A stretch of DNA of 64,000 nt from Jiangella endophytica (GTDB taxonomy: Bacteria > Actinomycetota > Actinomycetes > Jiangellales > Jiangellaceae), in the NCBI RefSeq assembly GCF_003427025.1, contig NZ_QVAI01000005.1, positions 124,001 to 188,000 on the forward strand, read 5' to 3'. Both the position numbers and the translations under genes were made by a program. The notes below the pieces were generated by a model, which was given only the letters and a program-made list of their open reading frames with translations, was not told the origin of the DNA and did not search any database. Positions 1 to 64,000 of this stretch are shown here, one piece after another; position 1 is the stretch's first letter; every line of letters starts with the position of its first letter.

Positions 1-135
1 GCCCGCGACCTCGAGCTGGTCGTCGTCCGGGTCGTCGGCGCCGAGGTGGTCGGCGACCACGTGCTGACCGGTACCTGGTCCACCGGCGGCCCCGCCACCC
101 TGGCCGTCGTGCGTTCGGCGGCTCCTCCGGCCTGA
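1..135 (+). CDS. C-terminal fragment of an unidentified protein
   Basis: An open frame enters from the left edge and ends at TGA 133-135, giving the last 44 residues of a protein (valine-rich, ending in RSAAPPA). Codon use is typical of the host, so it is probably a real gene end. The fragment is too short for me to recognise a family. It lies just upstream of, and co-oriented with, the methyltransferase gene. Confidence 0.5.
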   Translation, partial: ARDLELVVVRVVGAEVVGDHVLTGTWSTGGPATLAVVRSAAPPA

Positions 136-238
136 CCCCACGTCCCGCGCGGTGTCATCATCCGGCGGGGGTGATGCCGGCGGCCCGGGCGGCCGGGAGG
201 ATCCGGTGGATCCGCCGATGTCCGTGGAAGGCGAACCG

Positions 239-1060
239 ATGGCAGTCGTGCTCCCGGCCTTCACCCCGCTCGAGGACAGCCTGTTCCTGACGTTGTACGC
301 CAGGGCCCTCGACTACCGCCGCCGGCACCCGATCCTCGGCGACGCCATGGCGGACCGGCTCGTCCGCGAACTCGACTACGACTACGACCAGCTGCGCATC
401 GACACCAACCTCGTGCTCAACGTCGCTCTGCGGGCCAAAAAACTGGACCAGGTGGCCGCGCGGTTCCTGGCCCGCCACCCCGACGCCGTCGGGGTGGATC
501 TGGGTGCCGGGCTGGACACTCGAGCGTTCCGGCTGGCGCCACCGCCCACCGCCGACTGGTACGACGTCGATCTCCCGGCGGTCAGCACGACCCGGGACGA
601 GGTGCTGGAGGAGCGGGCGAACGCGCACGTGATCGCGGCCGACGTGCGGGACCCGGACTGGCTCGACTCCGTCCCCGGCGACCGGCCGGCCGTCATCGTC
701 GCCGACGGCATGATGGCGTTCCTCAGCGAGGACGAGCTGGTCGCGCTATGGAACCGGCTCGTCGATCATTTTCCCAGCGGTGAGATCGCCTTCAACAGCT
801 ACACCCGCTTCGCCATCTGGATCGCGCGGCACGCCCGCGGCACCAAGTCCGTCGCCGACCTCGTCAAGTTCCCCGGCATGGACGACCCACGCGCACCCGA
901 GCAATGGAACCCGAAGCTGCAGCTGATCCGGGAGATCCTGCTCAGCCGCGAACCGGAGGTCGCCGAGTTCCCGCCGGCCTGGCGCCGCTACCACCGGGTG
1001 GCATCACACAGCACCGCCTGGTCCCGGACCGGAACGATCGTCCTGCACTACCGCTTCTGA
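239..1060 (+). CDS. class I SAM-dependent methyltransferase, Tcmp/PPM family
   Basis: A 273-residue protein resembling the Tcmp/leucine-carboxyl-methyltransferase family of O-methyltransferases. The N-terminal LPAFTPLEDSLFLTLYARA stretch is followed by the SAM-binding motif region VGVDLGAGLDTRAFRL and an acidic DLP/YDVDL strand end, then VIVADGMMAFLS as motif II/III. Family members methylate carboxyl or hydroxyl groups of small polyketide-like molecules; the substrate here cannot be read from sequence. I chose ATG 239 because GGAAGG lies about 8 nt upstream. ATG 218 and GTG 152 are in frame but would add a low-complexity glycine-rich leader. It converges on asd. Confidence 0.8.
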   Translation: MAVVLPAFTPLEDSLFLTLYARALDYRRRHPILGDAMADRLVRELDYDYDQLRIDTNLVLNVALRAKKLDQVAARFLARHPDAVGVDLGAGLDTRAFRLAPPPTADWYDVDLPAVSTTRDEVLEERANAHVIAADVRDPDWLDSVPGDRPAVIVADGMMAFLSEDELVALWNRLVDHFPSGEIAFNSYTRFAIWIARHARGTKSVADLVKFPGMDDPRAPEQWNPKLQLIREILLSREPEVAEFPPAWRRYHRVASHSTAWSRTGTIVLHYRF

Positions 1061-1088
1061 GCTCCGTACGGACGGGCTGCTCACGCCG

Positions 1089-2153
1089 TCAGGCGGTGGT
1101 GAGCTCCGCGGCCAGCAGCTCGGCGATCTGCGCGGTGTTGAGCGCCGCGCCCTTGCGGAGGTTGTCGCCGCAGACGAACAGCTCCAGCGAGTGGGGGTCG
1201 TCCAGCGAGCGGCGGATGCGGCCGACCCACGTCGGGTCGGTGCCGACCACGTCGGCCGGGGTCGGGAACTCGCCGCGGGCGGGGTCGTCGTAGAGCACGA
1301 CGCCGGGGGCGTCGCGCAGAATCTCCCAGGCCCGCTCGGTGGTGACCTCGTTCTCGAACGTGGCGTGCATGGTCACCGAGTGGGTGGTGACGACCGGCAC
1401 CCGGACGCAGGTGGCGGACACCTTGAGACCGGGGAGGTCGAGGATCTTCCGCGACTCGTTGCGGATCTTCAGCTCCTCGGAGCTCCAGCCGTCGTTCTTC
1501 AGCGAACCGGCCCACGGGACGACGTTCAGCGCGAGCGGCGCGGGGAACGGCCCGAGGTCGGAGCCGACCACCCGGCGGACGTCGCCCGGGTGGGTGCCCA
1601 GCTCGCGGTTGCCGGCGACCTTGTTGAGCTGGTCGTGCAGGGTGTCGATGCCGGCCTGACCAGCGCCGGACGCCGCCTGGTACGACGACGCGTGCAGCGC
1701 GGTGAGCCCCAGCTGGGCGTGCAGCGCGCCGAGCACCACGATCATCGACAGCGTCGTGCAGTTGGGGTTGGCGATGATGCCGCGCGGCCGGTTGCGGGCC
1801 ATGCGCGCGTTGACCTCGGGCACCACCAGCGGGACGTCGGGGTCCATGCGGAACGTGCCGGAGTTGTCGACCACGATGGCGCCACGCTCGGCGGCGACCG
1901 GCGCCCACTCGGCGGACACCTCATCGGGAACGTCGAACATGGCGACGTCGACGCCGTCGAAGACGTCGGCGGTCAACTCCTGGACCTCGACCTCCTCGCC
2001 GCGGACGGTGAGCCGGCGGCCGGCGGAGCGGGCCGACGCGATGAGCCGGATCTCGCCCCAGACGTTCTGCCGGGTCGAGAGGATGTCGCGCATGACGGTG
2101 CCGACGGCGCCGGTGGCGCCGACGACGGCGAGAGTGGGACGGTTGTCGCTCAT
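1089..2153 (-). CDS. asd: aspartate-semialdehyde dehydrogenase
   Basis: A 354-residue Asd, which reduces aspartyl-4-phosphate to aspartate-4-semialdehyde with NADPH. This is the second step of the lysine, diaminopimelate, methionine and threonine pathway. The nucleotide-binding GATGAVG motif is at residues 12-18 and the catalytic cysteine in NPNCTT at about residue 132. The length is normal. Its start overlaps the end of the upstream aspartate kinase gene by 4 nt (ATGA), so the two are translationally coupled, the classical actinobacterial ask-asd operon. Confidence 0.97.
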
Positions 2154-3424
2154 CGGCCGGTCCCCCCGTACACGACCGCCTCGACCTGATCGGCGTCGAG
2201 GTCGAAGGCCCGGTGGATGGCGGTGACCGCAGCGTCGATGTCGTCGGCGCGGACCACGACCGAGATGCGGATCTCGGACGTCGAGATCATCTCGATGTTC
2301 ACCCCGGCGTCGGCCAGCGAGCTGAAGAACTTCGCGCTGACCCCTGGGTGACTGCGCATGCCGGCGCCGATGAGCGACACCTTGCCGATGCCGTCGTCGT
2401 AGCGCAGCGACTCGAAGCCGACCGTGCCCTGGATGGCCGTCAGCGCCTCGACGCCCTTGCGCCCGTCGCTGGCCGGCAACGTGAACGAGATGTCGGTGCG
2501 GTTGGTGTCGACGGCCGAGACATTCTGCACGATCATGTCGATGTTGACGTCGGCCGCGGCGACCGAACTGAAGATCGTGGCGGCCTCGCCGACCTTGTCG
2601 GGGACGCCCACGACGGTGATCTTCGCCTCGCTGCTGTCGTGCGCGACGCCGGAGATGATCGGCTGCTCCATGTCGGCCTGCTCACTTCCCTGGGAATCGG
2701 ACACCCACGTGCCGGTGAGCGTCGAGAAACTGGACCGCACGTGAATCGGGATGCCGTAGCGGCGCGCGTACTCGACGCAACGCAGGTGCAGGATCTTCGA
2801 CCCGCACGCGGCCATCTCGAGCATCTCCTCGTAGGAGATGTGCGGAATGCGGCGCGCGACCGGGACGATGCGAGGGTCGGCGGTGAAGACGCCGTCGACG
2901 TCGGTGTAGATCTCGCACACGTCGGCGTTCAACGCCGCCGCCAGCGCCACGGCCGTGGTGTCCGAGCCGCCACGGCCGAGCGTCGTGATGTCCTTGCTGT
3001 CCTGGCTGACGCCCTGGAAGCCGGCCACGATGGCGATGGCACCGCCGTCGAGCGCCTGGCGGATGCGTCCAGGCGTGACGTCGATGATGCGGGCGCGGCC
3101 GTGCACGGAGTCGGTGATGACGCCGGCCTGGCTGCCGGTGAACGACCGGGCCTCGTGGCCGAGGTCGCCGATGGCCATGGCCAGCAACGCCATGGACATG
3201 CGCTCACCGGACGTGAGCAGCATGTCGAGTTCGCGGGCCGGCGGCAGCGGCGAGACCTGCTGGGCCAGATCGAGCAGCTCATCAGTGGTGTCGCCCATGG
3301 CGGAGACGACCACGACAACCTCGTGGCCCTCCTTCTTGGTGGCGACGATGCGTTGCGCCACCCGCTTGATGGCCGCGGCGTCAGCGACGGAGGAACCCCC
3401 GTACTTCTGCACAACCAGCCCCAC
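2150..3424 (-). CDS. lysC: aspartate kinase
   Basis: A 424-residue aspartokinase phosphorylating aspartate at the head of the aspartate-family pathway. The N-terminal kinase motif KYGGSSVAD is at about residues 8-16, with a catalytic domain to about residue 250 and two C-terminal ACT domains (regions around VVGVPDKVG and [11 protein letters not shown]). These normally give feedback control by lysine and threonine. In actinobacterial homologues an internal start makes a beta chain of the ACT domains; I did not verify such a site here. The gene overlaps asd by 4 nt. The start is the first ATG of the conserved [10 protein letters not shown]. Confidence 0.97.
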
Positions 3425-3527
3425 GGCACACTCCTCCCACAGCCATCAGTGCCCCTGGCAGTCTAGGCGACCTGCTGACTGTGCCCCGAGACGTCCGGAT
3501 CGCGGGACAGGATGTTCGGAGTTCGGC

Positions 3528-4130
3528 CTACAGTTCGGCCTCGACGGGCAGCAGCGCCTCCTGCGCCACCTCGATGCGTTCGTCGTGGTGATCGAGGCGG
3601 GTGTGGGCGATCAGGGAGTGCAGCGCACGCAGTGCCGAACCCGCCGTCGAGCCCCACGAGGACAGGTAGGAGAACTGCCACCACCACAGCGCCTCGATGA
3701 CCCGGCCGTCCTTGTAGTGCGACAGCCCGTGCAGCAGGTCCTGGGCGATGCTGGCGAGGTCGTCGGAGAGCCGGAACCCGGTGGCGCCGCGCTCGGGGTC
3801 GACAGGATCGACGACCTCGACGTAGCCGTCGACGGGCTCCAGCAGGGCGGCGATGCGCATGCGCAGCTCGTCGACGTCGGCGTCGGGGCCGGCGTCGGGC
3901 TCGAACCGCTCGTCGGGCACGACGTCGCTGATGGCGCCGAGCCGCCCGCCGGCCAGGCTCAGCTGGCTGACCTCGAGGAGCAGCAGCGACAGCGTGCTGC
4001 CGGGGTCGGCGCCACGGGCGATCTCGCGGACGGCCAGCAGGAAGCTCTCGATCTGGTCGGCGATCTCCGCGGCGAAGTCGCCGTACTCGGTGGCAGGGTC
4101 GTCGGCAGGTCGTGTCACAGTGCTAGACAT
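3528..4130 (-). CDS. DUF5063 domain protein
   Basis: A 200-residue cytoplasmic protein matching the actinobacterial DUF5063 family, whose function is unknown. It is acidic at the N-terminus and mostly helical, with no signal peptide or membrane segment. I chose ATG 4130 (MSSTVTRP), which overlaps the recR stop by 8 nt; the longer in-frame start at 4211 would run deep into recR. Position directly after recR is conserved in actinomycetes, suggesting co-expression but not proving a role in recombination. Confidence 0.85.
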
Positions 4131-4722
4131 CCAGCAGTCTCCGTCCTTCGAATGCGCGGCCCAAGGTGACCTCGTCGGCGTACTCGAGATCACCGCCCAC
4201 AGGCAGTCCACTGGCCAGCCGCGTGACGCGCAACCCCATCGGCTTGATCATCCGGGCCAGATAGGTCGCCGTCGCCTCGCCTTCGAGGTTCGGGTCGGTG
4301 GCCAGGATGATCTCCTGCACGGTGTCGTCGGCCAGTCTGGTCATCAGCTCACGCACGCGCAGATCGTCGGGACCGACGCCCTCGATGGGGCTGATGGCGC
4401 CGCCCAGCACGTGATAGCGGCCGCGGAACTCGCGAGTGCGCTCGATGGCGACGACGTCCTTCGGCTCCTCGACGACGCAGAGCACGGTGGGGTCGCGGCG
4501 AGGGTCGAGGCAGATGCGGCACTGCTCCTGCTGCGCGACGTTGCCGCACACCGTGCAGAACCGCACCTTCTCCTTGACCTCGGTGAGCGCGGCGACCAGC
4601 CGGCGCACGTCGTCGGCGTCGGCCGCGAGCAGGTGGAACGCGATGCGCTGGGCGCTCTTCGGCCCGACGCCGGGTAACCGCCCCAGCTCGTCGATCAGGT
4701 CTTGGACGACGCCTTCGTACAT
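4123..4722 (-). CDS. recR: recombination mediator protein RecR
   Basis: A 199-residue RecR, full length, which works with RecO and RecF to load RecA at ssDNA gaps. The helix-hairpin-helix region [19 protein letters not shown] is at residues 12-30. It is followed by a four-cysteine zinc finger (CTVCGN then CRIC, about residues 56-72) and a Toprim domain ([12 protein letters not shown] onward). It sits between ybaB and the DUF5063 gene in the conserved dnaX-ybaB-recR order. Confidence 0.97.
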
Positions 4723-4734
4723 GACGGCCTCGGC

Positions 4735-5211
4735 TCAGCTGCCCTGGCCGGACGGGCGCTCGTCGCCCTCGATCTCGCCCCGGATGGTGTCCTGGGCGCC
4801 GCCGGGTGCACCGGGTGCGCCGGGCGCACCGGGTGCGCCGCCGCCGAACAGGCCGGCCAGCGGGTTGCCCGCGCCGCCGGCGCCGCCGAGCAGGCCCGCG
4901 ACGTCGGCGTTGATCGAGCCCAGCTGCTCGTTGGCGCGGCGCTGGATCTCGGCGTGCGCGTCGCGGACCGCGGCGATGATGAGATCGGCCAGCGTCTCGA
5001 CGTCGTCGGGATCGACGACGGAGGGGTCCAGCTGCAGGTCGGTGAGCTCGCCGGCGCCCGTGACGGTGGCCCGGACCAGCCCGCCGCCGGCGCTGCCGGT
5101 GGCCTCGGCCTCGGTGATGTCCTGCTGGGCGGAGAGGAGCTGCTCCTGCATGCGCTGGGCCTGTTGCAGCAGCTGGCTCATGTCGAAGCCTTCGGAATCA
5201 GGCGGAAACAC
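4735..5211 (-). CDS. YbaB/EbfC family nucleoid-associated protein
   Basis: A 158-residue YbaB/EbfC protein, a small dimeric DNA-binding nucleoid protein. The conserved core MSQLLQQAQRMQEQL and the later GELTDLQLDPSVVDP are visible. The C-terminal tail is unusual: about 50 residues rich in glycine, alanine and proline with four GAP repeats (DNA repeat near 4807-4845). I prefer GTG 5211 because a strong GAGGAGG lies 5-6 nt upstream; the ATG at 5229 would place that SD inside the gene, and ATG 5181 lacks one. It lies between dnaX and recR, 12 nt from recR. Confidence 0.92.
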   Translation of the reverse strand: MFPPDSEGFDMSQLLQQAQRMQEQLLSAQQDITEAEATGSAGGGLVRATVTGAGELTDLQLDPSVVDPDDVETLADLIIAAVRDAHAEIQRRANEQLGSINADVAGLLGGAGGAGNPLAGLFGGGAPGAPGAPGAPGGAQDTIRGEIEGDERPSGQGS

Positions 5212-5312
5212 GGCTGCCTCCTCACCCACGCGGGGTCTTGTCTTGGCACATGGTCACAGCGAGCCTACGTCACCGACCCGGCCCGATCTGACCAGGTGCG
5301 TTGACGAAGTGA

Positions 5313-7835
5313 TCACTCGTGCTCGATCTCCGCGATGACGGTGGCGCCGAGCGTCCGTTCGAGCAGCTCGCGCTCGGACACGCCGTCGTCGGCCAGATCG
5401 GCGTCGCCGTCGGGATCGGCGTCGTCGTCGGTGGCCCGGCGAGCTCGAGCGGCATCGTCCCCGGTGGTCGCGGCGCCTGCCGCGGCACCGGCCGTCGCGC
5501 CGCCGCTCTGCTCCTTGACCAGGCGGGCGGCCTGCTTGGCCGCGGCCGCACGGCCGGACGGCGGCGCGTCGGGAGCGGCGTCGCCCGGGCCGCGGGGGTC
5601 GCCGGCGGGCGGCGTGGGCTGTGGTTGCGGCTGCGGTTCGGCCGACGGCGCAGGCCGGGCCGGGGCTGCGGGCGCGGACGGCGCGGCGGCGGCGCGGTTC
5701 TGGGCCGACGGGTCGGCGGACGGGTCGACGATGGCGTCGACGCGAAGGTCGAGCAGCAGGACCTCCTTGATGGCCTGCTGCAGGCACTCCTGGAAGTCCG
5801 CACGGCGGGCGAAGGTGTCGCGCAGCGTGGGCTGCCGGAACGCGAGGGTCAGCACACCGTCGGACACGTCGGAGACGACGGACTCCTGGGAGATCAGGCT
5901 CCACGGGGTGCGCTTGATCTCCTTGAGCCGGACCAGCACCTCGGGCCACATGCGGCGCAGGTCGGCGACGCCGCCCGACGCTCCGGCGGCCGGGATCGGC
6001 TGCGGCGCCGGCGTCGGTGCCGCAGCGGGCGGCGGCGTGCCAGCCTGCGGAGGCCGGGCCGCTTGGGCGGGCTGGGGCGCCTGAGCGGGCGGCTGCTCGG
6101 CCAGCGGGGTCTGGGTGGGAGCTGCCGCCGCCTCGTGGGCCCGCGGCGCGGACGGCAGGTCGGGCTCGGCCACGGCCGCCGGCTCGTCGGCCGGCGACCA
6201 GTCGGGTGCACCAGGCTCGTCGGCGGGCGCCTCGAACGTGGGCGCCGGCCGGCTGACGGGCTCGGACGGCAGCGGCGCGACGTCGGCGGACTCAGCGGCA
6301 GGTGGCGGACTCGGCGCCGGCTCGGCTGGGGCTGCTGCCGCGTCGGGAACCGGGGGTGCGGGGGCGGACGCCGTCGGTGCCGGCTCGGCCGGCGGCGGCG
6401 CGGCGACCGGAGCCGTTGCCTCGGGCGAGGCCGCGGCAGGCGGCGCGGCGACCGGAGCCGTTGCCTCGGGCGTCGCGGGCGGGGCCGTGGCCGGCGGCGA
6501 CGTGGGCGGGGCCGTGGCCGGCGGCGACGTGGGCGCGGAGTCGGCGGACGGGTTCACCCGCGCGAACGCGGCCGCCCGCTTGGACACGCCCGGCGGAGCC
6601 TCGGCGACCGGCGCCGGGGGCTCGGCCGGCGCGGCAGTGACCGGTGCTGCGGCGGACGGGAGCGGCTCGCCGCCGGTGAGCCGGCGCTCGACGCGATCGA
6701 GGCGAGCCTGGACGCCGGAGACGGTGTCGTCGGCGCCGGGCAGCAGCAGCCGCGCACACACCAGCTCGAGCTGCAGCCGCGTCGGCGTGGCGCCCTTCAT
6801 GGCGGTGATGCCCTCGTCGACGACGGCGGCCAGCCGGACGAGGTCGGACGGGCCGAACCGAGTGGCCTGCATGGCCATGCGTTCGGCCTGCTCGGGCGGG
6901 AGGTCCAGCAGCCCCTCGGCGACGGCGTCGGGCGCCGCCCGCAGGACGATGAGGTCGCGGAAGCGCTCCAGCAGGTCGGTGAGGAACCGCCGAGGGTCGT
7001 GCCCGGCGTCCATGACCTGGTCGACCGCGGCGTAGACCGATCGGCCGTCGGCCGCGGAGATGGCCTCGACGACCTGGTCGAGCATGGCGGCGTCGGTGAA
7101 CCCGAGCAGCGCCACCGCGAGGTCGTACGTGACGCCGTCGTCGCCCGCACCGGCGATGAGCTGGCCGAGGATCGACTGCGCGTCGCGCGCGGACCCGGCG
7201 CCGGCCCGGGCGACCAGCGCCAGCGCGGCCGGCTCGATGGGCACGCCCTCCTGCTCGCAGATCCAGCCGAGGTTCTGCTGCAGCGTCTTCGTGGGGATGA
7301 GCCGGAACGGGTAGTGGTGCGTACGCGACCGGATGGTGCCGATGATCTTGTCGGGCGCCGTGGTGGCGAAGATGAACTTGAGGTGAGCCGGCGGCTCCTC
7401 GATCAGCTTGAGCAGCGCGTTCGCCGCGCCCGGGCCCAGCTGGTGCGCCTCGTCGATGATGTAGATCTTGAACCGCGACGACACGGGCGCGAAGTGGGCC
7501 TTCTCGCGCAGGTCGCGGGCGTCGTCGACCAGGCCGTGCGTGGCGGCGTCGAGCTCGACGACGTCGATGTTGCCGGACCCGTTCGGCGCGAGGTCGAGGC
7601 ACGACTGGCACTGCCCGCACGGCTCGTCGGTGGGGCCCTTCTCGCAGTTCAGCGACCGCGCCAGAATGCGCGCCGACGACGTCTTGCCGCACCCGCGCGG
7701 GCCGGAGAAGAGGTAGGCGTGGTGGACGCGGTCGTTGGCCAGCGCCCGCATCAGCGGGACGGTGACATGCTCCTGCCCCACCACGTCAGCGAACCGGCCT
7801 GGCCGATAGGTGCGATACAGAGCTAGCGACGACAC
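5313..7835 (-). CDS. dnaX: DNA polymerase III subunit gamma/tau
   Basis: An 840-residue clamp-loader ATPase. The conserved start VSSLALYRTYRPGRFADVVGQ fixes the GTG at 7835; a longer frame to 7964 would read into the SRP RNA. The AAA+ region shows Walker A GPRGCGKTS, a four-cysteine zinc module (CEKGPTDEPCGQCQSC), the DEAH-type IDEAHQLG and a sensor-1 region. After the collar domain comes a long Ala/Pro/Thr/Glu-rich linker (about residues 385-640) with internal tandem repeats, then the tau C-terminal domain (RMWPEVLVRLKEIKR). The linker is longer and more repetitive than in model bacteria. Confidence 0.95.
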   Translation of the reverse strand: MSSLALYRTYRPGRFADVVGQEHVTVPLMRALANDRVHHAYLFSGPRGCGKTSSARILARSLNCEKGPTDEPCGQCQSCLDLAPNGSGNIDVVELDAATHGLVDDARDLREKAHFAPVSSRFKIYIIDEAHQLGPGAANALLKLIEEPPAHLKFIFATTAPDKIIGTIRSRTHHYPFRLIPTKTLQQNLGWICEQEGVPIEPAALALVARAGAGSARDAQSILGQLIAGAGDDGVTYDLAVALLGFTDAAMLDQVVEAISAADGRSVYAAVDQVMDAGHDPRRFLTDLLERFRDLIVLRAAPDAVAEGLLDLPPEQAERMAMQATRFGPSDLVRLAAVVDEGITAMKGATPTRLQLELVCARLLLPGADDTVSGVQARLDRVERRLTGGEPLPSAAAPVTAAPAEPPAPVAEAPPGVSKRAAAFARVNPSADSAPTSPPATAPPTSPPATAPPATPEATAPVAAPPAAASPEATAPVAAPPPAEPAPTASAPAPPVPDAAAAPAEPAPSPPPAAESADVAPLPSEPVSRPAPTFEAPADEPGAPDWSPADEPAAVAEPDLPSAPRAHEAAAAPTQTPLAEQPPAQAPQPAQAARPPQAGTPPPAAAPTPAPQPIPAAGASGGVADLRRMWPEVLVRLKEIKRTPWSLISQESVVSDVSDGVLTLAFRQPTLRDTFARRADFQECLQQAIKEVLLLDLRVDAIVDPSADPSAQNRAAAAPSAPAAPARPAPSAEPQPQPQPTPPAGDPRGPGDAAPDAPPSGRAAAAKQAARLVKEQSGGATAGAAAGAATTGDDAARARRATDDDADPDGDADLADDGVSERELLERTLGATVIAEIEHE
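6480..6533. repeat. 27-bp tandem repeat, two perfect copies, inside dnaX
   Basis: Positions 6480-6506 and 6507-6533 are identical 27-mers encoding the repeated TSPPATAPP-type segment of the dnaX linker. A second imperfect pair of about 33 nt (6395-6427 and 6440-6472) encodes the EATAPVAAPP repeats. Both units are multiples of 3, so copy-number change would keep the frame. Confidence 0.85.
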
Positions 7836-7883
7836 CTTGCGAACCCTAGTCGTCCCCGCCGACAGATTCCCATCGAGGACGCA

Positions 7884-7977
7884 AAGGACCCCTCGCGCAC
7901 CCGGTAGAGCCCACTTACCCTTGCTGCCTTCCGGCCCTGGGGGAGTTAGGCGGGGTGCCGCCACGCGAGGGGTCGGC
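7884..7977 (-). ncRNA. ffs: bacterial small signal recognition particle RNA
   Basis: Read on the minus strand, the region folds as a long hairpin: the ends GACCCCTCGCG and CGCGAGGGGTC (7964-7974 and 7887-7897) are perfectly complementary. The apical part carries the conserved SRP domain GGCCGGAAGGCAGCA with its GGAA tetraloop and asymmetric internal loop. It binds Ffh and targets nascent membrane proteins. Its place between dnaX and tRNA-Ser is the usual actinobacterial one. Exact ends are uncertain by a few nucleotides. Confidence 0.93.
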
Positions 7978-8061
7978 TGCCAGTGTACGTGCTCGGCGGC
8001 TCGGCATCACATCGCGCCGCCGATTTCAGGCGGAGCGCCCACGTCCGATAACCTCTCCGAC

Positions 8062-8149
8062 GGAGGATTCGCCTAGTGGCCTAGGGCGCACGCTTGGAAA
8101 GCGTGTTGGGAGCAATCCCTCAGGGGTTCGAATCCCCTATCCTCCGCCA
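8062..8149 (+). tRNA. tRNA-Ser (anticodon GGA)
   Basis: The acceptor stem GGAGGAT pairs with ATCCTCC. The anticodon stem-loop CGCTTGGAAAGCG shows GGA, there is a long class II variable arm, and the T arm contains GGTTCGAATCC. The encoded G discriminator at 8146 is followed by CCA at 8147-8149. The 3' part (8092-8149) doubles as the left attachment site of the integrated element, so the tRNA stays intact because the element supplies its 3' end. Confidence 0.97.
8092..8149 (+). repeat. attL: attL: 58-bp direct repeat, tRNA side
   Basis: Identical over 58 nt to 25394-25451, running from the 5' side of the anticodon stem through CCA. The base immediately before (8091) and after (8150) differs from the other copy. 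The integrase gene lies 75 bp inside. The crossover point is probably in the anticodon region, as for other tyrosine integrases using tRNA genes (inference). Confidence 0.93.
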
Positions 8150-8224
8150 CGCTCACCAGGGCAGACGCACCGACCGGCCTCAAGCGAGGTCGGGCCGGTG
8201 GGGCCGTTCGTCTCAGTTCTCGTC

Positions 8225-9472
8225 TCATTTGCCTTCGCCGTCGGCCTTCTCGTCGTCGCCCTGGTCCGCCCACAGCAGCCCGTCCACCTGCGCCGCGACC
8301 GCTCGTCGGATCGGGTCGGTGACGTGCTGGTATCGGGCCGCCATCGCTGTCGACGACCATCCCATGATGGACATGACGGTGCGTTCCGGCACGCCGAGGA
8401 TCAGCAGCACGGTCGACGCCGTATGCCGGGCATCGTGCAGCCGGCCGTCACGAACGCCGGCGGACTTCAGCAGCCGCTTCCACTCGTGACAGTCGGTCGC
8501 CGGGGCGAGCGCTCTCCCGTTGGGCTTGGCGAACACCCAGCCCTCGTCCTTCCAGTCATCCCCGGCGGCGATCCGCTCGGCGTCCTGCTCCTTCCGGTGA
8601 GTTTCGAGCAGCGTGACGAGCTGGGTCGGTAGTCCGACGACGCGGCGGCCGGCGCGTGACTTCGTGTCCTTCGTGTCGGCGTTGACCTGGATGCGCTGCG
8701 GGCAGTCGCCAGCCTTCTGCCGTCCGCACGTCTCGCCGCAGCCGTGGGCGAACTTCGGCCGCAGCCGGCTACGGCGGACGCGCAAGGTCCCGGTCTCCAG
8801 GTCGAGATGCGACCACTTCAACCCCAGCGCCTCACCCTGTCGAAGACCCAACGCCAGCGCGACCGCCCACCGGGCACTGTTCCGGCGCTCGCCGGCCACC
8901 TTCAGCAGCCGCTTGACCTCGTCGATGTCGTACGGCTCGACCTCGATCTCCTGGACGTTCGGAGCCTTCGCCTGGGTGGCCGGGTTCGAGGTCAGGTACT
9001 TGCGTCGCACGGCTTCGTTCAGCGCGGCCCGGATGGTCCGATGCACGTGGTGCGCCGTTCCCGCGCTGCGACCCTTCTCCTTCTGCATGGTCGCGTACAG
9101 CTTCTCCAGGTGCTCGGGCTGCAGGCGTTCGAGGCGGTGCTTCCCGACACCGGGCACCAGGTGAACCCTGATGTCCCGGCGATACCCGTCGTGCGTGTAC
9201 TCGCTGATCGCGGGCGGAGCGGCGATGTTCTCGATCCAATGGGTTAGCCACCTCTCGACGGTCCACCGTTGGCCGGCCTTGCGTACGGCTCCGGCGTCGC
9301 GGTCGCGTTCGAGCTTGCGCACCGCGGCGATGACCTCGGCTTCGGTCTTGCGTTGCACGTGTCGGCGGTCCGGGGAGCCGTCGTCCTTGATGCCAACGGT
9401 GACGCGGCCGTGCCAGTCGCCGTCCTTACCGAGATAGATGCTCGACGCGCCGTTGGGTCTGCGGGTGGCCAT
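8225..9472 (-). CDS. int: tyrosine site-specific integrase
   Basis: A 415-residue tyrosine recombinase that would join attP to the tRNA-Ser attB. It has an N-terminal arm-binding domain, a SAM-like core-binding domain (about 70-160) and a catalytic domain. The active-site set is complete: R211 (LGLRQGEAL), H346xxR349 (LHDARHT), W372 and Y381 (ARYQHVTD). A cysteine-rich insert (HGCGETCGRQKAGDC, about 243-257) sits in the catalytic domain. ATG 9472 (MATRRPNG) overlaps the xis stop by 1 nt (TGATG); the in-frame start at 9535 would run into xis. Placement next to the tRNA fits an AICE left end. Confidence 0.96.
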   Translation of the reverse strand: MATRRPNGASSIYLGKDGDWHGRVTVGIKDDGSPDRRHVQRKTEAEVIAAVRKLERDRDAGAVRKAGQRWTVERWLTHWIENIAAPPAISEYTHDGYRRDIRVHLVPGVGKHRLERLQPEHLEKLYATMQKEKGRSAGTAHHVHRTIRAALNEAVRRKYLTSNPATQAKAPNVQEIEVEPYDIDEVKRLLKVAGERRNSARWAVALALGLRQGEALGLKWSHLDLETGTLRVRRSRLRPKFAHGCGETCGRQKAGDCPQRIQVNADTKDTKSRAGRRVVGLPTQLVTLLETHRKEQDAERIAAGDDWKDEGWVFAKPNGRALAPATDCHEWKRLLKSAGVRDGRLHDARHTASTVLLILGVPERTVMSIMGWSSTAMAARYQHVTDPIRRAVAAQVDGLLWADQGDDEKADGEGK

Positions 9473-9702
9473 CACGCCACCTGTCCCGCAGCTTCGGCAC
9501 GGCTCAGCTGGTCCGCGACGTACTCGCGCAGGCACTCCAGCGGCACGCGGCGGAGGTAGCCGATCTTGATGGAGCGGACCGCTCCGTCCATGACCAGCGC
9601 GTACATCGTGGTCCGGCCGATGCGCAGATAGCGTGCGGCTTCCTCGATGGTCAGGACGTCACCGGCTGATCGGATTTCGATCAGTGTCTCGTCGTGGTTC
9701 AT
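9472..9702 (-). CDS. xis: excisionase / helix-turn-helix protein
   Basis: A 76-residue protein with a MerR-like winged helix of the excisionase type (LTIEEAARYLRIGRTTMYALV, then IKIGYLRRVPLECL). It would bind the attachment regions and bias the integrase toward excision. It stops within the int start codon, so the two are co-translated. It lies 17 nt downstream of rep. The size and order rep-xis-int match pSAM2-type elements. Confidence 0.9.
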   Translation of the reverse strand: MNHDETLIEIRSAGDVLTIEEAARYLRIGRTTMYALVMDGAVRSIKIGYLRRVPLECLREYVADQLSRAEAAGQVA

Positions 9703-9719
9703 ACGGGCTGTTCCTTCCG

Positions 9720-11261
9720 TTACGCCGCCGGGGCAGCGGCAGGCCTTGCAGTTGCCGAAAGACTGAGCGCCTGGGGTCCGGCGCGGGTCCTGGCGTCCTT
9801 GTACTGGGTTCGCCAGCGGTGTTTCTGTGCGATGGCGTGGGCGATGAGCCGGGCGTAGGCCGGGGCGTCGAGGTCGCCCGGCTTGGTCGTGGTCCAGACG
9901 AAGCGGGGCAGGCCGTCTGGCCGGGCTTCGGTTGCCGAAAGCTCGTCGTGGTCATCCATCTCGATCCCGGCCTCGGCCAGGACCGCGCGGACGACGGCGG
10001 CGCGGTCCGCGCGATGGTCGTCAAGAGTCTTGCCCGTCCACCGCCGGCTGACGAGGACGCGGCGGCCACCGAGGCCGAGATGGTCGCGGTCGTGCGCCTT
10101 CGACCCGCAGCGGCCCGGCTCCATGCCGCCCTTCGCGTCCTTGGGCTGGACGCCGTAGCGCAGCCAGTTCGCGCACGTGGGTGAGCACGGCAGCCACCGG
10201 ACCTCTTCTGCGATCCGGTCGATGTGCGCCCTGCGCGCGGCTGACACGGGTGCCTCGCCGTCGGAGTCGTCGTGGAGCGGGTCAGTGATCGACTTCGTGA
10301 GGTACTTCGTCAGGTAGCCGACGACCCGGTCCGCCAGCGGGGTTCCTGCGATGACGCCCTGAATGTCGACCTGCGACCCCGCCCGGATCACGTGCGCCGG
10401 CCTCACGTCCGGGTCGTCGTCCAGGGCATCCAGCGCCTCATCCCACGACGGCAGCACCACACCAGTGAGCGGATCGGCATAGGCCCGCGCCAGCTCGTCC
10501 CACACCGGCAACGTCTCGGGGTCGGTGTAGACGGGTTCGTCGAGCTGCGGCCACCACACCTGGTGATACGTCGCCGCGACCACCTGACGCAGCAGCTTGC
10601 GCGGGATGGCACCGCGGATCGCGGCGTGCAGGTGCGGCGCGAGGCGGCGTTGGGGTTCGACGGTGGCGAAGTACTGCACCGAGTACCCGGTAGCGCGGCG
10701 GAGGTTCTGCCAGAACCGGTCCACGAGCTTCGGGAAGTGCATCGCATCCAGCGCGGCCCGCCGATGGTCATATGCGCGCGGGTCGACCGGCACCCCCTCG
10801 CCCGTGACGCGGCCGTACGACGGCAGGGTCAGCGTCACGAACATCGACGGCCGATAGGTCTTCCCGTCCGCCGAGGTGAACACCCGCCCGGTGGTGCGGT
10901 CCGACACCGCCAGCCGCGGGAGATCAGGCGCGTCCTGCCGCCGCCGAGTCGACCGCACCCGACGCCCCGTCTCGTCGTCGTCCTGGTCGACGTCGTCGCC
11001 CTCTGCGCCGTCGGGGTCGGGTTCTGGCTTGGGTGGGTCCTCGGTGAGGTGCCAGCCCTCGCGGCACTGCTGAATCCGCAGCCGGCGGGCAGCGTCCGCG
11101 CACGAGGGGCACACCTTCGCCCGCGTGGCCCCGCACGGGATGACGACGGTGCGGACGGTGCCGGTGAGGGTGTCGGTGACGCGTTGCAGGATCGGCCGCA
11201 CGCACACCCGCTCACCGGCCGCGAGCTCGCGCATCGTCGCGTCATTAGGCAGGGCCGTCAC
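9720..11261 (-). CDS. replication initiator protein, RepSA-like
   Basis: A 513-residue replication initiator of the kind found in pSAM2-type elements, expected to nick the element's origin and start rolling-circle replication after excision. A cysteine cluster lies near the N-terminus (C43, C51, C54), followed by an acidic linker. The HUH-like motif PHLHA (H210, H212) comes next, with a tyrosine-rich YLTKYLTK segment further on as a candidate catalytic tyrosine. The GTG start overlaps the translocase stop by 4 nt (GTGA). I saw no unambiguous double-strand origin nearby. Confidence 0.88.
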   Translation of the reverse strand: MTALPNDATMRELAAGERVCVRPILQRVTDTLTGTVRTVVIPCGATRAKVCPSCADAARRLRIQQCREGWHLTEDPPKPEPDPDGAEGDDVDQDDDETGRRVRSTRRRQDAPDLPRLAVSDRTTGRVFTSADGKTYRPSMFVTLTLPSYGRVTGEGVPVDPRAYDHRRAALDAMHFPKLVDRFWQNLRRATGYSVQYFATVEPQRRLAPHLHAAIRGAIPRKLLRQVVAATYHQVWWPQLDEPVYTDPETLPVWDELARAYADPLTGVVLPSWDEALDALDDDPDVRPAHVIRAGSQVDIQGVIAGTPLADRVVGYLTKYLTKSITDPLHDDSDGEAPVSAARRAHIDRIAEEVRWLPCSPTCANWLRYGVQPKDAKGGMEPGRCGSKAHDRDHLGLGGRRVLVSRRWTGKTLDDHRADRAAVVRAVLAEAGIEMDDHDELSATEARPDGLPRFVWTTTKPGDLDAPAYARLIAHAIAQKHRWRTQYKDARTRAGPQALSLSATARPAAAPAA

Positions 11262-12673
11262 GTCGTCGCCTCCTCGTCCGCGGGCGTCTTGTCGGCGGGC
11301 TGCTGCGGGCCGGCGAGGTCGGCCAGGTCGCGGCGTAGCTCCGCAGTGCGGGTGGCGATCTGTTGGGCGGTGTGCTCGTCGACGTAGGGGAACCGGACCC
11401 GTTCGAGCTGCCCGCCGGCGTCGGCGACGACCGCGACACCGGGCATGCCGACCGGGATGTCCACCGGCGACACCGCCGACCCGCGCACGATGGGTCCGAG
11501 GATCGCCTCGGCCGCGTCATCGGACAGCACCCGCCAAGCGGTCCGCACGCTGGCGTTGTCGCGGATCGCGGTCGGGATCGCATCCGACGTGGGTTTCTGC
11601 GTCAGCAGGCGCGTGATGATGCCCGCGGAGCGGCCCTTCTTCACCAGCGCCGACAACCGGGCCGTGATCGTGGCCGCCACGGTCTTGGTGTCCTTGTCCA
11701 TGCCTTTGGAGTCGGTGAACGTCTGGACCTCGTCGACCACGAGGAAGATCACCGGATGCTGCGGGTCGAGGGGCAGGTTCCAGAAGTTCGCCTGCCCCCG
11801 AGTCGTCTTCTGCGTCTTCAAACGTGCGCGCATGAGCTGGTGCACGGACTCGACCAGCTCGAGGACGACGTTCAGGTCTTCGTCTTCGTTGGTGTAGGCG
11901 GCGGCGCGTGGGGTGATCCAGGATCAGTCCTCGCCGCCCTTGCCGTCGATGACGACGTATTGCACGGCTGGGTTCTGGATCAGCCCGCACGCCAGGCCTG
12001 TTTCTCCGGCCGTCTTCCCGGAGCCGGGGACTCCACCGCCGACCTCGGCGGCGATATTCGCGTAATCGCGAGTCCGCCACTCGCCGTCTTCACCGACGGC
12101 GAACCGCACCGCCCGGAGGTCCGTCACCGGTTCGACGTCGCCCAGCACGACGCCGTCAGCGAGCACGTCACGCTCCACCAAGGTCAGGTCGACGAGGCCG
12201 GGACCGGTGGAGGTGACCCGGACGGCGGGCGCGTTGAGCGCGTGGGCGAGTTCGGCGGCCTGGCGTTCGAAGTCGCCCGGTTCCTGCCCGGTGAGCAGCC
12301 ACACGTGCAGGACGTCACCGACCGCGCTCTCCGACACCCGCACGAGCCGGGGTGTCGCGTACTCGCCGGGGCGACCGGGGATCGGGCGGTGCAGGCGGCA
12401 GGACTGCATCACCTCGGCCCAGCGGAGGCCGTAGGTCGTGCGCAGCCGGTGCCGCGCCAGCAGCCAGCCCACGTACCGCCAGTACGACCAGGGGTGCACC
12501 CAGCGCCACACCATCGCCAGCAGCGGCGGACCGACGACCAGGACGACGAAGCCGGCCCAGCCATAGGCAGCGAAGACGAACACGGCGAGGGCTGCGGCGG
12601 CCAGGGCTCGTTTGAACCGCCACGCGAGCTGGAGCAGCCACACGCCCGTCACGACTTTGAGGAGCCACATCAT
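11258..12673 (-). pseudogene. FtsK/SpoIIIE-type DNA translocase (TraSA-like), interrupted by an in-frame TGA
   Basis: One continuous frame of 471 codons encodes the AICE conjugal translocase except for TGA at 11926-11924. The N-part (250 residues) has membrane helices, then Walker A GVPGSGKTAGET, and stops after VIDGKGGED. Downstream, in the same frame without any indel, the sequence continues with Walker B IFLVVDEVQTF and the end of the motor. A single base change (for example from CGA or TGG) explains this. Unless the stop is read through, the motor is split between its two Walker motifs and should be inactive. ATG 12673 follows GGGAGG by 8 nt and overlaps the preceding gene by 4 nt. Confidence 0.88.
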
Positions 12674-12903
12674 CGCGTCCACCTCCCAGCCGGCCTCTGA
12701 ACGCCCCGATCAGGCGTCGTCCGCTTCGTTGGTTGCACCGGGGTCACCTCAGAGGTGCGGGAGGTCGTCAGCGCCAGGTGGCGGGCGTGCGCGGTGGCGT
12801 GGCAGCCGGCGCACAGCCGTTCGCCCGTGGCGGGGTAGAACCACCCCTCAGCCACGGTCACCAGGCGCGGGCAGCGCGAGCAATCCACTAGAACCGTGAT
12901 CAC
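12670..12903 (-). CDS. small CxxC zinc-ribbon-like protein of the AICE
   Basis: A 77-residue basic protein with DCSRC and CAGC pairs about 28 residues apart, typical of a zinc ribbon. No family name is certain. The GTG start at 12903 has GAAGG 7 nt upstream and overlaps the stop of the preceding tiny gene by 4 nt (GTGA); an alternative ATG at 12975 lies inside that gene. Its own stop overlaps the translocase start (ATGA). Being in this coupled string suggests a part in transfer or its control (inference). Confidence 0.7.
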   Translation of the reverse strand: MITVLVDCSRCPRLVTVAEGWFYPATGERLCAGCHATAHARHLALTTSRTSEVTPVQPTKRTTPDRGVQRPAGRWTR

Positions 12904-13088
12904 GACGTCGCCTTCGTGCGCCGCCGCGCAGTTGTGCGCGAGGGCCGGCGAGACGGCTTCACGCAGCCCGTGCACGGCGTCTCAGGCTCGGGAGCCAGAT
13001 GACGCCCACAGACCACGCAGCGGAACAGGTACGCCGTCGCAGTGACGTCATGCGGGAGCACACCGAACAGGACCGGGTCGCCGTTCAT
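12900..13088 (-). CDS. tiny CxxC protein of the AICE
   Basis: A 62-residue protein with two CxxC pairs (CVVC and CTGC) and a very basic C-terminus (RRPSRTTARRRTK), suggesting a zinc-stabilised nucleic-acid-binding peptide. It overlaps its upstream neighbour by 4 nt (ATGA) and its downstream neighbour by 4 nt (GTGA). Function unknown. Confidence 0.65.
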   Translation of the reverse strand: MNGDPVLFGVLPHDVTATAYLFRCVVCGRHLAPEPETPCTGCVKPSRRPSRTTARRRTKATS

Positions 13089-13249
13089 GCCCGCTCACCA
13101 CACCGATCCACGTCGGCGGTCTGCTCCTCGAACGTGCGGTCCAGGTCGGCGTCGACGGACGCGACGACCCACGGGGCGACGATCAGCAGCGCGACCGCCA
13201 CGAGCGCGTAGACGGCGAGCGGGAGTCGCCACGAGGTAGGTTGGGACAC
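13085..13249 (-). CDS. 54-residue single-pass membrane protein
   Basis: GTG 13249 begins a 54-codon frame with one hydrophobic helix (LAVYALVAVALLIVAPWVV) flanked by a short polar N-terminus and an acidic C-terminal tail ending in GERA. An AGGGG element lies just upstream, and the stop overlaps the next ATG (ATGA). Small membrane proteins of this kind accompany Spd spread genes in AICEs, but I cannot assign this one to a family. Confidence 0.6.
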   Translation of the reverse strand: MSQPTSWRLPLAVYALVAVALLIVAPWVVASVDADLDRTFEEQTADVDRCGERA

Positions 13250-13283
13250 ACCAATCCCCTCCATTCGGGGGTGTTGATTGGGG

Positions 13284-13329
13284 CCACCGGGGACGGGCGG
13301 TTGTCTAGGCCTTGACCCGTCCCCGGTGG
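13284..13329 (-). terminator. strong hairpin, terminator-like
   Basis: Fourteen bases at 13284-13297 (CCACCGGGGACGGG) are perfectly complementary to 13316-13329, with an 18-nt loop. It lies 5 nt after the stop of the 13334-13867 gene and just before the 54-residue gene. It may end or attenuate transcription between the two parts of the AICE string. There is no T-tract, as is common in actinomycetes. Confidence 0.65.
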
Positions 13330-13333
13330 GGAC

Positions 13334-13867
13334 TCATCGCGAGAACGCGGCCACTCCTTCACCGTTGACCGCGTCACTCACCGCGGCCAGCCGCACCACC
13401 AGCGCGTCATCCGACGCCGCCGGGTACAGCCACGCCGGCAGCTGGGCGTGCACGACCGCCAGCCAGTCCGCGAGCACAGCCGCGCCGCGCTGATCGAACG
13501 ACACATCCATCGGCGACCACGCCACCCGGCCACCAAGCGTGGCCACCAGGCGAACGAGGTTCTTCTCCCCACTCGACATCACGCCGTACGCCTGCACCTC
13601 ACGCGACGCCTGCGGACCGCGTTCCTGCCACTCCCAGAACGCCGCGTCGTCGTCCGGCGGCGGGAAGCGGTCTTCGTACTCCGCCCACGCCGCCGAGTGC
13701 GCCAGATGCCCGTTCACGGCCCCAGCGACGGTGTCCGGCCAGTCCGGATGCACGTCGATGCGCCCGGCGATCCGCTCGACCAGCTGCCGCACCCACGGAT
13801 GCCGCCCGGCCAGCCAGTCCGCCGCCCGATACACATCCGACGGCGCCTGCACTGTCGCGGCCGCCAT
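13334..13867 (-). CDS. conserved AICE protein, unknown function
   Basis: A 177-residue soluble protein with many tryptophans (ADWLAGRHPWVRQLVERI near the start; WEWQERGPQ in the middle). I do not recognise a named domain. Its start overlaps the stop of the upstream 160-residue gene by 1 nt (TGATG), so the two are coupled. A strong hairpin follows at once. Codon use is host-like. Confidence 0.7.
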   Translation of the reverse strand: MAAATVQAPSDVYRAADWLAGRHPWVRQLVERIAGRIDVHPDWPDTVAGAVNGHLAHSAAWAEYEDRFPPPDDDAAFWEWQERGPQASREVQAYGVMSSGEKNLVRLVATLGGRVAWSPMDVSFDQRGAAVLADWLAVVHAQLPAWLYPAASDDALVVRLAAVSDAVNGEGVAAFSR

Positions 13868-14349
13868 CAGCCGACCTTCTTCTCGCCGGTCGCCTTCGCC
13901 GGCTCCTGCGCCGACCCCTCGGACCGCCCAGCCGAACGCGGAACCTCACCGCTGCCGGGAGCCTTGACCCCGGTCGCGCGGTACTCGTACCCGAGGAACT
14001 TGAACTCGCCCTGACCCATCACCTTCGGCGACGCCGTCAACCCGACCAGCTCCACCGGGCGCATCCCCGGCAAGACCTCATCCGGCAACGGCGCCGGCTG
14101 CACCTCCGCCATGAAGATCACCTCGAAGCTGGCGCGCTTCGCCTTCTGCTCATCCGGGTCAGTCACCGTCGCCCGCCACTGCCGCAGCCCCGTCACCTCG
14201 TCCATGAGCTGCCGCTGCTCCTTGCCCCGCGCCCTCTCTTCCTGCGACTGGTACTCCAGATCCGGTTCGATCTCACCGACCAACACCAGACCCCGCGGAA
14301 ACGCCTCACCGAACTCCACCGGGAACCGGTGCCCTCGCTGTAGTGCCAT
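13867..14349 (-). CDS. conserved AICE protein, unknown function
   Basis: A 160-residue protein, the first gene of the minus-strand AICE transcription unit. It is soluble, with a charged middle (EERARGKEQRQLMDE) and a low-complexity basic C-terminus (EPAKATGEKKVG). Proteins of this sort often precede the translocase in pSAM2-like elements; the function is unknown. ATG 14349 has AAGGAG upstream. The promoter must lie in the operator-bearing gap shared with the GntR gene, so GntR repression is likely (inference). Confidence 0.7.
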   Translation of the reverse strand: MALQRGHRFPVEFGEAFPRGLVLVGEIEPDLEYQSQEERARGKEQRQLMDEVTGLRQWRATVTDPDEQKAKRASFEVIFMAEVQPAPLPDEVLPGMRPVELVGLTASPKVMGQGEFKFLGYEYRATGVKAPGSGEVPRSAGRSEGSAQEPAKATGEKKVG

Positions 14350-14394
14350 GCCCTGCTCCTTGCTTCCTCTGGGCGGTCACGACCACCCTTGACC

Positions 14395-14495
14395 GATAGG
14401 GGTACCTCTATAGAACATCTCGTCATCGCAAGTGTCAATAGAGGTAGCTCTATAACCCGCCTGCCGCGCAGACGATGAGTAGAGGTACCGTTATC
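14395..14495. promoter_or_regulatory. three operator-like repeats between divergent AICE promoters
   Basis: The 162-bp gap between the divergent 160-residue gene and gntR holds three related sites built on AGAGGTA: GGGTACCTCTATAG at 14400-14413, ATAGAGGTAGCTCTAT (near-palindromic) at 14438-14453, and GTAGAGGTACCGTTAT at 14479-14494. The gap is AT-rich compared with its surroundings. They are the natural candidates for binding by the adjacent GntR protein, as KorSA does in pSAM2. Confidence 0.75.
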
Positions 14496-14511
14496 GGCTG
14501 GAGGTGACGCC

Positions 14512-15279
14512 ATGGCCACCGGCTACCGCGAGCTGGCAGACATGCTCCGAGCGGCGATCTTGCAGGGTGACTATCCCGAGGGCTCCACGCTGCCCAAGCA
14601 GGACGAACTAGCCGCCGAGCACGACGTCAACGTGAAGACGGTCCGTAACGCCGTCTCACTACTGGCTGCGGAAGGACTGGTGACGCCCGTCCGCCGCCGC
14701 GGCACCGTCGTTCGCATCCGGCCTCCGATGCAGCGCCTCGGCGCGGAGCGGTACGCCAAGAGCAAGTGGAAGTTCGGCAACCTCGTCGCCTTCGCCGCCG
14801 ACCGTGAGGCGTCGGGCCGGCCGTGGAAGTGGACCGATCAGACACAGACGGTCCGGCAGGTCCCCGCCGACCAAGAGACCGCGACCGCACTGTCTGTGCC
14901 GGTCGGGTCGACGGTCTACGAGCGCGCCCGGCTCGTGAAGGACGACGGAACACCCACACACACGCTCGCCAGCTACTACCGCCCCGAAGACGTCGAGGGA
15001 ACACCCATCGTCGACCCCACACCCGGACCCGCCGGCCGGGGAGGTGGGTTCGCCGTGCTGACCTTGCAGGGCCTGGAACCGCACGAGATCGCCGAGACCT
15101 TCTATGCACGCATGCCGACGCCGGACGAACGCGAGACGCTGGAGCTGCCGGCCGGCGAGCCGGTCATGATCCTTCAGCGGCACACCACCACCGAGAGTGG
15201 CAAGGTGGTCGAGTTCGCCCGCGGCGTGCACTCGGCGTCGCGGTTCTCCTGGAGCTACACGTTCAAGGTCCCCGACTGA
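14512..15279 (+). CDS. GntR family regulator (KorSA-like)
   Basis: A 255-residue GntR/HutC-type regulator. An N-terminal winged helix (LPKQDELAAEHDVNVKTVRNAVSLL, about 25-50) is followed by a UTRA-like ligand domain ending in RFSWSYTFKVPD. In pSAM2-type elements such a repressor keeps transfer and replication genes silent. A strong GGAGGTGA lies 7 nt before ATG 14512. It is transcribed away from the AICE backbone across the three-operator gap. It probably represses both directions. Confidence 0.9.
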   Translation: MATGYRELADMLRAAILQGDYPEGSTLPKQDELAAEHDVNVKTVRNAVSLLAAEGLVTPVRRRGTVVRIRPPMQRLGAERYAKSKWKFGNLVAFAADREASGRPWKWTDQTQTVRQVPADQETATALSVPVGSTVYERARLVKDDGTPTHTLASYYRPEDVEGTPIVDPTPGPAGRGGGFAVLTLQGLEPHEIAETFYARMPTPDERETLELPAGEPVMILQRHTTTESGKVVEFARGVHSASRFSWSYTFKVPD

Positions 15280-15296
15280 GTGGGTAGCTGACGACC

Positions 15297-15962
15297 ATGA
15301 GCGCTGACCGACCTGGACTGCCCGATGACGTCCTGGCGGACGCGCAGATCCTCTGGGACTACCACCAGCTGCACCACGAGTTGCGCCCCACGGACGTCGG
15401 CATCGGTCTCGGCAGCCACGACCCCGGTGTCGCGGACCACACGGCCGATCTCTACCACCGCGGCATGTTCCCGCTAGTCGTGTTCACCGGCGCCAACGCA
15501 CCCACAACCGTCGGACTCTTTCCTGACGGCGAAGCCGTCCACTACGCGCGACGAGCCACCGAACTCGGCGTGCCCGCCGACGCCATCCTCATCGAGCCAC
15601 GCGCGACCAACACGGCCGAGAACCTCACCTTCGCTAGGCAGCTCCTCGACGAGCAGGGCATCACGCCTCAATCCGTCACGCTCATCACCCGGCCTTACCA
15701 ACAGCGCCGCGCCTACGCCACCTGCCGCAAGCAATGGCCAGACGTCGACGTTATCTGTTCATCCCGGCTGCAGAGCTTCCGCGACTACCTCCACGCCATC
15801 GCCGACGACGACCGCGTCATCAACATGCTGGTGGGCGATACGCAGCGCATCAGGCTCTACGCCGAGCGTGGATTCTCGATCTCGCAGCCGGTGCCAAGGC
15901 AGGTCCAGGACGCCTACAACAGGCTCGTCCACAGGGGCTATAGCTCCCGTCTTTCGCGTTAG
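15297..15962 (+). CDS. YdcF family protein
   Basis: A 221-residue protein of the YdcF/DUF218 superfamily. It has the IGLGSHDPG motif near the start, VVFTGANAP and ATNTAENLTFARQLL, the usual Rossmann-like family signature. It has no membrane segment, so it is the cytosolic type. The biochemical role is unclear; the E. coli homologue binds SAM. It lies 17 nt after gntR, so it is probably co-transcribed. It is common on actinobacterial mobile elements. Confidence 0.85.
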   Translation: MSADRPGLPDDVLADAQILWDYHQLHHELRPTDVGIGLGSHDPGVADHTADLYHRGMFPLVVFTGANAPTTVGLFPDGEAVHYARRATELGVPADAILIEPRATNTAENLTFARQLLDEQGITPQSVTLITRPYQQRRAYATCRKQWPDVDVICSSRLQSFRDYLHAIADDDRVINMLVGDTQRIRLYAERGFSISQPVPRQVQDAYNRLVHRGYSSRLSR

Positions 15963-16145
15963 ACAGTCGCAACTGGCCGCCACTCCTACACCAGCCGCCT
16001 ATGCGGCTCATCGATCCGGCATTCGTCCAAGCTCGCCCGTTGGGAAGACGTCGTCGCATCACTCACACAGTCCTCTGACTCGCCCACAGCCACGCGCACT
16101 ATGCAATGCCCACAAGTGTCCGTCCCTCGGCGTAGGCTCCGCTAC

Positions 16146-18986
16146 ATGGAACCCAACTCTGTTCGCGCGAGCCTTGCCGCCTTTGTCGCTTGGCGAAAGG
16201 CCAGGCTGGTAGGGGACGAGAAGGGCGAAGCCGCACTGTTCCTTGAGCGACTGTTTCAAGCATTCGGCCACCCAGGCATCCGCGAGGTTGGTGCAGTCCT
16301 GGAGGCAAGGATTAAGCGCTCAGACCACCGCGGCATATCGTTTGCCGATCTGATCTGGAAGCCGCGATGCCTGGTCGAGATGAAGAAGGCAGGTACGGAC
16401 CTCTCCCGGCACTATAGGCAAGCATTCCAGTACTGGCTAGAGGCTGTTCCCAACAGGCCGCGCTACGTTGTACTTTGCAACTTCGACGAGTTCTGGATCT
16501 ATGACTTCGACCAGCAACTCGACGAACCTGTCGAGCGCATCTCGATTGAAGACCTACCGGAACGATACGACGCGCTTGCATTCATGCTGCCGGTCGAACA
16601 GGAACCTATCCTCAGAAATGACCTCGTCGCCGTCACCCGCGACGCAGCCGCACAAGTATCTGGGGTATTCCGCCACCTCCACGCCCGCGGCATAGGCAGA
16701 AACACGGCCCAACATTTCGTGCTCCAATCCGTCGTAGCGATGTTTGCCGAGGACATTGGACTACTACCCGGAAGGTACTTTACGCGGGCGATCGAAGATG
16801 CACACCGCGCGGCCGACACCTATGACCTGCTCGGTGCGCTCTTCCGAGAGATGAATACGCCGGGGCGCACGACGGGAGGCCGATACAAGGGAACGCCCTA
16901 CTTCAACGGTGGGCTCTTCAAGAACATCGAACCGATTGAATTGGTCGATGCCGAACTGTCCGCCCTACGCCAAGCATCCGCCACCAACTGGGCGGCAGTA
17001 CGGCCCGAGATATTCGGAACCCTCTTCGAGGCCTCGATGGATCAAGGAGAACGGCACGCCTACGGAGCGCACTTCACATCGCAGGCAGACATCGCGAAGG
17101 TCGTCCTTCCCACCATCGTCAAGCCATGGACCGAGAAGATCTCCGAAACCAGATCGATCAAGGACCTGGAACGTCTGCGACTAGCAATGGGCGCATTCCG
17201 TGTGCTCGATCCTGCGTGCGGTTCTGGCAATTTCTTGTACGTCGCCTATCGCGAAATGAGGCGCCTGGAGAACGAGGTCAAACTTCTCATCGAGGACAGG
17301 AGGCGATCTATGGAACTGGCGGACCAAAGGTCACTCTCCTACGTTACGCCTGATCACTTCTTGGGGATGGACAACAACCCCTTCGCGGTCGAAGTCGCCA
17401 AGGTAACCATGATGCTCGCGAAGAAGCTCGCCGCCGACGAGCTCGACGAGCATGAAGATGTTCTTCCCCTAGACAATCTCGACGACTCCATCCGACGCGA
17501 CGACGCCCTATTCGCGCCATGGCCCAAGGCAGACGTAATCATTGGTAACCCGCCGTACCTTGGCCGACGGAAGATGATCGACGAGCTTGGCCTTACCTAT
17601 ACCCAACGGTTGGCCCGTCAGCACCCGCGTATCGGTGGTGTATCCGACTTCGTATGCTATTGGTTCCCACTCGCGCACGACGCTTTGTCCGAAGGCGGTC
17701 GCGCCGGCCTGGTAGCTACGCAGGCCATACGCGACGCAAGTTCAAGAGCAGTATCCCTGGACTACGTCACCGCCCACGAGGGGGTCATCTACGATGCCGT
17801 GTCCTCCCAGCCCTGGTCCGGCGACGCCGTCGTGCATGTCTCGATTGTTAACTGGATCAAGGGTGAACGCCATGCGCCCCAGGAACGCATCCTTTGGCTC
17901 GACAACGGCGAGTTGAGGTTGCCTGTTGACCATATCCCTGCGTCCCTACGCCCCAGCACCGATGTTGCGCGAGCAATTCCCCTGCGCATTAACCAGAAGC
18001 CGAAGGTTTGCTTTCAAGGTCAGACGACGGGAAATGTCACGGGCTTTAGACTCACTCGCGACCAAGCGAGGATGCTCATAGCCAAGGATCCCGGGTCCCA
18101 CGAAGTCATTCATCCAACGGTTGGCGGGGACTCGTTGATCAAGGAATTGGCGCTAGCCGACTACGTCATTGATATCCCCGCCACTGATCAACTCCAAGCG
18201 ACTGCCGCCTATCCCGCAGCGATAGCGCACCTCAGGGAGCAAGTCCTTCCCAAGAGGCAAGAGGCAGCCATCAAGGAGGCTAATCGAAACGCGGAGGCAC
18301 GGATCGCCAACCCGCAAGCGAATGTGAATGAACATCATGCGAAATTCCTGTCGAACTGGTGGCGCCATGCCTATCGCCGGGACGATCTGATCAGAGCTAT
18401 CACTCGACTGCCCAGGTATCTCGCCCTCACTATAGTCGCGGCCGAAGGCCGCCGATCCATCTACCAGTTTGTGGACTCTTCGATACGGCCAGACGCATCC
18501 CTGCAAGTCTTCGCCTTCGACGACGACTATTCGTTCGGGGTTCTCTCATCCAACCTTCATCGAATGTGGTTCGACGAAAGGTGCTCGAAGCTCAAGCGTG
18601 ATCCGAGATACACACCGACTACCGTCTGGAATACATTCCCCTGGCCTACCGAGCCGACAGCCAACCAGGTTGATGATATCGCTAGGCTCTCAGCTGAGAT
18701 CATTGCTCTTCGGCAGGACTACCTCAACCGAGGGCTCACGCTTGCGCAACAGTACAACACTCTGCGCGAGCCTGGACGGTCCGAGCTACGACAACTTCAC
18801 GATGCCCTCGATCGAAGCGTGTTGGACGCTTACGGATTCAATCCAAATGAGGATCTGCTGGCGCAGGTCCTGGCATTAAATCTAGCTATAGCCGAGAGTC
18901 CTGAGAACGGACGACAGCCTGGCGGTACCAACTTTTCACAGGCATATAAGTCGACCTATCGATTGACCGTAGACCAGCCTCTCTAG
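16146..18986 (+). CDS. MmeI-like type IIL restriction-modification fusion enzyme
   Basis: A 946-residue single-chain restriction-modification protein. The N-terminal nuclease signature D68-X9-E78-M-K80 (ADLIWKPRCLVEMKK) has the same spacing and almost the same positions as in MmeI. A helical spacer follows. The adenine methyltransferase has motif I DPACGSGNFLY (D355 onward) and motif IV N468PPY. After that come a target-recognition region and a C-terminal tail. Such enzymes methylate one strand and cut about 20 bp away. The length matches MmeI. ATG 16146 is chosen over 16101 because the extra 15 residues look non-coding. Codon use is less GC-biased than the AICE backbone, suggesting separate acquisition. 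Confidence 0.92.
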   Translation: MEPNSVRASLAAFVAWRKARLVGDEKGEAALFLERLFQAFGHPGIREVGAVLEARIKRSDHRGISFADLIWKPRCLVEMKKAGTDLSRHYRQAFQYWLEAVPNRPRYVVLCNFDEFWIYDFDQQLDEPVERISIEDLPERYDALAFMLPVEQEPILRNDLVAVTRDAAAQVSGVFRHLHARGIGRNTAQHFVLQSVVAMFAEDIGLLPGRYFTRAIEDAHRAADTYDLLGALFREMNTPGRTTGGRYKGTPYFNGGLFKNIEPIELVDAELSALRQASATNWAAVRPEIFGTLFEASMDQGERHAYGAHFTSQADIAKVVLPTIVKPWTEKISETRSIKDLERLRLAMGAFRVLDPACGSGNFLYVAYREMRRLENEVKLLIEDRRRSMELADQRSLSYVTPDHFLGMDNNPFAVEVAKVTMMLAKKLAADELDEHEDVLPLDNLDDSIRRDDALFAPWPKADVIIGNPPYLGRRKMIDELGLTYTQRLARQHPRIGGVSDFVCYWFPLAHDALSEGGRAGLVATQAIRDASSRAVSLDYVTAHEGVIYDAVSSQPWSGDAVVHVSIVNWIKGERHAPQERILWLDNGELRLPVDHIPASLRPSTDVARAIPLRINQKPKVCFQGQTTGNVTGFRLTRDQARMLIAKDPGSHEVIHPTVGGDSLIKELALADYVIDIPATDQLQATAAYPAAIAHLREQVLPKRQEAAIKEANRNAEARIANPQANVNEHHAKFLSNWWRHAYRRDDLIRAITRLPRYLALTIVAAEGRRSIYQFVDSSIRPDASLQVFAFDDDYSFGVLSSNLHRMWFDERCSKLKRDPRYTPTTVWNTFPWPTEPTANQVDDIARLSAEIIALRQDYLNRGLTLAQQYNTLREPGRSELRQLHDALDRSVLDAYGFNPNEDLLAQVLALNLAIAESPENGRQPGGTNFSQAYKSTYRLTVDQPL

Positions 18987-19250
18987 CAACTGCTCGCCAC
19001 ATCGTCATGGTCTCAAGGCAGCCAGAGCACAGAAGCCATCCGTGGATAGTTTCGGCTGGTGCCCGACGGCTGATGCGCAGCGCATCCCACCACCTTAATG
19101 TGGAAACGGCGGTGCTGCATGTAGCCTGCAGGATGACTCCGTGGCCGGCAGGAAGCCCGGCGTCGGGGAGCTGGAAGCGCTAAGGTCCGACCAGCGGCCG
19201 CTTCCTCTGCTCCGGTGCGGCGAACCTACTTGCTCCACTAGGTTGTTCAG

Positions 19251-20780
19251 ATGACAGACGATCGAGGCACATCACACCGCTCGCGGGCTGGAGCCGGGCG
19301 ACCTGCTGACCGGGGCTTCCGCTCACTCTACTTCGGCTTAGCGGCCGCCGAAAATGAAGTGGCAAAGGACCCCGAACGCTTTCGTAGGACATATTTCGAC
19401 CGCTGGAGCCTTGCCGAAAAAGTTGCCGATCACGAGCGGTTCTTAATTCTTGGTCCAAAGGGAGCTGGCAAGAGCGCCGCCGCCGCGTTCGTATCGCTAA
19501 AGTGGGAGGCGCAACTCGGAGAGCCTTCAATTTTTGCTAAGCACGTTGACTTTGACGAGCTAAATCGTACGCAGAGCCCTCTCACTTCGTTGGATCACAA
19601 ACTTGTGAGTGGCGAGATGAACAGCATGACGGATGCTGCTTGGAAACTCTTCTTGTCGGTCCGTCTCCTTGAATCCCTTCTTTCAGATCCGGCGAGCTCG
19701 ATTAGCCGCGATCCACAGGCGATTCGACTCCTCAGCGACCTGCAGGAAGCGGGCCTAGCATCGGATGACTATCCGAAAGTTTTGCGTCGGGTCCGCGAGC
19801 GTAGGGCACTCATTCGTGTACCCTTTGGCGAGTTCGGCAGGTCGTCGAGCGACACCGAAACGCTGAGTCCGGGCCAGGTCGGCGATGCCGTCCTGCGCCT
19901 TATCCTTCAAGCGACGACGCCGAATCGGCATCTCTTAGCGATCGATGGATTAGACAAGGCCATTTCGGAGAACCCGGCATACTGGCAAACGTTGGCGGCT
20001 CTCGTCCGGGTTGCCGACACCCTCCGGCGGGAGGCGTCAAAGATTTCGCAGTGCCATATCTACGTAATGGTGATGTGCCGAAGCGACGTATTCCGGCACA
20101 CGCAGTTCGCCGACGCGCCAAAAATAGCGGCAGATGGAGCAGTGCACATCGAGTGGCATGCGGAGGCGGCCGATCCGCGCGAAGTGCTGCTATGGGAGTA
20201 TTTGGCGCGGAAGGCGGAGGTAGATGCAGATTTCCTCCTCGCATGCCTTCCTCGGTCCGTACGGGTCGGCAAGCAAGGTGGAGCTGTGGAGGCGCTTCGA
20301 TACGTGTTGGAGTTCACGCGTTACACGCCTCGCGATATATCCCAACTATTCAATACGCTACAGGAGGTCGCCGGCGGCCATCAATTGTCCGGCCGCTTCG
20401 TTAGGGCGGCTGCCGATCGATTTGCAAGCAATCATTTTCTATCCGAGTTGATTGCTGAGGCTGTCGGCTTGCTACCTTCGAGGGTGGTCGCCAGTCTCGA
20501 TGGGGTGCTCGGTTCTCTGCCCGCGCGCAAGTTTGATCTCAATGACCTTGAGGCTGGGATAAACGAGGAGGGCTTGGCGGACGTTATATCCGCTAGAGAG
20601 TTGGGTGAGTACCTCTTCTTGCAGGGCGCGATTGGGAACTATGACCAGAGCTCGGGATATGTCCAATTTTATCACCGGCGCGATACATATAAGTTCAAGC
20701 GGCGAGGATCGTATATCCTCCACAACGCTGTGGTCTATGCGCTAAATGTTCCTTGGAATACGCGCCAACTGGGCGACTGA
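19251..20780 (+). CDS. Sll1717-family P-loop ATPase
   Basis: A 509-residue STAND-like or KAP-like P-loop ATPase resembling the Sll1717 family. Walker A is LGPKGAGKSAAA (about 67-78) and Walker B LLAIDGLDK (about 225-233), with a CRSD sensor-like stretch (VMVMCRSDVF) and a helical C-terminus ending in YILHNAVVYAL. I see no transmembrane helix. Family members are frequent in mobile elements and near restriction systems, but a direct role here is inferred. Codon use is AT-richer than the chromosome. It is 264 bp downstream of the restriction enzyme. Confidence 0.75.
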   Translation: MTDDRGTSHRSRAGAGRPADRGFRSLYFGLAAAENEVAKDPERFRRTYFDRWSLAEKVADHERFLILGPKGAGKSAAAAFVSLKWEAQLGEPSIFAKHVDFDELNRTQSPLTSLDHKLVSGEMNSMTDAAWKLFLSVRLLESLLSDPASSISRDPQAIRLLSDLQEAGLASDDYPKVLRRVRERRALIRVPFGEFGRSSSDTETLSPGQVGDAVLRLILQATTPNRHLLAIDGLDKAISENPAYWQTLAALVRVADTLRREASKISQCHIYVMVMCRSDVFRHTQFADAPKIAADGAVHIEWHAEAADPREVLLWEYLARKAEVDADFLLACLPRSVRVGKQGGAVEALRYVLEFTRYTPRDISQLFNTLQEVAGGHQLSGRFVRAAADRFASNHFLSELIAEAVGLLPSRVVASLDGVLGSLPARKFDLNDLEAGINEEGLADVISARELGEYLFLQGAIGNYDQSSGYVQFYHRRDTYKFKRRGSYILHNAVVYALNVPWNTRQLGD

Positions 20781-21423
20781 TCCCGCGGTTCCTGACTGAT
20801 CCAGCTATGCACCCCGGGACTTAGCACAAGAAGTGCGCCCAACCCCGACGCCGACCTCACCGCCGGCACCCCGACCGACCGTTGCTCAATCCCCCACAGA
20901 ACGTCGTCGATCACGACAGCCTGACACGCGGCCGGCCATCAACAGCGCTGACACTCCAGCCATCATGCTTCGCCCGCGACAGGGCGAGAGGCCACTTCGT
21001 CTGCGGGCATTCCTTCCGTCTGCCGGATAGACCTCTTTGAGATCAAGAGCGGCGCTTCGCGCCGCCACCGCCCCGTCGCTGCTTGGGTGTTGCCACTTCG
21101 GGCATGCGGCGCTGGCGCGCCGGTCCCTGCGCCGCAACACCCAAGCGGCACGCGTCGGCCTCTTGCGAAGCACCCCGGGCTTGAGCGTCACCACCGGCAC
21201 CGCTCTCTGCGCAGCCATCCTTATGACCTCTGCTCCGCGCCTCAACAGCGCCTACGGCGTCACTTCGTGATCGGCTCCGCCGCCTATTGACCCACTCCGC
21301 GCCGGCCAACAGGCGGCAGCTACGAGAACGACGCCTCAGTCTGATCGCTTGAGGAACCTTAACCAGTGGAACAAATAGGCTCTTGGGCAAGGAAATCTAT
21401 GAACACTCGATGCACAAATCGAC
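20781..21423. other. 643-bp gap between convergent genes with strong inverted repeats
   Basis: No convincing gene. The overlapping ORFs here have arginine/serine-rich compositions typical of chance frames. The segment is GC-richer than the genes on either side. It holds a hairpin at about 21051-21068 (GCGGCG, 5-nt loop, CGCCGC). A larger one has GCTTGGGTGTTGC at 21081-21093 perfectly complementary to 21134-21146, with an inner GCGGCGC/GCGCCGC pair. It may contain terminators for both neighbours, an unrecognised RNA or gene remains. Confidence 0.55.
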
Positions 21424-22584
21424 CTACGAAAACTTGGTGCCTTTCACCAAAGTTAGGTGTCCGAGGCTTCGTGGCGCGTCTTCGCCGCTTCCGTCCACTG
21501 GGATAACTGCCAAGCCGGCCAGAACACCTTCGAGATCTTGGAGCGGTACTCGCAGCTCTGAAGCGAGGCGCCTCAATCTCCAACCGTCTTCTCTTGCGAG
21601 AGCCAGGACTCTTTGTAAGAGAGTGGACATCTCCCTATCGATACCACCCGGCTCAGACGATCTAAAACCACGCGAACTTAGATCGACCATCCACGTTCGA
21701 TACTGCCAATCATTAATCGAACCGAGCTGATGTAGACGGCGCACCATTGCCGTCGCAGAAACCTTCCAGTGTCGCTTGAGCGTAAAGACGTCATCCAACG
21801 TCGGGCGCGCCCTTATCTGCGCCAAGATGCCATCAGTTGGTATCAAGAACGTGCTCGCGAAGATGTTCGCCGCCGCCTCATACGTTCGCTCGCCTCGGGT
21901 TCGGACCCCGTAGTGCATGACAAGATGACCAAGTTCGTGCGCGAGATCGAACCGCAACCTTTCAGCCGATTTCCCCAAGTCGAGGAACACAATCGGTCTG
22001 CCCTCGCGCCAGAATGAAAATGCGTCAATATCGACCGATGATCCAGGTAGCGCCAGGATGCGCACTCCGCGGCTCTCCAGCAATGCCATCATGTCGACAA
22101 TTGGGCGCGCGCTAAGTCCCCAAATGCTCCGAAGCGAATATGCAGACTGTACGGGATCTGGCTCCCCTTCACACTCGACAGGAAGCAGATCCCCGATCTT
22201 TGGTATATCCACACTCGGAGTCTCATAGTGTTCATCCATCCAACTGAAAACCCCGCGCGTAATGGACGCCAGCGCCAGAACGCTCTTGCTACGCCTCGCG
22301 GACAGAGCCGAATATGCACGGAAGCTAGCATCGTCTTCAGTAACTTCCGCCAGATCGTCGCCGAAGAAGAAGCTCTCGGGAAAGGCCAGCGCGGCGGAGA
22401 TTGCATCGACGCGTGGCTCCTCAACCTTTCCGCTTTCCCAATCAGTAACGGCACGCCGGCTTACACCACACGCCCTTGCCAACGCCTCTTTGGTGATCCC
22501 CCTCAACTCACGGGCAAGGCGAAGGCGCTGGGGATTGAACGAATCCTTAGGCCTTGCGGCCGACACGGACGATCGCTCCCTCAT
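21424..22584 (-). CDS. XRE helix-turn-helix protein with ImmA/IrrE metallopeptidase domain
   Basis: A 386-residue two-domain protein. An N-terminal XRE HTH (RLARELRGITKEALARACGVSRRAVTDWE, about 21-50) is followed by a zinc peptidase of the ImmA/IrrE (COG2856) family. Its active site is H216-E217-LG-H220, with a downstream glutamate in EAAANIFASTFLIP. Family members cleave repressors after a stress or phage signal, or act as toxin-control factors. It overlaps the upstream unknown gene by 38 bp, so the two form one operon, probably autoregulated through the palindrome at 23247-23294. AT-richer codon use than the chromosome. Confidence 0.9.
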   Translation of the reverse strand: MRERSSVSAARPKDSFNPQRLRLARELRGITKEALARACGVSRRAVTDWESGKVEEPRVDAISAALAFPESFFFGDDLAEVTEDDASFRAYSALSARRSKSVLALASITRGVFSWMDEHYETPSVDIPKIGDLLPVECEGEPDPVQSAYSLRSIWGLSARPIVDMMALLESRGVRILALPGSSVDIDAFSFWREGRPIVFLDLGKSAERLRFDLAHELGHLVMHYGVRTRGERTYEAAANIFASTFLIPTDGILAQIRARPTLDDVFTLKRHWKVSATAMVRRLHQLGSINDWQYRTWMVDLSSRGFRSSEPGGIDREMSTLLQRVLALAREDGWRLRRLASELRVPLQDLEGVLAGLAVIPVDGSGEDAPRSLGHLTLVKGTKFS

Positions 22585-23227
22585 CAGGCTCTTGATCCGA
22601 AGGGATCGGCGTCACTGCGCCCACCATCGGCTGTGGCGGCAGCAAGATCCGCTCGCCCCACTGACTAACGCGGCGATGAAGACCCAGGTCCATCGGGCTC
22701 GATATCTCTGAGTAGAGCACATCGTCGCGCCCGTGCATTAGGAAGAACCAAGTCTCCGCAAGCTCCGCATCTTGAATGTCCTCAGGCCTGAGGCCACTGA
22801 TGTCAAGGGCCAACTGAGCCCGGTTGTGCTCTACGCGCTTGTGCGACACGGGACCGCGCGGCCTATTTGTACGAGGATGTCTGAACCCGTGAACTCCGGT
22901 GAAGACGTCACCACCGACGACAGCAATATCAACATTGAGCTGGGGGTTGTGACTCGTCTCGTACCCAAGGCTACGGTCAATCTCCCAACCCGTTTGAAGG
23001 GAGAGCAACTGTTGCCTGAGTGCCGCGATCGTCTCGCCCCAGACGACCTGGCCGTGGTAAGTCAGCGGGTGAACGGGCAGAAGCTGGCGACGCCTCTCGT
23101 GCCCCCTCAGCGCTGCTCTGGCAAAAGCCTCCGAACGAGCTCGACACAGCTGCCAGAGGCGAGCCTCCGCGGCTTCGCCCTCGTAGATGATCGTCTCGTA
23201 CAGATTCGATCTCTGTGGCTCGGCCAC
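22547..23227 (-). CDS. unknown protein encoded with the XRE-ImmA protease
   Basis: A 226-residue soluble protein I do not recognise. It begins VAEPQRSNLYETIIYEGEAA and has a helical first half and a beta-rich second half (NVDIAVVGGDVFTGVHGF). GTG 23227 is chosen because GGAGGG lies just upstream; the longer in-frame start at 23353 would run through the palindrome. Its 3' end overlaps the XRE-ImmA gene by 38 bp. This tight pairing suggests it is a partner, effector or substrate of the protease (inference). Confidence 0.65.
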   Translation of the reverse strand: MAEPQRSNLYETIIYEGEAAEARLWQLCRARSEAFARAALRGHERRRQLLPVHPLTYHGQVVWGETIAALRQQLLSLQTGWEIDRSLGYETSHNPQLNVDIAVVGGDVFTGVHGFRHPRTNRPRGPVSHKRVEHNRAQLALDISGLRPEDIQDAELAETWFFLMHGRDDVLYSEISSPMDLGLHRRVSQWGERILLPPQPMVGAVTPIPSDQEPDEGAIVRVGRKA

Positions 23228-23246
23228 TGACCCTCCACCCCTTAGG

Positions 23247-23294
23247 CAACTTCCCGAAAACGTACCACATGTGTGGTCCGCTTTCGGGAAGTTG
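23247..23294. promoter_or_regulatory. 48-bp palindrome upstream of the XRE-ImmA operon
   Basis: CAACTTCCCGAAA at 23247-23259 is perfectly complementary to 23282-23294, and between them sits a second perfect palindrome, ACCACATGTGTGGT (23264-23277). The site lies 20 nt upstream of the GTG of the 226-residue gene, on the far side of its ribosome-binding site. Best read as an operator for the XRE protein. An RNA hairpin in the leader is the alternative. Confidence 0.7.
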
Positions 23295-23427
23295 GGATGC
23301 TCGGCGTCGAACGTTGTTCGTACCACTCGCGGGCGAGCTGGGGCCAGTGACACCCAGCCCGATGCGATGCGTCCCCAAGAGCGATCGATCGTTCAAGGTA
23401 CCTCCACGACCTCGTACGCGACGGTGG

Positions 23428-23769
23428 TCAACGGACGGTGATGCTGTGACCGGGGAAGTCGGCCACGATGCGGATGCGGCCGCCGAGTGCGGCGACGTAG
23501 CGGCTGATCGTGTCGACCTCGGTGCGGGTCAGGTCGCCGCGCTCGATCTCACTGACGCGCTTCTGGCTGACGCCCATGTCGCGGGCGACGTCGGTCTGGG
23601 TGCGGTGCTGTTCGCGCCGGATCTCCGCCAGGCGGTACGCGGCCTCCTCCGCCTCCAGCTCGGCGCGTGCCCGGGCAACCGCCGCCTCGTCGAGGTTCAG
23701 CGTCGCGCGGGTCTCGGTCCACGTCGGCCAGCGCGCGGTGTTGGTCGTGGCCTCGATCTCCTGAGTCAT
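23428..23769 (-). CDS. XRE antitoxin, HigA-like
   Basis: A 113-residue protein with a C-terminal XRE HTH (RTQTDVARDMGVSQKRVSEIERG) preceded by a helical region of charged residues (VARARAELEAEEAAYRLAEIRRE). It starts at ATG 23769, 8 bp after the toxin gene; the longer in-frame start would overlap the toxin. It would neutralise the RelE/HigB-like protein and repress the pair's promoter. Toxin-first order is the HigBA arrangement. Confidence 0.85.
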   Translation of the reverse strand: MTQEIEATTNTARWPTWTETRATLNLDEAAVARARAELEAEEAAYRLAEIRREQHRTQTDVARDMGVSQKRVSEIERGDLTRTEVDTISRYVAALGGRIRIVADFPGHSITVR

Positions 23770-23777
23770 CTCGCCCC

Positions 23778-24131
23778 CTATGCCTTGCCCTCGTCGAGTA
23801 TGGTCAGCCACTCGTCGTATCGGTCGTCTGCGAGCGGGATGGACGCCTTGTACCAGCGCTCCCACTCGCCTCGCTTGTCGCCGGCCACCAGGAGGATGGC
23901 GGCACGTCGTGGATCGAACACGAACAAGATCCGTACCGTGCGCGCACGCAGCTCCTTCATGTTGTGGTGCCGGCTGCCCTTGATGCTGTCCACCGTCGGC
24001 CGACCCAGCGCCGGCCCATCCTCGGCCAGGCGGTCAAGGGCTGCGGCAACAGTCACCGCCGTCGTTCCAGTCAGGCCCTCCAACCACTTGGCCACGTCAG
24101 GGTGTTCGTGAATCACCCAGGCACCCATCAA
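23778..24131 (-). CDS. RelE/HigB-like toxin (phage-derived Gp49-like)
   Basis: A 117-residue protein of the RelE/ParE superfamily, Gp49-like branch: HPDVAKWLEGL near the start, KELRARTVRILFVFDPRRAAILLVAGDKRGEWERWYKASIPLAD in the second half. Family members act as ribosome-dependent mRNA interferases. It is followed after 8 bp by the XRE antitoxin gene. GAGG lies 7 nt before the first ATG. The pair probably stabilises the element. Confidence 0.88.
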   Translation of the reverse strand: MMGAWVIHEHPDVAKWLEGLTGTTAVTVAAALDRLAEDGPALGRPTVDSIKGSRHHNMKELRARTVRILFVFDPRRAAILLVAGDKRGEWERWYKASIPLADDRYDEWLTILDEGKA

Positions 24132-24293
24132 TATACCTCACAACTTCTAGTAGGCAGGCGGTATCTCACGTCAGTCCACGGTCATCGCCAAGCCATCCGT
24201 ACGAGGACCGCTCACGGCGGCCGGCTCGTCGCTCGTCCCGGCATCCGGGAATCTGAGGCAACGAACCGGCCACCGTCACGGAGCCGCTAGCGA

Positions 24294-24608
24294 TCAATCG
24301 CGCCGTTCACGCGTTCCGCCCAGCTCGGTCGCTCGCTCAGCCGCTTCGGTCAGCGCCGCCGCGATGTCGGGAACGGACGCGGCGGCGAACAGGAAGCCGG
24401 ACGTCGACGCCCACGGGGTGGTCACCGTCAGCTCGACACACACCGACGCCCGCGGTTGGACCCGCTGCGCGAGGTTCACGCCAACGAGGCCGCCACCGCG
24501 GACCCCTCCGGGCACCGACGCCATGTACTTGCGGTGCACGGCGTGGGTTCCGGTCTCGTCGCACCACTTCACCGAGCACGCCGCATCGCGGTCCTCGACG
24601 GCCCTCAC
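24294..24608 (-). CDS. AICE hypothetical protein
   Basis: A 104-residue protein with a small Cys/His-containing N-terminus (CSVKWCDETGTHAVH) and a C-terminal helix with alternating Ala/Glu/Arg residues. It starts with GTG 24608, which overlaps the preceding gene's stop by 4 nt (GTGA), so they are coupled. I do not recognise a family. Confidence 0.6.
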   Translation of the reverse strand: MRAVEDRDAACSVKWCDETGTHAVHRKYMASVPGGVRGGGLVGVNLAQRVQPRASVCVELTVTTPWASTSGFLFAAASVPDIAAALTEAAERATELGGTRERRD

Positions 24609-25156
24609 GGCTGACGCTCCTGCTCAGCGACGTACAGCTGTCGCACGTCCTCCAGCGAGGACCGCAGCTCCGCCAGCCCGTCCGCCAGCTCCGGCACCCC
24701 GGAGAAGGTCTCTGCGTGCTGCTCGACCAAGCCGACGGTGTGTTCCAGCGTCTCCATGTGGACCTCGACCGCGAGTGCCCGGCCGGCACGGCGATCCAGC
24801 CGGCCGCGGAACCCAATGACGAGTCCGCCCCAGCGGCGGTACAGCCGGTCCAACCGCTCGATGATCTGCTCGTCGGTCATGCCCGGCAGATACGCCCGAG
24901 CATCCGTCAGGATCGTCGGGGTCCAGCCGGCCCGCTGAACGATGGTGCCAATGCGGTGCAACTCGTCGGCCAGCTGGTGCGCGTCGGCCGCGGTGAGCCC
25001 GAAGTGCGCGTACTCCTCGCTACCCTCCGGGCGGATCGTCACATCGATAGTCGGGCCTTCCTCATCGTGGAAGGCAACGATCTCGCCGACGTCGGGATGC
25101 ACGAACGGTGCCCGGGTGATGATCTCTCGCTTCTTCGGCTTCGGTACGGTGACCAT
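24605..25156 (-). CDS. AICE hypothetical protein
   Basis: A 183-residue soluble protein. The N-terminal half has a beta-rich segment (GEIVAFHDEEGPTIDVTIRPEG) and the C-terminal half is helical (LRSSLEDVRQLYVAEQERQP). GGGAGAG precedes the ATG. It is coupled to the next gene by a 4-nt overlap. This is the last gene pair before attR. Similar right-end genes in other AICEs are of unknown function. Confidence 0.65.
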   Translation of the reverse strand: MVTVPKPKKREIITRAPFVHPDVGEIVAFHDEEGPTIDVTIRPEGSEEYAHFGLTAADAHQLADELHRIGTIVQRAGWTPTILTDARAYLPGMTDEQIIERLDRLYRRWGGLVIGFRGRLDRRAGRALAVEVHMETLEHTVGLVEQHAETFSGVPELADGLAELRSSLEDVRQLYVAEQERQP

Positions 25157-25578
25157 GGGTCTCTCCCTGGTGTCTTCAGGTTGGGATCAAGTCCCCGGTC
25201 CGGTGTTCACGCACCGGCCGGGGGCGACTAACTGATGAGGCAGATCCCGCCTCCAGGTGGACCGCGAGCCGTCCGTCCCCGTCTCAGTTTCCGTCTCATT
25301 CGGGCCCGTTCAGACCCGTCCATAGCACAGGCAGGTGCTACCCATCGTCTGCAGGTCGGACGGTTCTGGATCCAGGAAAACGCCTGGTCACGGGCTTGGA
25401 AAGCGTGTTGGGAGCAATCCCTCAGGGGTTCGAATCCCCTATCCTCCGCCAGCTCGGCCCCACCAGGGCAGACGCACCGACCGGTCCCCGCCGGGGCCGG
25501 GACGGTGCCGCTCCTGGTCGCGCGACGGCGGGCTCGATCGATCCCGTCCGTCCCGTGGAGGCCTTCCGCCTGGCCGCT
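25157..25578. other. AICE right end and chromosomal junction without genes
   Basis: No supported gene in about 420 bp. It holds the promoter region of the minus-strand 183-residue gene, attR (25394-25451), and a copy of the 24-nt sequence that also follows tRNA-Ser (25461-25484). A GC-rich inverted tract then leads into the hydrolase gene end. Confidence 0.7.
25394..25451 (+). repeat. attR: attR: 58-bp direct repeat of tRNA-Ser 3' half
   Basis: Identical to 8092-8149, from the anticodon stem to the CCA. The 5' half of the tRNA is absent here, so this copy cannot be a functional tRNA. It marks the right end of the element. Confidence 0.93.
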
Positions 25579-26358
25579 TCAGGCCAGGAACGTCCGCACC
25601 ACCTCGGCCGTCTCGGGGGCGGGGATCGTGTGGTCCGCGCCGCCGGGGACGGTGAGGTAGCGGGCGTCGGCCAGGCGGGACGGGAGCGCCTCGGCCGCCC
25701 GCCGCAGCACCGGCCAGGTCTGCGCGCCGGTCAGGACGAGCACCGGAACCTGGAGCGCGCGCATCGACGGCGTCGGCTGGTCGTACGGCGGCGCGGTGAC
25801 GGTCGCGTCGTAGATGACGGTGGGGGCGATGGCCTCCAGTTGGGGGAAGAACGGCGACTGCCGAATCCCGGCCACCATGTCCGGCGGCAGCCCGATGCCC
25901 TCCAACTGGAACGTCGTGACGGCGTCCGCGCGGCGCCCGGCCGCGATCAGCGCCGCCAGCCGCGACGGCAGGTCGGCGGGCCGCCGGTCGTCGGAACTGA
26001 GGGCGAACGGCGCCTCGTACATGACGAGCGCCGTCACGGGGAGGCCGCGCGAGGCGGCCAGCAGGGCGAGGTTCGCACCGGACGAGAAGCCGAACACGGC
26101 CGCCGAACCGCCGACCACGGCGAGGACGGCGGCGAGGTCCTCGATCTCCCGGTCGACGGCGTAGGGGGCGGTGTCGCCGCTGTCGCCGCGGCCGCGCCGG
26201 TCGTAGCAGACGACGGTGTGGGACGGCGCCAGGGCTGCGGCCACCGGGGCGAGCGTGTGCCGGTCGTTGAACGCGCCGGACACGAAGACGACCGGCGGGC
26301 CGGAGCCGGAGCGGTCGTAGGCGATCGTGGTGCCGTCGGCGGAGGTGGTGGTCAACAT
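25579..26358 (-). CDS. alpha/beta hydrolase
   Basis: A 259-residue alpha/beta-hydrolase-fold enzyme. It has the oxyanion region VVFVSGAFND, the nucleophile elbow GFSSGAN (serine), and the terminal GGADHTI histidine. Family members include esterases and lactonases; the substrate is not evident. ATG 26358 has GAGGAG 6 nt upstream. It lies divergent from the YciI-sigma pair, 69 bp apart, suggesting shared control (inference). Confidence 0.88.
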   Translation of the reverse strand: MLTTTSADGTTIAYDRSGSGPPVVFVSGAFNDRHTLAPVAAALAPSHTVVCYDRRGRGDSGDTAPYAVDREIEDLAAVLAVVGGSAAVFGFSSGANLALLAASRGLPVTALVMYEAPFALSSDDRRPADLPSRLAALIAAGRRADAVTTFQLEGIGLPPDMVAGIRQSPFFPQLEAIAPTVIYDATVTAPPYDQPTPSMRALQVPVLVLTGAQTWPVLRRAAEALPSRLADARYLTVPGGADHTIPAPETAEVVRTFLA

Positions 26359-26427
26359 GGGGAGCTCCTCGAAGTTGGTATCGACCGGTCGACCCCACGA
26401 CGAACGAGATGGCGCACGATGGACACC

Positions 26428-26772
26428 ATGAGCACGCCGATTCGTTATCTGCTCCTGATCAGCGCCGAGGAGCAGCTCGAGCCGGACATCGTGGACGACG
26501 ACGGCATGCGCCGGTTCCACGCGTGGATGGCCGATCTGGAGAGGCGCGGGGTACTGCGGGCACACGAGGGCCTGTACCCGAGCCGGGCGGCGACGACCGT
26601 ACGGGTGCGCGACGGCGACGTGCTGCGGACGGACGGGCCGTTCATGGAGACGAAGGACCAGATCGGCGGCTTCGCACTGATCGAGTGCGCCGGCCTGGAC
26701 GAGGCGGTCGAGATCGCCGCCGGCCACCCCGCCGCCCGGTTCGGACAGGTCGAGATCCGCCCGGTCCGATGA
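26428..26772 (+). CDS. YciI/DGPF domain protein
   Basis: A 114-residue YCII-related protein with the DGPFMETKDQIGGF signature and FHAWMADLE helix. Proteins of this family occur next to ECF sigma factors in actinobacteria and other phyla. The role may be enzymatic or regulatory and is unproven. Its stop overlaps the start of the sigma factor gene by 4 nt (ATGA). ATG 26428 is preferred; 26419 is equally possible. Confidence 0.88.
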   Translation: MSTPIRYLLLISAEEQLEPDIVDDDGMRRFHAWMADLERRGVLRAHEGLYPSRAATTVRVRDGDVLRTDGPFMETKDQIGGFALIECAGLDEAVEIAAGHPAARFGQVEIRPVR

Positions 26773-28094
26773 ACGACGCCGACCTGTCGGTACCCGCCCA
26801 TAGGGTGGGCACCCTCCCTGGAGGGGCGGGGCATGCCGACGTCGGCGTAGACGTCGGCGACGGCGAGGTCGGTGCCGCGGTCGCCGCGGCGTTCCGGGAC
26901 GAGTGGGGCCGCGTCGTCGCGACGCTGATCGCGGGCACGGGCGACTGGGACCTCGCCGAGGAGGCGGCGGCCGACGCGTTCGCCGCCGCGCTGGAGACCT
27001 GGCCGCGCGACGGCCTCCCGGACCGGCCCGGCGCATGGCTGACCACGGCCGCCCGCCGCCGGGCGCTGGACCGGCTGCGGCGGGCGAAGGCCGGGGACGC
27101 CAAGCTGCGGCTGCTCGCGGCGACGGCGGACGAGCCGCCCGGCGACCAGGGCGACCAAGGCAGCCACCCGCCGGACGACCGGCTGCGCCTGCTCTACACG
27201 TGCTGCCATCCGGCGCTGGCGTTCGAGGCGCAGGTCGCGCTGTCGCTGCGCGCGCTGACCGGCCTCACGACGGCGGAGATCGCGAGGGCGTTCCTCGTCC
27301 CCGAGGCGACGATGGCCAAGCGGCTGGTCCGGGCGAAGCACAAGATCCGCGCCGCCGCGATCCCCTACCGCGTGCCGCCGCCGGAGCAGCTGCCCGAACG
27401 GACGACAGCCGTCCTCGGTGTCGTGTACCTGCTGTTCAACGAGGGCTACGGCGCTACCAGCGGCGACGGCCTGATGCGACCGGAGCTCACCCGCGAGGCG
27501 CTGCGGCTCGCCGCGCTGGTGACCGAGCTGCTGTCCGACGAGCCGGAGGCGCTGGGCCTGCTCGCGCTGCTCCGCCTGCACGACGCCCGCGCTGCGACAC
27601 GCACGGGCCCGGGCGGCGAGCTGGTGCCGCTGGAGGAGCAGGACCGCGACCGCTGGGACCGCGCGGCGGCCGCGGACGCCGTCGGGCTGCTCCAGCGGTC
27701 GCTCGCACACGAGCAGCCCGGCCCGTACCAGCTGCAGGCGCTGATCGCGGCCTGTCACGCCGTCGCCGTCCGGGCCGAGGACACCGACTGGCGGCGGATC
27801 GTCCGGCTGTACGACCAACTGCTCGAGCACCAGCCGACGCCGGTGGTGCGGCTGAACCGGGCGGTCGCGGTCGCGATGGCGGATGGCCCGGCCGCCGGCC
27901 TCGCACAGGTCGAGGCCGTCGCCGCCGAGCTGGTCGGGTACCCGCTGCTCCCCGCGACCCGCGCCGACCTGCTCCGCCGGGCCGGCGACCACACGGCCGC
28001 CGCGACGCAGTATCGCGCGGCGCTCGCGGTGGCCGGCAACGACGGCGAGCGCCGCTACCTCGCCCGGCGGCTGGCCGAGCTGACCCCGTCCTGA
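26769..28094 (+). CDS. ECF-type RNA polymerase sigma factor (YciI-linked, ECF42-like)
   Basis: A 441-residue sigma factor with sigma-2 (RDEWGRVVATLIAGTGDWDLAEEAAADAF, then WPRDGLPDRPGAWLTTAARRRALDRLRR) and sigma-4 (LTGLTTAEIARAFLVPEATMAKRLVRAKHKI) regions. It has a long C-terminal domain (from about residue 220, helical and TPR-like) as in the ECF42 group. No classical anti-sigma factor is encoded beside it; the C-terminal domain and YciI protein are thought to take part in control. Overlaps the YciI gene by 4 nt. Its targets are unknown. Confidence 0.92.
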   Translation: MNDADLSVPAHRVGTLPGGAGHADVGVDVGDGEVGAAVAAAFRDEWGRVVATLIAGTGDWDLAEEAAADAFAAALETWPRDGLPDRPGAWLTTAARRRALDRLRRAKAGDAKLRLLAATADEPPGDQGDQGSHPPDDRLRLLYTCCHPALAFEAQVALSLRALTGLTTAEIARAFLVPEATMAKRLVRAKHKIRAAAIPYRVPPPEQLPERTTAVLGVVYLLFNEGYGATSGDGLMRPELTREALRLAALVTELLSDEPEALGLLALLRLHDARAATRTGPGGELVPLEEQDRDRWDRAAAADAVGLLQRSLAHEQPGPYQLQALIAACHAVAVRAEDTDWRRIVRLYDQLLEHQPTPVVRLNRAVAVAMADGPAAGLAQVEAVAAELVGYPLLPATRADLLRRAGDHTAAATQYRAALAVAGNDGERRYLARRLAELTPS

Positions 28095-28202
28095 CCCCGT
28101 CCTGACCCCGGACGCCGCGAGAGGTCGCAAGGAAAGCCCTGGGAAAGCCGCTGCCGACACACTCCGGGCATCTGTCATCGACCGAGCTTGGAGCACGTCG
28201 AC

Positions 28203-28730
28203 ATGAGCACGCTACGTTCAACGATCCGCACCCGATCGCCGCGGTTTCGGACGCTGACCCGATGGGCCTACGCCGTCGCCGGCGCCGCCGCACTCACCAC
28301 CGTCGTGCTGCCGGCCAATGCCGCGCCGAGCGGACCGAAGCCCGGCGACGTCGCCACCCGGGGCTGCTGGGAGCAACCCAATCCGGACGGCAAGTCCTGG
28401 ACGGCGCAGACCTCCGGAGGATCCGTGACGTTCTACGAGCGCGACGAGCTCCTCCGAGTGTCGGACACCAGGTCCAACGGATGGCGCGTGGTGGCCCTGT
28501 TCACCTGGTGCGAGGGGCCCTACCTGTCCCAGGGCGTCTGGCGTGAGTCGCCCTCGACGTCCAGCGGCTGGCAGCATCGCGACAGCGGCCCGGACCAGGG
28601 CCCGATCGACACGAAGACGTACAACTACGATTTCACGGAGGGCCGCCGGGTCATCTTCCGGGCCTGTGAGAAGAAGATGTCCACCGGCCAGCTGCGCAAC
28701 TGCTCGAACACCGTGGAGGCCTACTCCTGA
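28203..28730 (+). CDS. secreted protein of unknown function
   Basis: A 175-residue protein with a cleavable signal peptide: basic N-terminus, hydrophobic WAYAVAGAAALTTVVLP, likely cleavage near NAAPSG. The mature part has four cysteines in two candidate disulfides (CWEQ, WCEG, ACEKK, NCSNT) and no recognised domain. ATG 28203 is chosen because GGAG lies about 9 nt upstream. It stands alone between the sigma factor and the 101-residue gene. Confidence 0.75.
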   Translation: MSTLRSTIRTRSPRFRTLTRWAYAVAGAAALTTVVLPANAAPSGPKPGDVATRGCWEQPNPDGKSWTAQTSGGSVTFYERDELLRVSDTRSNGWRVVALFTWCEGPYLSQGVWRESPSTSSGWQHRDSGPDQGPIDTKTYNYDFTEGRRVIFRACEKKMSTGQLRNCSNTVEAYS

Positions 28731-28834
28731 CCACCGCGAACCGTGAACGCGGCCAACGAGCTCTCGTCGGCCGCGTTCGCACGTGGTCCGGCATATGCCA
28801 GGCAAAACGACGCCCGCCGTTTAGACTGCGCTAG

Positions 28835-29140
28835 GTGATTTTCAAGCGCGTCGGAGACGGCAAGCCCTACCCCGAGCACGACACGGGTCTGCGGGCGTGG
28901 TCTGATCTTCCCCCGCGCCAGATCCGTCTGGACGAACTGGTCACCACCAAACGCACACTGAACCTCGAAACCCTGCTCGCCGACGACTCCACGTTCTACG
29001 GCGACCTCTTCGCCCACGTGGTCGAGTGGCGCGGCGAGCTGTACCTCGAGGACGGGCTGCACCGCGCGCTCCGTGCGGCGCTGCAACAGCGGCCGGTCAT
29101 CCATGCCCGTGTCCTACTTCTCCCCGACACCAAGGCATGA
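28835..29140 (+). CDS. conserved actinobacterial protein, VapB-annotated family
   Basis: A 101-residue protein. I recall near-identical proteins (RAWSDLPPRQIRLDELVTTK, STFYGDLFAHVV, YLEDGLHRALRAALQQR) being conserved in actinomycetes and sometimes annotated as VapB-type antitoxins; I cannot check that. No toxin partner is adjacent. GTG 28835 has a TAGACT -10-like box ending 7 nt before it and no ribosome-binding site, so the message is probably leaderless. Confidence 0.75.
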   Translation: MIFKRVGDGKPYPEHDTGLRAWSDLPPRQIRLDELVTTKRTLNLETLLADDSTFYGDLFAHVVEWRGELYLEDGLHRALRAALQQRPVIHARVLLLPDTKA

Positions 29141-29226
29141 CCTGCGGAAACGGGAGCCTCACGGCTAGGCTGACCTGACCACACGACCCCCGCCCGCGCG
29201 GCAACGCCGCCGACCCCGGAGCACGC

Positions 29227-29787
29227 ATGGCGTTCGAGGATGAGCAGCTCACCGAGGAGGAGGCCGCCCGCCGGCACCGCTGGCGCCGCGTCCGCACGTC
29301 GGCGACGTTGCTGGTCCTGATCGGCGTGGTCATCGGGGCCGCCTGGTACAGCTGGGCCAACGTCGTCGGCGACGAGGAGCCCAGTGCCGCGGCGTCCACG
29401 GGCCAGCCGTGCGCTCCCGGCCAGCCGACGGCCGCGCCCGCGCCGGCGGAGGTGCAGGTGAACGTCTACAACGCCACCGACCGCAGCGGGCTGGCGTCGG
29501 CGATCGCCCGGCAGGTCCGCGACCGCGGCTTCGTCGTCGTCGACGTCGACAACGACCCGCTGGACCGCGCCATCGAAGGGACCGCCGAGGTGCGGTCCCG
29601 GGCCGTCGACCAGGCCGCCGCCGAGCTCGTCGCGACGCTCGTCCCCGGCGCGGTGTACGTGCCCGACGAGCGCACCGAGGCGACCATCGACCTCGTGCTC
29701 GGCAACGCGTTCGAGGCGCTGGCCGATCCCGCGGCGCCGCCGGCGACGCCGTCAGCCGAGCTGCCGCCCTGCGAGGCCGCCTCCTAG
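29227..29787 (+). CDS. LytR C-terminal domain membrane protein
   Basis: A 186-residue single-pass membrane protein. A cytosolic N-terminus rich in Glu/Arg is followed by one helix (TLLVLIGVVIGAAWYSWANVV, about 27-47). An extracytoplasmic LytR_C domain (VQVNVYNATDRSGLASAIARQVRDRGF) makes up the rest. The family accompanies cell-wall polymer transferases but this protein lacks the catalytic LCP domain. Its stop overlaps the convergent antiporter gene by 4 bp. Confidence 0.9.
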   Translation: MAFEDEQLTEEEAARRHRWRRVRTSATLLVLIGVVIGAAWYSWANVVGDEEPSAAASTGQPCAPGQPTAAPAPAEVQVNVYNATDRSGLASAIARQVRDRGFVVVDVDNDPLDRAIEGTAEVRSRAVDQAAAELVATLVPGAVYVPDERTEATIDLVLGNAFEALADPAAPPATPSAELPPCEAAS

Positions 29788-31310
29788 GGCACGCCCTCAT
29801 CCTCCTCGTCGGGGTGCGGCCCGCCGCGCTCGCCGAACCAGCCGGCGAGGCGGCCGCGGCGTCCGACGGCGCGCAACCGGGCCTCGGTGGCACGGCGCAG
29901 CGCTCGCGGCGCGACGATGAGGATCTCGTCGCCATGCAGCAGCTTGGTTCGCGGACCGGGGACCATCGACGTGTCGCCGCGGACGATCAGCGCGATGCCG
30001 ACCCCGATCGGGACCCGCAGCTCGGCGACCTCGACGCCGTGCAGCTTCGAGCCGGGCGGTATGCGGACGTGGATGAGGTCGGCGTCCAGCCGCTCCAGCG
30101 GCGCGGACTCGACGTCGGCGTCGCGGGTGGGGAAGGCCGGCACCATGCCGAGGCGCGCGGCCAGCCAGGGCAGCGTCGGTGCCTGTATCAGCGTGTACAG
30201 CACGCTCACGATGAAGACGACGGCGAACAGCCAGTCGGCCCGTTCGACGCCCTCGGCCAGCGGGATGGTCGCGAACACGACCGGCACCGCGCCTCGTAGC
30301 CCGGCCCAGGACAGGAACACCTTCTCGCGGATCGACATCAGGAACGGCGCCGTCGCCGCCCACACCGAGATCGGCCGCGCGACGAACGTCAGCGCGGCGC
30401 CCGCGACGACCGCCGTCACGAACGCGCCCGGCATGTCCGCCGGCGACGCCAGCAGGCCGAGCATGACGAACAGGCCGATCTGCGCCAGCCAGGCCAGCCC
30501 TTCGACGAACGACCGCGTGGCCGCGCGGTGCGGCAGGTGCGAGTTGCCCAGCACCAGCGCCGCGATGTACACCGCCGCGAACCCGCTCATGTGGGCGAAT
30601 GCGCCGAGGCCGTACGCGAGCACGGTCAGCGTGAGCACGACCAGCGGATAGAGGCCCGACGCCGGCAGCGCGGTCCGGCGCAGGATGGCCGCACCCACCC
30701 GCCCCACCACGTAGCCCAGTGCTGCGCCGCCGAGCAGCTCGTACACCACCGTCAGCCCGATCAGGAGGAACCCGCCCTCGGGACCGTGGCCCACGCTGAG
30801 GATCGTCACCAGCACGATGGCGGGCGCGTCGTTGAGGCCCGACTCCGCCTCCAGGGCGCCGGACAGCCGCCGTCTCAGCGGCAACCGCCGCAGCGTCGAG
30901 AACACCGCGGCCGCGTCGGTCGGCGCGAAGATCGCCCCGAGCAGGATCGCCGGCAGCCAGTCCAGGCCGAGCGCGTAGTGCCCGATGACCGCGACGACCG
31001 CCGTGCTCACGACCACGCCGACGGTGGCCAGCGACAGCCCGATGCCGAACACGGGCCGCGCCTCGTCCCACTGGGTCGTCAGACCGCCCTCGGCCAGGAT
31101 CACGACCAGCGCGGCGTAGGCGAAGGACTGCGCGACGTCGGGATCGGAGAACTGGATGCCAAGCCCCGACTCGCCGATCACGAGGCCGATCAGCAGGTAC
31201 AGCACGAGGCTGGGCAGCCCCAGCTTCACGCTCACCCGCACCGCGATGACGGCGGTGATGAGCACGAGGGCTCCGGCGAGCAGGAAGACGTTGAGCGAGT
31301 CGACGGTCAC
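29784..31310 (-). CDS. potassium/proton antiporter, CPA1 NhaP2-like, with RCK C-domain
   Basis: A 508-residue cation/proton antiporter. It has about 12 transmembrane helices from the N-terminus, with conserved PTDAAAVFS and ESGLNDAPAIVLV motifs bearing the ion-binding aspartates. A cytosolic RCK/TrkA-C-like domain (HVRIPPGSKLHGVEVAELRVP) follows at about residue 405. It would expel K+ and import H+ for pH and osmotic balance. The length is slightly short of 550-residue homologues. GTG start at 31310. Confidence 0.9.
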   Translation of the reverse strand: MTVDSLNVFLLAGALVLITAVIAVRVSVKLGLPSLVLYLLIGLVIGESGLGIQFSDPDVAQSFAYAALVVILAEGGLTTQWDEARPVFGIGLSLATVGVVVSTAVVAVIGHYALGLDWLPAILLGAIFAPTDAAAVFSTLRRLPLRRRLSGALEAESGLNDAPAIVLVTILSVGHGPEGGFLLIGLTVVYELLGGAALGYVVGRVGAAILRRTALPASGLYPLVVLTLTVLAYGLGAFAHMSGFAAVYIAALVLGNSHLPHRAATRSFVEGLAWLAQIGLFVMLGLLASPADMPGAFVTAVVAGAALTFVARPISVWAATAPFLMSIREKVFLSWAGLRGAVPVVFATIPLAEGVERADWLFAVVFIVSVLYTLIQAPTLPWLAARLGMVPAFPTRDADVESAPLERLDADLIHVRIPPGSKLHGVEVAELRVPIGVGIALIVRGDTSMVPGPRTKLLHGDEILIVAPRALRRATEARLRAVGRRGRLAGWFGERGGPHPDEEDEGVP

Positions 31311-31548
31311 GCCCCACCCCCCGTCCGTTGTCCCGGCGACCCACGTCGCGGCAGGTCTAGAGCCTAAAGTGCGGCCGGGCTTCGGTGCGCGACGTGCGGA
31401 AGGGGCGAGACGCGAGGGAAGCGGCGGGTCCCCCTGCGGAGCCGGGCAGGACCGCGCCGATACGGCGCTGACCTGCGGATCTGGCGCGTTCCGGTGACCC
31501 CGGCGGGGCGAGCCGCCCGGGCTTCTCCGTGCTGTGACACCCGCCCTG

Positions 31549-32793
31549 CTACGACGACGGCATCCAGGTGCGGGCCGCCGTGACGAGGGCGGTGACCCCG
31601 TTCGCGACGGTCGGCTCGATGACCGGGGCGTAGTGGGGTGAGTGGTTGGACGGCACGGTGAGCAGCGCCGGGTCGTTCATGTCGCCGGTCGTGAACAGCG
31701 AGGGGTCGGTGCCGCCGAGCAGCCAGTAGGACAACGGCGCGCCGGCGCTCGTCGCCAGGATCCCGACGTCTTCGCTGCCGGCCCCGGCGCCGGGGTCGAG
31801 GATGCTGTCCGGTCCGAGCCACTCGGCGAACGCGTCCAGCGTCCTCCCGAGGGCGGCGGGATCGTTGACCACGACGGGGAACCGTTCGATCTCGGTGATG
31901 GTGGGTTCGTCGGTCGCGCCGGCGGTCGCGGCCTCGCCTCGGACGATCCGTTCGATGCTGTCGAGGATGCGCCGGCGCACGCCGGTGTCGTAGCTGCGGA
32001 TGTTCAGCTGCAACTCGGCCTCGCCGGGGATCACGTTCGCCGCGTCGCCGGCATGGATCGAGCCGACGGTGAGAACGGCCGTCGCGGTGCTCGGGATCTC
32101 GCGGGAGATGACGGCCTGAAGACGCAGGACCGTCTCGGCCGCCATCACGATCGGGTCGATGGAGGCTTCGGGCATCGACCCGTGCGCGCCGCGGCCGACG
32201 AGTCGCACGCCCAGGGAGTCGGAGCCCGCGTAGGACGCGCCGGGATGCCCCGCGATCTTCCCGGCCGGCAGCGGCGCCACGTGCTGGCCGAGGACGACGT
32301 CGGGTGCCGGGAAGCGGTCGTACAGGCCGTCGTCGACCATCGCCTGCGCCCCCTTGCCGAGCTCCTCGGCCGGCTGGAACACCACGAGCAGCGTGCCGGA
32401 CCAGCTCGCCGTGTCGCCGGCGAGCACGTCGGCGGCGCCCAGGAGGCACGTCGTGTGCAGATCGTGGCCGCAGGCGTGATCGACCGGCACGCTCTTGCCG
32501 CTCTCGTCGGTCGTCGTCACGGTGCTGGCGTAGTCCAACCCCGTGTCCTCCCGGACGGGAAGCGCGTCCATGTCGGCGCGCAGCAGCGCTGTCGCGCCGG
32601 GCCCGTTCCTCAGCAGGCCCACGACCCCGGTGCCGGCGACACCCGTCGTCACGTCGAACCCGGACGCCTGGAGCCGATCCGCGACGATCCCGGCGGTGCG
32701 GTGCTCCTGGAAGCCGAGTTCCGGATGCCGGTGCAGGTCCTTGTACAGGTCCGTGAGCGTCGGATCGACGGGGATGTTCTCGTGCCTGGTCAT
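31549..32793 (-). CDS. M20 family metallopeptidase (amidohydrolase)
   Basis: A 414-residue M20D-like zinc amidohydrolase. It has the LHRHPELGFQEHRT region, the metal-binding HACGHDLHT motif, the QPAEELGKGAQAM motif and a dimerisation insert from about residue 185. Homologues hydrolyse N-acyl or N-carbamoyl amino acids; the substrate is not defined. ATG 32793 (MTRHEN) has GAGGGGG 5-6 nt upstream, and the longer open frame upstream would read into the tRNA. Confidence 0.9.
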   Translation of the reverse strand: MTRHENIPVDPTLTDLYKDLHRHPELGFQEHRTAGIVADRLQASGFDVTTGVAGTGVVGLLRNGPGATALLRADMDALPVREDTGLDYASTVTTTDESGKSVPVDHACGHDLHTTCLLGAADVLAGDTASWSGTLLVVFQPAEELGKGAQAMVDDGLYDRFPAPDVVLGQHVAPLPAGKIAGHPGASYAGSDSLGVRLVGRGAHGSMPEASIDPIVMAAETVLRLQAVISREIPSTATAVLTVGSIHAGDAANVIPGEAELQLNIRSYDTGVRRRILDSIERIVRGEAATAGATDEPTITEIERFPVVVNDPAALGRTLDAFAEWLGPDSILDPGAGAGSEDVGILATSAGAPLSYWLLGGTDPSLFTTGDMNDPALLTVPSNHSPHYAPVIEPTVANGVTALVTAARTWMPSS

Positions 32794-32953
32794 GGCTGCC
32801 CCCTCGAGGATCGCCTTCCACGCTAGGAGGGCGAGCGCAGTCTGGCGACCCAGCCGGTCCGGCGAGGTCCGGTGCGGCACCTGCACGTCGCGGTGACCCG
32901 GGAACGACGAAGGGCCCCAGCTCCACGAGAGTGCGTGGCTGGGGCCCTTCGGC

Positions 32954-33043
32954 TGGCGGTAGCGGTGGGATTTGAACCCACGGTGGAGTTGCCCCCACAC
33001 ACGCTTTCGAGGCGTGCTCCTTAGGCCGCTCGGACACGCTACC
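32954..33043 (-). tRNA. tRNA-Ser (anticodon CGA)
   Basis: Minus strand: acceptor stem GGTAGCG (from 33043) pairs with CGCTACC, the anticodon stem-loop CGCCTCGAAAGCG shows CGA, a long variable arm follows, the T arm has GGTTCAAATCC, and CCA is encoded (32956-32954). Class II tRNA-Ser. No integrated element is visible beside this one. Confidence 0.96.
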
Positions 33044-33162
33044 GCCGTCGAGGGTACCGGAGCCCCGGGCGCTGTAGGAAATCGGGCGAGCGGGCCACGA
33101 TCACGACGCGCGGCCGCCCCACGCGGCGAGACGGCCGGCCGGCGACCTTCACGCCGCCGGCC

Positions 33163-33633
33163 TCAGCGTTGGGTCGCGAAGAAGTCGCGGACGAGCGCGC
33201 CGCACTCGTCGGCGAGGACGCCGGCGAGGACCTCGGGGCGGTGGTTGAGCCGGCGGTCGCGGACGAGGTCCCAGAGCGAGCCGACGGCACCGGCCTTCGG
33301 ATCCGGCGCGCCGTAGACGAGGCGGTCGACACGAGCCAGGACGAGGGCGCCGGCGCACATCGAGCACGGCTCCATCGTGACGACGAGCGTGCAGCCGTCC
33401 AGCCGCCACGATCCGACCTCGGCGGCGGCCGCGCGCAGCGCGAGCACCTCCGCGTGCCCCGTCGGGTCGGCGTCGGCCTCGCGCCGGTTGTGGTCGCGGC
33501 CGAGCACCGTGCCGCCGGCATCGACGACGACGGCCCCGATCGGCACGTCACCGGTCGACGGCGCGAGCTCGGCCTCGGCCAGAGCGATGCGCATGAGCGG
33601 CTCGTAGCGCCGAGTGGCGGGTCCCGCGGACAT
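33163..33633 (-). CDS. tadA: tRNA adenosine(34) deaminase
   Basis: A 156-residue TadA, which deaminates A34 to inosine in tRNA-Arg. The active site is complete: H60-A-E62 and P89-C90-SMC93. Length is normal. ATG 33633 gives MSAGPATRRYEPLMRIAL; an extension to 33717 looks non-coding. The TadA-associated protein gene lies about 2.1 kb away at 35747 on the same strand. Confidence 0.94.
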   Translation of the reverse strand: MSAGPATRRYEPLMRIALAEAELAPSTGDVPIGAVVVDAGGTVLGRDHNRREADADPTGHAEVLALRAAAAEVGSWRLDGCTLVVTMEPCSMCAGALVLARVDRLVYGAPDPKAGAVGSLWDLVRDRRLNHRPEVLAGVLADECGALVRDFFATQR

Positions 33634-33787
33634 GTCCTCGACGATACGTGCCGGGCGAGTAAGGCGAGTCACACGCGCCGGCCGGAGATTCTCAGCGTGA
33701 CCACAGGAATCACGCACGATTCTTTGACGAGATCAAGATGCAGATGCGAGACTTAGAAGAACGAGCGTTCGCTTTACGGGAGTTTCC

Positions 33788-35059
33788 ATGACCCTCACCT
33801 CCCTCTCGATGATCGACCGCGGCCTCACGCCCGACATCGCCGTCGACCGTTCGGTGGACCGGGCGGCCGAGTTGCTCGAACTGCGTCCGGGCGTCAACGA
33901 GCTGCTCAAGCTGCACGACCGCGAGCTCGGCGTCCAACTGCCGCTGCGCCGCGACGACGGCAGCATCACCGTCGTCCAGGGCTACCGCGTGCAGCACAAC
34001 GGCGCCCGCGGGCCGTACCTCGGTGGCCTGCGCTTCCACCCGCGGGCCGACCTGCACCAGACTCGCGCGCTGGCGTCGCTGACGACGTGGCGGTCGGCAC
34101 TGCACGGGCTGCCGTTCGGCGGCGCCCAGGGCAGCCTGCTGATGGACCCGTCCGACTACTCGACGACCGAGCTCGAGGCGCTCACCCGGCGCTACGCGCT
34201 CGCCGTCAGTCACATCATGGGGCCGCGGCTCGACATCGCCGCGCCCGACCTCAACACCGACGCACGCGTGATGGCGTGGTTCCTCGACGCCTACGGGAGC
34301 CGGCACGGGCACGGGCCGGGCGTCGTCGCTGGCAAGCCGCTCAGCCTCGGGGGCGTGCCCAGCGGCGAGGCGGCGGCCGGGCGCGGGCTGGTGTACGTGC
34401 TGGAGGCCGCGGCGCGGCGCTGGGGACTCGACCTCGGGGCGCAGCGGGTCGCGATCCAGGGCTTCGGCCACGTCGGCTCCTGGGTCGCGCGCGAGCTGTA
34501 CGTGCGCGGCGTGCGGGTGGTCGCCGTCGGCGACGCGGGCGGCGCGGTGCTGAACGAGCGCGGGTTGGACGTTCCGGAGCTGCTGCGTGCCACCGCCGCC
34601 GGGTACTCCGTCGCCGACTCCGGGGCGCCGCTGCAGCGCATCGCGCCCGACGAATTGCTGACGCTGGACTGCGACGTGCTGATCCCGGCGGCCACGGGCG
34701 AGGTGCTGACGGCATTCAATGTCGACGGCGTGCGCGCGGGCATCGTGGTCGAGGGCGCCGCCCACCCCGTCACGCCGGAGGCCGACGCCGTACTCGACGC
34801 GCGCGGGGTGCGGCTCATCCCCGACCTGCTGGCCGGCGGCGGTGCTGCCATCGCCGCGTACGCGGAGTGGGCCCAGGGCGTCGCCGGCGCGCCGTGGGAC
34901 GAGCAGCGGCTCGCGACGGAGCTGCGCGGCCGTATCGAGCGGACCTTCGCCGAGGTGGCCGAGTTCAGCGAGGAGCACGGCTGCAGCTACCGGGAGGCGG
35001 CCTACGCGCTCGCCGTCGACCGCGTCGCGACGGCACTGCAACTACGCGGCGGCTTCTGA
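33788..35059 (+). CDS. Glu/Leu/Phe/Val dehydrogenase
   Basis: A 423-residue amino-acid dehydrogenase. It has the substrate domain GGLRFHPR, the segment PFGGAQG where family members carry the catalytic lysine, and the Rossmann motif VAIQGFGHVGSW at about residue 215. Family members deaminate glutamate or branched-chain amino acids. In this family GGxKGG is usual; the segment here reads GGAQGSLLMD, with glutamine where the catalytic lysine sits. The enzyme may be catalytically altered. GGGAG lies 6 nt upstream of the start. Confidence 0.85.
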   Translation: MTLTSLSMIDRGLTPDIAVDRSVDRAAELLELRPGVNELLKLHDRELGVQLPLRRDDGSITVVQGYRVQHNGARGPYLGGLRFHPRADLHQTRALASLTTWRSALHGLPFGGAQGSLLMDPSDYSTTELEALTRRYALAVSHIMGPRLDIAAPDLNTDARVMAWFLDAYGSRHGHGPGVVAGKPLSLGGVPSGEAAAGRGLVYVLEAAARRWGLDLGAQRVAIQGFGHVGSWVARELYVRGVRVVAVGDAGGAVLNERGLDVPELLRATAAGYSVADSGAPLQRIAPDELLTLDCDVLIPAATGEVLTAFNVDGVRAGIVVEGAAHPVTPEADAVLDARGVRLIPDLLAGGGAAIAAYAEWAQGVAGAPWDEQRLATELRGRIERTFAEVAEFSEEHGCSYREAAYALAVDRVATALQLRGGF

Positions 35060-35084
35060 CGCGACGCCCGTGAGACGATCGGCC

Positions 35085-35729
35085 ATGCGATTCCTGACCG
35101 GGCAGCAGGTCGCGGCCAGCGGGCTCGACGGCTGGGCCCACCTCGGCAACGGGCTGTACACCCGGGCCGCCACGCCCGACTTCGCGACCGGCCTGGCACT
35201 GGTGAACGCCATCGGCGCGGCGGCCGAGCAGGCGAACCACCATCCCGAGCTCACCTTGCACGCCACCCACGTCGACGTCGCCTTCGTCGGCCGCGACAGG
35301 CCCGGCGTCGGCGACCGCGACGTCGCGCTCGCCCGCACCATCACCGACCTGGCGACGGCCGCCGGCCTGACGCTCGACGGCGGGTCCGTCTCGCGGATCA
35401 ACCTCGCCCTGGACACCCCCGCCACGCCCGACGTGCTGCCGTTCTGGCGGTCCCTGCTCGCCTACGAGGATCGTCCCGGCGCTCCGATGGTGCGCGACCC
35501 CGCGGGCCGGCTGCCGTCGGTGTGGTTCCAGCCGTCGGGCGCCGACGAGCCGCGCCAGCGCTGGCACCTCGATGTGTGGGTCGACCCCGCGCAGGTGGAG
35601 CCGCGGATCCAGGCATGCCTCGCGGCCGGCGGCCGGGTCGTCGACGACGAGCACGCCCCCGCGTTCTGGGTGCTGGCCGACGCCGAAGGCAACCGCTCGT
35701 GCCTGGCCACCTGGCAGGACCGCGACTGA
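35085..35729 (+). CDS. 4a-hydroxytetrahydrobiopterin dehydratase-like and VOC domain fusion
   Basis: A 214-residue protein with an N-terminal pterin-4a-carbinolamine dehydratase-like domain (LTGQQVAASGLDGWAH then ANHHPELTLHATHVDVAF, to about residue 105). A C-terminal VOC/glyoxalase-like domain (INLALDTPATPDVLPFW, then RWHLDVWVDPAQVEPRI) follows. Similar fusions occur in actinomycetes; the C-terminal half often lacks metal ligands. The substrate is unknown. It follows the amino-acid dehydrogenase by 25 bp. Confidence 0.85.
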   Translation: MRFLTGQQVAASGLDGWAHLGNGLYTRAATPDFATGLALVNAIGAAAEQANHHPELTLHATHVDVAFVGRDRPGVGDRDVALARTITDLATAAGLTLDGGSVSRINLALDTPATPDVLPFWRSLLAYEDRPGAPMVRDPAGRLPSVWFQPSGADEPRQRWHLDVWVDPAQVEPRIQACLAAGGRVVDDEHAPAFWVLADAEGNRSCLATWQDRD

Positions 35730-35746
35730 CCGCGTCCGGGCGGAGA

Positions 35747-36223
35747 TCAGGGCAGGACGTCGTCCAGTTGCGGGCCGAAACCGGCGCGCGCGGCGATCTG
35801 CAGGAGCATCTCGTCGGGATAGTTGTCGATGTCGTCGCAGATGGCGGCCAGCGCCATCGGGTCGACACCGAGATCGGCGAAGATCGTGAGGTCCCCGGCC
35901 GGCTGCACCGGGTCGTCGTCGTCCGGCAATGGCAGCCCGAGCCGCTCGACGACGTCGCGGGCCATCGGCCAGTCGGTGGCGGCGGTGACGTCGGACAGCA
36001 GCAACCGCACGTCGGCGCCGGTCAGCCGGAGCGCGTAGAAGAAGTCCTCGTCGACGGAGACGAACGCCAGCGACCCGACGTCGCCCGGCCGCTGCCGCAG
36101 CAGGTCGACCAGTCTGCCGAGGTCGTGTCCGAGCTGTCGTGGCACGGTCTCGACCTGCCAGCGTCCGTCCTCGCGGTTTGCCACGACCACGAAGTCGACG
36201 ACGCCCTCACCGTCGGACGCCAC
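35747..36223 (-). CDS. tRNA adenosine deaminase-associated protein
   Basis: A 158-residue acidic protein matching the actinobacterial TadA-associated family (TIGR03941 type). Start MASDGEGVVDFVVVANREDGRWQVE; middle GSLAFVSVDEDFFYALRL; C-terminus DDIDNYPDEMLLQIAARAGF. The molecular role is not established. It is convergent with the VOC fusion gene and on the same strand as tadA. Confidence 0.85.
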   Translation of the reverse strand: MASDGEGVVDFVVVANREDGRWQVETVPRQLGHDLGRLVDLLRQRPGDVGSLAFVSVDEDFFYALRLTGADVRLLLSDVTAATDWPMARDVVERLGLPLPDDDDPVQPAGDLTIFADLGVDPMALAAICDDIDNYPDEMLLQIAARAGFGPQLDDVLP

Positions 36224-36247
36224 CAGGACCCTCTCGGGGTGTGGCCC

Positions 36248-36460
36248 CTACGTGCTCTGCCGCAGCCGCCGGCGCAGGCCCGCGGTACGGCCGTGCCAGG
36301 GGGTGGAGCGAGCGAGCAGTGCGCGGGCCTCGGCCAGCTCGCGCAGGAACACCGCGCGCTGACGTAGGCGTGCGGCGTCGGCGACGAGCTCGCCGCCGGG
36401 GGTTGTCGGGGGATCGTCTGCACCCGAGCCGACTGGCTCGGCGATGGCGCCCTCGGGCAT
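36248..36460 (-). CDS. small helical hypothetical protein
   Basis: A 70-residue protein with a glycine-rich acidic N-terminus and an arginine/leucine-rich helix (ARLRQRAVFLRELAEARALLA). It is chosen from the ATG at 36460 because GGAGG lies 4 nt upstream. It is 25 bp upstream of the TadA-associated gene and may share its transcript. No family recognised. Confidence 0.55.
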   Translation of the reverse strand: MPEGAIAEPVGSGADDPPTTPGGELVADAARLRQRAVFLRELAEARALLARSTPWHGRTAGLRRRLRQST

Positions 36461-36609
36461 CTGGCCTCCGTTCTTCAGACGCAACCCCTGCACACTCGGG
36501 GGACGCTAGCACCAGCAGACCCACCTGGTCGAGAGCGTGCCCGGTATTCATCCGGGACCGACGTCCGACCCCGCGGTCAGCCGTCGCCGCTTTCATATAA
36601 GTTCCTGGC

Positions 36610-37251
36610 ATGCGTCTGCTGGCCGTCGATCACCCTCTCGTCGCGCACAAACTCACCGTGCTGCGCAACGTCCGCACCGACTCGCCCACCTTCCGGCGAC
36701 TGGCCGACGAGCTGGTCACGCTGCTGGCCTACGAGGCCACCCGCGAGGCGCGCGTCGACTCCGTCGAGATCCAGACGCCGGTCGCGCCGACCACCGGCGT
36801 GAAGCTCAGCTCGCCCAAGCCGCTCATCGTGCCGATCCTGCGCGCGGGCCTCGGCATGCTCGACGGCATGGCCCGGCTGGTCCCCACGGCCGAGGTCGGC
36901 TTCCTCGGCATGATCCGCGACGAGGACACCCTGCAGGCCACCACGTACGCGACGAGGCTGCCCGACGACCTCACCGGGCGGCAGTGCTACGTGCTCGACC
37001 CCATGCTCGCCACCGGCGGCACACTGGCCGCGGCCATCCGGTTCCTGGTCGACCGCGGCGCCGACGACATCACCGCCGTCTGCCTCCTGGCCGCGCCCGA
37101 AGGCGTCCAGCACCTGGACGAGGAGACGAGCGAGCTCGGCGTGCCGATCACCGTGGTGACCGCTGCGGTGGACGAGCGACTGAACGAGAAGGGCTACATC
37201 GTGCCCGGCCTCGGCGACGCCGGCGACCGTCTCTACGGCGTCGTCGACTGA
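36610..37251 (+). CDS. upp: uracil phosphoribosyltransferase
   Basis: A 213-residue Upp, which makes UMP from uracil and PRPP for pyrimidine salvage. The PRPP-binding motif is at residues 127-140 ([15 protein letters not shown]), and the C-terminal uracil-binding [12 protein letters not shown] is intact. Length is typical. No strong ribosome-binding site was seen. It is followed by a palindromic repeat and the convergent transhydrogenase operon. Confidence 0.96.
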
Positions 37252-37258
37252 CCGCCCT

Positions 37259-37440
37259 GGAAATGATCACGTTCAGCATGGGTGTGTTCGCTCCACGAGG
37301 CATGCATGCCTCGTGAGGCGTGAACTCGCCTGGGCCGACGTCGGAAAACGCTTGCCCCGGCACTGCCAGGACTCTGCCCGCTTCACCAGGCATGCATGGG
37401 TGGTAGAGCGGTAAGAGCCCTACTGAACGTGATCATTCCC
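37259..37440. repeat. palindromic intergenic repeat, long form (terminal inverted repeats)
   Basis: About 180 bp between convergent upp and pntB. The ends are inverted repeats of about 23 nt: left AAATGATCACGTTCAGCATG (37261-37280), and right, read on the minus strand, GAATGATCACGTTCAGTAGG (37438-37419). Inside is a perfect 22-nt palindrome at 37294-37315 centred on GCATGC, and a second GCATGCATG at 37390-37398. It belongs to the same family as 44706-44794. It may act as a bidirectional terminator or be a small non-autonomous element. Confidence 0.8.
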
Positions 37441-37447
37441 AAGCGGG

Positions 37448-38935
37448 TCAGAGCGACTTGAGCGCCGTCACGAGCGCCGTGAGCGAGGCCTTCGCGTCGC
37501 CGAACAGCAGCGTGGTCTTCGGGTCGAAGAGCAGCTCGTTCTCGATGCCGGCGAAGCCAGGGCGCATCGACCGCTTGAGGAAGACGATCGCGCCGGCATG
37601 GTCGGCGTCGAGGATCGGCATGCCGTAGATCGGCGAGCCCGGTGACGTCCGAGCCGCCGGGTTGACCACGTCGTTCGCGCCGACGACCAGCGCGACGTCG
37701 GACGTGCGGAGCTGGCCGTTCGCGGTGTCCATCTCCAGCAGCTGCTCGTACGGCACGTTCGCCTCGGCGAGCAGCACGTTCATGTGCCCCGGCATGCGGC
37801 CGGCCACCGGGTGGATCGCGTAGCCGACCTCGACGCCGCGCTTCTCGAGCAGGTCGACCAGCTCGCGGATGGTGTGCTGTGCCTGCGCGACCGCCAGGCC
37901 GTACCCCGGCACGACGATGACCTTGCGGGCGTACGCCAGCATGATCGCGACGTCGTCCGGGCCGGCCGAGCGGACCGGGCGGTCCGACACCTCGCCGCGG
38001 CCGGCGGTGGAGCCGCCCTTGAACGCGCCGAACAGGATCGACGACACCGAGCGGCCCATGGCGCGCGCCATGGCCCGGGTGAGGATCGTGCCGCTCGCCC
38101 CGACCAACGTGCCGGCCACCAGCAGCAGCGCGTTCTCCAGCACGTATCCGCCGGCCGCGACCGCCAGGCCGGTGAACGCGTTGAGCAGCGAGATGACGAT
38201 CGGCACGTCCGCGCCGCCGACGGGCAGCACCAGCAGCACCCCGGCCAGCAGCCCGACGACGGCCAGGATGATCGCCAGCGTCACGCTGCCGGTCGCGACC
38301 GTCCACACGCCCAGGCCCAGCGCCGCCACCAGCACGCCACCGAAGACGAACGGGCCGCCCGGGAAGGTGATCGGGCGGCCGGTCATCAGCTCCTGCAGCT
38401 TGAGGAACGTGATGACGGACCCGGAGAACGACACCGCGCCGATGAGGATCGTGAACGCCGTCGCCGACAAGGTCCCGGTGGTGAGCAACTGCGCCAGCCG
38501 CTCGAGCTCCTCGAGCGTGTGGCCACCGGCCTCGTCGTTGAGCGGCGCGTAGGCGAACCACCCGCCGTCGTTGAAGAACCCGTTCGGCTTGACCAGGCCC
38601 GCTCGGGCCGGCTCGGACAGCTCCAGCAGCGCGACCAGGGCCGCCGCGCCGCCGCCGACGCCGTTGAAGAGGGCGACGAGCTGCGGCATCGCGGTCATCG
38701 CGACCCGCCGGGCGCCCCACGCGCCGCCGACCGCACCGACAGCGACGGCCAGCAGGATCCAGCCGAGGTTGTCGATGTCGTAGGCGATGAACGTGACGAC
38801 GACGGCGAGCAGCGCGCCGAACGCGCCGACGAGGTTGCCGCGTCGGGCGGACTTCGGCGACGAGAGGCCCTTGAGGGCGAGGATGAAGCAGACGGCGGCG
38901 ACGACGTAGCAGACCTGCGCCCAGACGGGGATCAC
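37448..38935 (-). CDS. pntB: NAD(P) transhydrogenase subunit beta
   Basis: A 495-residue beta subunit of proton-translocating transhydrogenase. The N-terminal half has eight or so membrane helices, followed by the cytosolic NADP-binding domain (VIVVPGYGLAVAQAQHTI, about 310-325). The GTG start at 38935 overlaps the pntA2 stop by 4 nt (GTGA). With the alpha subunits it uses the proton gradient to transfer hydride from NADH to NADP+. The frame extends to 39301 but only because it runs through pntA2. Confidence 0.95.
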   Translation of the reverse strand: MIPVWAQVCYVVAAVCFILALKGLSSPKSARRGNLVGAFGALLAVVVTFIAYDIDNLGWILLAVAVGAVGGAWGARRVAMTAMPQLVALFNGVGGGAAALVALLELSEPARAGLVKPNGFFNDGGWFAYAPLNDEAGGHTLEELERLAQLLTTGTLSATAFTILIGAVSFSGSVITFLKLQELMTGRPITFPGGPFVFGGVLVAALGLGVWTVATGSVTLAIILAVVGLLAGVLLVLPVGGADVPIVISLLNAFTGLAVAAGGYVLENALLLVAGTLVGASGTILTRAMARAMGRSVSSILFGAFKGGSTAGRGEVSDRPVRSAGPDDVAIMLAYARKVIVVPGYGLAVAQAQHTIRELVDLLEKRGVEVGYAIHPVAGRMPGHMNVLLAEANVPYEQLLEMDTANGQLRTSDVALVVGANDVVNPAARTSPGSPIYGMPILDADHAGAIVFLKRSMRPGFAGIENELLFDPKTTLLFGDAKASLTALVTALKSL

Positions 38936-39258
38936 GCGCCGCCCTCCTTGACGTCCGCGGCCGGCGCATCGGCCGGCGGCCGCTTGCCGCCGAACATCTC
39001 CAGCATCCGGTCGGTGACGACGAACCCGCCGACCAGGTTCAGCGTCGCCAGGACGACGGCGATCAGCGCGACCACCAGCACGCCGGCCTCGTCCGCTGTC
39101 CCGGCCACGATGACCGCGCCGACGAGGATGACGCCGTGGATCGCGTTGGCACCGGACATCAGCGGCGTGTGCAGCGTGGACGAGACCTTCGACACGACCT
39201 CGAACCCCACGAACACCGCCAGCACGAACACCGTCAGCAGCGCGACGCCCTCGGTCAC
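38932..39258 (-). CDS. pntA2: NAD(P) transhydrogenase alpha subunit, membrane part
   Basis: A 108-residue membrane subunit with three or four hydrophobic helices and the conserved segment TPLMSGANAIHGVILVGAVIVAG. In three-gene transhydrogenases this domain is separate from the NAD-binding subunit. It starts at GTG 39258, overlapping the pntA1 stop by 4 nt, and ends 4 nt inside pntB. So all three genes are coupled. Confidence 0.93.
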   Translation of the reverse strand: MTEGVALLTVFVLAVFVGFEVVSKVSSTLHTPLMSGANAIHGVILVGAVIVAGTADEAGVLVVALIAVVLATLNLVGGFVVTDRMLEMFGGKRPPADAPAADVKEGGA

Positions 39259-40379
39259 TCGGCCTCCAGGAGCTCGCGGGTGGGTGCGTGCCGCACGACA
39301 CCGTCGTGGGTGACGGCGGCGCCGTCGACGATCTCGTCGGCGAAGTCGGGCGTGACCTTGCCGTCGGCCGTCATCAGCAGCACGAGGTTGACGACGTTGG
39401 CCGAGAACAGCCGGCTCGCGTGGACCGGCAGCTGGCTCGGCACGTTCCGGCCGCCCCACACCAGCGCCCCGCCGACGAGGATCTCGGCGCCCGCGACGCT
39501 GCCCTCGACGTTGCCGCCGGACTCAGCGGCGAGGTCGACGACGACGCTGCCGGGCTTCATCGCCTCGATCGCCGGCCGCTGGACCAGCAGCGGAGCCGCG
39601 CGCCCCGGCACGGCCGCCGTCGTGATCAGCACGTCGGACGCGGACACGTGCGGCGCCAGCAGGTCGCGCTGCAGCTGGGCGCGGTCCTCGGTCATCTCGC
39701 GCGCATAGCCGCCGGAGCCCTCGAGACTGGGCAGGTCGAGTTCGACGAACTTCGCGCCGAGACTGCGCACCTCGTCGGCCGACGCGGCGCGGACGTCGTA
39801 GGCCTGGACGCGGGCGCCCAGCCGGCGCGCCGTCGCGATGGCCTGCAGCCCGGCCACGCCGGCACCGAGCACCAGCACCTCGGCGGGCGGGATCGTGCCG
39901 GCGGCGGTCATCGAGAGCGGGAAGAACCGGGGCAGTTTCTCGGCCGCGACCAGCACCGCGCGGTATCCGCCGACCAGCGCCTGCGACGTGAGCGCGTCCA
40001 TCGACTGCGCCCGCGAGATGCGCGGCACCAGCTCCAGCGAGAACGCCGTCACGCCGGCGTCGCGGGCGGCCCGGACGACGTCCAGCTCCTGCGTCGCGGG
40101 CAGGAGGGAGACGGTGACGGCGCCGCTGCGCAGCGCCGCGAGGCGCTCGGGCGGCAGCGGCTGCACCGAGACGACGACCTCGGCGCCGGCGAGCGCGTCG
40201 CCGGCGACGATCGTCGCGCCGGCGGCCTCGTACGCCTCGTCGGTGTGCAGGGCGCCCAGTCCGGCTCCGGACTCGACGGCGACCTCGAGGCCGGCGCTGG
40301 TCAGCCGGCCGACGAGGTCAGGGACCAGCGCCACCCGGCGCTCGTGCTCACGGGTTTCGGCGGCGACGACGACCTTCAT
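39255..40379 (-). CDS. pntA1: NAD(P) transhydrogenase alpha subunit, NAD-binding part
   Basis: A 374-residue soluble NAD(H)-binding subunit related to alanine dehydrogenase. It shows the start MKVVVAAETREHERRVALVPD, the RAQSMDALTSQALVGGYRAVL segment and the Rossmann GAGVAGLQAIATARRLGA at about 177-194. It is the first gene of the operon. No regulator is adjacent. Confidence 0.95.
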   Translation of the reverse strand: MKVVVAAETREHERRVALVPDLVGRLTSAGLEVAVESGAGLGALHTDEAYEAAGATIVAGDALAGAEVVVSVQPLPPERLAALRSGAVTVSLLPATQELDVVRAARDAGVTAFSLELVPRISRAQSMDALTSQALVGGYRAVLVAAEKLPRFFPLSMTAAGTIPPAEVLVLGAGVAGLQAIATARRLGARVQAYDVRAASADEVRSLGAKFVELDLPSLEGSGGYAREMTEDRAQLQRDLLAPHVSASDVLITTAAVPGRAAPLLVQRPAIEAMKPGSVVVDLAAESGGNVEGSVAGAEILVGGALVWGGRNVPSQLPVHASRLFSANVVNLVLLMTADGKVTPDFADEIVDGAAVTHDGVVRHAPTRELLEAE

Positions 40380-40531
40380 CGCCCGCAGACGTTACCCGTC
40401 AACGTGGGGTGATCGACAGAGGTTTGCCACGTGTTGGTCGGTCCCGTAGGGGACGAGCCCTCCCGTGGATGGAGACGAAACGCCGTTCACCGGGGACAAT
40501 GGAAGGAGCACCCTTTGAGAAAGGACACGCC

Positions 40532-40714
40532 ATGGGCAAGAACACCGGTTGGATCGTCGGAGGAGCAGCCGCGGTGATCCTCGCGCTCTGGCTGCTGCCC
40601 TTCTGGCTCTTCGTCGTGCTGCTGATCGGCATCCCGGTCGCCGGCTACCTCGTGCTCGACCCGTCGCAGCGGCGCCGCCTGCGCGGCCGCCGGAACCGGC
40701 AGATCGGACAGTAG
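40532..40714 (+). CDS. 60-residue membrane protein
   Basis: A single hydrophobic segment of two closely spaced helices (IVGGAAAVILALWLLPFWLFVVLLIGIPVAGYLVL) followed by a very basic tail (RRRLRGRRNRQIGQ). ATG 40532 has an A/G-rich stretch (GAGAAAGGA) 7-8 nt upstream. A frame to 40409 exists but its N-terminus looks non-coding. Function unknown. Confidence 0.65.
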   Translation: MGKNTGWIVGGAAAVILALWLLPFWLFVVLLIGIPVAGYLVLDPSQRRRLRGRRNRQIGQ

Positions 40715-40810
40715 ACAGTTTCACCAGAAGCGTGCGGCGTAGATGCCGCATTCACATCGTAGACACCGGACCCGCATGGTCGTAGTCTCCTCGGTGACGA
40801 GGAGGTCGCC

Positions 40811-42016
40811 ATGCGGGTCCGTGCGCTCATCACGCTGGTCGCCATTGGCACGCTGCCGCTGGTCACAGCCGGCGGTCTGACCCCGACGGCGCCGGCGGCG
40901 GCCGAGGCGCAGGTGCTCGCCGCACCGTCCGGGTACGCGCTGAGCTGGGCCGACGAGTTCGACGGCACGACGGTCGACACCAGCCGCTGGGACTTCCGCA
41001 CCAGCAAGCCGTGGAACGGCTGGAGCACGCAGCTGCCCGAGAACGTCAGTGTCGGCGGCGGGGTCATGACCATCCGGCTCTGCCCCGAGGCGACCTCCGG
41101 ACCGGCGTGCACACCGACCACCGCCGCCACCGATTACACCGGCGGCGGCCTGATCAGCAAGGACCGGCCACGCTACGGGTACTACGAGGTCCGGGCCCGA
41201 ACGAACGTGGGCTCAGGCTGGCACTCGGCGTTCTGGTCGGCGCAGGTCGGTGCCACCGGCGCGTTCACCGAGATCGACGGGTTCGAGATCGACTCGCACG
41301 TCCCCGGCGACGCGCGGCACAACGTCATCGCCTGGAACCACGGCGGCCACCTGACCAGCGGGATCGACGAGCTGGGCTTCGACAGCTCGGCCGACTGGCA
41401 CGTCTACGGCTACGAGTGGCGCGAGACCGAGGTGCGGTTCTTCGTCGACGGCGTCCTGGCATGGAGCACGCCGTATTCGCAGAGCACCTACGTCCACAAC
41501 TTCCTCAACGTCTGGCTGACCACCATCGCCATCGACCTCAACAACAGCCCCGGAGTCGACGACAGCGCGCTGCCGGGCGCGGTGCAGTGGGACTACGTCC
41601 GCTTCTACGAGCGCGACGTCTACGGCGACAACGACGACCCCGCCGGTGGGTACACGGAGTCCGGAACCGGCTGGGCGGCCTCCGGTCTGCCCGCGTTCGG
41701 CCGGCTGACCAGCCGTTACAGCTGCGTCGCGGGCGCGGCGGCCACGTGGACGCTGCGGCCCCCGTCGACCGGCGCCTACCGGGCCTACCTGTACCGCCTC
41801 GGCGGCGACGGAGGCCAGCCCGACGCTCCGGTGACGGTGGCCGACGGCGACACGCCGCTCGCCTCCGCGGCGGTCGACTTCAACACCACCGGGAACGCGT
41901 GGGTTCCCGTCGGCGGCGCGCTGTCGCTGACCGCCGGCCGGCCCTACACCGTGCGCCTCGAGCGGACCGGCGCCGGCTGCGTCCGCGCCGACGCCGTCAA
42001 GTTCGTCCGTCAGTGA
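40811..42016 (+). CDS. secreted GH16 glycoside hydrolase with C-terminal golvesin-like domain
   Basis: A 401-residue secreted enzyme. Signal peptide (ALITLVAIGTLPLVTAGG, cleavage near AEA). The GH16 jelly-roll holds the catalytic motif E154-I-D156-G-F-E159 (FTEIDGFEID). A C-terminal domain of about 125 residues (YTESGTGWAASGLPAFGRL to VRADAVKFV) resembles golvesin/carbohydrate-binding modules. GH16 enzymes cleave beta-1,3/1,4-glucans, laminarin or galactans. The specificity is unclear. It is followed after 31 bp by a longer paralogue. Confidence 0.92.
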   Translation: MRVRALITLVAIGTLPLVTAGGLTPTAPAAAEAQVLAAPSGYALSWADEFDGTTVDTSRWDFRTSKPWNGWSTQLPENVSVGGGVMTIRLCPEATSGPACTPTTAATDYTGGGLISKDRPRYGYYEVRARTNVGSGWHSAFWSAQVGATGAFTEIDGFEIDSHVPGDARHNVIAWNHGGHLTSGIDELGFDSSADWHVYGYEWRETEVRFFVDGVLAWSTPYSQSTYVHNFLNVWLTTIAIDLNNSPGVDDSALPGAVQWDYVRFYERDVYGDNDDPAGGYTESGTGWAASGLPAFGRLTSRYSCVAGAAATWTLRPPSTGAYRAYLYRLGGDGGQPDAPVTVADGDTPLASAAVDFNTTGNAWVPVGGALSLTAGRPYTVRLERTGAGCVRADAVKFVRQ

Positions 42017-42047
42017 TCCCCGCCCCGAAGGTTCAGGAGGTCATCAC

Positions 42048-44702
42048 GTGATCGTCTCCGCCCCGGCCCGTCGTCTCCGGGTCTGGTCCACGCTCGCCCT
42101 GGGCGTCGTCGCCGCCCTGAGCACCATGTCGCTGTCCGCCGCGCCCGAACCGGCGGCCGCGGCCGAACCCGTCACGGACACCGCGCCGGCAGCGCTCGCC
42201 GACGGACCCGCTCCGCCGCTCCCCGGATACGAGCTGGCCTGGGCGGACGAGTTCGACGGCGTCAACAGCGACGGCACCGGACTCGACACCGGCGACTGGT
42301 ACTACCGCGAGGGCGAGAAGGTCATCTGTTCCAACAGCCCGGACAACGTCACGGTCTCCGGCGGCCTGCTGCACATCGCGCTGAAGCGCGAGGACCGCAA
42401 CGGCATGCCGTACACCTGCGGCGGCGTCATCAGCAAGGAGTGGTTCGGCTACGGCTACTACGAGACCCGCGCCCAGCTCTGGGGCGACCAGGGCTTCCAC
42501 TCGGCCATGTGGACGACCGGCCTCGGCGACAGCATGCCGGACGCGCCGCTCTACAAGGGACCCAACAACCGGGTGAACGAGATCGACGGGTTCGAGATCG
42601 ACTCGCACGCGCCCGATCGCGTCCAGCACCACTCCCACTGGTTCGTGCCCGAGCACATCGGCAACCAGGGCGGCGTCTACGTCGGCCCGGACAGCTCCGA
42701 CGGCTATCACACGTACGGCTTCGAGTGGCGGCCGGACGAGATCCGCTGGTACGTCGACGGCGTCCTCGCCCGGGTGCAGCCCTACGCGGGGCCGCACGGT
42801 CTGCAGAGCATCTGGCTGACGACGCTCGGCTACACCGCTCCGGTCGACGAAACCCACCTTCCCGGCGTCACCACCTGGGACTACTTCCGCTACTACGCGC
42901 CGACCGACGACGGCGAGCGCGCGACGCCCGGCAGCGTCGTCGTCGACAACGGCGAGCCCGGCTACGCCGAAAACGGCAGCTGGTCGGACACCGGGGAGGC
43001 GTTCGGCTACCAGGACCGCGAGACCCGCCGATCGACGGAGGCCGGCGCGACGGCCGCGTGGACGCCGAAGCTCACCGCGGCCGGGCAGCACGAGGTGTAC
43101 GTCTGGAACCCGAGCTTCCTGGCCACCGGGCACACGGCCGCCCGCTACACCGTCACCCACGCGGGCGGGACCACCGACGTCGTGGTCGACCAGCGCACGG
43201 CCGGCCAGCGTTGGGTCAGCCTCGGCTCGTTCGAGCTGACGCCTGGGGCGGGGCACGGCGTGCGGGTCGCGGGTGATCCGGCCGGCAACGGCACGCTGCG
43301 GGCCGACGCGGCCAGATTCACCCCCGCGGTGGTCGTGGACGACGGCGGCACCGGCTACACCGAATCGGGGACCTGGGCCGGGTCGTCGACGGTGACCGGC
43401 TGGCTGGGCACCGGCACCCGCTACGCAAGCGGCTCCAGCTCGACCGCCCGCTGGACGCCCGACCTACCCGCGAGCAGCACGTACGACGTCTACGCATGGA
43501 CTCCGGGCAACGAGTTGAACACCGGCGCCGCGCGGTTCACCGTCACCCACGCCGGCGGCACGACAGTGGTCCCGGCCGACGGCGTCAGCGACCGGTGGAC
43601 GTACCTCGGCCGGTACTCCTTCGCCGCCGGCAGCGGCGGCCACGTCGAGCTGGGCAAGGACTACGGCGTCACCGGGTTCCTGCGAGCCGACGCGGTGAAG
43701 TTCGTCCCGGTGCCCACGGCGCGCGACACGGCGCCGCAACCGCCTGCCGGGGTGCGCGGGACCGTCAACGCGATCCCGGCCACCGGCGACGCCGTGCTGA
43801 TGTGGCACTGGCGGCCGGTCCGGGATTCCGACGTCGTCGGCTACCACGTCTACCTCGACGGGCAGCGGGTGAGCTGGCAGCCGGTGGTGCGCCCGTGGTT
43901 CCGGATGCGCGAGATGCTCGCGGGGCAGCGCCACCAGATCACGGTGACCGCCGTCGACAGCGCCGGGCGTGAGTCGGCGCCGTCCGTCGCGGCGTCGGTC
44001 CGCATCCCGGTCGACACCCGAGCGCCCGCCACCCCCACTGGGCTGGTCGGCGAGGCGGCGAACGGACGAGCGATCCTCTACTGGTCGCAGAACGCCGAGC
44101 TCGACCTGCTCGGGTACAACGTCTACGCCGACGGGCGGTTGGTGAACGCGAAGGGACCGGTCGGCCACATCGCGGACCCGAGCTTCACTCAGCTCGGCTT
44201 CCCGATCGAGGAACTGGCGAACGGCGAGGCGCACCGGCTGGAGATCCGCGCCGTCGACCTGTCCGGCAACGAGTCGGCGCCGGCCACCGTCGCCGTCACC
44301 CCGCTGCCGATGAGCATCGTCGGCGTCAGCGACGCCGGGTACGCGGAGCAGGGCACATGGACCGGATCGAGCGTGCCGGGCTGGCTGCGCTCCAGCACCC
44401 GGACCAGCAACCTCACGACGGCGACGGCCACCTGGCGACCGGACCTGCCCACGTCCGGCAGCTACGACGTGTACGCCTGGGTCCCCCACCACGCCAACAG
44501 CAGCACCGGCGCCCGCTACACCGTCACGCACCAGGCCGGCGCCGACAGCGTCGACATCGACCAGACCAGCGGCGGGAACCAGTGGATCCGGCTCGGCCGG
44601 TTCGACTTCGCCGCGGGAACCGGCGGCGACGTCACGATTTCCAACGCCGCCCGCAGCGGCTATCTGCGCACCAGCGCCGTGAAGTTCGTCCCGGCCGGCT
44701 GA
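42048..44702 (+). CDS. large secreted GH16 enzyme with golvesin-like and FnIII domains
   Basis: An 884-residue modular enzyme. After the signal peptide (LWSTLALGVVAALSTMSL) comes a GH16 domain with catalytic E178-I-D180-G-F-E183. Golvesin-like modules follow at about 300-425, 428-560 and 755-884, and two fibronectin type III-like domains (VNAIPATGDAVLMWHW and ATPTGLVGEAANGRAILYW) lie at about 562-750. The signature YTESGTW...DVYAW...LRADAVKF recurs in each module. The GTG start at 42048 has AGGAGG 7 nt upstream. A palindromic repeat follows directly. Confidence 0.92.
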   Translation: MIVSAPARRLRVWSTLALGVVAALSTMSLSAAPEPAAAAEPVTDTAPAALADGPAPPLPGYELAWADEFDGVNSDGTGLDTGDWYYREGEKVICSNSPDNVTVSGGLLHIALKREDRNGMPYTCGGVISKEWFGYGYYETRAQLWGDQGFHSAMWTTGLGDSMPDAPLYKGPNNRVNEIDGFEIDSHAPDRVQHHSHWFVPEHIGNQGGVYVGPDSSDGYHTYGFEWRPDEIRWYVDGVLARVQPYAGPHGLQSIWLTTLGYTAPVDETHLPGVTTWDYFRYYAPTDDGERATPGSVVVDNGEPGYAENGSWSDTGEAFGYQDRETRRSTEAGATAAWTPKLTAAGQHEVYVWNPSFLATGHTAARYTVTHAGGTTDVVVDQRTAGQRWVSLGSFELTPGAGHGVRVAGDPAGNGTLRADAARFTPAVVVDDGGTGYTESGTWAGSSTVTGWLGTGTRYASGSSSTARWTPDLPASSTYDVYAWTPGNELNTGAARFTVTHAGGTTVVPADGVSDRWTYLGRYSFAAGSGGHVELGKDYGVTGFLRADAVKFVPVPTARDTAPQPPAGVRGTVNAIPATGDAVLMWHWRPVRDSDVVGYHVYLDGQRVSWQPVVRPWFRMREMLAGQRHQITVTAVDSAGRESAPSVAASVRIPVDTRAPATPTGLVGEAANGRAILYWSQNAELDLLGYNVYADGRLVNAKGPVGHIADPSFTQLGFPIEELANGEAHRLEIRAVDLSGNESAPATVAVTPLPMSIVGVSDAGYAEQGTWTGSSVPGWLRSSTRTSNLTTATATWRPDLPTSGSYDVYAWVPHHANSSTGARYTVTHQAGADSVDIDQTSGGNQWIRLGRFDFAAGTGGDVTISNAARSGYLRTSAVKFVPAG

Positions 44703-44705
44703 CGA

Positions 44706-44794
44706 GGAATGATCACGTCAAGTTGGTGTCTTCCCGCTTCCCCAGGAATGCATGCCTGGGGAGGCGGGAAGACCCATGCTCAACGTGATCATTC
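44706..44794. repeat. palindromic intergenic repeat, short form
   Basis: An 89-nt near-perfect palindrome between convergent GH16 and GH38 genes. The ends GAATGATCACGT and ACGTGATCATTC match the terminal repeats of 37259-37440. Inside, GTCTTCCCGC pairs with GCGGGAAGAC and CCCCAGG pairs with CCTGGGG around a TGCATG core (44748-44753). It reaches into the alpha-mannosidase stop codon. Likely a bidirectional terminator. Confidence 0.85.
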
Positions 44795-47700
44795 AGGGGC
44801 GGCGGAGGCGGAGCGTCACGATCTGGAACGGCCGCAGCCGCAGGGTGACGGCGTCACCGCCGCCGACCAGCGCGGTCGCCTCGACGGGCCGCTCGAGCAG
44901 GTCGGCCTCCTCGACGCCGGCCACCGGGAACGACGGCGTCAGCGTGGCGGCCGCGCGCCCGCCGCCCGCCTCGTAGAGCCGGACGACGACGTCGCCGGAG
45001 CGGTCGTCGGCCAGCTTGACCGCCGACACCACGACGGACCCGCCGGACACCCGGACCAGCGGCTCCACCTCGTGACCGGCGCCCTCGACCAGCCGGGCCG
45101 GCAGGTTGAGCGCGTAGCCCTCGCGCACCGCGTCGTCGATCGTCGCGCCCGGCACCAGGGAGTACCGCAGCGTGTGCACGCCCTGGTCGGTTTCGGGGTC
45201 CGGGTACCGCGGCGCCCGCAGCAGCGACAGCCGCACAGTGGTCGTCGTCCCGCCCGACGGCGACGCGCCGCGGCGCACGTCGTGACCGTAGGTCGAGTCG
45301 TTGACCAGCGCGACGCCGTAGCCGGGCTCCTCCAGGTGCACGAACCGGTGCGCGCACACCTCGAACCGCGCCGCGTCCCAGGACGTGTTCTCGTGCGTCG
45401 GGCGGAAGTGGTGCCCGAACTGCGTCTCGTACGCGGCCCGCTGCGTCTGCACGTCCAGCGGGAACGCCGCCTTGAGGAACTTCTCCCGCTCGTGCCAGTC
45501 GACCTCGGTGGCGACGTCGACGCGCCTGGCGCCGGGCTCGAGGGCGATCTCCTGGACGATGTGCGAGTCGCCGAAACGCCGCGCGACGCGGACGGTACCG
45601 CCGTCGGCGCTCAACTCGTCCACCTCGACGAGGTCGGTGACGGTGTTGCGGTAGAACTCGTCGACGTCCCAGGCGTCCCACTGGTTGGGCAGGTCCTGGT
45701 GCAGTTGCAGCAGGTTGCCGGGACCCGCGAGCACCTCGCGGCCGGCCTCGAGGTCGAGCACCGACGTGAGCAGCCCGCGGCCGTCGACGGTGACCCGCAG
45801 CAGGCCGTTGTCGAGGACGTACCCGCCGTCGGCCGCGACCACCTCCGTCGACGGCGCCGGCTCGGCCGCCGGCAGCGCCACGGGCACCCCGGCGAAGGCC
45901 GGCACGTCGCAGCGTCCGTGCGGCGCGGCGTTGAACGCGACGGTGGTGTCGCCGTCGCCGGCCAGTGCGTGCTGGGCCCGCTCGATGATCTCGGTCAGCT
46001 CGGCCGCGATACCGGCGTACTGGTCCTGCGCCTCGCGGTGCACCCAGGCGATCGACGAGCCGGGCAGGATGTCGTGGAACTGGTTGAGCAGGACCAGCTT
46101 CCAGATGCGGTCCAGGTCGTCGTAGGGATACTCGGCCCGGCCCGCCACGGCCGCCGTCGCCGACCACAGCTCGGCCTCGTGCAGCAGGTGCTCGCTGCGC
46201 CGGTTGCCCTGCTTGGTCTTGGCCTGCGACGTGTACGTGGCGCGGTGGATCTCCAGGTACAGCTCGCCGGACCACACCGGCGCGTCGGGGTACTCGGCCT
46301 CGGCGCCGGCGAAGAAGTCGGCCGGCTTCTCGATCGCGACCCGCGGCGAGCCCTCGAGGTCCGCCGTCCGGCGCGCCTGGGCGATCATCTCGCGGGTGGG
46401 GCCGCCACCGCCGTCGCCCCAGCCGAACGGAACCAGCGAGCGGTTCGCGTCGCCCTTGTCGCGGAAGTTGCGGACCGCGTGCGCCAGTTCACCGCCGGAC
46501 AGGTCGGAGTTGTAGGTGTCGACCGGCGGGAAGTGGGTGAAGACGCGGGTGCCGTCGAGCCCCTCCCACCAGAACGTGTGGTGCGGGAAGACGTTCTGCT
46601 TGTTCCAGGAGATCTTCTGGGTGAGGAACCAGCGCGACCCGGACAGCGTCACCAGTTGCGGCAGCGCCGGCGAGTAGCCGAAGGAGTCCGGCAGCCAGAC
46701 CTCCTGCGTGTCGATGCCGAACGTCTCCAGGAAGTACCGCTTGCCGTGGACCAACTGCCGGGCCATCGCCTCGGAACCGGGCAGGTTGGTGTCCGACTCG
46801 ACCCACATGCCGCCGACGGGGATGAACCGGCCGCCCTTGACCTGCGCCGCGACCCGTTCGAAGACCTCCGGACGGTGCTCCTCGATCCAGGCGTACTGCT
46901 GCGCCGACGACATCGCGTAGACGAGGTCCGGGTACTCGTCGAGCAGGCTGACCACGTTCGACGTCGTACGCGCGACCTTGCGGACGGTCTCGCGCACCGG
47001 CCACAGCCACGCGGAGTCGATGTGCGCGTGCCCGACGGCGGAGAGGCGGTGCGCGCTGGCGTTGGCCGGCTTGGTGAGGACGTCGGTGAGCTCGGCCCGG
47101 GCGGCGCTCGCGGTCGCGGCGATGTCCTGCAGGTCCAGCGCGTCCAGCGCCCGCTCGACGGCGCGCAGCAGCTGCCACCGGCGCGGCTCGCCCTCGGGCA
47201 GCTGCGGCATCAGGCCGCCGATCGCCTCGAAGTCCTGCCAGAGCTCCCACACGTCCTGCTCGAACACGGTGACGTCGGCCCGGTTGATGCGGTACAGCGG
47301 CTCACCGCCGGCGGTCGACTTGTCGCCGAGCGGCGTGATCGCGAACGGCGTCGCGCCGTCGAACACCTGCGGGTTCGCGGCCGCCTCGACGTAGAGGTCG
47401 ATCCGCTCACCGCCGCTGACCGGGCCACCGACCGGCAGCCACGCGTTGCGCGGGTGCAGGCCCTTCACCACCGTGCCGTCCGGGCGGTACGCGAGCCCTT
47501 CGGCCTGGAAGCCCGGCGAGTGGTCCGCCCAGCCCAGGTCCAGGACCAGCTCGACCCGCCGTCCCGCCGCCTCGGCCGGCACCTCGCCGGTCACGTGGAA
47601 CCACGACGTGCCCCACGGCGGACCCCACCGCTCACCCACCTCGACCGGGGCGTAGAGGCCGTCGCCGACCGCCTCGCCGCCCGGCAGCGCGGCCTGCGGC

Positions 47701-47840
47701 GGCACCGGTTCGCCCTGGCCCCCGTCGACGTGCCAGACCGTCAGGGACAGGGGGGCGACCGTGCGGTGGACGGCCGGCCTGAGCCGCTGGCCCAGGACTC
47801 GTTTCAGGCGGTTCTCGACCAGGGCGCGGTTGTCATGCAT
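44793..47840 (-). CDS. alpha-mannosidase, GH38
   Basis: A 1015-residue GH38 alpha-mannosidase. The N-terminal catalytic region holds SAVGHAHIDSAWLWPVRET (zinc ligands His and Asp) and a catalytic aspartate region WVESDTNLPG. A three-helix bundle and long beta-sandwich C-terminal domains follow. ATG 47840 has GGAAG about 7 nt upstream; the longer frame reads into a charged, unlikely leader. It is convergent with GH16 genes. Together they look like polysaccharide- or glycan-degrading equipment. Confidence 0.92.
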   Translation of the reverse strand: MHDNRALVENRLKRVLGQRLRPAVHRTVAPLSLTVWHVDGGQGEPVPPQAALPGGEAVGDGLYAPVEVGERWGPPWGTSWFHVTGEVPAEAAGRRVELVLDLGWADHSPGFQAEGLAYRPDGTVVKGLHPRNAWLPVGGPVSGGERIDLYVEAAANPQVFDGATPFAITPLGDKSTAGGEPLYRINRADVTVFEQDVWELWQDFEAIGGLMPQLPEGEPRRWQLLRAVERALDALDLQDIAATASAARAELTDVLTKPANASAHRLSAVGHAHIDSAWLWPVRETVRKVARTTSNVVSLLDEYPDLVYAMSSAQQYAWIEEHRPEVFERVAAQVKGGRFIPVGGMWVESDTNLPGSEAMARQLVHGKRYFLETFGIDTQEVWLPDSFGYSPALPQLVTLSGSRWFLTQKISWNKQNVFPHHTFWWEGLDGTRVFTHFPPVDTYNSDLSGGELAHAVRNFRDKGDANRSLVPFGWGDGGGGPTREMIAQARRTADLEGSPRVAIEKPADFFAGAEAEYPDAPVWSGELYLEIHRATYTSQAKTKQGNRRSEHLLHEAELWSATAAVAGRAEYPYDDLDRIWKLVLLNQFHDILPGSSIAWVHREAQDQYAGIAAELTEIIERAQHALAGDGDTTVAFNAAPHGRCDVPAFAGVPVALPAAEPAPSTEVVAADGGYVLDNGLLRVTVDGRGLLTSVLDLEAGREVLAGPGNLLQLHQDLPNQWDAWDVDEFYRNTVTDLVEVDELSADGGTVRVARRFGDSHIVQEIALEPGARRVDVATEVDWHEREKFLKAAFPLDVQTQRAAYETQFGHHFRPTHENTSWDAARFEVCAHRFVHLEEPGYGVALVNDSTYGHDVRRGASPSGGTTTTVRLSLLRAPRYPDPETDQGVHTLRYSLVPGATIDDAVREGYALNLPARLVEGAGHEVEPLVRVSGGSVVVSAVKLADDRSGDVVVRLYEAGGGRAAATLTPSFPVAGVEEADLLERPVEATALVGGGDAVTLRLRPFQIVTLRLRRP

Positions 47841-47964
47841 GCGGGCTTCCAGCCTCCGTCGGATGGACTGCGATGCGGGCTCCGGGCACTTCGGCGCAGA
47901 CCCGGACGACAACGTTACGGCGTTGTGGGAACGTCCCCACAGCGAGCCACGCGGCTCGCTCCGC

Positions 47965-49002
47965 TCACTCCGCGCAGCGGACGGCGTCGATCGAGCCGGT
48001 CAGCTCCGACGTCGTCAGATACCCGCAGCCGTCGGCCAGATGGGCGACGGTCTCGGCCTGCAACACGTTGCCGGGCGGGACGCGGCGCAGCGGCCAGTCC
48101 GGGAACGACGCGACGTCGGCGCCGGGCTCCGGCGACCGGTACTCCAGCACCTCGTCGTACGTGCGCAGCAGCACCCGGCCGGCCTCGAGATCGGCCGACG
48201 CGTCCGTGACGACGTTGCCGACCAGGCCCGCGAGGAACCCGTCCTCCGGCTCCGGCAGCTCGATCTCGCCGAGCAGCGCCAGCTCACCACCGTCGGCCGG
48301 GCCGCGGTACAGCCGGGTGGTCCCGGTCTCGCCGGTGTCGCTGTCGAACGGCGCCTTGCTGACGATCAACGGCCGGCCGTCCGGGTCCACGAACAGCGCC
48401 TCGGCATCGGTCGGCCCGTCCTCGTACCGGAACTCCAACGCGTCGGCGTCGACGGTCGCGGGCGGGTCGTCGAGGTCCGGCTCCGGCGATCGGTAGACGA
48501 CGACGTGGTCGCGGCCGACGTGATCGCCGATGTCGCCGACGTACAGGCAGGACGCGTCCGGATCGTCGCCGCACGGGCCGACGGCCAGCGCCTCGGCGTT
48601 CTCGGCGTCCATCCCGGCCAGCTCGATCCGGGCGACCAGCGTGCCGTCCTCATGGACCACCGCCACCTCCGACGTGCCGGCCTCGTCGCTGACGACGTAG
48701 TACAGCCCCGGCGTGCGGACGCTCGCCGCCATGCCGCTGACCTCGACGACGGTGTCCTCCGTGAGGGTGCCGACGGTCTCGGCGTCGCCGTAGCACGGGC
48801 TGTCACAGTCCAGCGACGGGTCGGACGACGGCTCACCAGACGTCTCCGGAGAGGGGTGCGCACGGCTGTCTTCGGGAGTAGCCCCGGCGGAGGGTGAGCC
48901 GTTCTCCGTCGAATCCGGAGCCGAGCCCGAGCAGGCCGCGAGCTGCAGAGCAGCCGCAACCGTCACGACAAGCACACGACTCCCCGTTCCCCCACGTGTC
49001 AC
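47965..49002 (-). CDS. lipoprotein with probable beta-propeller domain
   Basis: A 345-residue lipoprotein. The lipobox LAAC is at residues 21-24 when starting from GTG 49002; an upstream start at 49056 would give an unusually long 42-residue signal. A Ser/Thr/Pro/Glu-rich linker follows, then repeated strands (YYVVSDEAGTSEVAVVHEDG, CLYVGDIGDHVGRDHVVVY, EALFVDPDGRPLIVSK) resembling a beta-propeller. Function unknown. Confidence 0.75.
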   Translation of the reverse strand: MTRGGTGSRVLVVTVAAALQLAACSGSAPDSTENGSPSAGATPEDSRAHPSPETSGEPSSDPSLDCDSPCYGDAETVGTLTEDTVVEVSGMAASVRTPGLYYVVSDEAGTSEVAVVHEDGTLVARIELAGMDAENAEALAVGPCGDDPDASCLYVGDIGDHVGRDHVVVYRSPEPDLDDPPATVDADALEFRYEDGPTDAEALFVDPDGRPLIVSKAPFDSDTGETGTTRLYRGPADGGELALLGEIELPEPEDGFLAGLVGNVVTDASADLEAGRVLLRTYDEVLEYRSPEPGADVASFPDWPLRRVPPGNVLQAETVAHLADGCGYLTTSELTGSIDAVRCAE

Positions 49003-49134
49003 GGAGGCGCGCAAGATTTTTCTCCGTTTCCTTCCCGTTTGACCGGCGCCGGACATAGCCTCGTGTCAAGAGCGGCACCATTCTCGCCCCCCGGGGTGGT
49101 GCCGCTCGGTGTGTGCGGCCCGGCGTGGCGCGCG

Positions 49135-49722
49135 TCAGGCCGAGGCCACGTCGCGCAGGTGCTCCGTCAGCCCGAGCACGTCGCGCACCACCTGCAGCAG
49201 CTGCGGCCGCAACTCCGCGTTCGAGACGTCGGGCAGCGCCAGGATCGAGACGATGACACCCAGCGCGGCCGACGTCCGCACCCGTTGCTCGATCGACAGA
49301 TCGCCGTTGGCCAGCAGCGCCGCCAGCCTGGTGTCGTTGGCGCGCATGTGGTCGAGCAGGGTCGAGTTGGAGACTCCCGCGAGGTCGTTCATCGCATAGG
49401 TGGCGACCCGCCGATGGGCCAGCAGGAGGTCGATGTAGCGCTCGATGAGCGTCAGCCGCCAGCCCGGGCTGCCGATCTCGGCGGTGTTCGATTCGGCGTC
49501 GGCGATGATCCAGTCCTCGCCGTCGACCATCGGCCGCAACAGGTCGTCGAGAATCTCCACCTTCGTCCGGTAGTGGTAATAGACCGCAGCCTTGGTGATT
49601 CCGAGCGCGTCGGCGATCTCACGCAGCGTCGATCGCTCGTAGCCCTGCCGGGAGAACAGGTCGAGCGCGACCTCGCGGATGTTTCCGGCCGTATCCGCGC
49701 CGGGTCGTCCCTCGTCGGTCAT
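49135..49722 (-). CDS. TetR family repressor
   Basis: A 195-residue TetR regulator. The N-terminal HTH (STLREIADALGITKAAVYYHYRTKVEIL) is at about 36-63 and a variable ligand domain follows. ATG 49722 (MTDEGRPG) fits the family; a frame extending to 49965 would cover the operators. Divergent from the PAP2 phosphatase gene across two matched palindromes, so it probably represses both genes. Confidence 0.92.
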   Translation of the reverse strand: MTDEGRPGADTAGNIREVALDLFSRQGYERSTLREIADALGITKAAVYYHYRTKVEILDDLLRPMVDGEDWIIADAESNTAEIGSPGWRLTLIERYIDLLLAHRRVATYAMNDLAGVSNSTLLDHMRANDTRLAALLANGDLSIEQRVRTSAALGVIVSILALPDVSNAELRPQLLQVVRDVLGLTEHLRDVASA

Positions 49723-49777
49723 CTCCGTCGCCGCCTCGCTGATCGGGAAGTGAGGGCGGCCACACAATACGTTAACT

Positions 49778-49837
49778 ACTTGCCGGCCGACAAGTGCCGC
49801 CGTAGCGTGAGACTCAAGCACTTGTCGGCCGACAAGT
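49778..49837. promoter_or_regulatory. two TetR-type operators
   Basis: ACTTGCCGGCCGACAAGT at 49778-49795 and the perfect palindrome ACTTGTCGGCCGACAAGT at 49820-49837, centre to centre 42 bp (about four helical turns). They lie between the divergent tetR and PAP2 genes. They are the likely binding sites of the adjacent TetR. Confidence 0.85.
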
Positions 49838-49894
49838 AGAGGCAACTTCAAGGGGGCGCTGGCGCTCCTCGCACGTCGCCAGCATGGAGGACCG

Positions 49895-50773
49895 ATGGCC
49901 TCGGAGACCATGTCCCGGCGCCCGCCCACGCTGCGCCGGGTCCGCAAAGACACACGACTCGCCACGGCCGCGAAGGAGATCGCGTTTCTCCTGTCGGCCG
50001 CACTTCTCTACACACTCGTCCGCGGCCTCACCAGCGACCGTGTCGACGCCGCGTTCCGGCACGCCGATGACGTCATCTCGTTCGAGAAGGCGCTCGGGAT
50101 CCACGTCGAGACCGAGCTGCAGAGCCTGATCCTCGACCACGAATGGGCGGTCGACGCCGCCAACGGGTTCTACATCTACGGCTACTGGCCGGTGTTCGTG
50201 CTCACGCTGGTCTGGCTGATCGCCCGGCGGCCGGCGGCATATCCGTTCTACCGGAACGCGTTGCTCGCGTCCGGGGCGTTCAGCCTGGTCATCTTCGCGT
50301 TCTATCCGCTCGCGCCGCCGCGGTTCCTGCCCTGGCACGGTTTCGTCGACACCATCTCGCAACAGGCGCCGACCTACCGCGAGATGAACTCGCCCACGTT
50401 CGTCAACGAGTACGCCGCCATGCCGAGCCTGCACTTCGGCTGGATCCTGCTGCTGGGCATCGCCTGGGTGGCGCTGTCGCGAGTGCTCGTCGTCCGCATC
50501 ATCGGCGCGACGATGCCGCTGCTGATGTTCGCCGCCATCGTCCTCACCGGCAACCACTACGTCGTCGACGCGATCGTCGGTGGTGGCGTGGTCGTCGCCG
50601 GCATCGGGGTCGCAGTACTGATCGAGCGGTTCAAACGGCAGCGCGCCGTCCAGGCCGCCATCCAGGACGCCCACTCCTCGGCCTCCGGCGACGACGACAC
50701 CCCGGACGACGACGCGGCGGACGGCGGGACCATCCCCACGCAACGCACCCCGAACCTCTCGCGGGTTCGCTGA
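49895..50773 (+). CDS. PAP2-type membrane phosphatase
   Basis: A 292-residue membrane protein with about six helices and PAP2 signature motifs: FYPLAPPRFLPW, MPSLHFGWILL (SxxH), and TGNHYVVDAIVGG (catalytic histidine and aspartate). Homologues dephosphorylate lipid phosphates or transfer inositol phosphate (AUR1-like). An acidic low-complexity tail follows. Start ATG 49895. Transcribed away from tetR. Confidence 0.88.
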   Translation: MASETMSRRPPTLRRVRKDTRLATAAKEIAFLLSAALLYTLVRGLTSDRVDAAFRHADDVISFEKALGIHVETELQSLILDHEWAVDAANGFYIYGYWPVFVLTLVWLIARRPAAYPFYRNALLASGAFSLVIFAFYPLAPPRFLPWHGFVDTISQQAPTYREMNSPTFVNEYAAMPSLHFGWILLLGIAWVALSRVLVVRIIGATMPLLMFAAIVLTGNHYVVDAIVGGGVVVAGIGVAVLIERFKRQRAVQAAIQDAHSSASGDDDTPDDDAADGGTIPTQRTPNLSRVR

Positions 50774-50785
50774 CGTCCGGCTGGT

Positions 50786-50814
50786 CACTGGGGCCGGACT
50801 ACCCGGCTCCAGTG
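50786..50814 (+). terminator. hairpin downstream of PAP2 gene
   Basis: CACTGGGGCCGG (50786-50797) and CCGGCTCCAGTG (50803-50814) pair at 11 of 12 positions around a 5-nt loop. It lies 12 nt after the PAP2 stop. Confidence 0.6.
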
Positions 50815-51189
50815 GCTTGCGGCGCGGGCACGCCACCCAGCTGCCACCGGACCCGCCACGCCGCCCTCTGACGCCACCCAGCCCACCGGGCGGCGCTCAC
50901 TCGACCGGCGCGCACCAAGGTGGCCGCGAACCGTCCGCAGCTCCCGACCGGTCACCCGACGCATCGTGAGCCACCAACCCACCACCCGGCACGCGCCCGC
51001 TCCCGCCGCACCACCTGCGGACCCGCCACATCCGCCACATCCACACCGCCGGACAGCGGCCCCACCCGGCAGTCACCTCCGGTCCGGTCGCCACAGCGCG
51101 ACCGACCCACCGGCCACCGCCCGGCGCGCAGCCCGCCCCGCGCGGCCGTCCGCCCGAAGCAGCCTCGTCCACACCTGAACGCACAGCAA

Positions 51190-51221
51190 CGGCGACGGGG
51201 GCACCGTTGACCCCGTCGCCG
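51190..51221 (-). terminator. hairpin downstream of MFS gene
   Basis: CGGCGACGGGG at 51190-51200 is perfectly complementary to CCCCGTCGCCG at 51211-51221, with a 10-nt loop. It lies about 30 nt past the MFS stop. Confidence 0.7.
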
Positions 51222-51249
51222 CCGGCGTACCGGATGGGCGGTCCGCCCG

Positions 51250-52749
51250 TCAGGGCACGGCCGGCTCGAGCACCTCGTCCTCGACGGGTTCCGGCTGGGC
51301 GTCGCCGCGACCACGCCGGCGGGCCCGGAGCACCATCACCACCAGGCCGCCGATCGCGACCCCGGTGACCAGCATCAGCCCCGGCCGGAACTGCTCGAAC
51401 GTCGCCTCACTCATGCCGTCCGCCGTGTGCGAGCCGGCCGTCACGAGCGCCGTCGTCACGGCGAGCACCACGGCGCCGCCGATCTGCCCGGACGTCTGCA
51501 CCAGCCCGGCGGCCAACCCCTGCTCGGAGTCGTCGACCCCGGCGGTGGCCTGCGACATGATCGACGAGAACGCCAGCGCGAACCCGAGCCCGATCAGCAC
51601 CACGCTGGGCAGGATGTCCGTCGCGTAGGCCGGCGACGGATCACCGCCGAACACCAGGAACCACAGGTACGCCGCGCTCAGCGACACCAGCGCCGCGATG
51701 ATCGGCCGCTGCGTCCCGTACCGGTCGATCACCCGGCTCATGTACGGCGAGCCGAACGCCACGATCAACCCCGCCGGCAGCAGCGCGAGCGCCATCCGCA
51801 GCGGCGACCAGCCCAGCGCGGCCTGGAAGTAGATCGACAGCATGAACTGGAAGCTCAGGTACGACCCGAACAACGCGATCATGGCGAGGTTCGCCCGGAC
51901 GATCGAGGCGATCCGCAGGATGCCGAGCCGGACCAGCGGGTGCGCGACCCGCTGCTCGACCGCGACGAACGCCGCCAGCAGCGCCACCGCCAGCACGAAC
52001 AGCACGATGGTGACGGGGTCGGCCCAGCCGCGTTCCGGCGCGGACACGACGGAGTAGACGGCGAGCAGCATGCCGGCCGTGAGCGTCGCCGCACCGGCCA
52101 GGTCGTGACCGCCGGCGTCGGCCGGACGGTCGCGCGGGATCAGCGCGATGCCGGCGACCAGCGCCAGCACCGCGAGCGGCACCGGCATGAGGAAGTTCCA
52201 TCGCCAGCCGGCACTGGTCAGCAGGCCGCCGAGGATGAGCCCGGACGAGTACCCGCTGGCGCCGAAGACGGCGAAGATCGACAGCGCCTTGTTGCGCGCC
52301 GGTCCTTCGCGGAACGTCGTGGTCAGGATGGACAGCGCCGTGGGCGCGGTGAACGCGGCGGCGACACCCTTGACGAACCGCGTGACGATCAACAGCGTGC
52401 CGTCGTCGACGAGCCCGCCGACGAGCGACGCGACGGCGAAGACGGCGAGGGCGATCAGGAACACCCGACGGCGGCCGAGCAGGTCGGCCGTGCGGCCACC
52501 CAGGAGCAGCAGCGCCCCGTAGCCGAGCACGTAACCGTTGACGATCCACTGCAGCGAGGTGGTCGACAGCCCCAGTTCGGCGCCGATCGACGGGAGCGCG
52601 ATTCCGACCATCGACACGTCGAGACCGTCGAGGAACATCACCAGGCACAGCACGGCGAGGACGCCCCAGAGACGCGGCGTCCACCGCTGATCGTCGTGTG
52701 AAGCAGAGGTGGAAGGCGGTGCGGCGAGTGCAGTCACGGGGCGAGACAT
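51250..52749 (-). CDS. MFS efflux transporter, 14-TM DHA2 type
   Basis: A 499-residue transporter with 14 predicted helices. It has the motif-A-like GGRTADLLGRRRVFL and MFLDGLDVSMVGIALPSIG typical of drug:proton antiporters of the DHA2 family. It has a short cytosolic tail ending in acidic residues (EPEPVEDEVLEPAVP-like). ATG 52749 (MSRPVTALAAPP) is preferred to GTG/ATG codons 52779. Divergent from marR; substrates unknown. Confidence 0.9.
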   Translation of the reverse strand: MSRPVTALAAPPSTSASHDDQRWTPRLWGVLAVLCLVMFLDGLDVSMVGIALPSIGAELGLSTTSLQWIVNGYVLGYGALLLLGGRTADLLGRRRVFLIALAVFAVASLVGGLVDDGTLLIVTRFVKGVAAAFTAPTALSILTTTFREGPARNKALSIFAVFGASGYSSGLILGGLLTSAGWRWNFLMPVPLAVLALVAGIALIPRDRPADAGGHDLAGAATLTAGMLLAVYSVVSAPERGWADPVTIVLFVLAVALLAAFVAVEQRVAHPLVRLGILRIASIVRANLAMIALFGSYLSFQFMLSIYFQAALGWSPLRMALALLPAGLIVAFGSPYMSRVIDRYGTQRPIIAALVSLSAAYLWFLVFGGDPSPAYATDILPSVVLIGLGFALAFSSIMSQATAGVDDSEQGLAAGLVQTSGQIGGAVVLAVTTALVTAGSHTADGMSEATFEQFRPGLMLVTGVAIGGLVVMVLRARRRGRGDAQPEPVEDEVLEPAVP

Positions 52750-52758
52750 TACATGCGC

Positions 52759-52773
52759 GTGCATCAGATGCAC
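52759..52773. promoter_or_regulatory. MarR-type operator palindrome
   Basis: GTGCATCAGATGCAC is a perfect odd-centred palindrome 10 nt upstream of the MFS start and 52 nt upstream of the marR ATG. Further TGCAT/ATGCA half-sites flank it. It is a likely site for the adjacent MarR, which would repress the MFS gene. Confidence 0.7.
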
Positions 52774-52824
52774 AAGCATTAAATGTCATTGCATAGATAC
52801 GGTGGCGGTGTTAGAGTGCGCTCC

Positions 52825-53202
52825 ATGAGCGGGACCGAGGAGCGTGAGCTGGTCACCCAGTGGCGCGACCTCATGACCTGCTACAACAAGGTCGCTTGCG
52901 ACCTCGATCGCGAGCTTCAGGACCAGCACGGACTCGGCCTGAGCGAGTTCGAGGCGCTCGACCGGCTGATCGAGTCGGGTCAGGACAAACTGCGCATGCA
53001 CGAGCTCGCCGAGGGCATGTACCTCAGCCAGAGCGCGTTCTCCCGCACCGTCGCGCGGCTCGAGCGGGCCGGCCTGGTCGGACGGTCCATGTGCATGGAC
53101 GACCGCCGCGCGATGTTCGTGACGGCGACCGAGAACGGCCGGGCCCGGCACTCCGAGGCCCGCGACACTCACCGCAAGGTGCTGGCCCACCACCTCAGCT
53201 GA
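52825..53202 (+). CDS. MarR family regulator
   Basis: A 125-residue MarR regulator with winged helix (LRMHELAEGMYLSQSAFSRTVARLERAGLVGRSMCMDDRRAMFV). It is divergent from an MFS efflux pump, the common arrangement in which a ligand releases the repressor. ATG 52825 chosen; ATG 52783 would put the start inside the operator region. A C in the wing (SMCMD) could be redox-sensitive (speculative). Confidence 0.9.
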   Translation: MSGTEERELVTQWRDLMTCYNKVACDLDRELQDQHGLGLSEFEALDRLIESGQDKLRMHELAEGMYLSQSAFSRTVARLERAGLVGRSMCMDDRRAMFVTATENGRARHSEARDTHRKVLAHHLS

Positions 53203-53208
53203 GCCGGC

Positions 53209-54102
53209 TCACCCCGTCACCAGACACAGCGTCGCCTCCGCCACGCCGACGCGCAGCTGCTGACCCCAGCTGAGCACCAGCCGGTCCGCCTCCAGGCCGT
53301 CGCCGAACACCACGAGCCCGTCGGTCTCAGCGATCAGCTCCAGCCGGTCGCCGGTCGCCAGCAGCCCGTCGACGCAGGCCGTCCCCGTCGACGGCGACGG
53401 CCATGCCTCGCGGACGAACCACGCAAGCGTCCGGTCGACGGGACCGGGCAGGCGCGGCGGCGTGGACCGGCCGCTCACGAGCGAAGCGCACCAGCCGGTC
53501 GCACCGGTGCCGGTCCCGACGATGACCCCGGACGACGACTGCCGCTCCGCCTCCCGGCCGGGCACCGTCAGCGAGTACCGCGCCGACTGGTGACTCGCGT
53601 GACCGGCGAAGATCTCGTTCACCGCGAGCAGCGTCTGCCCGTCGTCGAGCTCCGCCGTCACCATGGTCCGCCGCTCGACGCCCGCGCGGTCCGCGACGAC
53701 GTCTGCCAACAGCCGCGCGACGCGGTCGGGCACGTGCCGGACCAGGACGCCCGGGTTGCGCTCCGGGTCCGGGTTGACCCCGACGACCGGCTGACCGGCC
53801 AGGTACTTCGCGACGTTCGCGACCAGCCCGTCCTGCCCGACGACCACCACGACATCGCCGTCCTCGAACCGGAACCGGTCCAGGTCGGCGCGCTCGACCG
53901 TCCCGCGCCGCCAGTCGCTCGCAACCGCGACCGCGACCTGCTGCCGGGCCGACTCGTCGGCGTCGTGCCGACGCTGGACGGCGGCGAGGTCGCGGCCGCG
54001 TCCCCGCAGGAAGAACTCGGCCTGACCTCGGGTGCCGTGCCGGTCGACCAGCTCCTCCAGCTCGGTGCGGCGGTGAACGACCACCACGCGTGGCGCCAGC
54101 AT
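53209..54102 (-). CDS. NAD(+)/NADH-kinase-like protein, divergent
   Basis: A 297-residue protein of the NAD-kinase/diacylglycerol-kinase superfamily. The GGDGT motif is altered to VGQDG ([18 protein letters not shown], about 96-113), and the second motif reads [18 protein letters not shown] where kinases have TGSTAY. The altered GGDGT-equivalent may mean lost or changed catalysis. Its start overlaps the SPFH gene stop by 1 nt (TGATG). It is best seen as the partner of that SPFH protein. Confidence 0.8.
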
Positions 54103-55106
54103 CAGCGCGGCGCCCCGTCGGTCAGCTTCGCCAGTACCGACGTCAGCAGGTCCGGCGTGATGTTCACCATCCCGACGTCGGGCAGCCCGCCGGCCAGCTC
54201 GCGCAACGCCAGAGCCAGCAGCGTGCGGTGGTCCAGCTCAGCCAGGACGGCCATCCGCGCCGACTCGGCGTCCGCCTCGGCCGTCCCCGTCTGCCGGATC
54301 CGGTCGGCCTCGGCACGGGCTGCCAGCCCGACGCGTTCCGCCTCGCCCTCGGCGGCGATCCGCGCGGCCGCCGCCTCCTCCGTCGCCCGGCGCCGCTCGT
54401 TGGCGCCGTGCTGCGCGACCAGCCGCTCCTCGCGGGCGGCCAGCTCGATCTTCGACTGCAGTTCGTTCTCGCTGATCGCCCGTTCCCGTTCGACGGCGTG
54501 CGCACGGCGCTCGTAGGTGGCGCGGTCGGCCTCCTCCTGGATCAGCTCGCGGGCCGGCGTCTGCAGCGCTCGCTCGATGTCCGGATCGGGCCGCACGGCG
54601 ACAACGCGCACGTCCAGCACGACGATGCCGGTGTCGCCCAATCGGGCATCGTCGACGAGGCCGGTGCGCAGCCGCTCGCGGATCGCCGCGACCCCGGCGC
54701 CCAGGGCGTCGGCCATCGGGATCGTCACGAGCAGGTCGGCGGCGTGCTGCTGAGCCGTCTCCGTCAGCAGGTGCGCGACCTGATCGAGCGGCGCGGACCG
54801 CCAGCGACCGGTGGCCGTGTCGATGGCGAAGTCGATACGGCCGGCGACCTGTTCGGGGTCGGCGAACCGGTACGTCACGGTCGACTGCACGGCGATCTTC
54901 TGGAAGTCGCAGGTGCGGGCGTGGAACAGCAGCGGTAGTTCACGGTCGTCCACGGGGACCTCGCTGAGCGCTGCGGTCAGCGGCCGGAACCAGAACGAGC
55001 AGCTGGTGCCGCTGTACACGACGTCGTCGCCGCGCTGGTGGATGACGTGTTCGGTCGGGGTCGAGCGGACGTGTCGCACGACGCCGAAGCTGCGGATCTC
55101 TGCCAT
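54102..55106 (-). CDS. SPFH/band 7 domain protein
   Basis: A 334-residue SPFH (prohibitin/slipin) protein. A band-7 domain ([21 protein letters not shown] through [21 protein letters not shown]) is followed by a long charged coiled coil (about 205-300; [35 protein letters not shown]). There is no obvious N-terminal membrane helix. It starts at ATG 55106 after two operator-like sites. It is coupled to the NAD-kinase-like gene. Confidence 0.88.
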
Positions 55107-55128
55107 CTCGCTGGTCCTCTCGTCACTT

Positions 55129-55184
55129 TTATCGTCTCTTCGACGATAAGGGGATCTGGGTGTAATCGTCAAGATGACGAGATA
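55129..55184. promoter_or_regulatory. two NrtR-type operator sites
   Basis: Site 1 at 55129-55149 is TTATCGTC-N5-GACGATAA, a perfect inverted repeat. Site 2 at 55163-55184 has the same core, ATCGTC-N5-GACGA, and reaches the ATG at 55184. They lie between the divergent SPFH and Nudix-regulator genes, 34 bp apart start to start (about three helical turns). They are probably the binding sites of the neighbouring NrtR-like protein. Confidence 0.85.
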
Positions 55185-55195
55185 TGGTGTGGGAC

Positions 55196-55888
55196 ATGGC
55201 CGGTTCCGAGCACCCGCCGTTCGCCGTGACCGTCGACCTCGTGATCCTCACCGTGCGATCCGGCCGGTTCGCCGCGCTGGTCGTCGAACGAGGAGAGGAT
55301 CCGTTCCACGGCCGCCTCGCCCTGCCCGGCGGCTTCGTCCGTCCTGACGAGGACCTTCCCGACGCGGCGCTGCGGGAGCTGCGCGAAGAGACCGGGCTCT
55401 CGCCATCGCTGGGTCATCTCGAACAACTGGCCAGCTACGGCGCGCCCGGCCGCGACCCCCGCCAACGCGTCGTCTCCGTCGCCTACCTCGGGCTGGTGCC
55501 GGACCTACCTGAGCCCGTCGCCGGCAGCGACGCCGCGTCGAGCCGGTTCGTCCCGGTCGACGACCTGTTGCGCGACGCCGGGTCGCTCGCCTTCGACCAC
55601 GGCCGGATCCTGGCCGACGGCGTGGAACGGGCGCGCGCGAAGCTCGAGTACACGTCGCTTGCCACGGCGTTCTGCCCCGACGAATTCACGGTCGGCGAGC
55701 TGCGGGCCGTCTACGAGGCGGTCTGGGGGGTCGAGCTGGATCCGCGCAACTTCCACCGCAAGGTCACCGGCACGCCCGGCTTCCTCGAGCCCACCGTCGG
55801 CACCACCACCCGTGGCGGTGGCCGGCCCGCTCAGCTCTATCGCCGCGGTCCCACCACCGCGCTCATGCCGCCGCTCCTCCGTCCCTGA
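55196..55888 (+). CDS. Nudix-domain transcriptional regulator, NrtR-like
   Basis: A 230-residue protein with an N-terminal Nudix domain and a C-terminal winged helix (FTVGELRAVYEAVWGVELDPRNFHRKVTGTPGFLEP), the NrtR architecture. The Nudix box GGFVRPDEDLPDAALRELREETGL is intact (REETGL present), so it may still hydrolyse. Known NrtR proteins sense ADP-ribose and repress NAD-metabolism genes. ATG 55196 is chosen; ATG 55184 is also in frame. Confidence 0.88.
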   Translation: MAGSEHPPFAVTVDLVILTVRSGRFAALVVERGEDPFHGRLALPGGFVRPDEDLPDAALRELREETGLSPSLGHLEQLASYGAPGRDPRQRVVSVAYLGLVPDLPEPVAGSDAASSRFVPVDDLLRDAGSLAFDHGRILADGVERARAKLEYTSLATAFCPDEFTVGELRAVYEAVWGVELDPRNFHRKVTGTPGFLEPTVGTTTRGGGRPAQLYRRGPTTALMPPLLRP

Positions 55889-56022
55889 ACCCCGTCCTCG
55901 CCGCGCCGCGCGCCTGCTTCACCCGCCGTCTCGCGCCGGTCGGCCCACACGTCGTGGCCCCGCCGGCCGCGCCGGCCGGTGCCCGGGTGTCCCCGGCGTC
56001 GTCCGCGACATAGGCTCGAAGG

Positions 56023-56886
56023 GTGCTCGACCGCATCGACCCCGGCCACCCGGCCTGGCCGGCTGTCGGCGAGGCGACGACGGTGCTGTCGGGCCGGCCG
56101 GTGGCCGTGCTGACCGGAGCCGGCATCTCCACCGACTCCGGCATCCCCGACTACCGCGGCCCCGACTCCCCACCACGCACGCCCATGACGTACCAGCAGT
56201 TCGTCGGCGACCTCGACCGCCGCCGCCACTACTGGGCCCGCAATCACGTCGGCTGGCGACACGTCCACAGCACCAGGCCCAACCCCGGTCACCTGGCCGT
56301 CAGCCGCATGGAGGCCGGCGGCGCCGCGGTCGGCGTCATCACCCAGAACGTCGACACCCTGCACGACGCCGCCGGCAGCCGGAACGTCATCGACCTGCAC
56401 GGACGCTACGACCGCGTCATCTGCCTGGGCTGCCGCCGGGTCGTCCCGCGCGACCACGTCGCCGACCGGCTGACCGCCCTGAACCCGGATTTCGCCGACG
56501 AGGTCGCCGACGCCGAGATCGCACCCGACGCCGACGCCGTCATCGAGGCGACGGCGCACTTCCGGATCGCCGACTGTGAGGCCTGCGGCGGCATGCTCAA
56601 GCCGGACATCGTCTACTTCGGCGAGAACGTGCCGAAGCCCCGGGTCGAGGCGGCGTACGCGCTGGTCGACTCCGCGGCGGCGCTGCTGGTCGCGGGGTCG
56701 TCGCTCACCGTCATGTCGGGCCTGCGGTTCGCCCGGCACGCGCACAAGACCGGCCGGCCGGTGGTCATAGTCAACCGCGGCACCACCCGGGGCGACGACC
56801 TCGCGTCGGTCAAGGTCGACGCCGGCTGCTCTGCCGTCCTGACCGTGCTCGCCTCCGTCCTGACGGGTTCGGCCGTCGCGCGCTGA
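56023..56886 (+). CDS. Sir2-family NAD-dependent protein deacylase
   Basis: A 287-residue sirtuin. It has the NAD-binding [15 protein letters not shown] (about 32-46), the catalytic H126 in DLHGRYD, and zinc-binding pairs C134-LG-C137 and a second CEAC near residue 188. Reactions are NAD-dependent deacylation. A possible TAGGCT -10 box lies just upstream of the GTG, which lacks a good ribosome-binding site; the transcript may be leaderless. It follows the NrtR-like gene by about 135 bp on the same strand. Confidence 0.92.
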
Positions 56887-57007
56887 GGCCGTCGCGCGCT
56901 GACGGCCTCAGCGCCGGGCCGTCACGAGGGACGCGGCGTCGGCCCACGACCCGGGCCCAGGTCGTCAGCCGCGTGACGAGCGGCCTCCGCTCCGCGGCAG
57001 CGCCCGT

Positions 57008-57466
57008 TCAGTCCGTGACGTCGGCGACCGTCGCGTCGAGCGTCTTGACCAACTCGTCGCCGTCGACCGTGGCCGACACCCCGAACGCACCCGCGCCGAT
57101 GGACACCGTCCGCCCGAGCACCCGCTCGTCCGCGATGACCGGCCACGCGCGCGTCGACCCGAACGGCGTGATCGTCCCGCGCTCGTACCCCGTGACGTCG
57201 CGGGCCGTCGCGGCGTCGGGCATCGACAGCCGGTTGACGCCGAGCAACGTGCGCAGCTTGGGCCACGCGATCGTGCGGTCGCCGGGCACCAGCACGAACA
57301 CGTAGTCGTCGTCGGCCCGCCGGACCACGATCGTCTTGATGACGGCAGCCGGATCGACCCCGCGCGCGGCGGCGGCCTCCTCGAGGCTGTTCACGGGCGG
57401 GTGACGGACGATCTGATGGGCCAGCCCCGACCCTCGCAGGGCCTCGACGCCGCGTTCTACGGTCAT
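57008..57466 (-). CDS. YbaK/EbsC aminoacyl-tRNA deacylase
   Basis: A 152-residue YbaK-like editing protein, expected to hydrolyse mischarged aminoacyl-tRNA (for example Cys-tRNA-Pro). Conserved elements include HPPVNSLEEAAAARGVDPAAVIKTIVVR, the central VPGDRTIAW and the GRGTITPFG-like loop (YERGTITPFGS). Starts at ATG 57466 (MTVERGVEALR); the longer frame overlaps the end of the BTAD gene. Divergent to nothing; convergent with the sirtuin. Confidence 0.9.
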   Translation of the reverse strand: MTVERGVEALRGSGLAHQIVRHPPVNSLEEAAAARGVDPAAVIKTIVVRRADDDYVFVLVPGDRTIAWPKLRTLLGVNRLSMPDAATARDVTGYERGTITPFGSTRAWPVIADERVLGRTVSIGAGAFGVSATVDGDELVKTLDATVADVTD

Positions 57467-57488
57467 GCCCAGAAGCGTATGCCGGTGC

Positions 57489-60400
57489 TCACCTCCCCGC
57501 CGGTGACCGGGGGCGCCCGGGCCCACGCTGTCCCGGCCGCTGGATCGGCGCACGACCGGGGACTTCGGACGCACCCAGCTGACCGCCCGTGCCCCGATGA
57601 CTGCCCGCCTCGGCCTGTGCGCCTCGGCCGGACCGGAGCCGATCGATCAGCTCCTCCGTCTCCGCCTCGAGGCCGCCACCGATCTCGGCAGCGACGGCCC
57701 GGAGCTTCTCGATGCTGTCCAGCAGGCCGTCGCGATCGCCCAGCTCCGCCTCGGCCTTGAGCCGGTCGCGCCACAGCAGCTCGACACCGGGTTCGATGGA
57801 CAGGCCGAGCAGCGCCGCGCGCAGCGCCTCCCACGGATCGTGGTCGACGAGCGATCGCAACGCCAGCTCATGACATGCGTCGACGATGCTCGCGATCATC
57901 TCCTGCGCCAGGTGATCGGCCCAGGTGTACCGGCGCCGACCCCGTCCGGAGAACGGCCGCCCGCGCACCAGCTCGATCGCCGCCCGCAGCTCCGTGACGG
58001 ACGCCCGCGCAGGTCCGTCCGCCAGCAGGTCACGCCAGTCGTCCCAGTCACTGCGGACGCCGGGACGCAGCGTGTAGCCACTGTCGCTGCGGGGCAGCAG
58101 CGACGACCCCGCCGCGTCGGTGCCGAGCCAGCGACGCAGCTTCGAGATCGCCGTCCCCCGCGTCGTCTTCGTCACCGCCGAGCCCGGCCAGATCGCCTCG
58201 TCGATCGCCGTCGAGTCGCATCCCGGATTCAGCGCGATGAACATCGCCAGCTCGGTGAGCTGGCCGAGCTTGGACTGCTCACCCAGCTCAGCCGCGTTGC
58301 CCACCTCGACGGCGCCGAGCATCATCAGTCGCGGCAGCTCGTGCCCCGGCTCAGGAACCTCCGCGGCGGCCGGACCGGACGAGCCGACACGATCCGGCTC
58401 AGTTGTGGACCTCGTGGGCCCCGCCACCAGGCGTTGCGCCGTCCCGGTGGTCGCGGGTTCTCCACGCATCGCAGCACGATGCACCGGAACCTCGCCTCGT
58501 GCTCTGGGCAGGCCATTCGCGCGCGCGGCACTCCCCGCCGAAGCCACCGCCGCGACGTCAGCGGCTTCCGGTCCGGCGACGGCGCCGAGCAGCCGCAGGA
58601 ACCTGATCCGTGTCTCCTCGTCCAGGAGCTGCGGGCGAACCGGAATACCGAGCGGATCGAGGATCGCGACCGGCCGCTCCGCCGAGCCGTCCAGCCGCAG
58701 GACCCAGGTCGCTCCGCCGGCATGCGGCTCCCAGCCACGCAGCCGGTGACCGCGTGACGGCAGCCCGTTCGGCTCGCCGCTGCCGACGACCGCGGCGACG
58801 GCCACGCGCGGCGCCGTGACGGTCAGCGCTTCGAGCCGATCCCACTGGCCGGTGGGCAGCGGCTCCGCGATCACCACGATCTCCGGCGTCCAAGCGGCGT
58901 CGGCGACCTGGGTGACGCGGGCCGCGCCGAGCCCGCTGACGCCGGCCGTGGCCAGCAGCAACCGGTCGTCAGCGACCCGCACCGTGAGTTCGTCCAGCAG
59001 CTGCTCGACGTCGGTCACGTGCCGGACCCGGCCGGTGTCGAGCAGGTCGAAGTCGGCGAGTGCCGGCGCCCCGACCAGCGTGACCCGCAGGTCGTCGGCC
59101 CATGCGCTGGTGGCCAGCTCCGCGGCGACCGCGGTCAACGCCGACCGCACCAGTTCCGGCGGACCGTCGACCACCAGGGTCCCGACCTGCTCGAGATCGA
59201 GCAGCACCAACGCGTCGTCGTGGTCGTGCCCGAGCGTGACGAGGCTCGGGTACGGCGCCGGCACCTCCGCGTCGTCGTGCATGGCCTGGTCGAGCGGCAC
59301 CGTCCACACGCCGCCGTGCGCGGTGCCGGCGAACGGCGGCGGCAGCTCCGCCGGCGCAGCGAGGTACAGCTCCAGCGTGCGCCGGGTCAGCCGGACGGCG
59401 CGCAACGGCGGCAGTCCGCGCCCGGCCCGCGCCAGCCAGGTGGCCAGCCCGCGCAACACTCGGTCGACCACCTCGACGGCGACGGGATCGGCGGCCTGCC
59501 GCAGCTCGGTCTCGGTGCGCTGATCCGTCTCGCTGCCCGCACCCAGCCGTTCTCCCGGACGGCGACGACGCTGCTCACGGGCGCGTCTGGTGGCCAGCAC
59601 GCCGACCAGGGCCGCCGCCAGCACCGCACCGACGCCGCTCACCGTTCGCACGAGCTCGCCAGGCTCCTCGGGCTCGCCTGATTTGCCGCGCTCCGCGAGC
59701 TGGTCGGGCTGGGCGGGCTCGCCGGGCACCTCGGGCTGGCCTGGCTCAGCGGGCTGAGCAGGCTCGGCGGCGTCAGGCTCGAGCGCATCGGCAAGCACGG
59801 GATACGCGTCACCCCGTTCCGCACCCCCGCGGATCGCATCGCCCCTGCTCGCGTGGCCAAGATGCGCGCTGCCGGGTTCAGGAGCACCGAGGCCCACGCC
59901 GTCGAGATCCGCACGACCGAGACCCACCTCGCCGACACCCGCACGACCGACGTCCGCGCGACCGACGTCCGCCACGTCCACGTCCCCGCTCCTGACTTCG
60001 TCACCGGGACCCAGCTCCTCCGAGCCCGAGCGCACGCAACCAGTACCCGCACCGGACGGCGCCGAGGTCTCGGTGCCCGAGTTCGTCGCCGTGTCATCCG
60101 TGCCCGGCTCCGGGCCGACGCCGCCAGCCGGCGGGCCGCCGGTGTCCGGCAGGTCGCCGGCCGCGGCGCCGGATTCCGGAAGGGTGAGCGTCCAGCCCGG
60201 CACGATGAGATCGGGATCGGTGAGCCGACGGCCGTCCGGCTGCACCGTCGCCGACGATGCCTCCACGATCTCCGGATACCGGAGTGGGTTGTCGAGTCGC
60301 GCTCCGGCGATCTCCCACAACGTGTCGCCGTCGACGACCACATGGGTACCGCCGCGCTGCTGCGCATCGAGCAGGTCGGTCGTGACGGGCGGCGCCGGTT

Positions 60401-60803
60401 CCCAGGGTTCCGGCGACGTCGATCCGGCCGACGCGGCCTGGCCGCCCGCACCGACCGCCGCCACGGCCGCGACCAGTCCGGCGACGAGTCGTTGCTGTGC
60501 GCCGAGTCCGGGCAACCGGGGCGCCGGCCGGCCACGCAGCGTCGCCAGCACTTCGACAAGGAGGCTCAGGACGAACGTCCCCCAGCCCAACCAGCCGGTG
60601 ACGATGAGCAGCGCCAGGAAGAGCGTGCCGTCGTCCGGGCGGACGGCAGCGGCGTGGACCTCGGCCCACGACGGCCACTCGCCAGGCAACGGCGAGCCGC
60701 CGGCGGCCCACAGCACCGCCGGTCCACCAGCGACCACGGCCGCGAGTCCGAGCAGCGCCATCAGGCCACGCATCACGGCACGCGGTGTCGACGAAGCGAT
60801 CAC
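57489..60803 (-). CDS. large LysM and BTAD-domain membrane protein
   Basis: A 1104-residue protein. Two N-terminal helices (MALLGLAAVVAGG and ALLIVTGWLGWG), a LysM-like peptidoglycan-binding domain (THVVVDGDTLWEIAGARLDNPL, about 155-215), then a low-complexity acidic region with degenerate pentapeptide-like units. A third helix (VSGVGAVLAAALVGVLAT) follows, and a long domain ending in a BTAD-type transcriptional activator region (VELLWRDRLKAEAELGDRDGLL) and a winged-helix stretch (LGEQSKLGQLTELAMFIALNPG). GTG 60803 has GGAGGG 8 nt upstream. It borders a Tad-type locus. Confidence 0.85.
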   Translation of the reverse strand: MIASSTPRAVMRGLMALLGLAAVVAGGPAVLWAAGGSPLPGEWPSWAEVHAAAVRPDDGTLFLALLIVTGWLGWGTFVLSLLVEVLATLRGRPAPRLPGLGAQQRLVAGLVAAVAAVGAGGQAASAGSTSPEPWEPAPPVTTDLLDAQQRGGTHVVVDGDTLWEIAGARLDNPLRYPEIVEASSATVQPDGRRLTDPDLIVPGWTLTLPESGAAAGDLPDTGGPPAGGVGPEPGTDDTATNSGTETSAPSGAGTGCVRSGSEELGPGDEVRSGDVDVADVGRADVGRAGVGEVGLGRADLDGVGLGAPEPGSAHLGHASRGDAIRGGAERGDAYPVLADALEPDAAEPAQPAEPGQPEVPGEPAQPDQLAERGKSGEPEEPGELVRTVSGVGAVLAAALVGVLATRRAREQRRRRPGERLGAGSETDQRTETELRQAADPVAVEVVDRVLRGLATWLARAGRGLPPLRAVRLTRRTLELYLAAPAELPPPFAGTAHGGVWTVPLDQAMHDDAEVPAPYPSLVTLGHDHDDALVLLDLEQVGTLVVDGPPELVRSALTAVAAELATSAWADDLRVTLVGAPALADFDLLDTGRVRHVTDVEQLLDELTVRVADDRLLLATAGVSGLGAARVTQVADAAWTPEIVVIAEPLPTGQWDRLEALTVTAPRVAVAAVVGSGEPNGLPSRGHRLRGWEPHAGGATWVLRLDGSAERPVAILDPLGIPVRPQLLDEETRIRFLRLLGAVAGPEAADVAAVASAGSAARANGLPRARGEVPVHRAAMRGEPATTGTAQRLVAGPTRSTTEPDRVGSSGPAAAEVPEPGHELPRLMMLGAVEVGNAAELGEQSKLGQLTELAMFIALNPGCDSTAIDEAIWPGSAVTKTTRGTAISKLRRWLGTDAAGSSLLPRSDSGYTLRPGVRSDWDDWRDLLADGPARASVTELRAAIELVRGRPFSGRGRRRYTWADHLAQEMIASIVDACHELALRSLVDHDPWEALRAALLGLSIEPGVELLWRDRLKAEAELGDRDGLLDSIEKLRAVAAEIGGGLEAETEELIDRLRSGRGAQAEAGSHRGTGGQLGASEVPGRAPIQRPGQRGPGRPRSPAGR

Positions 60804-61056
60804 GTGCAACTCCCTCCAGCACACCCGTCTGCTGACTATGGGTGCGCTCGGGCCGGCGAATGTGACAGCCGGAGACGGACAAAGCCTTCCAGGATGCACC
60901 AGATGTCACGGTCCCGCACGCGGAATGCACCAGCCGCCGGAAGAACGGGCAACCGCACGAACCGCCTCGACGACGGTTAGGGCTAACTTCCGGGCTAACC
61001 GGTCGGGCTGGACTGCTGCGGGTCATCACCCTCCGATCCGCGTTGGGAGCCCGCTG

Positions 61057-61842
61057 GTGAACACACTCACCGTCCCCGCCCGCACCACCGTCCTCGTCAC
61101 CGATCAGCTCAACGCCGAATGGCGTCGGCTCGGCGCCCGGCCCGTCCCGAAACGCTGGCCTCTGCAAGGCCTCGACGGCTGCGCGGTACTGGCCGACGCG
61201 GCCGATGTCATCGGGCGGACGCGCCGACATCAGCCGGCCGTCGCCGACGGCTTGCTCATCGGCCTGCTCGATCAACGCACCGAGCGCGACGACCATCTCG
61301 CCGGCCGCCTCGTCCTGCAGGTCATGCTCGGCCGGGCGGTCAACCTCGCCCGCCGCGCCCACCGCTTCGGGGCCGCGGGCGTCCGCGGCGACCTGCCGCA
61401 GCTCACGGCCGCCTCCGTCGCCGCCCTCTGGCATGCCATCGCCACCTATCCGGTCGACAGACGGCGGCACAAGGTGGCGGTCAACCTCTGCATGGACGCC
61501 CTCCGCCATTTCAACGTCGCCCTCCAGGACGACGCACCCGACCTCGTCGACACCACGGTTCTCGACGCCGCCGAGCCGGTGTTCCACCGTGCGCCGGCTC
61601 CGGTCGTCGAGGTCTTCGCCACGCTGACCTGGGGCATCAGCAAGGGGGTCATCACGGCCGACGACGCCGAGTTGCTCGTCCGCGTCTACTGCCCGCTGCC
61701 CGGCCAACTCGGCGGCGCCCACCTCGTCGCACGCGAGCTCGGCCTCACGCCGGCCACGGTGCGCCAACGCTGCAGCAGGGCCGTCCAACGGCTGTCCGGC
61801 GCCGTCCAGGCACGCCGGCCAGCACTCACCACGGCGGCCTGA
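61057..61842 (+). CDS. unknown protein with C-terminal HTH
   Basis: A 261-residue protein divergent from the LysM-BTAD gene. The first 200 residues are helical (DGCAVLADAADVIGRTRRHQPAVADGLLIGLLDQR) and the end carries an HTH-like stretch (GAHLVARELGLTPATVRQRCSRAVQRLSG) reminiscent of sigma-4 regions. GTG 61057 has GGGAG 8 nt upstream. A transcriptional role in the Tad locus is possible but unproved. Confidence 0.7.
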   Translation: MNTLTVPARTTVLVTDQLNAEWRRLGARPVPKRWPLQGLDGCAVLADAADVIGRTRRHQPAVADGLLIGLLDQRTERDDHLAGRLVLQVMLGRAVNLARRAHRFGAAGVRGDLPQLTAASVAALWHAIATYPVDRRRHKVAVNLCMDALRHFNVALQDDAPDLVDTTVLDAAEPVFHRAPAPVVEVFATLTWGISKGVITADDAELLVRVYCPLPGQLGGAHLVARELGLTPATVRQRCSRAVQRLSGAVQARRPALTTAA

Positions 61843-61969
61843 CCACCGCCAGCAGCACACAAGAAAGGCGATCCAGGGTGACGACACCGATCCACTCACT
61901 GGCGTTCGCCGGCTCGCCACCGAGCCGGTCAACGGGTGAGCAGCCCCGACAACCCTCGAGGGGACGACC

Positions 61970-62668
61970 ATGGCGCAGACCGTTGGACTAGAGACCACCG
62001 ACGAGCCGTTCGAACAGCCGCTCGATCCAGCGTTCAGCACGCCCGGCGTACCAGTGCGGCGGTACCGGCGGCGTCCGGCGCTCATCGGGCTGGGCGTCGG
62101 TCTGCTGGCTACGTGCGGCGCGGGCGCGGCCTACCTGGCGCAGTCGTCGGGCAACACCGTTCCGGTCCTGGCGGTCACCGATACCGTCCACCGGGGCGAG
62201 GTCCTCGACGCCGCGCGGCTGACCACGGCGCGAGCGGCGCCCGATCCTGCGGTGCACCCGGTCGCCGCGAGCGAGCTCTCCGCCGTCGTCGGGCAGCGGG
62301 CGGCCACCGACCTTCCCGCCGGCACGCTCCTCACCGAGGCCGCCCTCACGTCGGCTGACGTGCCGGCTTCGGGGCAGAGCGTCGTCGGCGTCGCGGTCAC
62401 CGAGGCACAACTGCCGCGGGCCGAGCTCGTCCCCGGCGACCACGTGCGCGTCTTCGGCACCCCGAACGCGGGCGATCCACCGCCGTCGGAACCGTCCCGT
62501 TCGGTCGCGGCCACCGTGGTCAGTGTCTCGGGCGTACTCGACTCCGGCCAGGTGGTGGTCGACGTCGTGGTCGCCCGCGACGTCGCCGGCACCCTGGTCG
62601 CGAAGGTCGCCACCGGGCGGGTCGCCATCGTCCTCGACGCCGAGGCTCAGGGCGGTGACGACCGATGA
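61970..62668 (+). CDS. SAF domain protein, CpaB/RcpC-like
   Basis: A 232-residue protein with one N-terminal membrane helix (RPALIGLGVGLLATCGAGAAYLA, about 34-56) and an extracytoplasmic SAF domain (TVHRGEVLDAARLTTARA...LPAGTLLTEAAL, about 70-125). In Flp/Tad systems CpaB/RcpC-like proteins assemble the secretin or outer envelope. Its start overlaps nothing; its stop overlaps the next ATG by 4 nt. ATG 61970 follows AGGGGACGACC. Confidence 0.85.
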   Translation: MAQTVGLETTDEPFEQPLDPAFSTPGVPVRRYRRRPALIGLGVGLLATCGAGAAYLAQSSGNTVPVLAVTDTVHRGEVLDAARLTTARAAPDPAVHPVAASELSAVVGQRAATDLPAGTLLTEAALTSADVPASGQSVVGVAVTEAQLPRAELVPGDHVRVFGTPNAGDPPPSEPSRSVAATVVSVSGVLDSGQVVVDVVVARDVAGTLVAKVATGRVAIVLDAEAQGGDDR

Positions 62669-63489
62669 CCATGCTCGCGCTCACCTCGGTCCGAGGCGCT
62701 CCCGGCGTCACCACGACAGCCTTGGTCGCCGCGTTGACCTGGCCCCGTCCGGTCCTGCTGGTCGAGGCCGACGTCGCCGGTAGCAGCAGCATCAAGGCCG
62801 GACACCTGCGCGGCGAGGTCGGCCACGAGCTCGGCCTCATCAACCTCGCGCTCGCCCACCGCAACGGCGCGCTGAGCCTCAGCACGTTGCGCGGGCAGAC
62901 CATCGCCCTCAGCGACGACGGCGCACGACTCGCCCTTCCCGGTCTGGCCACGAAGGCACAGGCGACGAGCCTCACCGACGACTTCTGGGCCACGCTCGCC
63001 GGCCTGCTCCGCGGTGTCACGCGGCACGGCGTCGACGTCATCGTCGACGGCGGCCGGTTCGGCATGCGGCACGGCCCGGACGCGCTGCTGCGCGCGGCCG
63101 ATCTGCTGGCGGTGGTGTGCCGCACCGCCTTGGACGATCTCGTCGCGGTCCGCGCCAACGCCGACCATCTCCCCGACGGCGCCGGCGAGGCCGCACTCGA
63201 CCGGCGCGGCCTGCTGCTCGTCGGCGCGGGGCGGCCGCACCGCGCCGACGAGGCGGCCGAGGCCACGACGCTGCCGGTCTGGTCCGCCGTCGACTGGGAT
63301 CCCGTCGCCGCGGAACGCGTCAACGGCCGCGAGCGCCTGCGCACCGGCCTGTCGCGGCTGACGTCGTCCCGGCTGGTCCGCTCGGGCCGCGGCGCGGTCG
63401 CGGCCCTGCTGGCCGCCGACGACCGACGGCGGCGCGTCCTCGACGTCACGCTCGAGACCACTGTGCTCACGGGAAAGGGGGTCCGATGA
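62665..63489 (+). CDS. TadZ/CpaE-like ATPase
   Basis: A 274-residue MinD/ParA-type P-loop protein with deviant Walker A RGAPGVTTTALVAAL (about 9-23), EADVAGSSS, and a DVIVDGGRFG switch region (about 130-139). The classical KGG lysine signature is absent, as in the TadZ subset. It would localise the Tad ATPase or secretion machine. It overlaps the SAF gene and the next gene by 4 nt each. Confidence 0.82.
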   Translation: MTMLALTSVRGAPGVTTTALVAALTWPRPVLLVEADVAGSSSIKAGHLRGEVGHELGLINLALAHRNGALSLSTLRGQTIALSDDGARLALPGLATKAQATSLTDDFWATLAGLLRGVTRHGVDVIVDGGRFGMRHGPDALLRAADLLAVVCRTALDDLVAVRANADHLPDGAGEAALDRRGLLLVGAGRPHRADEAAEATTLPVWSAVDWDPVAAERVNGRERLRTGLSRLTSSRLVRSGRGAVAALLAADDRRRRVLDVTLETTVLTGKGVR

Positions 63490-64000
63490 GCGACCCACGG
63501 ATCACCGGCCTGCCCATCTTCACGCCGCCGCCCATCGCCGCGGCAGAAGCCGTGGGCCCGCCTCGGCGCAGCGTCCGCGAGATCCTCACCGCGCTACCAC
63601 TGGCCACACCGCCCAGCGAACCGGGCCTCGACTGGACGCTGGTCCGTGCCTTCCGCCAGCAGGCCGCCGCCCGGTTGTCCGACCAGGTCGACGAGACGAC
63701 GGCCGAGGCCGATCGCCGCACGGCCGGTCGCGAGATCATCGCGCAGCTGCTCGACGAACACGTCCGCCAAACGGTCACGACCGGCGGCGCCACCGTCGGC
63801 GTCGACCAGCAGGCCGCACTCGCACAGGCGATCTTCGACGCGCTCTTCGGGCTCGGCCGGCTACAACCACTGATCGACGACCCCGCCGTCGAGAACATCG
63901 AGGTCTACGGCGCCGAACCGGTGGTCGTCATCGACGGCGACGGACGCATCACCCGGCGGCCACCGGTCGTCGAGTCCGAGGACGAGCTGGTCGACATGCT
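63486..64000 (+). CDS. tadA: TadA/CpaF-type ATPase (cut by window edge)
   Basis: The first 171 residues of a CpaF/TadA type II/IV secretion ATPase. The N-terminal helices are followed by the typical FGLGRLQPLIDDPAVENIEVYGAEPVVVIDGDGRITRRP. Walker motifs lie beyond the window. It starts at ATG 63486, overlapping the previous gene by 4 nt. It should drive Flp pilus assembly. The gene symbol follows pilus nomenclature and is unrelated to the tRNA deaminase tadA at 33163. Confidence 0.9.
   Translation, partial: MSDPRITGLPIFTPPPIAAAEAVGPPRRSVREILTALPLATPPSEPGLDWTLVRAFRQQAAARLSDQVDETTAEADRRTAGREIIAQLLDEHVRQTVTTGGATVGVDQQAALAQAIFDALFGLGRLQPLIDDPAVENIEVYGAEPVVVIDGDGRITRRPPVVESEDELVDM

What the first reader, a model, noticed from the sequence alone, without database searches (positions are those of the whole stretch)
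53209..56886. NAD-centred cluster: NrtR-like regulator, SPFH protein, NAD-kinase-like protein and sirtuin
Divergent genes for a Nudix/winged-helix regulator and an SPFH-NAD-kinase-like operon share two matching ATCGTC-N5-GACGA sites, and a sirtuin follows. The regulator may sense a product of sirtuin action (ADP-ribose or its derivative), giving a feedback loop. The NAD-kinase-like protein has lost its GGDGT consensus, and the SPFH protein lacks a visible membrane helix. The combination is plausible as an NAD-sensing module but is not a characterised pathway as far as I know.
Basis: partly seen in the sequence, partly recalled or inferred. Interest (0 to 1): 0.75.

Follow-up and report, generated by a model that had tools for sequence, protein, structure and literature searches.

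The report
NrtR-controlled SPFH and NAD-kinase-like cassette
Three neighbouring genes (a repressor of the kind that senses NAD breakdown products, a soluble scaffold-type protein and an unusual relative of NAD kinase) form a compact unit found in several groups of bacteria, with a matching genetic switch, whose job is still unknown; the sirtuin gene beside it is not part of it.

Summary
A NrtR-type Nudix/winged-helix repressor (55184-55888) is divergent from an operon for a soluble SPFH protein (54102-55106) and an NAD-kinase-fold protein (53209-54102). Among 80 named relatives of the kinase-like gene, SPFH adjoins it in 80 and the Nudix gene is divergent beside the pair in 60. No other neighbour family recurs comparably. 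The trio also occurs in Rhizobium, Providencia, Methylomonas and Moraxella. The two palindromes lie on the -35 and -10 of the SPFH promoter; this overlay is conserved in 48 of 53 two-site loci (0 of 1276 background windows have two sites). In six unnamed Streptomyces-like genomes the same operator precedes pncB, which ties the regulator to NAD. The sirtuin is backbone: 6 of 6 congeners without the trio keep it at the otherwise syntenic locus. The kinase motif is not decayed: G[QP]DGLVAN replaces GGDGT in 63 of 63 aligned members and in nine non-actinobacterial copies, while the Asp, the Asn-Glu/Asp pair and an NADK2-like fold (Z 25.6) remain. Best reading: an ADP-ribose-type signal derepresses an NADK-like enzyme with an SPFH scaffold. 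Ligand, substrate and physiology are untested.

The parts
53209..54102 (-). NAD-kinase-fold protein, 297 aa, of a G[QP]DGLVAN-type family close in fold to mitochondrial NADK2; second gene of the operon
   Evidence: NAD_kinase 20.6 bits, below cut-off 25.5; NADK2 7r4j E 3e-14; AF2 pLDDT 94.8; VIA Z 25.6 to 7r4l, 281 aligned; motif counts
54102..55106 (-). soluble SPFH (Band 7) protein, 334 aa: SPFH domain about 1-173, one helix 175-290, no transmembrane segment by hydropathy; first gene of the operon
   Evidence: Band_7 39 bits, scanned as 356 aa from the upstream TTG; AF2 pLDDT 87.2; prohibitin, erlin, HflK/C, flotillin, vault protein; hydropathy
55130..55148 (.). operator 1 (proximal to SPFH), TATCGTC-N5-GACGATA, covers the -10 TATCGT of the SPFH promoter
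55164..55182 (.). operator 2 (distal), AATCGTC-N5-GACGAGA on the + strand, covers the -35 TTGACG of the SPFH promoter; immediately before the Nudix start
55143..55172 (-). promoter of the SPFH-kinase operon: TTGACG (55172-55167), 18 nt, TATCGT (55148-55143)
   Evidence: only promoter-like hit in 54900-56200; shuffles mean 0.0; conserved overlay in relatives
55184..55888 (+). NrtR-family Nudix plus winged-helix regulator, 234 aa (a start at 55196 is also possible); intact Nudix box
   Evidence: NUDIX 78.7, NrtR_WHD 56.7 bits; alignment A5; box counts; profile hits 2fml, AraR 5bs6, NrtR 3gz5
56023..56886 (+). Sir2-family protein deacetylase; genomic backbone, judged NOT part of the cassette
   Evidence: (PRK05333 312.6 bits)
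52783..53202 (+). MarR-family regulator; left flank of the cassette (next to Sir2 in congeners without the cassette)

Best explanation
A three-gene, self-regulated accessory cassette of NAD metabolism. The NrtR-type Nudix/winged-helix protein is a repressor. It binds two palindromes that sit on the -35 and -10 elements of the SPFH-kinase promoter (and just before its own gene), so binding shuts off the operon and probably itself. A Nudix ligand from NAD breakdown, most likely ADP-ribose or a close derivative, releases it. The operon then makes a soluble SPFH protein, which by homology should assemble into a ring or cage through its long helix, and an NADK-fold enzyme held by or near that scaffold that phosphorylates an NAD-type nucleotide, with a changed phosphate-loop motif and therefore probably a changed donor or acceptor. 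In actinobacteria the regulator keeps an intact Nudix box, so it may also destroy its own signal and reset the switch. Shown here by sequence: gene set, operator/promoter overlay, phylogenetic spread, the pncB site in Streptomyces-like genomes, exclusion of the sirtuin, predicted fold of the kinase-like protein. Inferred: ligand, repression, assembly of SPFH, SPFH-kinase contact, catalysis.
For: Gene set: kinase-like and SPFH genes adjacent in 17 of 17 strong-hit genomes of a 118-genome class sample (dropped: three weak kinase hits G008, G016, G087 and one weak SPFH hit G085) and, same strand with SPFH directly upstream, in 80 of 80 named loci; Nudix gene divergent within 233 nt of the SPFH match in 60 of 80. 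In those neighbourhoods the three families recur in 44, 41 and 27 genus labels by my gene caller, the next family (an SDR) in 7. The same divergent trio is annotated in Rhizobium etli, Providencia, Methylomonas and Moraxella and found by tblastn in Cupriavidus and Proteus; SPFH plus kinase-like gene in Roseomonas and Treponema. Switch: one or more sites (at most 2 mismatches) in 69 of 80 loci, two sites (at most 3 mismatches each) in 53 of 80; background 2 and 0 of 1276 windows. In the 53 two-site loci the distal spacer always ends TT (making TTGAC) against 6 of 53 proximal; the proximal site always starts TA against 24 of 53 distal; -35/-10 spacer 17-18 nt in 52 of 53. In 48 of 53 the -10 coincides with the proximal operator; in the other five the operators are 44-45 bp apart and a TANNNT between them keeps the 17-18 nt spacing. 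G026 and G115, whose best Nudix match anywhere is 46% identical, lack the sites. Where the Nudix orthologue lies elsewhere the sites are still before SPFH, in 6 of 6 g22 genomes, and a 2-mismatch site is before the distant Nudix gene in 7 of 7 g22 loci. NAD link: operator before pncB in 6 of 6 g22 genomes. The regulator profile hits NrtR 3gz5. Unit: six of six congeners without the cassette have MarR next to Sir2; two retain remnants of the cassette. Enzyme: NADK2 fold Z 25.6; Asp 63/63, Asn 63/63, Glu/Asp 59/4. A canonical NAD kinase is elsewhere in the genome (C3:244684), so this one is not the housekeeping copy.
Against: I found no binding, ligand or enzyme data for any member. The pncB operator is absent from the 8 non-g22 genomes tested, including the window's own, so in this genome nothing but the cassette itself ties the regulator to NAD. 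NrtR-family proteins also regulate sugars: AraR (PMC4666351, search listing and abstract start only). 20 of 80 loci have no Nudix gene in the stretch held, and 8 of those 20 have no operator with at most 2 mismatches. 27 of 80 do not show the two-site layout at my thresholds. The Nudix box looks degenerate in the proteobacterial copies (by eye), so the self-resetting step cannot be general. In G027 the best proximal site has 3 mismatches. The Gly-to-Gln/Pro change sits in the phosphate loop and could equally mean loss of catalysis.
Confidence: 0.55

Rival explanations
1. Pseudoenzyme reading: the kinase-like protein has lost phosphoryl transfer and acts as an NAD(P)- or ADP-ribose-binding subunit that loads or gates the SPFH assembly.
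For: GGDGT replaced by G[QP]DGL in 63 of 63 and by GQDGL in nine non-actinobacterial copies; a canonical NAD kinase is present elsewhere; strict pairing with a scaffold-type protein.
Against: The Asp of the motif, the Asn-Glu/Asp pair and the SSG and DG positions are conserved across phyla, which is unusual for a dead enzyme.
Confidence: 0.25
2. The regulator senses something other than an NAD product (for instance a sugar, as AraR does), and the NAD link is only a family resemblance.
For: NrtR-family members include AraR (5bs6 is a top hit of the profile); no NAD gene other than the kinase-like one and the sirtuin is adjacent in the window; the pncB site is confined to g22 among 14 genomes.
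Against: The operon encodes an NADK-fold protein wherever found, and the same operator is on pncB in 6 of 6 g22 genomes.
Confidence: 0.15
3. The cassette is an accessory of RNA repair or biological conflict (Pnkp/Hen1 association).
For: The Pnkp ligase gene lies within 5 kb of it in G027 and in eleven g22 genomes (12 of 64 cassette genomes); Pnkp is present in 48 of 64 cassette genomes against 72 of 329 others (odds ratio 10.7); patchy, lost as a unit, and on plasmids in places.
Against: The control family RtcB gives an odds ratio of 12.4 in the same genomes, so the co-occurrence is not specific; 0 of 80 named loci have a Pnkp or Hen1 match in the stretch held (up to 8 kb each side); genus g29 has four cassette and four Pnkp genomes with none having both; no PADLOC hit except one weak Nudix match (PDC-S07, E 0.004); no relative found in the phage and viral collections.
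Confidence: 0.1
4. One reading: sirtuin activity makes the ligand that the regulator senses.
For: The sirtuin lies beside the cassette in G000, G059, G134, G154, G174 and G226 (positions; gene order checked in G059, G154 and G174); sirtuins consume NAD (established knowledge).
Against: The sirtuin is present in all 13 genus/family genomes checked whether or not the cassette is, is not beside the cassette in G192 of the same family (other contig), and stays in place in six congeners without the cassette; among 80 named loci only one distant 31% Sir2 is near.
Confidence: 0.03

Closest known systems
NrtR family of Nudix-related repressors of NAD metabolism (NrtR 3gz5; MsNrtR, PMC6800001)
   Same: Nudix plus NrtR winged-helix domains, divergent gene order, palindromic operators, autoregulatory layout, a site before pncB in g22 genomes
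   Different: Target is an SPFH-NADK-like operon; the operator differs from the mycobacterial GTTTTCGA-N7-TCGAAAAC (PMC6800001, passages seen); the Nudix box is intact here whereas MsNrtR has a degenerate one and no detectable ADP-ribose hydrolysis (same passages)
Mitochondrial NAD kinase NADK2 (7r4j-7r4m, 7n29)
   Same: Best sequence-profile and fold match, including the N-terminal part (residues 5-213 of the profile), GVN-DPER, LNE-G and SSG--TGTG--W segments
   Different: GGDGT replaced by G[QP]DGL; shorter (297 aa); 22% identity; genomic pairing with SPFH
SPFH (Band 7) proteins: prohibitin, erlin, HflK/C, flotillin, major vault protein
   Same: Band_7 domain over cut-off and long helix after it; Foldseek and VIA matches
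   Different: No hydrophobic membrane segment; encoded with an NADK-like gene instead of NfeD or FtsH partners. Two soluble subfamilies (SPFH8, SPFH9) without documented members are described in PMC2636767 (passages seen)
Second nadK of Streptomyces and other actinobacteria (nadK2 of PMC6675116)
   Same: An additional NADK homologue in mycelial actinobacteria (passages seen)
   Different: Those are described as duplications of nadK; whether any of them is this family could not be checked

Membership tests
NrtR family regulator | Nudix domain followed by NrtR winged-helix domain | tested here: met
   NUDIX 78.7 bits (cut-off 21.1), NrtR_WHD 56.7 bits (cut-off 27)
NrtR family regulator | NCBIfam equivalog NF050029 (ADPR responsive repressor) over its cut-off | tested here: not met
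   116.5 bits, cut-off 400; so family-level, not the same equivalog
NrtR family regulator | palindromic operators at the divergent promoter | tested here: met
   (sequence only)
NrtR family regulator | controls NAD biosynthesis or salvage genes | tested here: inconclusive
   operator before pncB in 6 of 6 g22 genomes, 0 of 8 others, own genome included among the misses
NrtR family regulator | release from DNA by ADP-ribose | not testable with these tools
   needs EMSA or footprint
NAD kinase (EC 2.7.1.23) | NADK fold | tested here: met
   predicted model against human NADK2, Z 25.6, 281 residues aligned, rmsd 3.0
NAD kinase (EC 2.7.1.23) | GGDGT motif | tested here: not met
   GQDGL 56 of 63, GPDGL 7 of 63; GQDGL in nine non-actinobacterial copies
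NAD kinase (EC 2.7.1.23) | Asp of the motif and NE/ND pair | tested here: met
   D91 63/63, N162 63/63, E163 59/63 (D in 4). That these are the catalytic and acceptor residues is recalled knowledge of NADK structures
NAD kinase (EC 2.7.1.23) | Pfam or NCBIfam NAD kinase model over cut-off | tested here: not met
   window protein 20.6 bits, cut-off 25.5; NCBIfam best 39.2 bits, cut-off 316; at E up to 0.01 only 9 of 63 members match NAD_kinase
NAD kinase (EC 2.7.1.23) | NAD phosphorylating activity | not testable with these tools
   needs assay
SPFH / Band 7 superfamily | Band_7 domain over cut-off | tested here: met
   39 bits, cut-off 23.6
SPFH / Band 7 superfamily | N-terminal membrane segment typical of most subfamilies (PMC2636767) | tested here: not met
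   0 of 51 reach mean hydropathy 1.6 over 19 residues
SPFH8 or SPFH9 soluble subfamilies of PMC2636767 | match to the subfamily model | not tested
Sirtuin as member of the cassette | conserved linkage with the other genes | tested here: not met
Pnkp/Hen1 RNA-repair operon | linkage or specific co-occurrence | tested here: inconclusive
   Pnkp within 5 kb in 12 of 64, 0 of 80 named loci, control RtcB equally associated

The most novel reading that the evidence does not exclude
A widespread and so far unrecognised NAD-crisis cassette. When NAD is broken down (toxins, defence NADases, damage), ADP-ribose rises and lifts a NrtR-type repressor; a soluble, vault-like SPFH cage is built together with a G[QP]DGL-type nucleotide kinase whose product (a phosphorylated NAD or ADP-ribose species) protects, stores or re-routes the nucleotide pool. 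The kinase family would be a bacterial sister of mitochondrial NADK2 with a different donor or acceptor.
Probability: 0.2. Interest if true: 0.85.

Novelty: new variant of a known kind. Interest (0 to 1): 0.66.

Why it matters
The cassette gives a precise handle (a matched repressor, two operators on one promoter, one scaffold-type protein, one enzyme-like protein) on two open questions: what soluble bacterial SPFH proteins do, and what non-canonical NAD kinases in bacteria are for. Its recurrence in Actinomycetota and Pseudomonadota (with the SPFH-kinase pair also in a spirochaete), with the same pair each time and mostly the same kind of regulator beside it, suggests that the pair works together. 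The kinase-like protein falls below the Pfam and NCBIfam cut-offs and its relatives are annotated as 'sugar kinase' or 'hypothetical protein' in public records, so the family is easily missed. If the regulator answers to ADP-ribose, the cassette is a ready-made reporter of NAD breakdown.

Tried and rejected
Sirtuin loop: rejected by the congeners that lack the cassette and by the 80-locus survey.

RNA-repair link: looked strong at first (Pnkp beside the cassette in G027 and four g22 genomes, with Hen1 where my caller found it; odds ratio 10.7 in 393 genomes). Downgraded because RtcB as a control gave 12.4 in the same genomes, none of the 80 named loci has a Pnkp or Hen1 match in the stretch held, and adjacency may stem from as few as two events. 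No phylogenetic correction was made for either odds ratio.

Defence or phage origin: PADLOC gave one weak Nudix match (PDC-S07, E 0.004); no match in the phage collection; the viral scan matched 10 stretches, none a relative.

Proteobacterial operators: TAGTGTC-N5-GACACTA-like repeats are visible in Moraxella and Proteus, but my palindrome count against shuffles is uneven (shuffles of 500 at least as high: L215 0, L214 22, L211 62, L212 113, L210 500), so I do not claim them.

Tree of the regulators: SPFH-linked actinobacterial and g22 trans-located regulators are not resolved from each other. Rows L050_9 and L052_8 are wrong-frame ORFs of my simple gene caller and are to be ignored; by the tblastn positions both loci (and L056) do hold a Nudix gene next to the NAPRTase gene, like L048, L049 and L051, but the tree and one search used the wrong reading for those two. 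No clear operator was found at these pncB-linked paralogues.

Gene caller: my GC3 caller missed or misplaced genes in some loci (one search found SPFH in 71 and the Nudix in 47 of 80); tblastn (80 and 60 of 80) is the count used.

Rodionov 2008 (NAR, gkn047) and Burroughs and Aravind 2016 could not be read, and RegPrecise is not among the tools, so priority cannot be judged fully. Paper searches in whose listings (titles and abstract starts; most full texts not opened) I saw no description of the trio.


Full report
What is in the window. Searches confirm four genes: a kinase-like protein (53209-54102, minus), an SPFH protein (54102-55106, minus; the ATG at 55106 is conserved as MAD/MAE in the relatives), a Nudix/winged-helix protein (55184-55888, plus) and a Sir2 protein (56023-56886, plus). 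The two minus-strand genes overlap by one base. Pfam gives NUDIX 78.7 and NrtR_WHD 56.7 bits for the regulator, Band_7 39 bits for SPFH, and only 20.6 bits (cut-off 25.5) for the kinase-like protein. A canonical NAD kinase is elsewhere in the genome (C3:244684, 458 bits).

The unit is three genes. In a class sample of 118 genomes, 17 had a strong kinase-like hit (three further hits at E 4e-5 to 2e-7 were dropped as ordinary relatives) and the same 17 had the SPFH gene next to it (one weak SPFH hit dropped). The Nudix gene was divergent beside them in 9 of 17 (G000, G059, G027, G084, G038, G095, G100, G056, G072). A scan of named genomes kept the best 80 of at least 571 relatives. By tblastn SPFH lies directly upstream on the same strand in 80 of 80, and the Nudix gene is divergent within 233 nt of the SPFH match in 60 of 80. 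Pnkp and Hen1 match in 0 of 80, and a Sir2 (31% identical, about 4 kb off) in 1 of 80 (flanks up to 8 kb, less at contig ends). Clustering all called neighbours of these 80 loci, the three families recur in 44, 41 and 27 genus labels (MAGs counted as separate labels) and the next one, an SDR family, in 7. The cassette therefore sits in otherwise unrelated places.

The sirtuin is not part of it. All 13 genomes checked in the genus and family carry the Sir2 gene, 7 with the kinase-like gene and 6 without. In the six congeners without it (G144, G113, G041, G075, G124, G209) the locus is otherwise syntenic with the window, and the MarR gene (52816-53202) is followed directly by Sir2. Two of the six still hold pieces of the cassette: G144 matches window 53209-53288 and 55689-55812, G113 matches 55825-55888. 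So at least in those two the trio was lost as a block and the sirtuin stayed. In G192 (another genus of the family) the kinase-like gene and Sir2 are on different contigs.

Spread. Full-length kinase-like homologues (36-60% identity) lie on 57 plasmid-collection records, 42 of them Rhizobium, with Roseomonas, Treponema, Providencia, Cupriavidus, Methylomonas, Moraxella, Acinetobacter and Proteus among the rest. Annotated records show the divergent NUDIX/SPFH/kinase-like order in Rhizobium etli, Providencia, Methylomonas and Moraxella. Roseomonas and Treponema have SPFH plus kinase-like without an adjacent Nudix gene. In the unannotated Cupriavidus and Proteus stretches tblastn finds all three. 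The two proteobacterial regulators scanned (Rhizobium, Providencia) carry NrtR_WHD over its cut-off. The phage and viral collections gave no relative.

The switch. Upstream of SPFH, a site matching TMTCGTC-N5-GACGAKA with at most 2 mismatches occurs in 69 of 80 loci, and two sites (at most 3 mismatches each, 30-48 bp apart) in 53 of 80. In 1276 windows of the same size placed elsewhere in these loci the counts are 2 and 0. With a Nudix gene nearby the figures are 57 and 46 of 60; without one, 12 and 7 of 20. In the 53 two-site loci the start-to-start distance is 33-34 bp in 47. The distal spacer ends in TT in all 53, which makes TTGAC, against 6 of 53 proximal sites; the proximal site starts TA in all 53, fitting TANNNT, against 24 of 53 distal sites; and the -35/-10 spacer is 17-18 nt in 52 of 53. 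In 48 of 53 the -10 is the start of the proximal operator; in the five loci with 44-45 bp between sites a TANNNT between the operators keeps the 17-18 nt spacing. In the window this is TTGACG (55172) - 18 nt - TATCGT (55143), the only promoter-like hit in 54900-56200. Two palindromes lying on -35 and -10 are what a repressor needs. In G000 the motif with at most 1 mismatch occurs at three places, two of them here (control 2). G026 and G115 (genus g29), which have the operon but whose best Nudix match is 46% identical, lack the sites.

Link to NAD. In the unnamed g22 genomes (which I take for Streptomyces from size and content; the named Streptomyces loci behave alike in lacking an adjacent Nudix gene) the regulator orthologue lies elsewhere. 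The operators are still before SPFH in the 6 of 6 g22 genomes of the class sample that have the operon (G039, G112, G057, G073, G018, G101), and a 2-mismatch site lies just upstream of the distant regulator in 7 of 7 g22 loci read (one of the seven, G089, lacks the operon). In the same six g22 genomes a site with 1-2 mismatches lies 86-88 nt before the NAPRTase domain of pncB (6 of 6), whereas the eight other genomes searched, the window's own included, have none there (best 4 or more mismatches). In G057 the next gene looks like a nicotinamidase (read by eye, no family search). So in g22 one regulator probably controls itself, nicotinate salvage and the SPFH-kinase operon. In the window's genome the cassette appears to be its main target.

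The regulator. The Nudix box G-x5-E-x7-REU-x-EE-x-GU is complete in 26 of 27 aligned actinobacterial regulators (the exception, L049, is a pncB-linked paralogue with Q for one E). The box looks degenerate in the proteobacterial ones (by eye). MsNrtR has a degenerate box, no detectable ADP-ribose hydrolysis, and is released from DNA by ADP-ribose (PMC6800001, passages; at 50 mM as printed there). The profile of these regulators hits 2fml, AraR 5bs6 and NrtR 3gz5 (that 3gz5 is the Shewanella NrtR is recalled). ADP-ribose is therefore the likeliest ligand but is not shown.

The kinase-like protein. AlphaFold2 gives mean pLDDT 94.8. The best solved structures are human mitochondrial NADK2 (Foldseek E 6e-18; VIA Z 25.6, 281 aligned, rmsd 3.0, 22% identity); bacterial NADKs follow at Z 20-23. 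By sequence, NADK2 is hit over residues 5-213 at E 3e-14, bacterial NADKs only over about 69-211. The Rhizobium and Providencia copies also hit NADK2 first, but weakly and over parts only (E 1e-6 over 9-126; E 1e-4 over 161-211). In 63 aligned members the motif is GQDGLVAN (56) or GPDGLVAN (7), never GGDG, and nine non-actinobacterial copies (two of them, pHHV216 and Moraxella, alike in this protein) all have GQDGLVAN. Asp, Asn and Glu/Asp of the presumed acceptor site are kept. With the window protein below the Pfam cut-off, and only 9 of 63 members matching NAD_kinase at E up to 0.01, the family is effectively unnamed; public records call it 'sugar kinase', 'hypothetical protein' or 'ATP-NAD kinase PpnK-type protein'.

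The SPFH protein. Model pLDDT 87.2: an SPFH domain up to about residue 173, one helix 175-290, and a C-terminal part of low confidence. Matches are prohibitin, erlin, HflK/C, flotillin and, over about 300 residues at high rmsd, the soluble major vault protein (Z 11-14, where long helices inflate scores). No hydrophobic segment is present (0 of 51 at 1.6). A soluble ring or cage is an inference from the family.

What was weakened by controls. Pnkp co-occurrence (48 of 64 against 72 of 329) is matched by RtcB (56 of 64 against 119 of 329) and so is not specific. Physical closeness to Pnkp (within 5 kb in 12 of 64) remains a small lead.

Priority. None of the listings of searches shows a paper on the trio, but the NrtR regulon paper of 2008 could not be read and RegPrecise was not available; they may list parts of it.

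Noticed in passing
L214 5094-8550, L215 around 5127-9828, L213 6426-9844: In Moraxella osloensis the cassette abuts tetR-tet(H), in Proteus mirabilis tet(J) lies just downstream of it, and plasmid pHHV216 carries the end of a truncated SPFH gene plus the kinase-like gene between a transposase and tetR-tetH, as if the resistance segment had been picked up together with its old neighbour. Described only.
   Followed up: partly
L060 1926-5962; L069, L071, L072, L073: Pnkp (with Hen1 in L060, L069, L072 and L073 as called) beside the cassette in G027 and in several g22 genomes.
   Followed up: yes
L055 950-6147: In congener G113, which lacks the cassette, a Pnkp gene is followed by an AAA_28 protein and a 57%-identical Nudix/winged-helix paralogue: a possible second kind of NrtR-linked unit.
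   Followed up: no
L184 about 5071 and 11510 (G018:C1:439070 and 445509): Two further perfect TATCGTC-N5-GACGATA sites 6.4 kb apart in one g22 genome, not near NAD genes that I recognise.
   Followed up: no
L209 101-1832: Treponema saccharophilum plasmid: a HEPN-family protein (pEK499_p136) divergent from a NrtR-type Nudix regulator with an intact-looking box, 4 kb from the SPFH-kinase pair.
   Followed up: no
L117 4479-6041 and similar loci: A flotillin-like membrane SPFH gene (recognised by eye, no family search) lies near the cassette in 5 loci of 4 genera.
   Followed up: no
window 53209-54102: The kinase-like family is closer to mitochondrial NADK2 than to bacterial NADK in the PDB comparison; a common origin with the mitochondrial clade could be tested with a tree.
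   Followed up: partly
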